Origin: Verrucomicrobiota bacterium | GTDB lineage: Bacteria > Verrucomicrobiota > Verrucomicrobiia > Limisphaerales > JACRJY01 | Reading direction: 5' to 3' | Length of the DNA stretch: 32,540 bases | NCBI GenBank assembly: GCA_016235585.1 | Contig: JACRJY010000194.1 | Coordinates: 1-32,540 of the forward strand | Shown: one piece after another, positions 1-32,540 of the stretch | Position numbering within the stretch: the first letter of the stretch is position 1 | How the letters are laid out: each line of letters starts with the position of its first letter | Made by a program: the position numbers and the translations under genes | The notes under the pieces: model-generated | Seen by the model: the letters and a program-made list of their open reading frames with translations, nothing else | Told to the model about the DNA's origin: nothing | Database searches by the model: none

Positions 1-660
1 CGTTTCATTGTCGGGCCAATATGCCGGCACGCGGTCAATGTCGGTGAGTTTCTTCCCGCCCTTCGCCACGCCGGAGCCGAACTCGTAGCCGCGATGCGGC
101 TCCACCGCGCCATACCAGAACGCCCACGGCTTGTCCTTGGTCGTCGTGTCGAGGAAGTCGTTGAAGTTCGCGGCATAGTCCGTGTTGAGGATGCCCGTCG
201 CGGGCGGCGGCACCTTGCGCGTGTTGAACGCCTTGCCGGTCATCTGGCGCGGCTGGCCCAGCGCGTTCGTCGCGACGCCCGGCCCCCAGCCCTTCGTCGT
301 GTGGCCGACGTTCCAGCCGTTCTCCGCGAGCGCCTCGCCCCAGCCCTTGAACTCCGGCGGGAAATAACAGATGTGGTTCGCCGCCTCCGCAAGCTGCCAG
401 GAGTTGCGGCCCGTGAGGATGCACGCGCGCGACGGGGCGCACTTGGCGTTCGGCGTGAAGGCGCGCGTGAACAAAATCCCCTCCTTCGCCACGCGGTCGA
501 AGTGCGGCGTCTTCACCCAGCGCGTGCCGTAAGCGCCCGCGTGCGCGCCCCAGTCGTCCGCGATGGCGAAGAGGATGTTCGGCGGGCGCGGCGAATCGGC
601 GGCGGGCGCGGCCAGCGTGCCCAGCGCAGCGGCAAGCAAAACCGAAAATGGAAATTTCAT
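1..660 (-). CDS. Sulfatase (formylglycine-dependent), N-terminal part, cut by window edge
   Basis: Translating the minus strand from the ATG at 658-660 gives 220 codons open to the left edge, so the C-terminus lies outside the window. Residues 1-21 form a signal peptide ([20 protein letters not shown]), so the enzyme is exported. [11 protein letters not shown] (28-38) carries the paired metal-binding aspartates D35/D36. CAPSR (74-78) is the C-x-P-S-R sulfatase signature, whose Cys74 is normally converted to formylglycine. The family hydrolyses sulfate esters, often on polysaccharides. The [17 protein letters not shown] context is typical of PVC-group sulfatases. It is transcribed divergently from the small gene at 789. 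Substrate cannot be told from sequence. Confidence 0.93.
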
Positions 661-788
661 GCGCCAACCTTGCCGCAGGAGAATAACCGTGTCGAGTCTG
701 GCCCCACGCATTGTGATGCCCGGCCACTCTCCGCCCGCCGGATGATCGCGGGCTTGCCGTCCTGCGCCCGGGTCACTATGTTTGCCCC

Positions 789-992
789 ATGAAAACTGCC
801 GAAATCAAAGACTTGGTGGAGCGGCGTCCCTTCCGGCCCTTTGCCGTGCGGCTCACCAACGGCGCGCAATACTCCTTCAAGGATGCGCGCGATGTCGGCG
901 CGCCCAAGGATTACCGGCTGCTGATTTACTTTGGCCGTTCCGAGGCGGTGCGCATTGACACCGACAGCATCGTCGAAATCTTCGAGCGTTGA
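789..992 (+). CDS. Small conserved hypothetical protein (67 aa)
   Basis: This is a complete 67-aa frame from ATG to TGA with a balanced soluble composition. The N-terminal [20 protein letters not shown] is followed by alternating polar/hydrophobic strands ([32 protein letters not shown]), which suggests a small all-beta or beta-rich fold. I recall similar short [15 protein letters not shown] proteins in Verrucomicrobia and Planctomycetes, but they have no assigned function. No signal peptide or membrane segment is present. It lies between the divergent sulfatase and the XRE regulator, which faces it on the minus strand. No Shine-Dalgarno sequence precedes the ATG. Function unknown. Confidence 0.75.
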
Positions 993-1068
993 AGGCAGCA
1001 GGCGAGTGACTCCGGCAGCCGGTTTGATCAGCGCGGCAAACAGCCCGGCAAAATCGAGCCTCGGAAAC

Positions 1069-1332
1069 TCAAACGGATGCTTCTCGTTTGCGGGCGGCCT
1101 TGCGCGCCTGGGCGAGGATTTTCTCCAGATCCACTTCCAAGACTGAAGTGATGCGGAGCAGCGTGTCGAGGGTCGGGTTCTGCACTTCCTGCTCCACGTA
1201 GCTGACCGTCTGCCGTGACAAACCGGCCTTTTGCGCCAGCACATTCAGCGAAAGACCCCGTTCTTCCCGTTTCTCTTTCAAGAGACGGGCGACTTGGGAA
1301 CTGATGGCTTCATGCGCTTGGTCAGCCGACAC
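1069..1332 (-). CDS. XRE-family helix-turn-helix transcriptional regulator
   Basis: The protein is about 87 aa from the GTG at 1332. The XRE/Cro fold is clear: VARLLKEKREERGLSLNVLA, then AGLSRQTVSYVEQE as the recognition helix (HTH around residues 28-48), then NPTLDTLLRITSVLEVDLEKIL, the usual final helices. The frame continues upstream to a TTG at 1413, which would add 27 residues with no domain character. GTG is preferred because SADQAHEAISSQVARLL is how such regulators normally begin. There is no in-frame ATG. It is transcribed away from the repeat protein gene at 1427, so it could control that gene or itself; this is inference. The Lys/Arg-rich tail (QARKAARKREASV) is ordinary. Confidence 0.85.
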   Translation of the reverse strand: MSADQAHEAISSQVARLLKEKREERGLSLNVLAQKAGLSRQTVSYVEQEVQNPTLDTLLRITSVLEVDLEKILAQARKAARKREASV

Positions 1333-1426
1333 CCGGAAGCAATACCGAAGAAAACGGTTGACGCCGGATGCCAGAATACTTACACCAACGATGTCCCCGA
1401 AGCCTTGAGGCAATCAATGGAAGCCT

Positions 1427-4198
1427 ATGAAGCCAAAAAATCTTGCAAGACTGATGATCTGCACCGCGCTCGGCCTGGCGTCGGCCCGCGCCCAACTCGT
1501 CAACGACGGCGCGACGGGCATCCTCAACGGCATCACGACGAACCTGTCCGGCAGCCTCATCGTCGGCACCAGCGGCCCCGGCACGCTGCTCATCCTGACC
1601 AACGCGGCGCGGGTGCTGGGCGACGGCGGCGGCATCGGACAGGACGCGAACGCGTCGGGCAACTTGGTGCTTCTCACCGGTGCCGGAACTTTGTGGGCCA
1701 ACACCAACAACCTCTATGTCGGCAGCAACGGCTTTGGAAACCGCCTCGTGATCAGCGACGGCGCGCGGGCGACCAATGTGGTCGGATACATTGGTTACAA
1801 CGCCTCCGGCAGCAACAACACGGTGCTCGTGACCGGCGCGGGTTCGGTGTGGAGCAATTTCAGCAACTTGCGCGTGGGTTATTCCGGCCCCGCCTGCCAA
1901 TTGGTGGTCAGCAACGGTGGCCGGGTGACAGCGGGAGGGTTGGGCATCGTCGGCGTCAATTCTTCCAGCAGCAGCAATCAAGTGGTGGTGACGGATGCCG
2001 GCTCCTCTTTGAGCATCGGGCAAACGATATATTTTGGCGACAGCGGGAGTTGGAACCGGCTGGTGGTTTCCAATGGCGGGTATTTGCGGGGAATTACGGC
2101 GACCTACGTTGGAAACACCGCTGCGAGCAGCAACAACGTGGCGATTGTCACCGGTGCGGGTTCAGTGTGGAGCAATTTCAGCAACTTGCGGGTGGGCCAT
2201 TCCGGTGCCGACAACCAGATGATGGTCAGCGACGGTGGCCGGGTGACGGCGGAAGGTTTGGGCATTGTCGGTGCCAATCCTTCCGGCAGCAACAATCAGG
2301 TGCTGGTGACCGACATCAATTCCTCTTTGATCATCCGGCAAGAGATACGCATAGGTGACGACGGGAGTTGGAGCCAGTTGGTGATTTCCAACGGCGGCTC
2401 CTTGCTCGGTAAATCCAACGTCTATGTTGGCAACAGCAGCACGAGCAGCAACAACACGGCGATTGTCATCGGCACCGGGACTTTGTGGGGTGCCGTCGGC
2501 GACTTTCACGTCGGATACAGCGGTTCTGCAAACAATCTTCAGATCAGCGGCGGGGCGAAAGTGACCAACTTCATCGGCTATCTTGGTTATAATGTTTCCA
2601 GCAGCAACAACTCGGCGCTGGTGACGGGCACCAATTCTGAATGGAACAGCCACGACGGTTTCCGCGTGGGCTACAGCGGCGTCAACAACCGGCTGGTGGT
2701 CAGCAATGGCGCGAAGGTCACATACCAGGCTTTTTGTAACATTGGTTCCTTGGGAAACAGCAATCTGGCGGTGATCACGGACGCCGGATCTTCGCTTATC
2801 GGTCAACTGACGATGTATGTGGGAGGCGCGGGAAGCGGGAACCGGCTGGTAGTTTCCAACGGCGGTTTCGTGTTCGTGGATGCGGCGGGCTATGTCGGGA
2901 ACACCGCTGCGAGCAGCAACAATGTGGCGATTGTCACCGGCACGGGTTCCGTCTGGACCAACGCCTCGACCTTGCGCGTGGGCAATGACGGTCGGAACAA
3001 CAAATTGATCGTCACCAACGGTGGAACCGCCATCGGGCGGAGTGGAGTGTATGTCGGCTTCAACCCGCTCACTTATGATCCGCTGAATTTTATCTCGATC
3101 CACAACTTGCTGGTGGTTCAAGGCGGCACCTTGAAGGCCCAAGGCACCACGCAAAACAGCCCGTTGGATATCCGCAGCGGCATTTTGAGGTTCAACGGCG
3201 GATTGATTGAAGCCGACCGGCTCGTAATCACCAACGCGGGTGGCCGATTTGAATTCAACAGTGGCACGATGAACATCCGCACTGGCGAGGTGTCCTACCT
3301 GGAGCCGCTGCTCATCGGCAACGGACTGCAATCCGCCACGCTCAACATCATCGTTCCCTCCACAAACAAGTTCTTCGATGGACTGGAGATTGCCAGCAAC
3401 GCCACGCTGTCCGCCCAGGGTCTCATCCTCGGCAATGTCACGAGCAGCGGTGCCATTGTGGTTGGCAATTCGCCGGGCAGATTGAGGATGGCGAATGACT
3501 TGCAACTGCTGCCCGGCGCGCAAACGATGTTCAGGATTGGCGGGGTGATTTCGAGCAGCCAGTTCGACGTGATCACCGTCAGCAACACCGTCGAGTTCGG
3601 CGGCACGCTGGTGCTGCGGCTGACCAACGGCTACCGGCCCGCGTGGTCGGATCGCTTCACACTGCTCTCCTACGGCTCGGCGGGCGGCGCGTTTGCCAAC
3701 GTGACCAGCGGCGCGCGCCTGAATGTTGCGGGTGGAACCAACGGCAGTTTCCGTGTGAGCTACAACAACGGCACGCTGCGCTTGAGCGATTACCGCCTCG
3801 ACCTCGACGGCGACGGGATTGATGACGGCTGGGCGACCACCTACTTCGGCCACAGCCCGTTGACGGCAAACGAAAGGGCGGCGGACGCCGACGGCGACGG
3901 CCAGGGCAACCTCGCCGAATATCTCGCCGGAACCGACCCACAGGGCGCGGCGAGCGTGTTGAAGGTGACTTCCGCCGTGGGAGGCGAAACGAGCGCGTTT
4001 GTCCTTCAATTCTCCTGCGTGGCGGACAAGACCTATCAAATCGAATTCACCGACAACCTGGGCACATTTTGGAATGTGATCGCGACGCCGACGCTCACCA
4101 CGCCATCCGCCGGCGTGTGCGAGTTCGTGGACGACGGGAGCCAGACGGGCGGACTGCCCACGGGCCAGCGGTTTTATCGCGTGAGCCTGCTGCCGTGA
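1427..4198 (+). CDS. Secreted repeat-rich surface protein with Ca-binding C-terminal motif (923 aa)
   Basis: The N-terminal signal peptide is MKPKNLARLMICTALGLASARA. From about residue 30 to 590 the protein is a tandem array of degenerate ~40-55 aa units built on V-T-G-x-G-S-x-W-x-N, L-x-V-G-x-S-G, and N-x-L-V-V-S-N-G-G. This Asn/Ser/Gly-rich, beta-strand pattern resembles autotransporter-type beta-helix repeats. A non-repeat beta region follows (about 590-785). The tail has LDLDGDGIDDGW (791-802) and DADGDGQGNLAEYLAGTDP (30-48 residues later), EF-hand/thrombospondin-3-like Ca-binding motifs, and ends FYRVSLLP. This tail is common in large exported PVC proteins. No PEP-CTERM or porin barrel was seen, so the anchoring mode is unknown. 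A likely role is surface adhesion or matrix. Confidence 0.85.
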   Translation: MKPKNLARLMICTALGLASARAQLVNDGATGILNGITTNLSGSLIVGTSGPGTLLILTNAARVLGDGGGIGQDANASGNLVLLTGAGTLWANTNNLYVGSNGFGNRLVISDGARATNVVGYIGYNASGSNNTVLVTGAGSVWSNFSNLRVGYSGPACQLVVSNGGRVTAGGLGIVGVNSSSSSNQVVVTDAGSSLSIGQTIYFGDSGSWNRLVVSNGGYLRGITATYVGNTAASSNNVAIVTGAGSVWSNFSNLRVGHSGADNQMMVSDGGRVTAEGLGIVGANPSGSNNQVLVTDINSSLIIRQEIRIGDDGSWSQLVISNGGSLLGKSNVYVGNSSTSSNNTAIVIGTGTLWGAVGDFHVGYSGSANNLQISGGAKVTNFIGYLGYNVSSSNNSALVTGTNSEWNSHDGFRVGYSGVNNRLVVSNGAKVTYQAFCNIGSLGNSNLAVITDAGSSLIGQLTMYVGGAGSGNRLVVSNGGFVFVDAAGYVGNTAASSNNVAIVTGTGSVWTNASTLRVGNDGRNNKLIVTNGGTAIGRSGVYVGFNPLTYDPLNFISIHNLLVVQGGTLKAQGTTQNSPLDIRSGILRFNGGLIEADRLVITNAGGRFEFNSGTMNIRTGEVSYLEPLLIGNGLQSATLNIIVPSTNKFFDGLEIASNATLSAQGLILGNVTSSGAIVVGNSPGRLRMANDLQLLPGAQTMFRIGGVISSSQFDVITVSNTVEFGGTLVLRLTNGYRPAWSDRFTLLSYGSAGGAFANVTSGARLNVAGGTNGSFRVSYNNGTLRLSDYRLDLDGDGIDDGWATTYFGHSPLTANERAADADGDGQGNLAEYLAGTDPQGAASVLKVTSAVGGETSAFVLQFSCVADKTYQIEFTDNLGTFWNVIATPTLTTPSAGVCEFVDDGSQTGGLPTGQRFYRVSLLP
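1770..3060 (+). repeat. Internal tandem repeats of the surface-protein gene, some near-identical at DNA level
   Basis: The stretches around 2110-2190 and 2890-2955 share long near-identical DNA (aacaccgctgcgagcagcaa, followed by gtggcgattgtcaccgg). The stretches around 1840-1875 and 2155-2190 share gtgtggagcaatttcagcaa. Other units are recognisable only as protein. Nucleotide identity between some copies implies recent duplication or gene conversion within the array. Confidence 0.7.
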
Positions 4199-4243
4199 GC
4201 CGCCGCCGCCGGAGCGGAACGCCACGTGACTCGGGGAAAAACT

Positions 4244-5548
4244 TCACGCCTCCAGCAGCCGCCCGCAATACCACAGCATCCGCGGCAGATGGAACGGGCC
4301 TTTGAACAAGTTACCCTTCGCGCGCTGCGACACGCGGCCGTCGCGGTGCAAATAGCCGAACCATTCGCCGTGCTCCGCGTCGGGGAAATGCCGGAAGCTC
4401 CACTCATGCACGCGCCGGTGCATCTCCGCGTAACGCGCCGCACCCGTGAGCTTCCACGCGAGCAGCGTGGCGATGAGCGCCTCGCAGTGCGGCCACCAGA
4501 ACTTCATGTCGTGCCAGTATTCCTGCACCGGCCTGCCGAAGACATCGGTGAAATAAAGCAGCCCGCCGAACTCCTCGTCCCAGCCGCGTTTCCACATCCA
4601 GTCGAGAATGGTCGTGCCGAGCTTGATGAGCCGCGTGTCCTTTCGCAGCGCGCCCTCGTGCAGGATGAACCACGCGCATTCGAGGGCGTGACCGGGATTC
4701 AGCGTCCGCCCGTCAAAGTGGTCAATCACGCCGCCGTCCGGCGCGACGACTTCCATCAGCGCCTCGTGCTCCGGCTTGAGGAAATCACGCTCGATCTCCG
4801 CGATGCTGCGGTCAATCCACTCCGTGCAGGTGCGCCCGCTCACCGCGATGTCACCGAGGTTCGCGCGCAACTCCTGCGCCGTGACGATGCCAATCATGTG
4901 CGCCGCGATGCCCTTCATCGGGCGCGTGGCCTCAAACTTCGACGTCATCACGCCGGGCTCGAACGAGTGGCGCAGATACGCCGCGAAATTTCTTGTCGCG
5001 TCCTCCGCCGCGCGCGCCTCGCCGGATGCCTTGGCAAACGCGGCGTTGGCGATGGCGCTGAACGCCTCGCTGAAAACATAGCGGCGCATCCGCAGCGGCT
5101 TCCCCTCGCGCGTGACGGAGAAATACATCTTGCCGCCCGGCGCGTGGCAGTGCCGCCGCGAAAACTCCACGCACGAACGCGCTGCGGCAAGCCACTGTTC
5201 GCGTGAGGCACCAGGCCAACCTCCCTCTCCCCTCGGAGGGGAGAGGGAATGAGGGTGAGGGGTGAGAGCACCCACAGGCGATTCAACGTTGCTCTCCCCC
5301 GCTGGGGGCGAGGGAGAAGAGGCCGTGTTGCAGAGCGTCGCAAACATCCAGCCCGCGCGGCCTTGGAACCACACGCTCTTGTCCGTATCGAGCACGCTGC
5401 CGTCCCGGTCGAGGCAGGTCAGCATTCCGCCGTGCTCGCGATCCAGCCCGTGCCGCAGCCAGAACGGCAGCACGTCGTCGAGCAGCGTGGTGCGATAGAA
5501 CGCGGCGAGCTGGGATCGGGCCGCCGTTGATTCGAGGTTCACAGTCAT
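4244..5548 (-). CDS. AGE-family epimerase/isomerase (N-acylglucosamine 2-epimerase-like)
   Basis: The 434-aa cytosolic protein starts at the ATG 5548-5546, which overlaps the stop of the upstream membrane-protein gene as ATGA. That makes it preferable to the in-frame start 39 bases further upstream. It is an (alpha/alpha)6-barrel family member: FWLRHGLDREHGG near residue 30, FQGRAGWMFA (61-70), NPGHALECAW (284-293) with the conserved catalytic-type His287, WHDMKFWWPHCEA (345-357) and GPFHLPRMLWYC (417-428) with His420. Related enzymes interconvert N-acylglucosamine/N-acylmannosamine or epimerise other sugars. Residues about 77-115 (SPSPPAGES...SPPRGEGGWPG) have no family counterpart and come from an inserted repeat (5221-5323); without them the length is about 395-400 aa, the normal size. 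It is last in the nine-gene cluster. Sugar substrate undetermined. Confidence 0.9.
   Translation of the reverse strand: MTVNLESTAARSQLAAFYRTTLLDDVLPFWLRHGLDREHGGMLTCLDRDGSVLDTDKSVWFQGRAGWMFATLCNTASSPSPPAGESNVESPVGALTPHPHSLSPPRGEGGWPGASREQWLAAARSCVEFSRRHCHAPGGKMYFSVTREGKPLRMRRYVFSEAFSAIANAAFAKASGEARAAEDATRNFAAYLRHSFEPGVMTSKFEATRPMKGIAAHMIGIVTAQELRANLGDIAVSGRTCTEWIDRSIAEIERDFLKPEHEALMEVVAPDGGVIDHFDGRTLNPGHALECAWFILHEGALRKDTRLIKLGTTILDWMWKRGWDEEFGGLLYFTDVFGRPVQEYWHDMKFWWPHCEALIATLLAWKLTGAARYAEMHRRVHEWSFRHFPDAEHGEWFGYLHRDGRVSQRAKGNLFKGPFHLPRMLWYCGRLLEA
5221..5323. repeat. Intragenic double-palindrome repeat element, in frame in the AGE epimerase gene
   Basis: Positions 5222-5248 are a perfect inverted repeat: a 13-bp arm tccctctcccctc, one central base, then its exact complement. 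About 45 bases further on, 5292-5312 holds a second, imperfect hairpin of the same flavour (tctccccc/gggggcga). The whole stretch is C/G-purine skewed, unlike the surrounding codons, and encodes a Pro/Ser/Gly linker. Such ccctctccc...gggagaggg palindromes are frequent dispersed repeats in bacterial genomes. Confidence 0.8.
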
Positions 5549-5802
5549 TTGCGATTGCGGCGAGTGAGATAGCGCACAAACGACCAAAGCCCGGAAAACC
5601 GGAACGCCGGGTCAACGTATTTTCCAATCACATAGAAGGCGAAATAGTAGGCGCGGCAGAAGGCCCAGACCGCGAGCGCCAGCAGAACCGCCGTCCGCAG
5701 CGTGGGCTGATCGAGAAACAGGAGCGCCACGCAGGTCACGCCGATGACGAGCAGCAACGCCGCCTTCAAATACATCCACTTGGGTTCCGCCAAGTCCTTC
5801 AT
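5545..5802 (-). CDS. Small integral membrane protein (85 aa), unknown function
   Basis: Starting at the ATG 5802-5800 (MKDLAEPKWMYLK) gives 85 aa. Two hydrophobic segments, about residues 11-31 (YLKAALLLVIGVTCVALLFL) and 36-56 (TAVLLALAVWAFCRAYYFAF), indicate two transmembrane helices. A basic tail RYLTRRNRK suggests a cytosolic C-terminus. An upstream ATG at 5829 would overlap the kelch gene by 20 bases; the chosen start leaves a 7-base gap. Its TGA overlaps the ATG of the AGE gene, so the two are probably translationally coupled. Function not recognised. Confidence 0.8.
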   Translation of the reverse strand: MKDLAEPKWMYLKAALLLVIGVTCVALLFLDQPTLRTAVLLALAVWAFCRAYYFAFYVIGKYVDPAFRFSGLWSFVRYLTRRNRK

Positions 5803-5809
5803 CGGTGGT

Positions 5810-6883
5810 TCACTTCTTTGGCCGGGCATCGGGCGGCGCGGTTTCCGCCGACCACACTTCCGTCGAGCGCACGCCGGGCCGCGCCTCGCCGCCGGGGATG
5901 ACGATGCGCCCGTTCCACCCGACCGCCGGCGTGGTCACGAGCGAGAAGGGCACTTCGCCCAGCGTCTCCCATTTGTCCGCCTGCGGATCGTAGGCCAGCA
6001 CGGTGCGGGGAAAGCCTTTGTGCTCCGTGGGCGGCGTGCTGACCTGCGCGCCATCATCGCCGCCGAGGATGAGCAGCCTGCCATTCACCACCGGCGCGGG
6101 CGACGGCGCGGCGACGGCGACGCGCGGCAGGTCGGCGATGCGTTTCCAGCCCTCGTCCGGCTTGAAGCGATAGGCGTCGCGCAGCCACACACGCTCCGGC
6201 TTGCCGTCCGCGCCCGCCTTGAGCGCCGCGCCGCCGAAAAGAAAAAACACGCCGTCGTTCACCCCGGCGGTGGCGAGCATCCGCGCCGGGCCGGGCCAGG
6301 TGGGCAAAGCCGTCCAGCGGTCACCGCGCCAGCGCAGGTCGAGCGCGTAGAAGGAATTCAGCGCGCCCGTCGCCGTGGGCGTGGCGATGCCGCCCGCGAG
6401 ATAAGCGACGCCGTCAACGATTGCGCCGCAGGCGTTGGCGGCGGGTTGCGGGAGTTGCGCGAGCGGCTTTTGCTTCAGCTTGCCGTGGCTCCATTCGAGA
6501 ATGAACACGTCGGGAAAATGCCTCGCCGCATCGCTGCCGCCGACGCAGAGCACGCCATCACGAGTCTGGAGCGAAACCCCGTAGCCGATGGGCGCGCGCA
6601 GTTTCCCGACCGCGCGCCACTGGCCAGTTGGTTTTTCGAGGACGAACACTTTGTCATACCAGACCTTCGTGCCGCCTTCCCACGGGCGCTTGTCGGGAAA
6701 GTTCGCACCACCGGCAACCAGAAGCGCGCCGCCGCTCACGCCCGCGAACGGCCACGCGAAACCCTCGCGATCCGGAATGGGAGGGAGCTTCGACCATTGA
6801 AGGGCGGCGGCGACCGCGGGAAGCGAAGAGAAGAGCATGAAAATTAGAGCGCAGGCCACTGGGCTTGCGGCGGACAGTTTCAT
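5810..6883 (-). CDS. Exported kelch-repeat protein, NanM-like (mutarotase-type beta-propeller)
   Basis: The protein is 357 aa with a signal peptide (MKLSAASPVACALIFMLFSSLPAVAAA). Repeated kelch blades with Gly-Gly pairs are visible: ALLVAGGANFPD, VLCVGGSDAA, VAYLAGGIATP, VFFLFGGAALK, RLLILGGDDG and RIVIPGGEA, about six blades, the size of a single propeller. The first blade (LPPIPDREGFAWPFAGV...GGANFPDKRPWEGG) closely resembles N-acetylneuraminate mutarotases (NanM), which convert alpha- to beta-sialic acid in the periplasm. Its ATG overlaps the sulfatase TGA (ATGA at 6883-6880). Pairing with a sialidase-like protein and an AGE epimerase supports amino-sugar or sialic-acid chemistry but does not prove it. 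An alternative is another kelch carbohydrate-binding protein. Confidence 0.85.
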   Translation of the reverse strand: MKLSAASPVACALIFMLFSSLPAVAAALQWSKLPPIPDREGFAWPFAGVSGGALLVAGGANFPDKRPWEGGTKVWYDKVFVLEKPTGQWRAVGKLRAPIGYGVSLQTRDGVLCVGGSDAARHFPDVFILEWSHGKLKQKPLAQLPQPAANACGAIVDGVAYLAGGIATPTATGALNSFYALDLRWRGDRWTALPTWPGPARMLATAGVNDGVFFLFGGAALKAGADGKPERVWLRDAYRFKPDEGWKRIADLPRVAVAAPSPAPVVNGRLLILGGDDGAQVSTPPTEHKGFPRTVLAYDPQADKWETLGEVPFSLVTTPAVGWNGRIVIPGGEARPGVRSTEVWSAETAPPDARPKK

Positions 6884-8379
6884 TTTGCCCCTTTCTTCTT
6901 CCCTTTTGCCGGTGGCGGCGGGGTGTATTCAGGCCTGGCCGGATCGTGATTGGGATTCGGCACCGGCATCTGCGCGCCGACTTCCTTGCGCCACGCGTGC
7001 AGGCGGGTGCGGAGTGCAGCAGCCTTCTCCGGCATCGTGGCGGCGAGGTCGCGCTGTTCGCCGATGTCCGCGCGGAGGTTGTAAAGCTCCACGTGCATAT
7101 CGTTGAAGAACTCGATGAGCTTGAAATCACCGGAGCGAATCGCGCCATAGCACATCGCGCCGCCGAGTTGGTAATGCTGGTGGTGCGGGTAATGCCAGAA
7201 CAGATCGCGCGCGGGCAGCGAACCCGTGCCGCGCAGCAAAGGAACGAGGCTCACGCCGTCGCGGCCCGGAGCGCCGGTTTCCGAACCGGCCCGTTCGCGT
7301 CCGCCTTGTGGACGCGCCGAACCGGAGTTCGGCGCTCCAAGCCCGGCGGCTTCCACCAGCGTCACAAACCAGTCCATCGTGATGACGGGTGTGCTGTTGG
7401 TGCTGCCGGGCTGGGTGACGCCGGGCCACCTCACGATGGCGGGCACGCGCACGCCGCCCTCGTAGGCGGAGGCCTTGCCGAGACGCAGCGGGGCATTGGT
7501 CGTGGTGCCGCGCGTGATGAGGCCGCCGTTGTCCGACGTGAAGGCGACGAGCGTGCGGTCGGCGAGCTTCAGTTCGTCGAGCTTGCCGAGCACGCGCCCG
7601 ACGGCGGCATCGAGACTCTCGATCATCGCGGCGTAGGTGACGTTGGTGTGCCGCAGGCCGGGGCGAAGCTTGTGCCGGTATTTCTCGACGAGATCGGCGC
7701 GTCCTTGAATCGGCGTGTGAACGGCGAAGTGCGGCAGGTAGAGGAAGAACGGCTTGTCCTTCGACTTCTCGATGAACTGCGCCGCTTCGTCGCCGAGCCT
7801 GTCGGTCAGATACTCGCCCGGCTTGCCTTCAGCAAGCGTCTTGATGCCGTAGGGCGCGAAATACGTCGGCGGCGAACCGGCGTTGAGGCCGGCCACGTTG
7901 ACATCGAAGCCGTGCTTCTCGGGGAAATACGGCTCATCGCCGAGGTGCCATTTGCCCATGCTCGCGGTCGCGTAGCCGGCGGATTGAAACACTTTCGCAA
8001 TGCACGTCTCCTCCAGCGGCAACTCTTTCGTCCAGTCCGGCACGAGCAGCTTCGGGTTGTCCGGCATCCGGCCGGGAATCCAGTCGGTGATGTGCAGCCG
8101 CGCCGGATACTTCCCCGTCATCAACGCCGAGCGCGTCGGCGAACACACGGTGCAGGCGGAATAATTCTGCGTGAACTTCATCCCGGTGCGCGCCAGCCGG
8201 TCGAGATTGGGCGTCTCGTAGAAGTCGCTGCCGAAGCAAGCGAGGTCGGTCCAGCCGAGGTCGTCGGCGAGGATGAGCACGACGTTGTGCTTGGCCGCGG
8301 ACGACTGCGCTTGCGCCAGCGGGGCGTTGAGTAGGGCCGCGAGGCCGATGACGATGAAAGTGAGGAGTCTATTTCGCAT
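6880..8379 (-). CDS. Exported sulfatase (arylsulfatase A-like, 499 aa)
   Basis: It starts at ATG 8379 (MRNRLLTFIVIGLAALLNAPLAQAQ, a good signal peptide); an ATG four codons upstream at 8391 is possible. HNVVLILADDLGWTDLACFG (31-50) holds the metal aspartates D39/D40. CSPTR (79-83) is the formylglycine signature. GKWHLGD, the FVAFTSDNGG-type strand (here LVAFTSDNGG) and YEGGVRVPAIVRWPG complete the sulfatase core; the C-terminal part has DLFWHYPHH and FKLIEFF. Residues about 348-371 (GAPNSGSARPQGG...GAPGRDG) interrupt the usual link between VEAAGL and DGVSLVPLL. They are encoded by the repeat at 7268-7338. The gene overlaps the upstream phosphodiesterase by 11 bases and the downstream kelch gene by 4. 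Confidence 0.95.
   Translation of the reverse strand: MRNRLLTFIVIGLAALLNAPLAQAQSSAAKHNVVLILADDLGWTDLACFGSDFYETPNLDRLARTGMKFTQNYSACTVCSPTRSALMTGKYPARLHITDWIPGRMPDNPKLLVPDWTKELPLEETCIAKVFQSAGYATASMGKWHLGDEPYFPEKHGFDVNVAGLNAGSPPTYFAPYGIKTLAEGKPGEYLTDRLGDEAAQFIEKSKDKPFFLYLPHFAVHTPIQGRADLVEKYRHKLRPGLRHTNVTYAAMIESLDAAVGRVLGKLDELKLADRTLVAFTSDNGGLITRGTTTNAPLRLGKASAYEGGVRVPAIVRWPGVTQPGSTNSTPVITMDWFVTLVEAAGLGAPNSGSARPQGGRERAGSETGAPGRDGVSLVPLLRGTGSLPARDLFWHYPHHQHYQLGGAMCYGAIRSGDFKLIEFFNDMHVELYNLRADIGEQRDLAATMPEKAAALRTRLHAWRKEVGAQMPVPNPNHDPARPEYTPPPPAKGKKKGAK
7268..7338. repeat. 71-bp cloverleaf-shaped palindromic repeat, in frame in the sulfatase gene
   Basis: Terminal arms ggagcgccg (7268-7276) and cggcgctcc (7330-7338) are exact inverted repeats. 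Inside lie three perfect hairpins: 7273-7279 with 7284-7290 (gccggtt/aaccggc), 7297-7302 with 7310-7315 (gcgtcc/ggacgc), and 7316-7322 with 7327-7333 (gccgaac/gttcggc). With the ggagc/gctcc end stem this can fold as a four-way cloverleaf. It keeps the reading frame open and encodes a Gly/Ala/Pro/Ser/Arg linker. It is presumably a copy of a dispersed non-autonomous repeat. Confidence 0.85.
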
Positions 8380-9334
8380 GGAAGTAATCATTCTTGGATG
8401 GCGGAACGGGAGTTGAACCGTAGAGCATCGGCCCCAACTGGCGCGGGATGTCCGTCTCGATCAAGTCCGCGCCACGTTTGAGGAACGCGCGGTAGTCCGG
8501 TTCGAGCAGCTTTATGTCGCTCACCTGGCGGGTGATGAATTTCCGATCGAGGTTCCGCGACGTGCCGATCATGCACAGCGCGCCGCGCTGGTGGATCATC
8601 GCATACAGCCCCGCATCCTCCGGCGGAACGTGCCCGACGAACGCGACGACGTTGCGCCACGGAACGCCGAGCTTGTCGAACTCGGCGACCTTCGCGACGT
8701 TCGGAATCATCACCTCCATGAAGATGTTCGTGTTCAGCGCGTGAACCGCTTGAACGTCCTTGAAGCTGTTGACGATCAGCATCGCGTAACCCTCGGCCTT
8801 GTGCTCCGCGACCTTTCGCGCGCGCTCCACGGCGGGAACATCCTTCTGATCCAGCACGAGGATGGTTTTGCCGCGCGCCCATTCGAGCGCCTCGCCGAGC
8901 GTGGGCATTTGAAACGCGATGACGTTGCCTTCGGTGTCCTTGAGCTTGAGTTGCTTCAACTCCGCCAGCGTGAAATCCGTGACGCGCCCCTTGCCCGTGG
9001 TCGTGCGTTCCAGCGTGGTGTCGTGATGCACCACGATCGCGCCGTCCTTCGTGTAGCGCGGATCAATCTCCAGCGTGGCGAACGAGTGCTTGAGCGTTTC
9101 CTCAAACGTGGGGAGGCAGTTCTCCGGCCAGCCCCTTGCCGCGCCGCCGCGATGCGCGCTGATAAAGGGGAGCGGTTCGCCGGTGTGCTGGAAGAGCGCT
9201 TGCAGTCCCTGGGGCGTCTGCGGGTCAAGTCGGTGCAGGCGGGGCGAGGGCTCCGCCGCATGGCCGATGGAAGGCGCGAGGATGACGACCAGCATCAGCA
9301 ACGCCGCGCGGTATTCGTGCCCATTCGTGTTCAT
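8369..9334 (-). CDS. Exported glycerophosphodiester phosphodiesterase family protein
   Basis: The protein is 321 aa with a TIM-barrel GDPD fold. FISAHRGGAARGWPENCLPTF (58-77) carries the catalytic-type His61 and the PEN motif. LEIDPRYTKDGAIVVHHDTTLERTT (88-112) carries E89/D91 and the second His104-Asp105. TILVLDQKD supplies a further acidic metal ligand. The family cleaves glycerophosphodiesters to glycerol-3-phosphate plus alcohol; related proteins act on other phosphodiesters. The signal peptide is RAALLMLVVILAPSIGHAA. The first nine residues (MNTNGHEYR) derive from a repeat at the gene border, so the true start could instead be the ATG at residue 14. It lies 7 bases after the FAD oxidoreductase gene and overlaps the sulfatase. 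Confidence 0.9.
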   Translation of the reverse strand: MNTNGHEYRAALLMLVVILAPSIGHAAEPSPRLHRLDPQTPQGLQALFQHTGEPLPFISAHRGGAARGWPENCLPTFEETLKHSFATLEIDPRYTKDGAIVVHHDTTLERTTTGKGRVTDFTLAELKQLKLKDTEGNVIAFQMPTLGEALEWARGKTILVLDQKDVPAVERARKVAEHKAEGYAMLIVNSFKDVQAVHALNTNIFMEVMIPNVAKVAEFDKLGVPWRNVVAFVGHVPPEDAGLYAMIHQRGALCMIGTSRNLDRKFITRQVSDIKLLEPDYRAFLKRGADLIETDIPRQLGPMLYGSTPVPPSKNDYFHAK

Positions 9335-9345
9335 TTGTGGTTCAA
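9307..9345. repeat. CCAC..ATGAACACGAATGG..CACGAAT-type dispersed repeat at gene border
   Basis: On the minus strand the junction reads accacaaatgaacacgaat followed by gggcacgaata. This has the same layout as the CCACGGATG-AACACGGAT repeats at 21932 and 26251, with GAAT in place of GGAT. It spans the stop of the FAD oxidoreductase gene and the proposed start of the phosphodiesterase gene. Confidence 0.5.
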
Positions 9346-11369
9346 GGTTTCGGCAGCAAGTCCCACATCAGCCGCACCGCTTCCTCGCGGGTGATGATGG
9401 CTTTCGACTTGAGTTGAGCGGTTTTTGGCGACGGCGGCAACAACGCGGCGAACTCCGCCTCGGTCGCATCCATGTCCGTTCGCTCCGCTCCGGCGACGGC
9501 GCGAGCGAGGGAATTTGGATCGAGTTTGCCCGCGCGCAGTTTCGCCAGGCCGTCAGCCCACGCCTTCGCCGTCGCGAGCTTGAGGCTGTCGCCCATGCGC
9601 GCGTTGTAGTCGTGGAAGAAGCCGCGCGTGGCGAAGTATTCGGCCATTGGAATCCACGTCTCGCTGCCGCGCACGTTCACGTCGTTGAAGAAGCTCACCA
9701 TGAAACGGCGCTCGCACAGTTCGCGCACGAGCTGGTCGGGGTTCAGTTGCGCGGGCGGAAGATTTTGCTTCAACGCCATCGCCGCCGCGACTCCCGCCGC
9801 CTCGCCCGTTTGCATCCACACCGGTTCGAGCCGCACCGCGCCCCAGGCGATGTGCGTCGCCGAGAGGCACACGGGCACGAGCAAATTGTCCACGCCCTCC
9901 GGCAGCAGCGAGCGATACGGAATCTGCCCCGGCCGCGATTCTTCGGTCAGGATGAGCTTGCCGTCGTAGCGGAAGCCGGGGCGCGAGTTGGTCGTGCAGG
10001 AGTGCGAGTCCATATACCAATCGGTTATCGCCACGCTATCGGGCATCACCGGCGTGCGCGCGAAGCCGGGCGCGAGCGAGCCGTCCCGCTCGGTGAACAC
10101 ATGCCGGCCCACGATGTGCCGCGCCTCGCGCACATACATCTCGTAGGGGATGTGGCCGCGGTCGGCGAACTCGTCCTTCGGCAAACCCCACTGGCGAAAC
10201 TCCGCGCGCTGCTTCGCCGAAACCGACTCGTCGTTCTGCAAAAACCAGATCAAACCGAGCGCGAAGTTCTTGTGCCGCGCGATGATCTTCTCGCGCGTCG
10301 CCCAGTCGGCCTCCGGGTAATCGTGGTTCTCGCCCGGCAGAATGGGCGAGTTCATGTGCGACTTCTGGTTCGGCCCTGGATTCGTGGCGATGCTTTTGCG
10401 TTCGTAGCGGACGTATTCCTCGCGGTCGTAACCCGGCGGCGGCGTGGTGAGCATGACGCGGTTCGCCGGCTCCTTCGTGACGCAGAAGCGGTAGTTGTAA
10501 GCCTGCACCGCGCGATCCGCCGTGAACGGACTCGTCGGATCAATCGTGCCCTGCCTCTGCGAGTAAGGGTGAATGTTCAGCCGCCCCTCGACGGCGTCGG
10601 TCGGCGCGGGGCCTTTGGCGATGTTGCCGAAGACGACGCCCGCGTGCGGCTCGTTGAACTCGCTGCGCGCCTCGCGCCCGACGCGATACGGCACCTTCGC
10701 CAGCGCGAACAAATCGCCTTCGTAAGTCGCGTCGGCGAACATCGCCGCGCGCACTTTGATTTCCTTCGCACCGCCGTATTCGCGCAACGTGACGCCCCGC
10801 AGCAGCGCGCCCTCGCGCTCGACCGCCATCGGATAATGCGCGAGCAATACGGTGATGCGCTTCTCGCCGGCGATGAGCCGGTTGAACTCGCGCTCCGCCA
10901 CGTGCGGTTCCGCCCAGCCCATCGGATAGTGTTCCTGCGTGAAACGGGCGACGAGATGGTCGCGCGAATTCTCGCCATAGACCGTGCGGTAATACTTCTC
11001 AATCCTCCCCAGCAGCTCGGTGAACAGGGGCGCGCGATGCCCGCCGTAGAGCGCGTCCCACTGCATGAGGCCATTGATCATCATGCCGCCAAGATGTCGG
11101 TTGTGTTGAACAATGAGCACGCTCGCCCCCTCGCGCGCCGCCCGCACCGCGCACGCCACGCCGCCCGCGGTTCCGCCGACCACGACGAGATCATAGGATT
11201 TGCCGTCCACGTCTGCAGGCCGGGCGGCTTTGGCGAGTTGAACCGGCTCGGATTTCGCGCGCGCCGCAAGCCGCGGGTCCGGCGGAGCAGCCTTGGACTG
11301 CCGTGCATCGGCACCCCCAGCCAGCGAAGCAGCGAGGAAGAGCAGAAGAATGGCGGAAATCGTTCTCAT
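9342..11369 (-). CDS. Exported FAD-dependent oxidoreductase (FAD_oxidored family, 675 aa)
   Basis: The signal peptide is MRTISAILLLFLAASLAGGADA. The Rossmann FAD-binding motif is YDLVVVGGTAGGVACAVRAA (59-78; G-G-T-A-G-G), followed by REGASVLIVQ and LGGMMINGLMQWD. A second typical motif is FADATYEGDLFALA. The C-terminal half has DNLLVPVCLSATHIAWGAVR and EPVWMQTGEAAGVAAAMA, which are conserved in the large secreted flavoproteins of PVC and Bacteroidetes species. The reaction is not established; these proteins often sit in polysaccharide-degradation loci and are assumed to oxidise sugars or related compounds. It lies 106 bases downstream of the sialidase-like gene, the widest gap in the cluster, so an internal promoter is possible. 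It is paralogous to the gene at 14923. Confidence 0.9.
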   Translation of the reverse strand: MRTISAILLLFLAASLAGGADARQSKAAPPDPRLAARAKSEPVQLAKAARPADVDGKSYDLVVVGGTAGGVACAVRAAREGASVLIVQHNRHLGGMMINGLMQWDALYGGHRAPLFTELLGRIEKYYRTVYGENSRDHLVARFTQEHYPMGWAEPHVAEREFNRLIAGEKRITVLLAHYPMAVEREGALLRGVTLREYGGAKEIKVRAAMFADATYEGDLFALAKVPYRVGREARSEFNEPHAGVVFGNIAKGPAPTDAVEGRLNIHPYSQRQGTIDPTSPFTADRAVQAYNYRFCVTKEPANRVMLTTPPPGYDREEYVRYERKSIATNPGPNQKSHMNSPILPGENHDYPEADWATREKIIARHKNFALGLIWFLQNDESVSAKQRAEFRQWGLPKDEFADRGHIPYEMYVREARHIVGRHVFTERDGSLAPGFARTPVMPDSVAITDWYMDSHSCTTNSRPGFRYDGKLILTEESRPGQIPYRSLLPEGVDNLLVPVCLSATHIAWGAVRLEPVWMQTGEAAGVAAAMALKQNLPPAQLNPDQLVRELCERRFMVSFFNDVNVRGSETWIPMAEYFATRGFFHDYNARMGDSLKLATAKAWADGLAKLRAGKLDPNSLARAVAGAERTDMDATEAEFAALLPPSPKTAQLKSKAIITREEAVRLMWDLLPKP

Positions 11370-11475
11370 GCGCAGTCGCGATATTGCGTGATGCTTTTAG
11401 TGTCGGGAAAAGCAACGGCGACGGCAAGCCGGCTTTAGTGGTCATTTTGGCTGACCAGCAAAGCGAAGCTGCGTC

Positions 11476-14400
11476 TCATTTCCGTTCAGCCTTCGTGGCA
11501 ATCCCCTTCAGCCGATACCACGCGGACTCGACGGGGAAGAATTGCGAGAGGTGGAGCCGGTCGTAACGGTAGTGCATGATGACTTTCTCGATGGCCTCAC
11601 GGTGCTGCGCGACGAACGCGGTGTCGGGGCAGAGCGTCACGACCCACGCGGCGAAGCACGGCTCGCGCACCCAGTCCTTCTCCAAGTGCAGGCGCGGCGA
11701 GACGCGGTGCTGCACGCGCAGGCCGGCGTTGGCCACGGCGACGGTCTCGGCCTCGCTGTGCTGCGGCTTCCACGCCTCGTTCATCAGCCGCCAGTTGTGC
11801 TCGAAGTGCTCGGTGCCGTTGACGTTGAAATTGGTGCAGAGCGGCAGGCTCTTCGCGGAAAGTTCCGCGCTCGCGCGCAGACCCTGTGCGTAGGCATCGC
11901 GCAAGGCAGGATCGGTTTCCATTTCCCAAAGCGCGCGCAGGCACACGACGCCCTCGGAGCCGGTCCATGAATGGCGCGCGCCTTGGCCGGGATCGAACAC
12001 CATCCCCGTGCGGCAGATTTCCAGGCGCGTGCGCTGGCCTTTGCCAACCTTCTCGTTCGCCGCGGCGAGGTAACGCTCCTGCCAGCGTGCCTCGCCCGTG
12101 AACTCGTGCATCGCCTTCATCACGAAGATCAGTCGCGGCGCGCCCTCCCATGTCGGCTTGGAAAAATCGCCACGATACGGCGACGGCCCGCCCTCGCACG
12201 GCATCCGCCAGCCCGTCTGCTCCAGCACTCTGACTTGCTCCACAAACTTTGCGATGAGCCGCGCCCGCTCGGCCGGTTCCGCCAATCCTTCGCGCACGTA
12301 GCGCCATATGCCGTAGAGCCACGGCGTGGTCTGGTCGTTCGATCCCATCGGGTAAGTGGTCTTGCCGTCGGTGGCGACGCCGCGCGCGATGAAGCCGGGC
12401 GTCTTGCCGAGGGAGGAAAGAAAGAGCAGGCCATCCACGAGGCGGCGCGCCTTCTGCCGGTCCTCCTCCACGCGCGTGAGCTTCCAGCGATTGCACATCG
12501 CGTCGAGGTAAAGGCCGTTGAACATCGGACCGTCCTCGACCGGCACGCCCCACGAGAGCGCGCTCGGTTTCAGCTCGCGGCAATCCTCCGGGGTCGGGCG
12601 GATGATGCGGCCATCGAGGTCCGTGTAATCGAGCACGACATTGTGCTCGTCCACGAAGCGCTTCCAGATCTCACGGTGCGCCGACTCGACTGCGGCGCGA
12701 GCGTTCGACGCCGACGCTTTCGACGGCGTGTCCGCGTGAAGTTTCAGCGTCGCCGCACGCACGGAGAAACTGTCCTCGCCGGAGAAGACGAGATGAAGCG
12801 TCCGGCCGTCACTGCTCATCCACTTCGCAGGAAAATCGCCGTGCTCGCCGGGGCCGACATCCCACTTCTCGGTGAAGAATGCGGTCGTCCACGGGCCCCA
12901 TGGCTCCGACGCGTCATACACGGCGAAGCCGCCGGTGAAGCGCGTGTCGCCGCGGTCGTTGGTGACACCGGGCGGCTGCGGCAGGTGCTGCCACCAGAGA
13001 TAGCGTTTCAGCGGCGCGCTGTAGGTCATCGCCGAGCGCAGGCATGCGCCCGGATGCAGGAAGACCGCGCCACGTTGCCGGATGTCGCGTGTCCAGACAG
13101 GCTGGCCGGCGGCGTCGAGCTTGGCGAAAAACTCCCACGACTCGCGTGTCGTGAGTTTGTCCTTCGGTGCGCGCAACAGGATGAATCGGTCTGCCGGCGT
13201 GTCCGCGCGCGGGTCGTCATGCGAATAGGCATAGATGAATTCGTCGCGCGCACCGGCGTAGTTTTTTCCGAAGTTGACGAAACCCATCATGCCGAACTCG
13301 GCGAACTTCCAGTCGGCAAACGTCCACGTCTTCGCGTGGTCGCGCGACCAGGCGAGCTGCGCCGTCGCGCCGCTGTTGTCAGCGTGGCCGAGCCAGAGAT
13401 AGAGCACGCTGTCCACGCACAGGATGCCCCAGCCTTTCTTGCCCGCACGGCCCTGGCCGAGTTGCTCGGCGTCGGAGCGGATGTTCACGCCCGTGAACTT
13501 GTCCGGCCCGCCGGTGACGCGCGCGAAGCCCATGCTCAACTTCTTCTCCACCTTCGGCACGAAGCCCGTGCCGTCGCCCCACGTCGTGTAGAGCGCGTCG
13601 TCATCCGCCCATGTCACCGGCCAGTTGTCGCCGTCGCGCGCCACGCGCACGATGCGGTTCGTCGTCGCCCACTCGATGCCCGCGATGACCGGGCTGGGCG
13701 GATATGCGGCTGCCGCCTTCTTCAACGGGCCGCGCGCCTTGCTCACGAGCATCTTGGTTTGGGAACCGGGCGAGACGTCCTTGCCCGCCAGCACGTCCGC
13801 CTCGGTGAAAACGGCCATGACAATCTCGCGCTCCTTCGCGCGCTCGCGGTCGTAGAGGATGTGGATGACGCCATTGGGCGATTGGAAGCCGTCGGGATAC
13901 GAAACGCCGTTGCGTTCCTCGAAGACGAAGCCGCCCTTCCACGACTTGCCTTCGTCGTCGGAGAGGAACGCGGTCATCTGCGTGCGGCCGGTGCGCTTGT
14001 CGAGCGGGCCGTTCTTCACGAGCAACAAATTGCCCGACGCGAGGCGGCGCAGGAAGAAACGCGCGCTGGGGTTTTGAATCGCCGACGGCTTCGGTTCGCT
14101 CCACGTGCGCCCGCTGTCGGAGGAGAACGTTTCCGCGATGCCATACTTCGTGCGCGCGAGCATCCAGAGCCGGTCGTCCTTCAATTCGACGAAGATATGC
14201 TCGTCGAAGTCGCTCTGAGGAATCACCACGCCGCCGCGCCGCGTCCACGTCGCGCCTTTGTCGGTCGAGACGAAGAGGTGCGCCATGCGCTGGTCGTCGA
14301 GTTCGGGGAAGCCGTCGCGCAGTTCCGCTGGTTTGATGCGGTCGCGCGTCCAGAGCGAGATGGGCATGAGCCAGTCGCCGTTCTTCAGCACGGTCGGCTT

Positions 14401-14910
14401 GTTCAACGTCGCGCCGTGCCAGAGGCGGCGCGGCGCGGACCACGCGGGCTTGTCCGAATCGGGATTGTCGCAAGTGATGGCCCACGCGCCCGCACGGCCA
14501 TCGAAGTAGCCCATGCTCTGGTCGAAGAAGAGCCAGAGCCGGCCGGTCGGGTCGGTCCAGAAATTTCCCACGAGCACGCGGCGGCGCAGGCCGTTGGGCA
14601 CGTCGGGCGGGTCAATCACCAGCCGTGGCTTCGACCACGTCGCGCCGTCGTCGTCGCTCGACGCGGCGACGAAGCAGCCCTTGTCGCTGTCGCCACCCGC
14701 GACCCACGCGGCCCAGAGGCGGCCCTTGGGCGTGCGGTCCAGGCCTATGACCATCGCGAAATCGCGCTGCTCGTCGGAATACTCCGGGCCGGGATTGGTG
14801 TTGATGACCGGCGGCTCCAGCGCGAGATCGAGGATGGCCGGCGGCACCGCAGCGGGAGCTTGGCCGCAAAGAGCGCAAAGCAGCGCAAGGATGGTGGAGT
14901 GGAATTTCAT
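11476..14910 (-). CDS. Three-module secreted protein: BNR sialidase-like + DUF4185-like + six-hairpin glycosidase-like (1144 aa)
   Basis: The signal peptide is MKFHSTILALLCALCGQAPAA. Module 1 (about 45-375) is a BNR/Asp-box sialidase-family propeller with four Asp boxes, SSDDDGATW (84-92), STDKGATW (215-222), SSDSGRTW (263-270) and SDDEGKSW (317-324), plus NPSARFFLRRLASGNLLLVK and ISYPDGFQ-type strands (here VSYPDGFQ). Module 2 (about 405-720) is a second beta-propeller-like region (IVRVARDGDNWPVTWADDDA, YTTWGDGTGF, WGILCVDSVLYLWLGH) resembling DUF4185. Module 3 (about 740-1144) is alpha-helical with MFNGLYLDAMCNRWK, GSNDQTTPWLYGIWRY, FNVNGTEHFEHNWRLMNEAW and ESAWYR, like six-hairpin glycosidases or polysaccharide lyases. 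The frame is continuous from 14910 to 11476. Activities are inferred from fold resemblance only. It begins 12 bases after the golvesin-tailed FAD gene. Confidence 0.85.
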   Translation of the reverse strand: MKFHSTILALLCALCGQAPAAVPPAILDLALEPPVINTNPGPEYSDEQRDFAMVIGLDRTPKGRLWAAWVAGGDSDKGCFVAASSDDDGATWSKPRLVIDPPDVPNGLRRRVLVGNFWTDPTGRLWLFFDQSMGYFDGRAGAWAITCDNPDSDKPAWSAPRRLWHGATLNKPTVLKNGDWLMPISLWTRDRIKPAELRDGFPELDDQRMAHLFVSTDKGATWTRRGGVVIPQSDFDEHIFVELKDDRLWMLARTKYGIAETFSSDSGRTWSEPKPSAIQNPSARFFLRRLASGNLLLVKNGPLDKRTGRTQMTAFLSDDEGKSWKGGFVFEERNGVSYPDGFQSPNGVIHILYDRERAKEREIVMAVFTEADVLAGKDVSPGSQTKMLVSKARGPLKKAAAAYPPSPVIAGIEWATTNRIVRVARDGDNWPVTWADDDALYTTWGDGTGFVPKVEKKLSMGFARVTGGPDKFTGVNIRSDAEQLGQGRAGKKGWGILCVDSVLYLWLGHADNSGATAQLAWSRDHAKTWTFADWKFAEFGMMGFVNFGKNYAGARDEFIYAYSHDDPRADTPADRFILLRAPKDKLTTRESWEFFAKLDAAGQPVWTRDIRQRGAVFLHPGACLRSAMTYSAPLKRYLWWQHLPQPPGVTNDRGDTRFTGGFAVYDASEPWGPWTTAFFTEKWDVGPGEHGDFPAKWMSSDGRTLHLVFSGEDSFSVRAATLKLHADTPSKASASNARAAVESAHREIWKRFVDEHNVVLDYTDLDGRIIRPTPEDCRELKPSALSWGVPVEDGPMFNGLYLDAMCNRWKLTRVEEDRQKARRLVDGLLFLSSLGKTPGFIARGVATDGKTTYPMGSNDQTTPWLYGIWRYVREGLAEPAERARLIAKFVEQVRVLEQTGWRMPCEGGPSPYRGDFSKPTWEGAPRLIFVMKAMHEFTGEARWQERYLAAANEKVGKGQRTRLEICRTGMVFDPGQGARHSWTGSEGVVCLRALWEMETDPALRDAYAQGLRASAELSAKSLPLCTNFNVNGTEHFEHNWRLMNEAWKPQHSEAETVAVANAGLRVQHRVSPRLHLEKDWVREPCFAAWVVTLCPDTAFVAQHREAIEKVIMHYRYDRLHLSQFFPVESAWYRLKGIATKAERK

Positions 14911-14922
14911 GACGCTGAAATC

Positions 14923-16995
14923 TCAAGGCTGGATCAAAAGCAATTGCAGCGCATCCAGAATGACGAAGCCATCGGTGCCGGTGTTGCTGAGGGTGATCGC
15001 CGTTTCAATGTCGCGGGTGAGTTCGATGGTGCCGAGGCTGCGAAAGGCCTGGCCGGCGGGAAGGCGCTGGGTTTGATCCACGGTGAACTCGGTTTTGCGT
15101 CCGCCACTCTGCACGGTCAGCGGCAGTTTTGTGGCGCGCGTTTCGTGGGCGGAGTAGGCCATGCGGAGATCGTAGCGGCCGGACGCCGGGGCCTTGAAAC
15201 GGAAGGTGGCGCTGGACTGGCCATCAGCGCGCTTGTCGTCATGAAGGTAGCCGGTGCCGACATGGGGCTTGAAATTGCTGGAGCGGCTCCACGCGCCCTT
15301 GAGTTCGGCTTGCGAGTCGTCGAGCACGATGCCGGGCAGGGTTTTGGGATCAATGCTCATCGGCGTCGCAGGCTCCGGCGGGAGATCGGGCAACACGGGC
15401 AGGTCGAGCACCTGTTTCTGCGCTAGCAAGCGTTCGCGTAGCGCGGGATACGGGAGCTTTTGCACGGTGACGTTTTGTTTCGCCGTCAACGCGGCGGCGA
15501 TGCCGGCGCTCTGGCCGAGGATCATCCACGTTGGCTCGACGCGGATCGAGGAGAGCGCGACGTGTGTGCACGACAGGGCGACGGGGACGAGCAGGTTGTC
15601 GCATTCGCCGGCCCGCGGCGTGATTGCGCGATACGGGATGTGATAGGGATAGCCGTGTTTGCGCCCGGCCACGCGCACGGGGAAGATGGTGCCTTCGTTG
15701 ATCACGCCGTCCTTGGTGGCGACGCGCTGGCAATCGTGCGAATCAATCGGGAACGACGACACCACGATGGGATCGTCCTTCTTCGGCTCGTCCATGATGT
15801 CCTTCTGGCTGACGACATACTGGCCCTTCATGCGCCGGCCCTCGCGCACGTAAAGCTGCGGCGACCAGTGGCCGTAGGCGGCGAACTCATCGCGGCAGAG
15901 GCCGAGTTCGGTGAGTTGCTGGCGAAGTTGCTCCGGCACGGCGGGGTCGGTGGTGAGGAAGTGATAAATCTCCAGCGTGTATTGCCTGTGCGCCTCCCAA
16001 ATCTTCGCGCGCCCGGCCACGCCCGCCTCACTCCAGCCGTTGCCGGCGCCGATGAGTCCCATCGAGAACTGTTTCCCGATGCCGTTGTTCGCATCGAACT
16101 TGCCGCCGGGCAGCGGATACAAGTCCCACAGCAAGATGGGCCGCTTCTCCTGCGCGAAGTAACGGCGCACGACTTCGAAGCGCGCCGGGTCGTAGTTCGC
16201 CGGCTTCGGGAAGGACACGCGGTTCGCCGGGTCTTTCGTGAGGCAAAGGCGGAAGCTGTAGACCATCACGTTCTTGTCGCCATCCTCCTCGGCGCCGGCA
16301 TCGGTCGTCGTGATAAGCGGCAGCGGCTTGCTGTCAGCGGAGAAGCCGGAGATCGGCAGCTTCGTTTTCGGATACTGCTTTCCGGCCAGCGATTCGCCGA
16401 ACTCCTTCCGCCCTTCGCGGCCAATCGTCCAGCTCACGCCCGCCGCCGCCATCAAGTCGCCTTCGTAAGTGGCATCAACGAAAACCTTCGCGGCGAACTC
16501 GCCATCGCTTGTCGCGATCTGCGTGATGTGTGCGCCGTTCTTCGTGACCTTCTTCAGCGCGCGCTTGGTCAGCACCTTCACGCCGGCTTCGTCGAGCATC
16601 TGCTTCGTGATCCGCACCGCCACATGCGGTTCGTAAGTCCACGGCGTGTGATCTTTCACGCTCACCTTGTAGGGCAGGGCGATGCCGCGCTGCTGGTAAT
16701 CCTTTTCGATGCGCAGATGCCATTCCTCAAACAAGCCCCCCACCGTCTGGCGCACGGTTTGATTCGAGTCGCTGAAGCATAATCCACCAGTGTTCACGCC
16801 GCCAACATGATCCGTCGGTTCGAGCAAAATGACCGACGCCCCCTCTCGCGCCGCCGCAATGGCCGCGCAGAATCCGCCCGGTGTTGAACCATAAACAACC
16901 ACATCCGCAGACTGGATTGCCGCCCGCAGCGAGAACAACGGCAGAAGGGTGCCGAGCAGCAGCAGCAGCGCTGTATGGTAAGTGTGTCGCAGCAT
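14923..16995 (-). CDS. Exported FAD-dependent oxidoreductase with C-terminal golvesin/xanthan-lyase-type domain (690 aa)
   Basis: The signal peptide is MLRHTYHTALLLLLGTLLPLFSLRA. The FAD motif is ADVVVYGSTPGGFCAAIAAA (30-49), with EGASVILLEP and HVGGVNTGGLCFSD. FVDATYEGDLMAAAGVSW and CDNLLVPVALSCTHVALSSIR are the conserved FAD_oxidored signatures shared with the gene at 9342. Residues 556-690 (IVLDDSQAELKGAWSRSS...ATFRFKAPASGRYDLRMAYS...FVILDALQLL) form a separate beta-sandwich resembling golvesin/xanthan-lyase C-terminal domains, usually taken as carbohydrate- or cell-surface-binding. The enzyme is likely exported and works on an extracytoplasmic glycan; the substrate is unknown. It is second in the cluster, 49 bases after the pyruvyl transferase-like gene. 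Confidence 0.9.
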   Translation of the reverse strand: MLRHTYHTALLLLLGTLLPLFSLRAAIQSADVVVYGSTPGGFCAAIAAAREGASVILLEPTDHVGGVNTGGLCFSDSNQTVRQTVGGLFEEWHLRIEKDYQQRGIALPYKVSVKDHTPWTYEPHVAVRITKQMLDEAGVKVLTKRALKKVTKNGAHITQIATSDGEFAAKVFVDATYEGDLMAAAGVSWTIGREGRKEFGESLAGKQYPKTKLPISGFSADSKPLPLITTTDAGAEEDGDKNVMVYSFRLCLTKDPANRVSFPKPANYDPARFEVVRRYFAQEKRPILLWDLYPLPGGKFDANNGIGKQFSMGLIGAGNGWSEAGVAGRAKIWEAHRQYTLEIYHFLTTDPAVPEQLRQQLTELGLCRDEFAAYGHWSPQLYVREGRRMKGQYVVSQKDIMDEPKKDDPIVVSSFPIDSHDCQRVATKDGVINEGTIFPVRVAGRKHGYPYHIPYRAITPRAGECDNLLVPVALSCTHVALSSIRVEPTWMILGQSAGIAAALTAKQNVTVQKLPYPALRERLLAQKQVLDLPVLPDLPPEPATPMSIDPKTLPGIVLDDSQAELKGAWSRSSNFKPHVGTGYLHDDKRADGQSSATFRFKAPASGRYDLRMAYSAHETRATKLPLTVQSGGRKTEFTVDQTQRLPAGQAFRSLGTIELTRDIETAITLSNTGTDGFVILDALQLLLIQP

Positions 16996-17044
16996 GAAAA
17001 TTGGTTGGAACTGATTTGGAGTTTCTCGGCGAACCCCGTCGGCT

Positions 17045-18313
17045 TCAACTGGCGAGATTCTTTCTCACCACCTTCATCGAACCAGCGAAGCGCTCGTGGA
17101 CGTAAGCCATCGCCTTCTTCACCTTCGCCTGCGCGGCGGGATAGTCGGCATCAATGGCGAAAAGTGTCTCCGCCATTTTCGCGGCGGGTGTCTCGTCCAT
17201 CTCCAACAGCCACTCCGGCAGGCCGATGTCTTTGAACATCCAGCATTTCGGGCTGTGGAACTCCGAGTAGGTGTGGATGACCGGCGTGCCATTCGCCAGC
17301 GCGATGATCGGCGAATGCGGCTCGTGGCAGACGACGGTGTGCGCGCGGGCGAACACCGACGCCGCCTCGTCGGCGTTCCAGAAGTATTCGAGGTTCACGA
17401 CGTGCTTGCGGATGTCCGGCGGCAACGGGTCGTGGATGAGCCGCTGGTTGTGCTCCATCTCCTTCTTCACCTCGGGCGCGATGAGCACCTTGTGGCCAGT
17501 CTTTTTCACCCAGTGCGTGACGAGGTCGCGATACTTGGCCGCGCGGCGCTCGTCGTCGGCGATCTGCTCGGGCGTGGGGTGGAGTGGATTGAGCTTGGGA
17601 GTGCGCGAGTCGTCCACGCCGGGGAGCTTGGCGGTGTTGGTGCGCAGTTGGAGCGTGATGAATTTCCGATCCTCCAATCCGAGCTTCTTCATCGTGGCCA
17701 GGCCGCGCACATCGTCACGCACGTCAATGCCGAGGCAGCCATCGGGGCCGAACTCCAGCACGCTTGGCTTCACGCCGGCCTTGCGGAGGATCGCGAGCGT
17801 CTTGGTTTCGCGCGTGTAGATGAACGACGCGCCGTTGAGCATAGCAATGCGCTCCTCCGCGCCCTTGCCCTCGACCATGTTCGGAAAATACGACTGGCCG
17901 AAGAGGCCGTAGGGCTTGCCGGCCTTGCGGCAAAATTCCATGAACGTCGTGTCCTGCCCCATGCCGGAGTTGCGGATGAAAAGGTCAGCACCACGGATGG
18001 CTGCGCGCAGCTTTTCGTCGCGCTCCGTTTTGCCCGCGAGACTGCCCTGCACAATCTCCACCTTCGGAAAGCGCGTTCGCAGCATCGCGGTGACGCGCTC
18101 ATCCAGCTTGCTCGCCCAAAGGACGATTCGCACGTCGGGCAGATGTTGTTCGAGCACGCGCAACGTCCCCGGCGTGTGCCCGATGTCGCCGATGTTGACC
18201 GTATCCCAAGCGGACTGGAGCAGAATGGTCTTGGGCTTCGCAGACGCGGCAAACGCCGCCGCGCCGAGCGCGGCGGAAACGGTCCCGATGAAATGGCGGC
18301 GGGTGACAGTCAT
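17045..18313 (-). CDS. Tat-exported polysaccharide pyruvyl transferase family protein
   Basis: The frame extends upstream, but the ATG at 18313 gives MTVTRRHFIGTVSAALGAAAFAASA, a textbook twin-arginine signal (RRHFIG) with a hydrophobic stretch and A-S-A cleavage site, so that start was chosen (422 aa). The mature part resembles the polysaccharide pyruvyl transferase family: TILLQSAWDTVNIGDIGHTPG at the start, GADLFIRNSGMGQD, KPYGLFGQSYFP, FIYTRETKTLAILRKAG, GPDGCLGIDVRDD, and near the end VVCHEPHSPIIALANGTPVI. Typical members attach ketal pyruvate to sugars in the cytoplasm; a Tat-exported version is unusual and its donor is unclear. It is first in the nine-gene minus-strand cluster and divergent from the E2 gene. 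Confidence 0.82.
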   Translation of the reverse strand: MTVTRRHFIGTVSAALGAAAFAASAKPKTILLQSAWDTVNIGDIGHTPGTLRVLEQHLPDVRIVLWASKLDERVTAMLRTRFPKVEIVQGSLAGKTERDEKLRAAIRGADLFIRNSGMGQDTTFMEFCRKAGKPYGLFGQSYFPNMVEGKGAEERIAMLNGASFIYTRETKTLAILRKAGVKPSVLEFGPDGCLGIDVRDDVRGLATMKKLGLEDRKFITLQLRTNTAKLPGVDDSRTPKLNPLHPTPEQIADDERRAAKYRDLVTHWVKKTGHKVLIAPEVKKEMEHNQRLIHDPLPPDIRKHVVNLEYFWNADEAASVFARAHTVVCHEPHSPIIALANGTPVIHTYSEFHSPKCWMFKDIGLPEWLLEMDETPAAKMAETLFAIDADYPAAQAKVKKAMAYVHERFAGSMKVVRKNLAS

Positions 18314-18440
18314 AGTGGGGCAAGAATGACAGGCGGGTTCAATTGCTGCAATAAAACGCCGAGAGGTGCGAAACCTTCTCCCCTTTCCGCGCGGCGATGG
18401 GGCCGATGCCACCCGCGTGCGGGCAATCGTCCAACCCGAA

Positions 18441-18469
18441 GTGAAGCAATTTTTTCTAGTCACTATACG
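18441..18469 (+). promoter_or_regulatory. Possible weak promoter for the E2-E3 operon
   Basis: A tatacg hexamer at 18464-18469 lies 17 bases after gtgaag (18441-18446), 33 bases before the E2 start. Both match the sigma-70 consensus only partly. The location in the divergent intergenic region is the main support. Confidence 0.22.
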
Positions 18470-18501
18470 GCGTTTGCCCCATCCTCACGCGCTTTGAATT
18501 T

Positions 18502-19797
18502 ATGGATGTAAAACTTCCAAAACTCGGTGAAGGCGCGGATTCCGGCGTCGTGGTGTCCGTGCTGGTCAAGGAAGGCGACATGGTCGCCAAGGGCCAGACG
18601 GTCATCGAACTGGAAAACGAGAAGGCCGTCGCGCCGGTGCCCTCGACCGCCGCCGGGCGCGTTGCCAAGGTGCGCGTGAAGGAAGGCGACAAAATCAGCG
18701 TCGGCCACGTGCTCCTCGTGCTGGAAGGCGGCGAACCTGCCGTCCAGCCAGCGCCCACCACTCCGTCTGTCAAGCCACGCAAGGCCGCGCTGGTTCCCGT
18801 TTCCGAACCGGAGCCGGGCGAAGTTGCCGAGGAAGCCGGTGAAGAAGCCGAACCCGCTGGCTCGGATGCCGACGTGGCCGCCGCACCCTCGCTGCGCGTG
18901 CTCGCGCGGCAGTTGGGAATTGATTGGCGGAAAGTGCGCGGCAGCGGTCGCGGCGGGCGCATCGAGCAGGCGGACTTGCGCGCCTACATTCAGCGGCTCA
19001 CCAAACTCGCGGCGCAGCCGAAGGTTGCTTCCACGCCCTCCGCAACTTCCGCTCCCGCCGTGCGCACCGTCGAATCCGTGGATTTTTCGCAGTGGGGCGA
19101 GGTCACGACGAAGCCGCTCACCCAGCTCCGCAAAGTCATCGCCCGCCGCATGAGCGAGAGCTGGCAGGCCGTGCCGCGCGTCACGCAGTTCGACGAGGCG
19201 GACATCACCGGCCTGCTCGAACTCCGCAAGCGCCACGCCGAGGCTTACAAGGCGAAGGGTGCAAACCTCACCGTCACCTGCTTCGCGCTCAAGGCCGTCG
19301 TCGCCACGCTCAAGAAACATCCGATCTTCAACGCCAGCCTCGACGAGGCGGCGCAGGAGGTTGTCTTCAAAAACTATTTCCACCTTGGCATGGCCGTGGA
19401 CACCGAGCAGGGCCTGCTCGTCCCCGTGCTGCGCGACGTGGACAAGAAAAGCCTCCTCGACCTCGCGAAGGAACTCGCCGCGCTCGCCGAACGCGCGCGC
19501 GACCGCAAAATCAGCGCGGACGAAATGAAGGGCGGCACCTTCACCATCTCGAACCAGGGCGCGATTGGCGGCGGCCACTTCACCCCGATTGTGAATCTCC
19601 CCGAGGTCGCCATCCTCGGCCTCGGCAAGGGCGCGCTCAAGCCCGCCGTCGTGAACGGTAAAATTGAACCGCGCACGCTGCTGCCCATCGCAATTTCCTA
19701 CGACCACCGGGTGATTGACGGCGGCACGGCGGCGCGCTTCACCGTGGATTTGGCGGCGGCACTGGCAAACTTTCCCGAGAACGAAGTGAAGCTCTGA
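18502..19797 (+). CDS. pdhC: Dihydrolipoamide acyltransferase, E2 component of a 2-oxoacid dehydrogenase complex
   Basis: The protein is 431 aa, cytosolic. It has one N-terminal lipoyl domain (residues 1-77) with the lipoylated Lys41 in ELENEKAVAPVPS. An Ala/Pro/Glu linker follows, then a peripheral subunit-binding domain (128-165; SLRVLARQLGIDWRKVRGSG), then the catalytic acyltransferase domain ending with ISYDHRVIDGG (398-408), His402 and Asp406 being the catalytic pair. The ETEKA-type lipoyl loop and the domain make-up fit pyruvate dehydrogenase E2, but branched-chain or 2-oxoglutarate E2 cannot be excluded. The E3 gene follows 42 bases downstream. No E1 gene lies next to it; upstream is the divergent glycan cluster. 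The ATG has no visible Shine-Dalgarno. Confidence 0.93.
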   Translation: MDVKLPKLGEGADSGVVVSVLVKEGDMVAKGQTVIELENEKAVAPVPSTAAGRVAKVRVKEGDKISVGHVLLVLEGGEPAVQPAPTTPSVKPRKAALVPVSEPEPGEVAEEAGEEAEPAGSDADVAAAPSLRVLARQLGIDWRKVRGSGRGGRIEQADLRAYIQRLTKLAAQPKVASTPSATSAPAVRTVESVDFSQWGEVTTKPLTQLRKVIARRMSESWQAVPRVTQFDEADITGLLELRKRHAEAYKAKGANLTVTCFALKAVVATLKKHPIFNASLDEAAQEVVFKNYFHLGMAVDTEQGLLVPVLRDVDKKSLLDLAKELAALAERARDRKISADEMKGGTFTISNQGAIGGGHFTPIVNLPEVAILGLGKGALKPAVVNGKIEPRTLLPIAISYDHRVIDGGTAARFTVDLAAALANFPENEVKL

Positions 19798-19805
19798 ACG
19801 AAGTT

Positions 19806-19833
19806 TCATAATTCATACCTCATCATTCATCCT
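19806..19833. repeat. Degenerate ATTCAT-type short repeat upstream of lpdA
   Basis: The E2-E3 gap is largely made of cataattcatacctcatcattcatc, a run of near-copies of TCATnATTCAT. It is low in GC compared with both genes. Nothing else is recognisable in the 42-base gap. Confidence 0.45.
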
Positions 19834-19839
19834 TTCCCC

Positions 19840-21261
19840 ATGGATCCCATTCAAACTGAAGTTGTCGTCCTCGGCGCCGGCCCCGGCGGTTACGCCGCCG
19901 CGGTTTACGCCGCCGACCTGGGCAAGAAAGTCATCCTCGTCGAGCAAGGCCCGCGCCTCGGCGGCGTGTGCCTGAACCGTGGCTGCATCCCGTCCAAGGC
20001 GCTGCTGCACGCCACGAAGATGATCACCGAGGCGAAGGAATCCGCGCACCGCGGCATCACCTTCGCCGCGCCGGTGATTCAGCTCGAAAAACTGCGCGAG
20101 TGGAAAAACACCGTGCTCACCAAGCTCGGCCACGGCATCACGAACCTCGCCCAGCGGCGCGGGGTGCAGGTGATGCACGCGCGCGGCTATTTCGAGGATT
20201 CACAGACGCTGCGCGTCGAGACGCCGGAAGGCCAGCAGTTCATCAAGTTCCAGCAGGCGATCATCGCCGTCGGCTCCAAGCCCGCGCTGCCGAAGATTTT
20301 CGACCTCGGCAACCCGCGCGTGATGACTTCCACCGAGGCGCTGGAGGTGGAGGAAATTCCGCAGAACCTGCTCATCATTGGCGGCGGCTACATCGGCATG
20401 GAACTCGGCACCGTCTATGCCGCGCTCGGCAGCCAGGTCACCGTCGTCGAGGCGCTCGACAGCATTTTGACCGGCGCGGATGCCGACCTCATCCGGCCCG
20501 TCGCGGCCTACGCGAAAAAGGCGTTCAAGGAAGTCCGCCTCAAGTCGAAAGTCGTGAAGATGGCCACGGCGGGCAAACAAATCAAAGTCGTCGTTGAAAC
20601 CGACGGCCAGCCGAAGGAAGAACTTTACGACCGCGTGCTCGTCAGCGTGGGGCGCGTGCCGAACTGCACCGACCTTGGACTCGAAAACACCAAGGTCGAG
20701 CGTGACGAAAAGGGCTTCATCAAGGTCAACAACAAGCAGCAGACCACCGACCCCGGCATCTACGCCATCGGCGACGTGGCGGGCGGCGTGATGCTCGCGC
20801 ACAAGGCGAGCAAGGAGGCGCGCGTCGCCGTCGAGGTCATCGCGGGCGAGGACAGCGTGTTCGAGAAGGTCGTCATCCCCGCCGTCGTCTTCACCGATCC
20901 CGAAGTGGCGTGGTGCGGCCTGACGGAAACCGAGGCGAAGGCCAAGGGCATCGAGGTTCAAGTGGCGAAATTCCCATGGGGCGCTTCCGGCCGCGCACTC
21001 ACCTTCGACCGCACGGATGGCTTGACCAAGCTGATCATTGACCCGGCGACCGAGCGCGTGCTCGGCGTGGGCATCGTCGGCCACGGCGCGGGTGAACTGA
21101 TCGCCGAGGGCGTGCTGGCCGTCGAGATGGGCGCGACGGTGAAGGATCTTTCGTTGTGCGTCCACCCACACCCGACGCTTTCCGAGACGGTGATGGAGGC
21201 GGCGGAGATTTTCTACGGCCACGCCACGCACGCCTTTGTGCGGAAGCAGACGGCGGCGTGA
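19840..21261 (+). CDS. lpdA: Dihydrolipoyl dehydrogenase (E3)
   Basis: The protein is 473 aa, cytosolic flavoprotein that reoxidises dihydrolipoyl groups on E2 with NAD+. The FAD motif is VVVLGAGPGGYAAAVYAADLG (8-28). The redox-active disulfide is GGVCLNRGCIPSK with Cys44/Cys49. The NAD-binding motif is NLLIIGGGYIGMELGTVYAALG. The second FAD contact is GIYAIGDVAGGVMLAHKA. The C-terminal interface has VHPHPTLSETVMEAAE, with the His-Glu catalytic pair. All key residues are present and the length is normal. It is paired with E2, so it serves that complex and probably others, since E3 is usually shared. The ATG is preceded by the pyrimidine-rich cctttcccc, with no Shine-Dalgarno. Confidence 0.96.
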   Translation: MDPIQTEVVVLGAGPGGYAAAVYAADLGKKVILVEQGPRLGGVCLNRGCIPSKALLHATKMITEAKESAHRGITFAAPVIQLEKLREWKNTVLTKLGHGITNLAQRRGVQVMHARGYFEDSQTLRVETPEGQQFIKFQQAIIAVGSKPALPKIFDLGNPRVMTSTEALEVEEIPQNLLIIGGGYIGMELGTVYAALGSQVTVVEALDSILTGADADLIRPVAAYAKKAFKEVRLKSKVVKMATAGKQIKVVVETDGQPKEELYDRVLVSVGRVPNCTDLGLENTKVERDEKGFIKVNNKQQTTDPGIYAIGDVAGGVMLAHKASKEARVAVEVIAGEDSVFEKVVIPAVVFTDPEVAWCGLTETEAKAKGIEVQVAKFPWGASGRALTFDRTDGLTKLIIDPATERVLGVGIVGHGAGELIAEGVLAVEMGATVKDLSLCVHPHPTLSETVMEAAEIFYGHATHAFVRKQTAA

Positions 21262-21374
21262 TGCATTCCCTGCTCCGGGCCAATTCAAGCCATGCCGGCA
21301 AAATCAGCACTTGAAATGCCGCGCGGCTTGGGGCGAAATGGCCGGGCTTTCGTTCCGACTGGCGGCCAATACTT

Positions 21375-21869
21375 ATGACGCTTTGCGACATCCTCTCCCG
21401 CGAGCAGGTCCTCCCCGACCTGCAGGCGACCAACCGCTGGGAGGCCATTGACGAACTCCTCACCAACCTCGTGCAGACCGGCAAGATCAAGCCGGAGAAC
21501 CGCGAGGCCATCGCCGCCGTCGTCAAGAAGCGCGAGACCTCGATGAGCACGGGCATCGGCTTCGGCGTCGGCATCCCGCACGCCTCGACCGACCTGATCT
21601 ACGAGGTCGTCGGTGCGTTCGGCCGCTCGAAGAAGGGCGTGAACTTCGACTCGCTCGACAACCAGCCGGTCCGGCTCGTCATGCTTTTCCTCGTGCCGCA
21701 GGGCCAGTTCCAGAAGCACCTGCACACGCTGGCTAACATCGCAAAATTGCTTCACAACAAAGATTTTCGCCTCGCCCTCGAAACCGCGCCCGACGCCGAC
21801 GCGATGCTCAAAATCATCAAGGATCATTCGGGTGGTGCGAGTGGTGCCGCCAGTGTGGTCAAAAAGTGA
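21375..21869 (+). CDS. PTS EIIA-like protein, fructose/nitrogen type (PtsN-like)
   Basis: The protein is 164 aa, cytosolic. It has the EIIA-Fru/Ntr fold: CDILSREQVLPDLQATNRWE at the start, VVKKRETSMSTGIGFGVGIPHAS with the phosphorylatable His69, then VRLVMLFLVPQGQFQKHLHTLANIAKLL. No EIIB, EIIC or HPr domain is attached or adjacent, which favours a regulatory (PtsN-type) role over sugar transport. It lies 113 bases after lpdA and its TGA overlaps a GTG that could be read as a start for argS. The Ser/Gly/Ala-rich tail (SGGASGAASVVKK) is probably disordered. Confidence 0.9.
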   Translation: MTLCDILSREQVLPDLQATNRWEAIDELLTNLVQTGKIKPENREAIAAVVKKRETSMSTGIGFGVGIPHASTDLIYEVVGAFGRSKKGVNFDSLDNQPVRLVMLFLVPQGQFQKHLHTLANIAKLLHNKDFRLALETAPDADAMLKIIKDHSGGASGAASVVKK

Positions 21870-21931
21870 CGCCACCCGCGCCCGGCTCCTTGGGTGCTGA
21901 CCTTTCCCGCTGCGCGTCCGTCTTCTTGCCG

Positions 21932-21969
21932 TTTTATCCGTGTCCACCGTATCCATCCGTGGTTAAATC
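21932..21969. repeat. Single-arm copy of the CCACGGATGGA..ACACGGAT dispersed repeat upstream of argS
   Basis: Read on the minus strand the segment is aaccacggatggatacggtg followed by gacacggataaaac. It matches the arm at 26251-26286 in order and spacing. It occupies most of the 107 bases between ptsN-like and the likely argS start. Confidence 0.65.
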
Positions 21970-21976
21970 TTTCCCT

Positions 21977-23827
21977 GTGTTGCCTCATAAACAGATTGAA
22001 CTGAAGCTCCAAGCCGCCGTCCGCGCCGTGCTGCCGGATGCGGATGTCTCCGCCGTCTTGGTTCGGCCTTGTCCAGACCCGAAGTTTGGCGACTACCAGA
22101 GCAACGCGCTCATGTCGCTCGCCAAGCAGCGCAAGCTCAACCCCCGCCAACTCGCCACCGACACGCTTGCCAAGCTCGACGTGAACGAGTGGTGCGAGAC
22201 AGTGGAAATCGCCGGCGCGGGCTTCCTGAATTTCCGGCTCAAGGTTTCCGTGCTCACGCAAACGCTCGAAGCAGCGGCACGCGGGGAGCATCTGTTCTTC
22301 GACAAAGCCAGCCAGTCGAAAACTGTCGTCGTGGACTTCAGCTCGCCCAACGTCGCCAAGCCGATGCACGTCGGCCACATCCGCAGCACCGGCATCGGCG
22401 ACGCGCTCCAGCGCACGCTGCGGCTGCTCGGCCACCGAGTCATCTCCGACAATCACATCGGCGATTGGGGCACGCAGTTCGGGATGCTGATTTGCGGCTA
22501 TAAGCATTTACTCGATGTTGCCGCATTCAAGCGCTCGCCGGTTGATGAGCTTGTTCGGCTCTACAAAAAAATTACGGAACAAATTCAGAAAGAGGAGAGC
22601 GAAGCGGAAACCGCTGCGTGGGCGAAGAACCCGAACGACATTGCAGTGGACATCGAAGCTCGAGATGTAGGATCAAAAACTGTTAATGAGTGTCGTTATG
22701 AACTAGTTCTCCTCCAACGCGGATGGCCAGAAAATGTCGCCATCTGGAAGGAAATGATTGCGTTGTCGCAAAAACAGTTCGACGCGATTTACGGACGGCT
22801 CGGCGTGAAATTCGACGTCACGCTCGGGGAAAGCTTTTACAATCCGTGGCTCGGCGAAGTCGTCGCCAGCCTGCTCGCGCGCGGCATCGCCCGCGAGAGC
22901 GAGGGCGCGGTCGGCGTGTTCAGCGACGGCGCGCTGCCGCCGAAGGAGGATCCGTTTCTCGTCAACCGCGACGGCGAGTGGGTGGCCGACCCCGCGCTCG
23001 TCCGCAAGAGCGACGGCGGTTTCAACTACATGACCACCGACCTCGCGACGATTGATTATCGCCTCAAGACGTGGGCGCCGGACGAGATTGTGTATGTCGT
23101 GGATGATCGCCAAGGGCCGCATTTCAAAAAGCTTTTCATCGCGTTCACGCGCTGGCAGCCGGACGCGGCGGGCAAGGTGAAACTGGTTCACGTCGGCTTC
23201 GGGAAAATTCTCGGCGACGACGGCAGGCCGTTCAAGACGCGCTCCGGCGACACCGTGAAGCTCGGCGACCTGCTCGACGAAGCCGAGGAGCGCGCATTTA
23301 AGATCGTTTCCGAGAAGAACCCCGAGCTGCCCGAGGCCCAGCGCAGGGAAATCGCGCGTGTCATCGGCCTCGGCGCGGTGAAATACGCCGACCTGCTGCC
23401 GAACCGCCAGAGCGACTACATCTTCAACTGGGACAAGATGCTCGCGCTGCAGGGCAACACCGCGCCGTATCTGCAATACGCCTACGCGCGCATCAAGAGC
23501 ATTTTTCGGAAACTGGAGAATCCAGAATCCAGAATCCAGAATCCAGAATTGAAGCCCGCCGCGCCGGAGGAACTCGCGCTCGCCCGGCACCTGCTCAACT
23601 TCGGCATCACGCTCGAAGCCGTCGCGGAGGAACTCCGCCCCAACTACCTCTGCAATTATCTCTACGATCTCGCCAGCCACTTCTCGCGCTTCTTCGAGAA
23701 CTGCCCCGTGCTGAAAGCAGACGATGCTGCTACGCGCGATTCACGGCTCGCGCTTTGCGATTTGACCGCGCGCGTCCTCAAGCAAGGCTTGGAAACGCTC
23801 GGCATCGAGACCGTCGAGCAGATGTGA
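21977..23827 (+). CDS. argS: Arginyl-tRNA synthetase
   Basis: It charges tRNA-Arg. From GTG 21977 it is 616 aa; TTG 21980 is equally possible. The frame is open back to a GTG at 21866 that overlaps the preceding stop, but those 37 residues are low-complexity and cross a dispersed repeat, whereas family members begin about where LPHKQIELKLQAAV does. The domains are N-terminal Add-1 (FGDYQSNALMSLAK, VEIAGAGFLNFRL), then the catalytic class I core with PNVAKPMHVGH (His131-His134, the HIGH motif), SDNHIGDWGTQFGML, FNYMTTDLATIDYRL, YVVDDRQGPHFKKLF and a degenerate KMSKS region (KTRSGDTVKLGDLL). The DALR anticodon domain ends in GLETLGIETVEQM. Four AATCCAG repeats are inserted at about residues 515-524. 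Confidence 0.96.
   Translation: MLPHKQIELKLQAAVRAVLPDADVSAVLVRPCPDPKFGDYQSNALMSLAKQRKLNPRQLATDTLAKLDVNEWCETVEIAGAGFLNFRLKVSVLTQTLEAAARGEHLFFDKASQSKTVVVDFSSPNVAKPMHVGHIRSTGIGDALQRTLRLLGHRVISDNHIGDWGTQFGMLICGYKHLLDVAAFKRSPVDELVRLYKKITEQIQKEESEAETAAWAKNPNDIAVDIEARDVGSKTVNECRYELVLLQRGWPENVAIWKEMIALSQKQFDAIYGRLGVKFDVTLGESFYNPWLGEVVASLLARGIARESEGAVGVFSDGALPPKEDPFLVNRDGEWVADPALVRKSDGGFNYMTTDLATIDYRLKTWAPDEIVYVVDDRQGPHFKKLFIAFTRWQPDAAGKVKLVHVGFGKILGDDGRPFKTRSGDTVKLGDLLDEAEERAFKIVSEKNPELPEAQRREIARVIGLGAVKYADLLPNRQSDYIFNWDKMLALQGNTAPYLQYAYARIKSIFRKLENPESRIQNPELKPAAPEELALARHLLNFGITLEAVAEELRPNYLCNYLYDLASHFSRFFENCPVLKADDAATRDSRLALCDLTARVLKQGLETLGIETVEQM
23519..23549. repeat. Tandem AATCCAG heptamer array inside argS
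   Basis: Four perfect AATCCAG units (23519-23525, 23526-23532, 23533-23539, 23540-23546) plus a partial aat. As seven is not a multiple of three, the units are read in shifting frames and give ENPESRIQNPEL. They sit between the catalytic core (YLQYAYARIKSIFRKL) and the anticodon-binding domain. Confidence 0.92.
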
Positions 23828-24001
23828 GGGGGACGGTTTTCGAGTGGCCCCAGCCTCCGCGTCTATTGCGGGCTGCACGGCGGAAAAATCGTCGTGCTGC
23901 TTGGTGGCGGCGACAAAGGCAGCCAGTCGCGCGACATCCGCCGCGCGCAGCAACTGTGGCAACAATTCACGAACCATGCGTCTGAAAAACTACAAGACTG
24001 A
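23828..24001 (+). pseudogene. 5'-truncated RelE/HigB-type toxin remnant
   Basis: The 57 codons directly after the argS stop, in the same frame, read SSGPSLRVYCGLHGGKIVVL, then LGGGDKGSQSRDIRRAQQLW and QQFTNHASEKLQD before TGA at 23999-24001. This is the C-terminal half of the RelE/HigB (Gp49-like) toxin family, whose usual pattern is GPGYRVYF...LLLCGGDKxxQxxDIxxA. The N-terminal half (about 45-50 residues) and any plausible start are missing. The end overlaps the antitoxin ATG at 23976 by 26 bases, as in intact toxin-first modules. It is a remnant whose 5' end was lost against argS. Confidence 0.75.
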
Positions 24002-24272
24002 CCTGAAGAAACGGCTGGCCGACCCCGAATACGCCGCCGAATACCTCGCGCAGGTGCTGGCGGACAAGGACAGCGCGGCGTTCCTGATTGCGCTCAAGGA
24101 CGTGGTGGAGGCGGGAGGAGACGTGGGCAGCCTGGCCGGACGCGTGGGCCTCAAGCGGCCGAGCCTTTACAAGATTCATTCCAAGGACGGCAACCCGACG
24201 CTGGAAACTTAGCAGGAAATTTTGGAGCCGCTCGGCTTGCGCTTGTCCGTCACCTTGGACAAGGCGGCTTGA
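23976..24272 (+). pseudogene. HigA-type antitoxin gene with internal TAG stop
   Basis: From ATG 23976: MRLKNYKTDLKKRLADPEYA..., then FLIALKDVVEAGGDVGSLAG, RVGLKRPSLYKIHSKDGNPT and LET, the HTH core of the addiction-module antidote (HigA-like) family. The frame stops at TAG 24210-24212 after 78 residues. The next 19 codons continue in frame as QEILEPLGLRLSVTLDKAA then TGA at 24270-24272, precisely the expected family C-terminus (LETLxEIL). One leucine codon (TTG) has thus apparently become TAG. The 78-aa product may still fold, since the HTH is complete. With the truncated toxin, the module looks inactive. Confidence 0.75.
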
Positions 24273-24376
24273 ACTGGAAGGCGGCACTCGCTCCGGGTAT
24301 CAAGGTGCCGGTTGCGGTGCAGCGGTTCGGGAACTAATCGCTTGCCGTCGCGCACCGGCAAATTTAGATTCCAGCC

Positions 24377-24565
24377 ATGAGCAAAGCGGAAATCATTTCC
24401 GAGCTTCCGAAACTGTCGCATGGCGAACGCCGGGAGATCATGCGCGTCATTTTCCAGGCCGAGCAGGACGCGGGCACGCTCGCCGAATGCGACCGGCTGG
24501 CCCTCGAACGTTTCCAGATGCTCGACGCCATGGAAGCCGAAGATGAAAAGAACGCTGCCCGGTGA
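24377..24565 (+). CDS. Putative MazE-like antitoxin (62 aa)
   Basis: The short, acidic 62-aa protein begins MSKAEIISELPKLSHGERRE, a helical segment seen in small Verrucomicrobial and Planctomycete antitoxin-like proteins (SELPKLSxxERxEI). The second half (AEQDAGTLAECDRLALERFQ...MEAEDEKNAA) is a charged helix suitable for wrapping a toxin. No DNA-binding ribbon-helix-helix is obvious. The last 23 bases overlap the start of the MazF-like toxin gene, the classic antitoxin-first arrangement. Identification rests mainly on that partner and size. Confidence 0.75.
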   Translation: MSKAEIISELPKLSHGERREIMRVIFQAEQDAGTLAECDRLALERFQMLDAMEAEDEKNAAR

Positions 24566-24863
24566 AATCTGGCGCGTGGATTTCGGCCTGGCCGCCAAGG
24601 TTCGGCCCGCGCTCATCTTGAGCGAATATCCGGCGGACGATGAACTGGCCTTGCTGGTGGTCATTCCCCACACCACCGCCGTGCGCGGCAACCGCTGGGA
24701 ACTTGCCCTTCCCAAACCGTTCCTGAAACCCGGCGTGTTCCATCTGCAACAAATCCAGCCCCTGCCGCTCGTGCGCTTTGATGTCCGGCTTGGGGCGCTG
24801 ACGCCGGACGAGTTCAGCCGCGTCAGGCAGGCCTTGATTCGCGTGTTGAATTTGCAGGTTTGA
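24543..24863 (+). CDS. MazF/PemK-family toxin (endoribonuclease)
   Basis: The protein is 106 aa from ATG 24543. The PemK/MazF fold is recognisable: LPGEIWRVDFGLAAKVRPALI at the N-terminus (the GEIW...KxRPALIL signature with the conserved Arg), LLVVIPHTTAVRGNRWELAL (strand with the conserved Thr-Thr), FHLQQIQPLPLVRFDVRLGA, and LTPDEFSRVRQALIRVL as the C-terminal helix. Family members cut single-stranded RNA at short motifs and are neutralised by the cognate antitoxin, here the overlapping upstream gene. It is full length with no breaks, so this second module appears intact. It lies just after the decayed HigBA-like module. Confidence 0.9.
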   Translation: MKRTLPGEIWRVDFGLAAKVRPALILSEYPADDELALLVVIPHTTAVRGNRWELALPKPFLKPGVFHLQQIQPLPLVRFDVRLGALTPDEFSRVRQALIRVLNLQV

Positions 24864-24871
24864 CCGGCTTC

Positions 24872-25063
24872 GGCAGTTCAAAGTGCCGATGGCGGTCAAA
24901 CATACTCGCACCGCTGCTGCGCACGCGGCAGATGAGCGCGTTGAGCCGGCGGCTGGCCGCGCTCATCGAAGGGTTGAAACTGCCGGAGGACGTGACGCTC
25001 ACGGTGGACATTGACCCGGTGAGCTTGGGGGTGAGCAAGCGCTCAAGCCAAAAAGTAGTGTAG
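24872..25063 (+). pseudogene. Fragment resembling the C-terminus of primosomal protein N' (PriA)
   Basis: The open frame ends KLPEDVTLTVDIDPVSLG, preceded by LLRTRQMSALSRRLAALIEG. This matches the pattern of the last ~50 residues of PriA helicases (LL-x-[KR]-x..., then V-D-[IV]-D-P-x-x-L). The rest of a ~730-aa helicase is absent, and the reading frame continues past the usual end (VSKRSSQKVV). It is likely a relic of a rearranged gene. Recognition is from memory of the family and is moderate. Confidence 0.4.
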
Positions 25064-25074
25064 CGAACTTTGCC

Positions 25075-25401
25075 TTAAGGAGCTTTCCTGGAATCGTCAC
25101 CGGTTTCTGCTTTTGGGAAAATAAGCCGAATACAATTGATCGCAATAGCCAGCAATGGAACCCATCGAAAAGAAAAAGAGAAGCCCAAGACTTCGAGAAG
25201 AATTGAAAATTGGAAGATTAAACCGGAGACGATGAGACCCGCCCAAAGCCACACTTGGCAAGGCAGAAGCCAGCGTTTTTCTCTGCGCTGTGAAGACCAT
25301 CCCAGCAACATGAATACGAAAGAGATTGCAGTGCCGTATATTGGTAAGTTGTAGATGAAAGTCAGACAGTCGAAGAAATCGAAATTTGGAAAGCCCGTCA
25401 T
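25075..25401 (-). CDS. Small membrane protein of unknown function (108 aa), lower GC
   Basis: From ATG 25401: MTGFPNFDFFDCLTFIYNLP. There are three hydrophobic stretches, about residues 13-35 (LTFIYNLPIYGTAISFVFML), 45-72 (LLPCQVWLWAGLIVSGLIFQ) and 77-94 (FSFRWVPLLAIAINCIRLIF). A basic loop (SSQRREKR) lies between the first two, so three membrane helices are likely. No family was recognised. Codon and base use is visibly more AT-rich than the flanking genes, which suggests recent acquisition. It shares the accessory island with the toxin-antitoxin genes and points toward them. Confidence 0.6.
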   Translation of the reverse strand: MTGFPNFDFFDCLTFIYNLPIYGTAISFVFMLLGWSSQRREKRWLLPCQVWLWAGLIVSGLIFQFSILLEVLGFSFSFRWVPLLAIAINCIRLIFPKAETGDDSRKAP

Positions 25402-25459
25402 TTGTGAGCCAACCTACTCTTCAGATTTCAGTCTGTCGAGGCATGTGATTTAACCTATT

Positions 25460-26242
25460 TCAATACAGTTCACCCCTTCGGTGTTTCATCACCGGCATCC
25501 GCTGGCGTGCCCAGTCGAGCGTCTCGCGGTTCACGTCGCCGGTGATGAGCTGGGCGCGGTCTTCCGCGGCGGCGGCCACGGTCACGCCGTAAGGATCCAC
25601 GATCCGGCTCGCGCCGCAAAACGTCGTCGGGCCGTCCGTGCCGATGCGGTTGGCCGCGACGACATAGACCTGGTTCTCGATGGCCCGCGCCTCGATCAGG
25701 GTGATCCAGTGGTTCAAGCGCGGGAACTGCCACGCCGAGCAGACCACCAGCGCGTCCGCGCCCTTCAGCGCCAGCGCGCGGGCCAGCTCCGGGAAGCGCA
25801 GGTCGTAGCAGATCATCAGCCCGCAGCGGAACCCGCCGATGTCCACGACCACGAGTTCGTCGCCGGCGGTGATGACCTTGTCCTCCGAAACGGGCGCGAC
25901 GGCGAAGAGGTGCGTCTTGCGATAGCGCGCGACGAGTTCGCCGCGCGGATTGAACACCGCCGCCGAGTTGTAAATGCGCCCGCCCTCGCGCTCCGACAGG
26001 CCGCACACGATGTGCAGCCCGCACTCCCGCGCCGCCGCGCTGACGGCCCGGAACGGCGCTCCGTCCCACGCGGACGCGCTGGCGCGGATGGCCTCGACGG
26101 TGTAGCCGGTGTCGGACATCTCCGGCAGCACGTGCGCGTCGCAGCCCTGCTCGCGCGCCCGCCGCGCCTGCGCGGTGATTTCGGCGCAGTTCGCGACCAC
26201 GTCACCGGGGACGCAGTTGATCTGGGCGGCGGCGAATTTCAT
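25460..26242 (-). CDS. Carbon-nitrogen hydrolase (nitrilase superfamily amidase)
   Basis: The protein is 260 aa, cytosolic. The Glu-Lys-Cys catalytic triad is fully visible: Glu41 in VLPEMSDTGY, Lys109 in RYRKTHLF, and Cys145 in GLMICYDLRFPELARALALK. IYNSAAVFNPRGELV and VYVVAANRIGTDG are further family signatures. Such enzymes hydrolyse omega-amides, carbamoyl groups or nitriles; the short form with CYDLRFPE is closest in pattern to omega-amidase/deaminated-glutathione amidase types, but the substrate cannot be fixed. The gene ends near the AT-rich accessory island, and an inverted repeat (26251-26358) separates it from transaldolase upstream. Confidence 0.9.
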   Translation of the reverse strand: MKFAAAQINCVPGDVVANCAEITAQARRAREQGCDAHVLPEMSDTGYTVEAIRASASAWDGAPFRAVSAAARECGLHIVCGLSEREGGRIYNSAAVFNPRGELVARYRKTHLFAVAPVSEDKVITAGDELVVVDIGGFRCGLMICYDLRFPELARALALKGADALVVCSAWQFPRLNHWITLIEARAIENQVYVVAANRIGTDGPTTFCGASRIVDPYGVTVAAAAEDRAQLITGDVNRETLDWARQRMPVMKHRRGELY

Positions 26243-26250
26243 TTCTGATC

Positions 26251-26358
26251 TTTAGCCACGGATGGAACACGGATGAAACACGGATAATTTGGCCCGACAG
26301 CGAAGAACAACTGCGGTTTCCCCATCTGTGTTTAATCTGTGTTTCATCTGTGGCTAAA
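26251..26358. repeat. Inverted pair of CCACGGATGGAACACGGAT repeats (36-nt arms)
   Basis: The left arm is 26251-26286 (tttagccacggatggaacac, then ggatgaaacacggata). The right arm, 26323-26358, is its near-complement (catctgtgtttaatctgtgt, then ttcatctgtggctaaa). Six of 36 positions differ, mostly G versus A, so in RNA many would be G-U pairs. The ~36-base loop carries nothing recognisable. The pair fills the 121-base gap between transaldolase and nitrilase genes. Confidence 0.9.
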
Positions 26359-26363
26359 AACTC

Positions 26364-27323
26364 CTACTTCAACTTCTCCACCACGACTTTCTCCAGCTTG
26401 AGCGTGTCGGCGGCGAAAAGGCGGATGCCTTCGGAGAGCTTCTCGGTGGCCATCTGATCCTCGTTGTGCAGCCAGCGGAAGGATTTTTCGTCGAGCGAGA
26501 TTTTCTTGAGGTCGGATTTCGCGGCGGCCTCGGGCGTGAGCTTGCGCGCCACGGTGCCGGGGGTCTTCTGCATTTCCTCCAGCAGCGCCGGGCTGATGGT
26601 GAGCAGATCGCAGCCGGCCAGCTCGGTGATTTCGCCGACGTTGCGGAAGCTCGCGCCCATCACCTCGGTCGCGTGGCCGAACTTCTTGTAATAGTTGTAA
26701 ATCTTCGTCACCGAGACCACGCCGGGGTCTTCGGCGGCGGCGTAGTCGCTCTTGCCGCTGCTTTTCTTCCACCAGTCGAGGATGCGGCCGACGAAGGGCG
26801 AGATGAGCTGCACGCCCGCCTCGGCGCACGCCACGGCCTGCGCGAAGGAAAACAGCAGCGTGAGGTTGCAGTTGATTTTGTCCTGCTTCAATTCGGCGGC
26901 GGCGCGGACGCCTTCCCACGTGGAGGCGAGCTTGATGAGGATGCGCTCGCGCGGCAGGCCGGCCTTTTCGTAGCGCGCGATGAGCGAGCGGGCCTTGGCA
27001 ACGGACGCCGTGGTGTCGAAGGAGAGGCGCGCGTCCACCTCGGTCGAGACGCGGTGCGGGACGATTTTTAGAATCTCGATGCCGAAGGCAACGGCGAGCT
27101 TGTCCATCGCGGTTTCGAGCGCGTGACCGCCGCCGGATTCCTGCTTGGCGTCGGCGATGGTCTTGTTCACGAGGTCGGCGTATTCCGGCATCGTGGCGGC
27201 CTTGAGGAGGAGGCTGGGATTGGTCGTCGCGTCGCGCGGCTGGTATTTGCGGATGCTGGCGAAGTCGCCGGTGTCGGCGACGATGAGGGAGTGCTGCTTG
27301 AGTTGGTCGAGGGTGTTGCTCAT
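26364..27323 (-). CDS. tal: Transaldolase
   Basis: The protein is 319 aa from ATG 27323 ([20 protein letters not shown]). The frame is open ~290 bases further upstream, but that extension is Arg-rich and non-homologous. The enzyme transfers dihydroxyacetone units between sugar phosphates in the non-oxidative pentose phosphate pathway. Visible signatures are Asp17 in [18 protein letters not shown] (31-42), the Schiff-base Lys131 in [30 protein letters not shown] and [33 protein letters not shown] is the late conserved strand. It is full length and similar to E. coli TalB-type enzymes. No Shine-Dalgarno precedes the ATG. It is divergent from the PQQ-propeller gene. Confidence 0.96.
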
Positions 27324-27405
27324 AAAAGTCAGTTGGTTAATGGCGGCGAGGAAATTAGCGCAAACCCTGCGGGACTGACAAATCAATTGCCGTCGATGCG
27401 CTTCA

Positions 27406-27427
27406 GGGCGCATTGCGCCCATTTTTT
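27406..27427 (+). terminator. Intrinsic-terminator-like hairpin reading rightward
   Basis: gggcgc (27406-27411), loop att, gcgccc (27415-27420), then a and six T (27422-27427): a perfect 6-bp GC stem followed by a U-tract on the plus strand. No plus-strand gene ends here; it lies between the divergent tal and PQQ-propeller genes. Confidence 0.5.
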
Positions 27428-27504
27428 CACGCAACCGCCCGCCCGGATGCTTCAGCGGCCTTTCACGCTTGACGCTTCCGGGCATTGCGGGTGTATTTCG
27501 CGCC

Positions 27505-28776
27505 ATGAAATTTCCCCGCCGCTTTGAAGCGCCCGCCCTTCTTCTCACCGCATTTTTTCTCACCGGGAGCGTCCGCGCCGGAGACTGGCCGCGCTGGCGC
27601 GGGCCGGAAAACACCGGTTACATCCCGGCGGGCGAGCGCATCCCCGACAGGCTGCCCGCCGACGCGAAGCCGCTGTGGAGAGTCCCGCTGGGCGAGGGCG
27701 TGGCGTCGCCGGTCGTGGCGAGGGGCCGCGTGTTCTGCCTCGAAAAGAAGGACAGCAAGGAAATGGTCTTCGCCGTGGACGCCACGAGTGGCCGGCGGCT
27801 GTGGAGCGTGGCGCTGGACGATTCGTTTGAGGACACGCAGGGCATCGGCCCGCGCTGCACGCCGACGGTGGACGGCGACCGGCTCTGGGCGCAGTCGCGC
27901 AAGGGCGAATTGAAATGCTTTGCCACGGCGGATGGGACACTTCTGTGGCGGAAAAATTTCGTGACCGACTTCGCCGCACCGTTCACCGGCGAGACCGGCC
28001 TCGCCGCCGGCGCCGACCGGCACGGCTACAACGGCGCGCCCATCGTGGACGGCGAGAATCTCATCGTGCTCGCGGGCGGCACCAACGGCGCGAGCGTGGT
28101 GTGCCTCAAGAAAGCCACCGGCGCGCTCGTGTGGAAATCGCAGAGCGACCCCGCCGCCTACGCGCCGCCGATCATCGTGACCATCGGCGGCATCCGGCAG
28201 ATCGTGGCCTTCATGGTCACGGGACTCATCGGCGTGGACATCAAGGACGGGCGGCTGCTCTGGCAGGTGCCGTTGAAGACGAAGTTTGGCCGCCACGTCA
28301 CCACGCCGACGGTGGTGGACGACATCGTGATGGTGGCGTCGCACGAGTTCGGCCTCGTGGGCGTGAAGGTTTCCTCGGATGGGAAAAACCAAAAAGCGGA
28401 ACAAATCTGGACGAACAAGACAGCGGCGATCAACTTCTCCAGCCCCGTCACAGTCGGCAAGCATCTCTACGGCCTCGGCCCGGCGAAGAACTTGATCTGC
28501 GTCGAGGCGGCGACCGGGAAAATCGCCTGGTCGAAGGACGGTGTCATCACCAGCGGTGCGGGCAAGGCGCACGCGGGTTTTCTCGTGGCGGGAAAAAATC
28601 TGCTCGCGCTGACGGATGGCGGGCAGCTTGTTCAATTCAGCGCCGCAGCGGACGCCTTCAAGGAAGTCAGCCGCACGCAGGTCTGCGGCTTCAACTGGTG
28701 CAATCCAGCCTACGCGGACGGAAAGCTGTATCTGCGCGACGCGAAGGATTTGGCGTGCGTGAACCTGCTGCCGTGA
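27505..28776 (+). CDS. Exported PQQ-binding-like beta-propeller protein
   Basis: Starting at ATG 27505 ([31 protein letters not shown], cut here by function: signal peptide to about residue 26) gives 423 aa. An in-frame upstream start at 27469 would bury the signal peptide. [12 protein letters not shown] is the hallmark opening of PVC outer-space PQQ-like propellers. Repeats with D-x-x-T/S-G-R-x-L-W appear: [50 protein letters not shown] and [12 protein letters not shown]. The enzyme-type metal and PQQ ligands are not evident, so a scaffolding or BamB-like role is as likely as dehydrogenase activity. It stands alone, divergent from tal and convergent with the ABC ATPase gene. Confidence 0.88.
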
Positions 28777-28781
28777 GCGTG

Positions 28782-29915
28782 TCAGGCGAGGCGTCCGCCC
28801 GGCGGCTTGGCGTCAAAGAATTGCAATCCGGCTGCGGCAAACCCGACCAGCGTGCGCTGCCCCGGCTGCCAGCGGTGGCGGGCGCGCTCGACGGTCACGA
28901 GCGGATGCGCCGCCGTCCGCAGATGGATGTGTTCCTCCGCGCCGAGCGGTTCCACGAGTTCCACCGTCGCCGGGATGCTTCCGCCCGGCGATTCGCCCGC
29001 CGTCCGCAAAGCGAGGTGTTCGGGCCGGATACCGAGGATGATTTCCTGTCCGGCGAATTTTGCGAGCGCCGTCGCACGTTCTGGATCGAGGAGAAGAGAA
29101 AATCCCGCACCATCCGCCACTGAAGTTGATTCGTGGAATTCCAGCCGCCCGCCGTCGGCAGCGATGACGCCGCGAACAAAATTCATCGGCGGCGTGCCGA
29201 AAAATCCGGCGACAAAGCGATTAGCCGGCTGTTCGTAAATTTCTCCCGGCGATGCGGCCTGCTGGAGCGCGCCGCCGTTCATCACGGCGACGCGGTCGCC
29301 CAGCGTCATCGCCTCGGCCTGGTCGTGCGTGACGAAAACCATCGTGAAGCCGAACTGGCGGTGGAGTGTTTTCAGGTCGCGGCGCAACTGCGCGCGGAGC
29401 GGCGCGTCGAGCTGCGCCAGCGGTTCGTCGAGCAGCAGCAGCCGGGGCCGCAGCGCGAGGGCGCGGCCCAGCGCGACGCGCTGCGCCTGGCCGCCGGAAA
29501 GGGTTTCGGGAAGCTGGTCGAGGCAGTCGGACAGGCCGAGCAGTTCGGCAGTCTGCCGGACACGCGACTCGATTTCTTCGCGGGGAGATTTCCGCCAGCG
29601 CAGGCCGGAGGCAAGATTCTCGCGGGCGGTGAGGTGGGGAAAGAGCGTGCGGCTTTGGAAGACCATCGCCACGTCGCGCGCGGCGGGGGCGAGCTTCTCC
29701 ACGCGCTCCCCGCCGACGGAAATCGCGCCCTCATCTGCCGTCTCCAAACCGGCGATGAGCCGCAGCAGCGTGGTTTTGCCGCTGCCCGACGGGCCGACGA
29801 GCGTGAGCAGCTCGCCGTCGGTGACGGTGAGGTTGAGCCGGGCGACGGCGGAAACCTTCCTTCCGCCGGGCGCGGCGAAGGTTTTGGAGAGATGTTCGAG
29901 AACCAGTCGCGCCAT
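28782..29915 (-). CDS. ABC transporter ATP-binding protein, MalK/UgpC type
   Basis: The protein is 377 aa from ATG 29915 (MARLVLEHLSKTF); longer in-frame extensions upstream are shadow sequence. All nucleotide-binding motifs are present: Walker A GPSGSGKTT (41-49), Q-loop Gln87, signature LSGGQAQRVALGRAL (139-153), Walker B LLLLDEP (159-165) and H-loop His197 in FVTHDQAEAM. After about residue 235 comes a TOBE-type regulatory tail (GIRPEHLALR, AEEHIHLRTAAHPLVTV). The type energises sugar or glycerol-phosphate importers (MalK, UgpC, MsmK); spermidine/Fe3+/thiamine types are also related. No permease or binding protein is nearby. It is downstream of the response regulator by 35 bases, possibly co-transcribed. 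Confidence 0.9.
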   Translation of the reverse strand: MARLVLEHLSKTFAAPGGRKVSAVARLNLTVTDGELLTLVGPSGSGKTTLLRLIAGLETADEGAISVGGERVEKLAPAARDVAMVFQSRTLFPHLTARENLASGLRWRKSPREEIESRVRQTAELLGLSDCLDQLPETLSGGQAQRVALGRALALRPRLLLLDEPLAQLDAPLRAQLRRDLKTLHRQFGFTMVFVTHDQAEAMTLGDRVAVMNGGALQQAASPGEIYEQPANRFVAGFFGTPPMNFVRGVIAADGGRLEFHESTSVADGAGFSLLLDPERATALAKFAGQEIILGIRPEHLALRTAGESPGGSIPATVELVEPLGAEEHIHLRTAAHPLVTVERARHRWQPGQRTLVGFAAAGLQFFDAKPPGGRLA

Positions 29916-29950
29916 GCGGAAAAGTTGCGCGGGTCGGCGCGCGGGCGGAA

Positions 29951-30553
29951 TCAGCGGTCGAGCTTGAGCTCGCGGAGGAACTTGTCCGCGCACTCCTTGC
30001 AGTAGGTGTGCGTGAACTCGGCCTTCGAGTGGTGGGAGAGGTAGACTTCCAACTGCGTCCAGTAGCCCTTCACGTCGCGGATTTTTTTGCAGCAGGCGCA
30101 GATGGGGAGCAAGCCTTGGAGTTCTTTCACCTTGGCCAGGGCTTCCTCCAACTGGATGACGCGGTCTTGAAGTTCCTTCTGGAGGCTGACGACGCGCTCG
30201 CCGACGCGCAGGCGCGCGCGCAGCTCGGCGGAGTTGAAGGGCTTGGTGAGAAAGTCGTCCGCGCCGGCGGAGAGGCCGCTGACCTTGTCCTCGAGCGCGG
30301 ACTTGGCGGTGAGCAGGATGATGTGGAGCGGGCGCTGGCCAAGTTCGGCGCGGGCGCGGCGGCAGATTTCGTCGCCGTTGAGGCCGGGCATGTTCCAGTC
30401 CACGATGGCGAGGGCGGGGGCGTCGGGGCGCTGCAGTTCCGCCCAGGCGGCGTCGCCGTCGTTCGCGGCGACGACCTCGTAGTGCCACTTCTTGAGCATC
30501 GCCACGAGGGTGGTGCGCGTCACGGGTTCGTCGTCGGCGACCAGGATTTTCAT
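29951..30553 (-). CDS. Response regulator with C-terminal Cys-rich (CACCKKIRD) tail
   Basis: The protein is 200 aa. It has a receiver domain (1-125) with acidic pocket Asp7/Asp8, phospho-acceptor Asp52 (AIVDWNMPG), Thr in ILLTAKSALED and Lys in FLTKPFNSAELRARL. A coiled linker follows (LQKELQDRVIQLEEALAKVK). The tail reads LLPICACCKKIRDVKGYW, then THTYCKECADKFLREL. The two CxxC-like pairs could bind a metal; this tail recurs in PVC and deltaproteobacterial signalling proteins, function unknown. There is no DNA-binding output domain, so it probably acts by protein contact. Its ATG overlaps the stop of the Hpt gene (ATGA at 30553-30550), so the two are a phosphorelay pair. Confidence 0.93.
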   Translation of the reverse strand: MKILVADDEPVTRTTLVAMLKKWHYEVVAANDGDAAWAELQRPDAPALAIVDWNMPGLNGDEICRRARAELGQRPLHIILLTAKSALEDKVSGLSAGADDFLTKPFNSAELRARLRVGERVVSLQKELQDRVIQLEEALAKVKELQGLLPICACCKKIRDVKGYWTQLEVYLSHHSKAEFTHTYCKECADKFLRELKLDR

Positions 30554-30918
30554 GCGCCTTTCAACAGGGCTTCTAGCTCGCGCTGGACGGCGGCGACTTC
30601 CGTTTCAAGTTTCGGCACGGCGGCGACGGCGGTGGCGGCCTGCCCCTGGCGGGCGGGCTCCTCGACGTCGCGCGCGGCGGCGGCGGCGGTTTCAGCGTGA
30701 AGCTGGGCGAGCGCGCCCTTGAGCGTGTGGGCGTGGCGGGAAAGAGCGAGGGCGTCGCCGGCGGCGGCGGCGTCCCGGACGCCCTGGAGCTGGCCCGGCC
30801 CGGTTTCGAGAAACAGTCCGGCGATTTCCTTCAACAAATCCTCGTCGCCGCCAAGCTCTTCCAGCAGCGTGGCGCGGTCAATCACCGGCGGTCGGTTGGA
30901 GTCGGCGGCGGGGTTCAT
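30550..30918 (-). CDS. Hpt (histidine phosphotransfer) domain protein
   Basis: The protein is 122 aa from ATG 30918 (MNPAADSNRPPVIDRATLLE). The single Hpt four-helix-bundle domain includes LLEELGGDEDLLKEIAGLF, then the phosphorylated His64 in LSRHAHTLKGALAQL, followed by an Ala/Glu-rich helix (TEVAAVQRELEALLKGA). It receives phosphate from a kinase receiver and passes it to a response regulator. The downstream response regulator overlaps it by ATGA. No histidine kinase gene is in the window, so the kinase is encoded elsewhere. The frame is open further upstream, but the extension is non-homologous. Confidence 0.9.
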   Translation of the reverse strand: MNPAADSNRPPVIDRATLLEELGGDEDLLKEIAGLFLETGPGQLQGVRDAAAAGDALALSRHAHTLKGALAQLHAETAAAAARDVEEPARQGQAATAVAAVPKLETEVAAVQRELEALLKGA

Positions 30919-31215
30919 GCAGTGACGACAGTCGCCGCCGGGTGTCCGCCGATCTGGTTGGTGGCATGGTTGGGCACAGGTCTTGCCGCAGAAAATTGCA
31001 CCCCGGCGGGCGCGCTGCAACAAATTCCTTCCGCCGGGCCGCAAAATAATGGTTGCAATGCCGGGGGCTTGCCCGTATGAATCGCGCCGTTGCAGGTCCA
31101 ACCGCCGCATCCGCCGCAAGGTGGGATGAGTTCGACAGGCGGTTTTTCCAAACATTCACATTCGCAGTGGCTTCCCAGGTTCACCTGTAGGATTCACAGA
31201 TTTGAAGATCAGTTT

Positions 31216-32412
31216 ATGAGCAGACCAGACAAGTCAAACAACCGGACGGATCACCAGCGGTCGGACAACCAACGGCCAGACAAACAAGACAGCAAGCCCG
31301 GCATCTCCGTGCCGGAGCGCGGCTCCGGGTATCTCGAGGTCGCGGAAAAGGGCTTCGGCTTCCTCCGCTCGCCGGAGAACCGCTACCAGCCCAAGCCGTC
31401 GGACATCTTCGTCACGCCGGACTCCATCAAGCGCAGCTTCCTGCGCGAGGGCTGCCTGGTCGAGGGCGCGCTCCAGCCGCCCCACCGCGGCACCAGCCCG
31501 CAGCTCAAGGAGGTCATCAACGTCAACGGCGTGCCGTTCGACGAATACACGAAGCTCGTGCGCTTCGAGAACCTCACCTCCATTGACCCGATTGAGAAAT
31601 TCCGCCTGGAGACCACGCCGGATTTGATCGAGACGCGCGTCATTGATCTCGTCACCCCCATCGGCAAGGGCACGCGCGGCATCATCGTCGCGCCGCCGCG
31701 CACGGGCAAGACGACCATTCTCAAGCAGATCGCCAACGCCATCACGGAAAACCACCCGGAAGTCCACGCCATCGTGCTGCTCATTGATGAGCGGCCCGAG
31801 GAAGTCACTGACTTCCAGCGCAGCGTCAAGGCCGAGGTCATCGCCTCCTCGAACGATCAGGACTTGGAAACCCACGTGCGCCTCTCGCGCTTTATCATCG
31901 AGCGCTGCCGCCGGATGGTCGAGTGCAACAAGGACGTGTTCGTGCTGCTCGATTCCCTCACCCGCGTGGCCCGCGCCTACAACTCCGTCCACGGCGGCTC
32001 CGGCCGCACGATGACCGGCGGCGTGGACGCCCGCGCGCTGGAAATCCCGCGCAAGATGTTCGCCTCCGCGCGCAAGATCGAGGGCGGCGGCTCGCTGACC
32101 ATCCTCGCCACCGCGCTGGTGGACACCGGCAGCCGCATGGATGAACTCATTTTCCAAGAGTTCAAAGGCACCGGCAACATGGAGCTGATTCTCGACCGCA
32201 AGCTGTCGGATCGCCGCCTTTATCCCGCGATTGACATCCCGAAAAGCGGCACGCGCAAGGAGGAAAAACTTTTTGCGGCGAAGAACATCGAGCCGATTCG
32301 CAAGCTCCGCCGCATGATGGTGGACTTGAACCCCGTCGAGGCGATGGAAACCCTCACCGCCGCGCTCAAGAAGCACAAGACCAACGACGAACTGCTGGCG
32401 AAGCTGGTTTAA
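31216..32412 (+). CDS. rho: Transcription termination factor Rho
   Basis: The protein is 398 aa from ATG 31216 (MSRPDKSNNRTDHQRSDNQR). The hydrophilic, Asp/Arg/Gln-rich N-terminus replaces the helical bundle of longer Rho proteins. The OLD-fold RNA-binding (CSD-like) domain is SGYLEVAEKGFGFLRSPE...DIFVTPDSIKRSFLREG. The RecA-type ATPase has Walker A APPRTGKTT, Walker B VLLIDERPEEVTDF and the Q/R-loop region RTMTGGVDARALEIPRKMFA. The sequence GGGSLTILATALVDTGSRMD and EFKGTGNMEL are invariant family segments. It is a hexameric RNA helicase that ends transcription. A frame upstream from 31090 is open but not homologous. The A-rich ttgaagatcagttt before the ATG holds no strong Shine-Dalgarno. Confidence 0.97.
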   Translation: MSRPDKSNNRTDHQRSDNQRPDKQDSKPGISVPERGSGYLEVAEKGFGFLRSPENRYQPKPSDIFVTPDSIKRSFLREGCLVEGALQPPHRGTSPQLKEVINVNGVPFDEYTKLVRFENLTSIDPIEKFRLETTPDLIETRVIDLVTPIGKGTRGIIVAPPRTGKTTILKQIANAITENHPEVHAIVLLIDERPEEVTDFQRSVKAEVIASSNDQDLETHVRLSRFIIERCRRMVECNKDVFVLLDSLTRVARAYNSVHGGSGRTMTGGVDARALEIPRKMFASARKIEGGGSLTILATALVDTGSRMDELIFQEFKGTGNMELILDRKLSDRRLYPAIDIPKSGTRKEEKLFAAKNIEPIRKLRRMMVDLNPVEAMETLTAALKKHKTNDELLAKLV

Positions 32413-32439
32413 GAGCTTGTTTGAAAAAGAAAAACGCAG

Positions 32440-32466
32440 AAATCCCTTGATTTGACGGGCTTTTTT
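32440..32466 (+). terminator. Weak terminator-like hairpin after rho
   Basis: agaaatccc can pair with gggcttttt (one mismatch, one G-U) around a ~10-base loop, followed by T-rich sequence, about 30 bases after the rho stop. The stem is mostly A-T, so this is a tentative call. Confidence 0.3.
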
Positions 32467-32500
32467 CGCAGCTTTCATTCGCGGCAGCGCTGTTCAGGCG

Positions 32501-32540
32501 ATGAAAATCGCCGCTTACGACACCGACCTCACCCACGACC
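32501..32540 (+). CDS. Start of an unidentified gene, cut by window edge
   Basis: An ATG at 32501 opens a frame MKIAAYDTDLTHD that runs off the right edge. Only 13 codons are visible. The beginning MKIAxY resembles the first strand of several Rossmann enzymes, including D-2-hydroxyacid dehydrogenases, but 13 residues cannot establish identity. Confidence 0.4.
   Translation, partial: MKIAAYDTDLTHD

What the first reader, a model, noticed from the sequence alone, without database searches (positions are those of the whole stretch)
7268..7338. Cloverleaf-shaped 71-bp palindromic element inserted in frame in a sulfatase
Exact inverted ends (ggagcgccg/cggcgctcc) enclose three consecutive perfect hairpins (7, 6 and 7 bp), so the element can fold as a four-way cloverleaf of tRNA size. 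It sits where sulfatases normally link VEAAG to DGVSLVPLL, and adds about 24 residues without breaking the frame. Palindromic elements that enter genes in frame are known in Rickettsia (RPE). This resembles an independent family in a Verrucomicrobial-type genome, with a DNA or RNA fold that may be recognised by a transposase or processing enzyme.
Basis: partly seen in the sequence, partly recalled or inferred. Interest (0 to 1): 0.7.

Follow-up and report, generated by a model that had tools for sequence, protein, structure and literature searches.

The report
Mobile hairpin repeat inside sulfatase gene
This 71-base DNA piece is one of at least 76 paired-hairpin repeats in its genome; it lies in frame in a sulfatase gene, where it is predicted to add a floppy loop, and it was likely put there by a mobile-DNA mechanism that seems to hit the same protein loops repeatedly in related bacteria.

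Summary
Window 7268-7338 is two inverted 23-nt hairpin units (GGAGCGCCG...TCC...CGGC) around a 25-nt spacer: a REPIN-type doublet. The genome holds 174 unit matches (control 0) and at least 76 doublets. The cloverleaf is not supported: the middle hairpin is peculiar to this copy. Stem pairs covary inside units, not between them.

Two settings exist. In 51 of 76 the doublet has arms of a larger repeat, mostly (47) a roughly 130-bp element with inverted arms, often with 9-bp target duplications; an ISKra4-like transposase ORF lies between such arms elsewhere. The other 25, including this one, are bare; 11 of them lie in genes, read in frame.

The sulfatase copy encodes residues 352-375, a low-confidence loop in an AlphaFold model, yet the protein is only 12 residues longer than its closest listed relative. 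Other sulfatases carry repeat-coded inserts in the same loop. An aldehyde dehydrogenase loop is empty in 24 of 36 genomes read and holds GGAG/GGAA-ended inserts in 8.

What moves bare doublets was not found; a Y1-type transposase is inferred. REP doublets inside ORFs are published (Opitutus terrae), so this is a new variant of a known kind.

The parts
7268..7338 (.). bare REPIN-type doublet of two inverted GGAG-tagged REP units, 71 bp
   Evidence: sequence; model R1 match in own genome, 73.2 bits, E 5e-12 (this copy is one of the 21 in the model); no outer arms
7268..7290 (+). REP unit 1: GGAG tag plus hairpin GCCGGTT/TCCG/AACCGGC
   Evidence: exact match to the unit pattern
7291..7315 (.). 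25-nt spacer, the commonest length (34 of 76 doublets); contains the copy-specific hairpin GCGTCC/GGACGC at 7297-7315
7316..7338 (-). REP unit 2 (inverted): GGAG tag plus hairpin GCCGAAC/TCCG/GTTCGGC
   Evidence: found with 4 substitutions against the typed consensus; second half of the model R1 match
6880..8391 (-). sulfatase gene (PF00884, PF16347, PF01663), 503 aa; element encodes residues 352-375

Best explanation
The element is a bare copy of a multi-copy REPIN-type family (two inverted GGAG-tagged hairpin units) lying in frame in a sulfatase gene, and it was likely inserted as a single-stranded hairpin DNA by a Y1/HUH (RAYT-like) transposase acting in trans. Shown: the family, its doublet organisation, covariation inside each unit, 25 bare doublets of which 11 lie in genes and are read through in frame, no flanking duplication at the doublet ends, and repeat-coded inserts in the same sulfatase loop in other lineages. 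Also shown: most other copies sit inside a larger, armed repeat, often with 9-bp target duplications, which is likely moved by an ISKra4-type transposase; the window copy has no such arms. Inferred: the Y1 transposase, the single-strand route, and the reason for survival. Copies that keep the frame and fall in a surface loop or domain linker would persist because the encoded peptide is likely flexible and harmless, so a few loops would be filled again and again by whichever REP families are active in each genome.
For: Copy number: 174 unit matches at up to 2 mismatches, control 0; at least 76 doublets. Bare doublets only: stem pair 11-18 is paired in 39 of 50 units (T-A 21, A-T 17) against 19.4 in shuffles (highest 30), pair 10-19 in 49 of 50 against 35.6; pairing between the two units is at chance (position 11: 9 of 25 against 11.2). 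No exact flanking duplication of 4 or more bp in 42 doublets without both arm tips, as expected for HUH insertion (recalled). In-gene: 11 of 25 bare doublets (10 by codon usage, C151 by Pfam); the classifier calls 1386 of 3000 random stretches in-gene. Host ORFs: 9 of 10 tested have Pfam domains. Window sulfatase: nearest rows in the tree lack the insert. ALDH loop: 24 of 36 loci read are empty, 8 carry GGAG/GGAA-ended inserts with different stems. The stems in the G149 and G151 ALDH loops are multi-copy in those genomes (15 and 71 matches). AlphaFold puts residues 355-370 below pLDDT 50.
Against: No Y1 transposase gene with this unit nearby: 0 of 7 in this genome; in ten relatives 58 matches, 30 fetched as loci, 1 weak unit-like match. 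Only this stem type was looked for there. Most doublets (51 of 76) carry arms of a larger repeat, so the high copy number is largely that repeat's, and the one transposase with matching ends is ISKra4-like, not Y1. Net insert lengths do not equal the element length (sulfatase +12 residues for a 24-residue element; own ALDH +21 for a 70-bp element), so no clean empty site was seen. The native linker of a relative resembles the REP end. Trees are quick ones with many open forks.
Confidence: 0.5

Rival explanations
1. Bare doublets spread by replication template switching or gene conversion at short REP-like sequence, not by a transposase; protein loops are refilled because an older REP remnant is already there.
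For: No Y1 gene with this unit nearby. Native linker DNA of a relative without the insert (L101) reads ..ACCGGCGCTTCC.. where the element ends ..ACCGGCGCTCC. Inserts of different families sit at the same ALDH position.
Against: 43 of 120 ALDH homologues have the shortest loop, AGTKKK or near it in those printed, without REP-like residues, so an empty state without a remnant exists.
Confidence: 0.25
2. The doublet is only a passenger: an ISKra4-type transposase moves the armed repeat that carries it, and the window copy is an old armed copy that lost its arms.
For: 47 of 76 doublets have at least one arm; tips on both sides in 34, of which 16 have a 9-bp duplication with at most 1 mismatch (control 0.3%). 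A 369-aa ISKra4-like ORF lies between such arms, C105:6438-7815. One in-gene copy (C95, Ppx/GppA) is armed; its 133 bp plus an 8-bp duplication make 47 codons.
Against: The window copy has no arm on either side. In-gene copies are bare in 11 of 12 (Fisher 7e-6) and bare units differ in stem type (pair 12-17 formed in 18 of 50 bare against 1 of 102 other units).
Confidence: 0.12
3. The in-gene hairpin has a selected role for the host, for example slowing translation between domains, so its structure is kept.
For: The coding-strand RNA folds unusually well (z -5.3). Among bare units pair 12-17 is formed in 13 of 22 in-gene and 5 of 28 other units (Fisher 0.004). The G016 sulfatase copy keeps 43 of 46 unit bases while 14 of 25 spacer bases differ.
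Against: The nearest rows in the sulfatase tree lack the insert, and 24 of 36 ALDH loci read lack one.
Confidence: 0.1
4. Ordinary native coding sequence that happens to be palindromic, or a tRNA-like cloverleaf.
For: The frame is open and the flanks are conserved; three hairpins can be drawn.
Against: 174 unit matches against 0 control; 101 of 120 rows have other linkers; the middle hairpin is not a family feature.
Confidence: 0.03

Closest known systems
GTAG-tagged REPs and REPINs (Bertels and Rainey 2011, PMC3116915; Di Nocera et al. 2013, PMC3733652), including those of Opitutus terrae
   Same: Short tagged palindromes, often inverted doublets with spacers and often of unlike units; in O. 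terrae also inside ORFs, and intragenic inserts there and elsewhere often encode 20-30 residues (passages)
   Different: Tag is GGAG (123 of 152 units) or GGAA (20 of 152), not GTAG; no REP-flanked RAYT found; most copies lie inside an armed repeat; the same loops are filled across genera
Rickettsia palindromic elements (RPE)
   Same: Palindromes inserted in frame in many unrelated genes (passages)
   Different: REP-like RPEs carry a CGTC tag; others are about 150 bp; sequences themselves were not compared
MITEs, here of ISKra4 type
   Same: The armed form in this genome: inverted arms, 9-bp target duplications, an ISKra4-like ORF between such arms
   Different: The window copy has neither arms nor duplication

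Membership tests
REP/REPIN | imperfect palindrome of about 20-60 nt, many copies in the genome | tested here: met
   23-nt unit, 174 matches, control 0
REP/REPIN | units occur mainly as inverted doublets | tested here: met
   at least 76 doublets; 174 unit matches at up to 2 mismatches
REP/REPIN | mostly outside genes | tested here: inconclusive
   12 of 76 doublets in genes overall, but 11 of 25 bare ones, close to the 46% of random stretches called in-gene
REP/REPIN | GTAG tetranucleotide at one end | tested here: not met
   GGAGCG in 123, GGAACG in 20 of 152 units; a GTAT-tagged form with the same hairpin occurs in relative G036
REP/REPIN | a RAYT (Y1 transposase) gene flanked by the same repeat | tested here: not met
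   0 of 7 own Y1_Tnp loci; 30 of 58 matches in ten relatives examined, 1 weak unit-like match; genome 90% complete; other stems not looked for
Rickettsia RPE | in-frame insertion in unrelated genes | tested here: met
   12 host genes; only read-through copies can be recognised by this method
Rickettsia RPE | CGTC tag of REP-like RPEs | tested here: not met
   units end in GGAG or GGAA
MITE (ISKra4 type) | terminal inverted arms of an IS | tested here: not met
   window copy bare; 47 of 76 doublets have at least one arm
MITE (ISKra4 type) | target-site duplication | tested here: not met
   0 of 42 doublets without both arm tips, window included, have 4 bp or more at the doublet ends; 16 of 34 armed ones have 9 bp
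ISKra4 transposase (C105 ORF) | NCBIfam ISKra4 model over its cut-off | tested here: inconclusive
   E 1e-42, 146.6 bits, cut-off 205; model positions 71-413 of 422; no Pfam match

The most novel reading that the evidence does not exclude
Limisphaerales-type bacteria carry a GGAG-tagged superfamily of REPINs whose hairpin stems differ between genomes while the tag stays. A few loops of core enzymes (an aldehyde dehydrogenase, an L-lactate permease, a sulfatase) act as landing pads that are emptied and refilled in frame by whatever family is active in each genome, so mobile palindromes are a standing source of new protein loops; in the window's genome the same doublet was also captured by an ISKra4-type MITE and amplified with it.
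Probability: 0.4. Interest if true: 0.75.

Novelty: new variant of a known kind. Interest (0 to 1): 0.54.

Why it matters
REP insertion into genes was known from single genomes. Here empty and filled alleles of the same enzyme loop can be compared across dozens of genomes, with different palindromes in the same place. That makes two old questions testable: whether insertion into genes is random and filtered by selection or aimed at sites, and whether mobile palindromes add useful protein segments or only tolerated ones. The armed repeat adds a case in which a REP doublet rides in an IS-derived element.

Tried and rejected
Cloverleaf: rejected because the middle hairpin is not a family feature. 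One long hairpin as the conserved form: no support; pairing between units is at chance in bare doublets. In all 76 doublets it was below shuffles at stem positions 10, 11, 18 and 19, but that reflects the armed repeat, whose two units differ and which was amplified. A general threefold depletion from genes: dropped as a statement about this kind of copy, since it comes from the armed repeats (1 of 51 in genes) and not from bare doublets (11 of 25). A shared neighbour gene near the doublets: of the 6 ORFs printed from the best 15, five contain REP-coded stretches. A fixed frame for the second unit: first 11 of 11, then C151 was found in another frame, so 11 of 12. The literature query with GGAG listed only unrelated papers among 20.

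Limits: the model search scored its best 150 candidates, so 76 is a lower bound; one partial match at a contig end was dropped. The in-gene classifier calls only 45-46% of random stretches in-gene, so in-gene copies may be missed; C106 is a possible further one, without a Pfam match. Four doublets have coding flanks on one strand in different frames, and one has a stop in a flank; I took them as outside genes, and a copy that had broken a gene would hardly be recognised. Arms were found with loose patterns (control 1 of 297 stretches). In one search, 18 of 54 ALDH loci did not match my loop motif and were not read.

Full report
WHAT IS THERE. Window 7268-7338 is 71 bp: GGAG + hairpin, a 25-nt spacer, and an inverted GGAG + hairpin. 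It lies in frame in a 503-aa sulfatase ORF on the minus strand and encodes residues 352-375. Both strands fold better than 200 shuffles, but not as a cloverleaf, and the 9-nt ends overlap the flanking hairpins.

FAMILY. The 80-nt query gave 56 matches in the own genome. The unit pattern GGARCGCCGRNYTCCRANYCGGC has 174 matches at up to 2 mismatches and 0 for the reversed control. A covariance model from 21 doublets finds at least 76 distinct doublets (150 candidates scored). Of 152 units 123 begin GGAGCG and 20 GGAACG; spacers are 25 nt in 34 and 26 nt in 17 of 76. A second GGAG pattern, GGAGCGCCGAGCATTGCTCGGC, has 63 matches in the same genome; some places match on both strands. In 58 genomes of the order, window genome included, 44 have a match to the first unit; 12 of the 57 others have 10 or more (G036 124, G016 68, G037 54, G051 54, G049 45, G008 43, G050 24, G054 19, G002 16, G024 14, G026 12, G044 12; control 0-2), and many of the rest only 1 or 2, the level of the control. 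The closest records to the sulfatase in the named collection are Verrucomicrobia MAGs, one of them called Limisphaerales, but the list of 79 loci also holds many other phyla; the order of the window genome is an inference.

TWO SETTINGS. On checking the flanks I found that 47 of 76 doublets have at least one arm like GGGCGCATCCGGGCANTGCCCCC and 4 another arm; 25 are bare, the window copy among them. Loose arm patterns hit 1 of 297 control stretches. Of 34 doublets with arm tips on both sides (108-137 bp long) 16 are flanked by 9-bp direct repeats with at most 1 mismatch, against 0.3% in shuffled pairs. The arm has 35 matches in the genome, control 0; one inverted pair, C105:6438-7815, is 1.4 kb apart and encloses a 369-aa ORF that matches the NCBIfam ISKra4 model at E 1e-42, below its cut-off and without the first 70 positions, and no Pfam family. 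So most copies ride in an ISKra4-type MITE, probably moved by such an enzyme. Doublets without both tips show no duplication of 4 bp or more (0 of 42).

STRUCTURE. In bare doublets stem pair 11-18 is paired in 39 of 50 units (T-A 21, A-T 17; shuffles 19.4, highest 30) and pair 10-19 in 49 of 50 (shuffles 35.6); pair 12-17 only in 18 of 50 (shuffles 15.6); pairing between units is at chance. Over all 76 the pairs inside units look alike (132 of 152 against 68; 144 of 152 against 109), but there copies of the armed repeat are not independent. The spacer shows no family hairpin.

GENES. By codon usage 11 of 76 doublets lie in genes in frame; Pfam adds C151, a PSD-domain protein. Nine of the ten other ORFs tested have Pfam domains: PfkB, Ppx/GppA, a DUF7133-laminin-cytochrome protein, MetH (insert between two domains), aldehyde dehydrogenase, MbnP/MauG, HI0933, CstA, L-lactate permease. 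Of these 12 copies 11 are bare; 11 of 25 bare and 1 of 51 other doublets are in genes (Fisher 7e-6). Random 71-bp stretches are called in-gene in 894 of 2000 (window) and 1386 of 3000 (doublet loci), so bare doublets are not visibly depleted from genes. The method recognises read-through copies only. The armed copy in Ppx/GppA (C95) is 133 bp with an 8-bp flanking repeat, together 47 codons. The second unit is read in the frame that ends G-A/V-P in 11 of 12, the first in three frames (6, 4, 2).

SAME LOOPS AGAIN. Sulfatase: of 120 rows in the tree 101 have a native linker, 9 (window included) a REPIN-coded one, 8 another repeat-like one, 2 a remnant; labels were set by my text patterns. DNA was seen only for the window, G016 and, with a single unit, G049; the others are read from protein. 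The window protein sits among native-linker proteins (nearest P0003); the REPIN label needs at least 7 changes on a quick tree (shuffled mean 8.8), 4 forced by starred branches. Gain and loss cannot be told apart. Against a clean insertion: the linker is only 12 residues longer than in P0003. Window and G016 copies differ at 3 of 46 unit bases and 14 of 25 spacer bases, while the genes are 81% identical and one neighbour gene is shared; this fits one old insertion with a free spacer or two insertions.

ALDEHYDE DEHYDROGENASE. Of 120 listed homologues 43 have the shortest loop region, 29 residues; all others are longer, P0243 because of an apparent tandem duplication. At DNA level 54 genomes gave loci and my motif read 36: 24 empty, 12 longer, of which 8 (own genome included) hold GGAG- or GGAA-ended inserts with different stems, one with a decayed right end and one of 120 nt; 1 holds another palindrome and 3 are short. 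On a quick, poorly resolved tree five labels need 43 changes (shuffled mean 61). I tested two of the eight stems for copy number: those of G149 and G151 have 15 and 71 matches in those genomes. The L-lactate permease loop also holds many different repeat-like inserts (by eye).

TRANSPOSASE FOR BARE DOUBLETS. Seven Y1_Tnp matches exist in the genome; none of the fetched loci contains this unit, although doublets lie about 1.6 kb from the C12 gene and 2.2 kb from the C178 one. In ten relatives there are 58 matches, 30 fetched, one with a weak unit-like match. The three printed are flanked by other hairpins. The Y1 step is an inference from REPIN literature.

PROTEIN. In an AlphaFold model (50 sequences, mean pLDDT 76) residues 355-370 are below 50, between helices 338-348 and 383-387. 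This is a prediction; activity is untested.

LITERATURE. Di Nocera 2013 (PMC3733652; abstract start and passages) reports GTAG and CGTC REPs, heterodimers, O. terrae as the species with most intragenic GTAG repeats, and intragenic inserts of which more than half are dimers or groups encoding 20-30 residues. Bertels and Rainey 2011 (PMC3116915; passages) define REPINs. A MITE review (PMC10969869; passages) summarises RPEs. I found no description of a GGAG-tagged family or of one enzyme loop filled by different REP families in searches (listings); subscription papers are mostly outside that library, and no search for ISKra4 MITEs was made.

VERDICT. A real, mobile-type element and a new variant of a known kind: REPIN-like, GGAG-tagged, bare, in frame, with repeated use of the same protein loops.

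Noticed in passing
G000:C105:6438-7815 (L349): A 1.4-kb stretch bounded by the arms of the armed repeat, with a 369-aa ISKra4-like ORF; no clear target duplication by eye.
   Followed up: partly
G000:C41:36910-37093 (L350): The same arms enclose a different palindrome (GGTAGGGACGACC..) instead of the GGAG doublet.
   Followed up: no
G000:C178 (L035) and C74 (L034): Y1 transposase ORFs read in frame into an AlaS-like and a DnaE-like C-terminal part (by eye); with AlaS the N-terminal part lies in another frame. Assembly error not excluded.
   Followed up: no
L253 (G000:C23 flavoprotein ORF): The HI0933-type ORF carries a second, unlike repeat-like insert (TGILPVQ...RQDACPT) besides the GGAG doublet.
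   Followed up: no
window 26251-26358: A separate inverted repeat with 35-nt arms (86% complementary) rich in CACGGAT motifs.
   Followed up: no
G036 genome: A GTATCGCCGATTTCCAAATCGGC form, same hairpin with another tag, occurs 9 times among the listed places.
   Followed up: no
L-lactate permease homologues P0123-P0242: One loop holds many unlike repeat-like inserts between conserved flanks.
   Followed up: partly
G000 genome: A second GGAG-tagged pattern, GGAGCGCCGAGCATTGCTCGGC, with 63 matches at up to 2 mismatches.
   Followed up: partly
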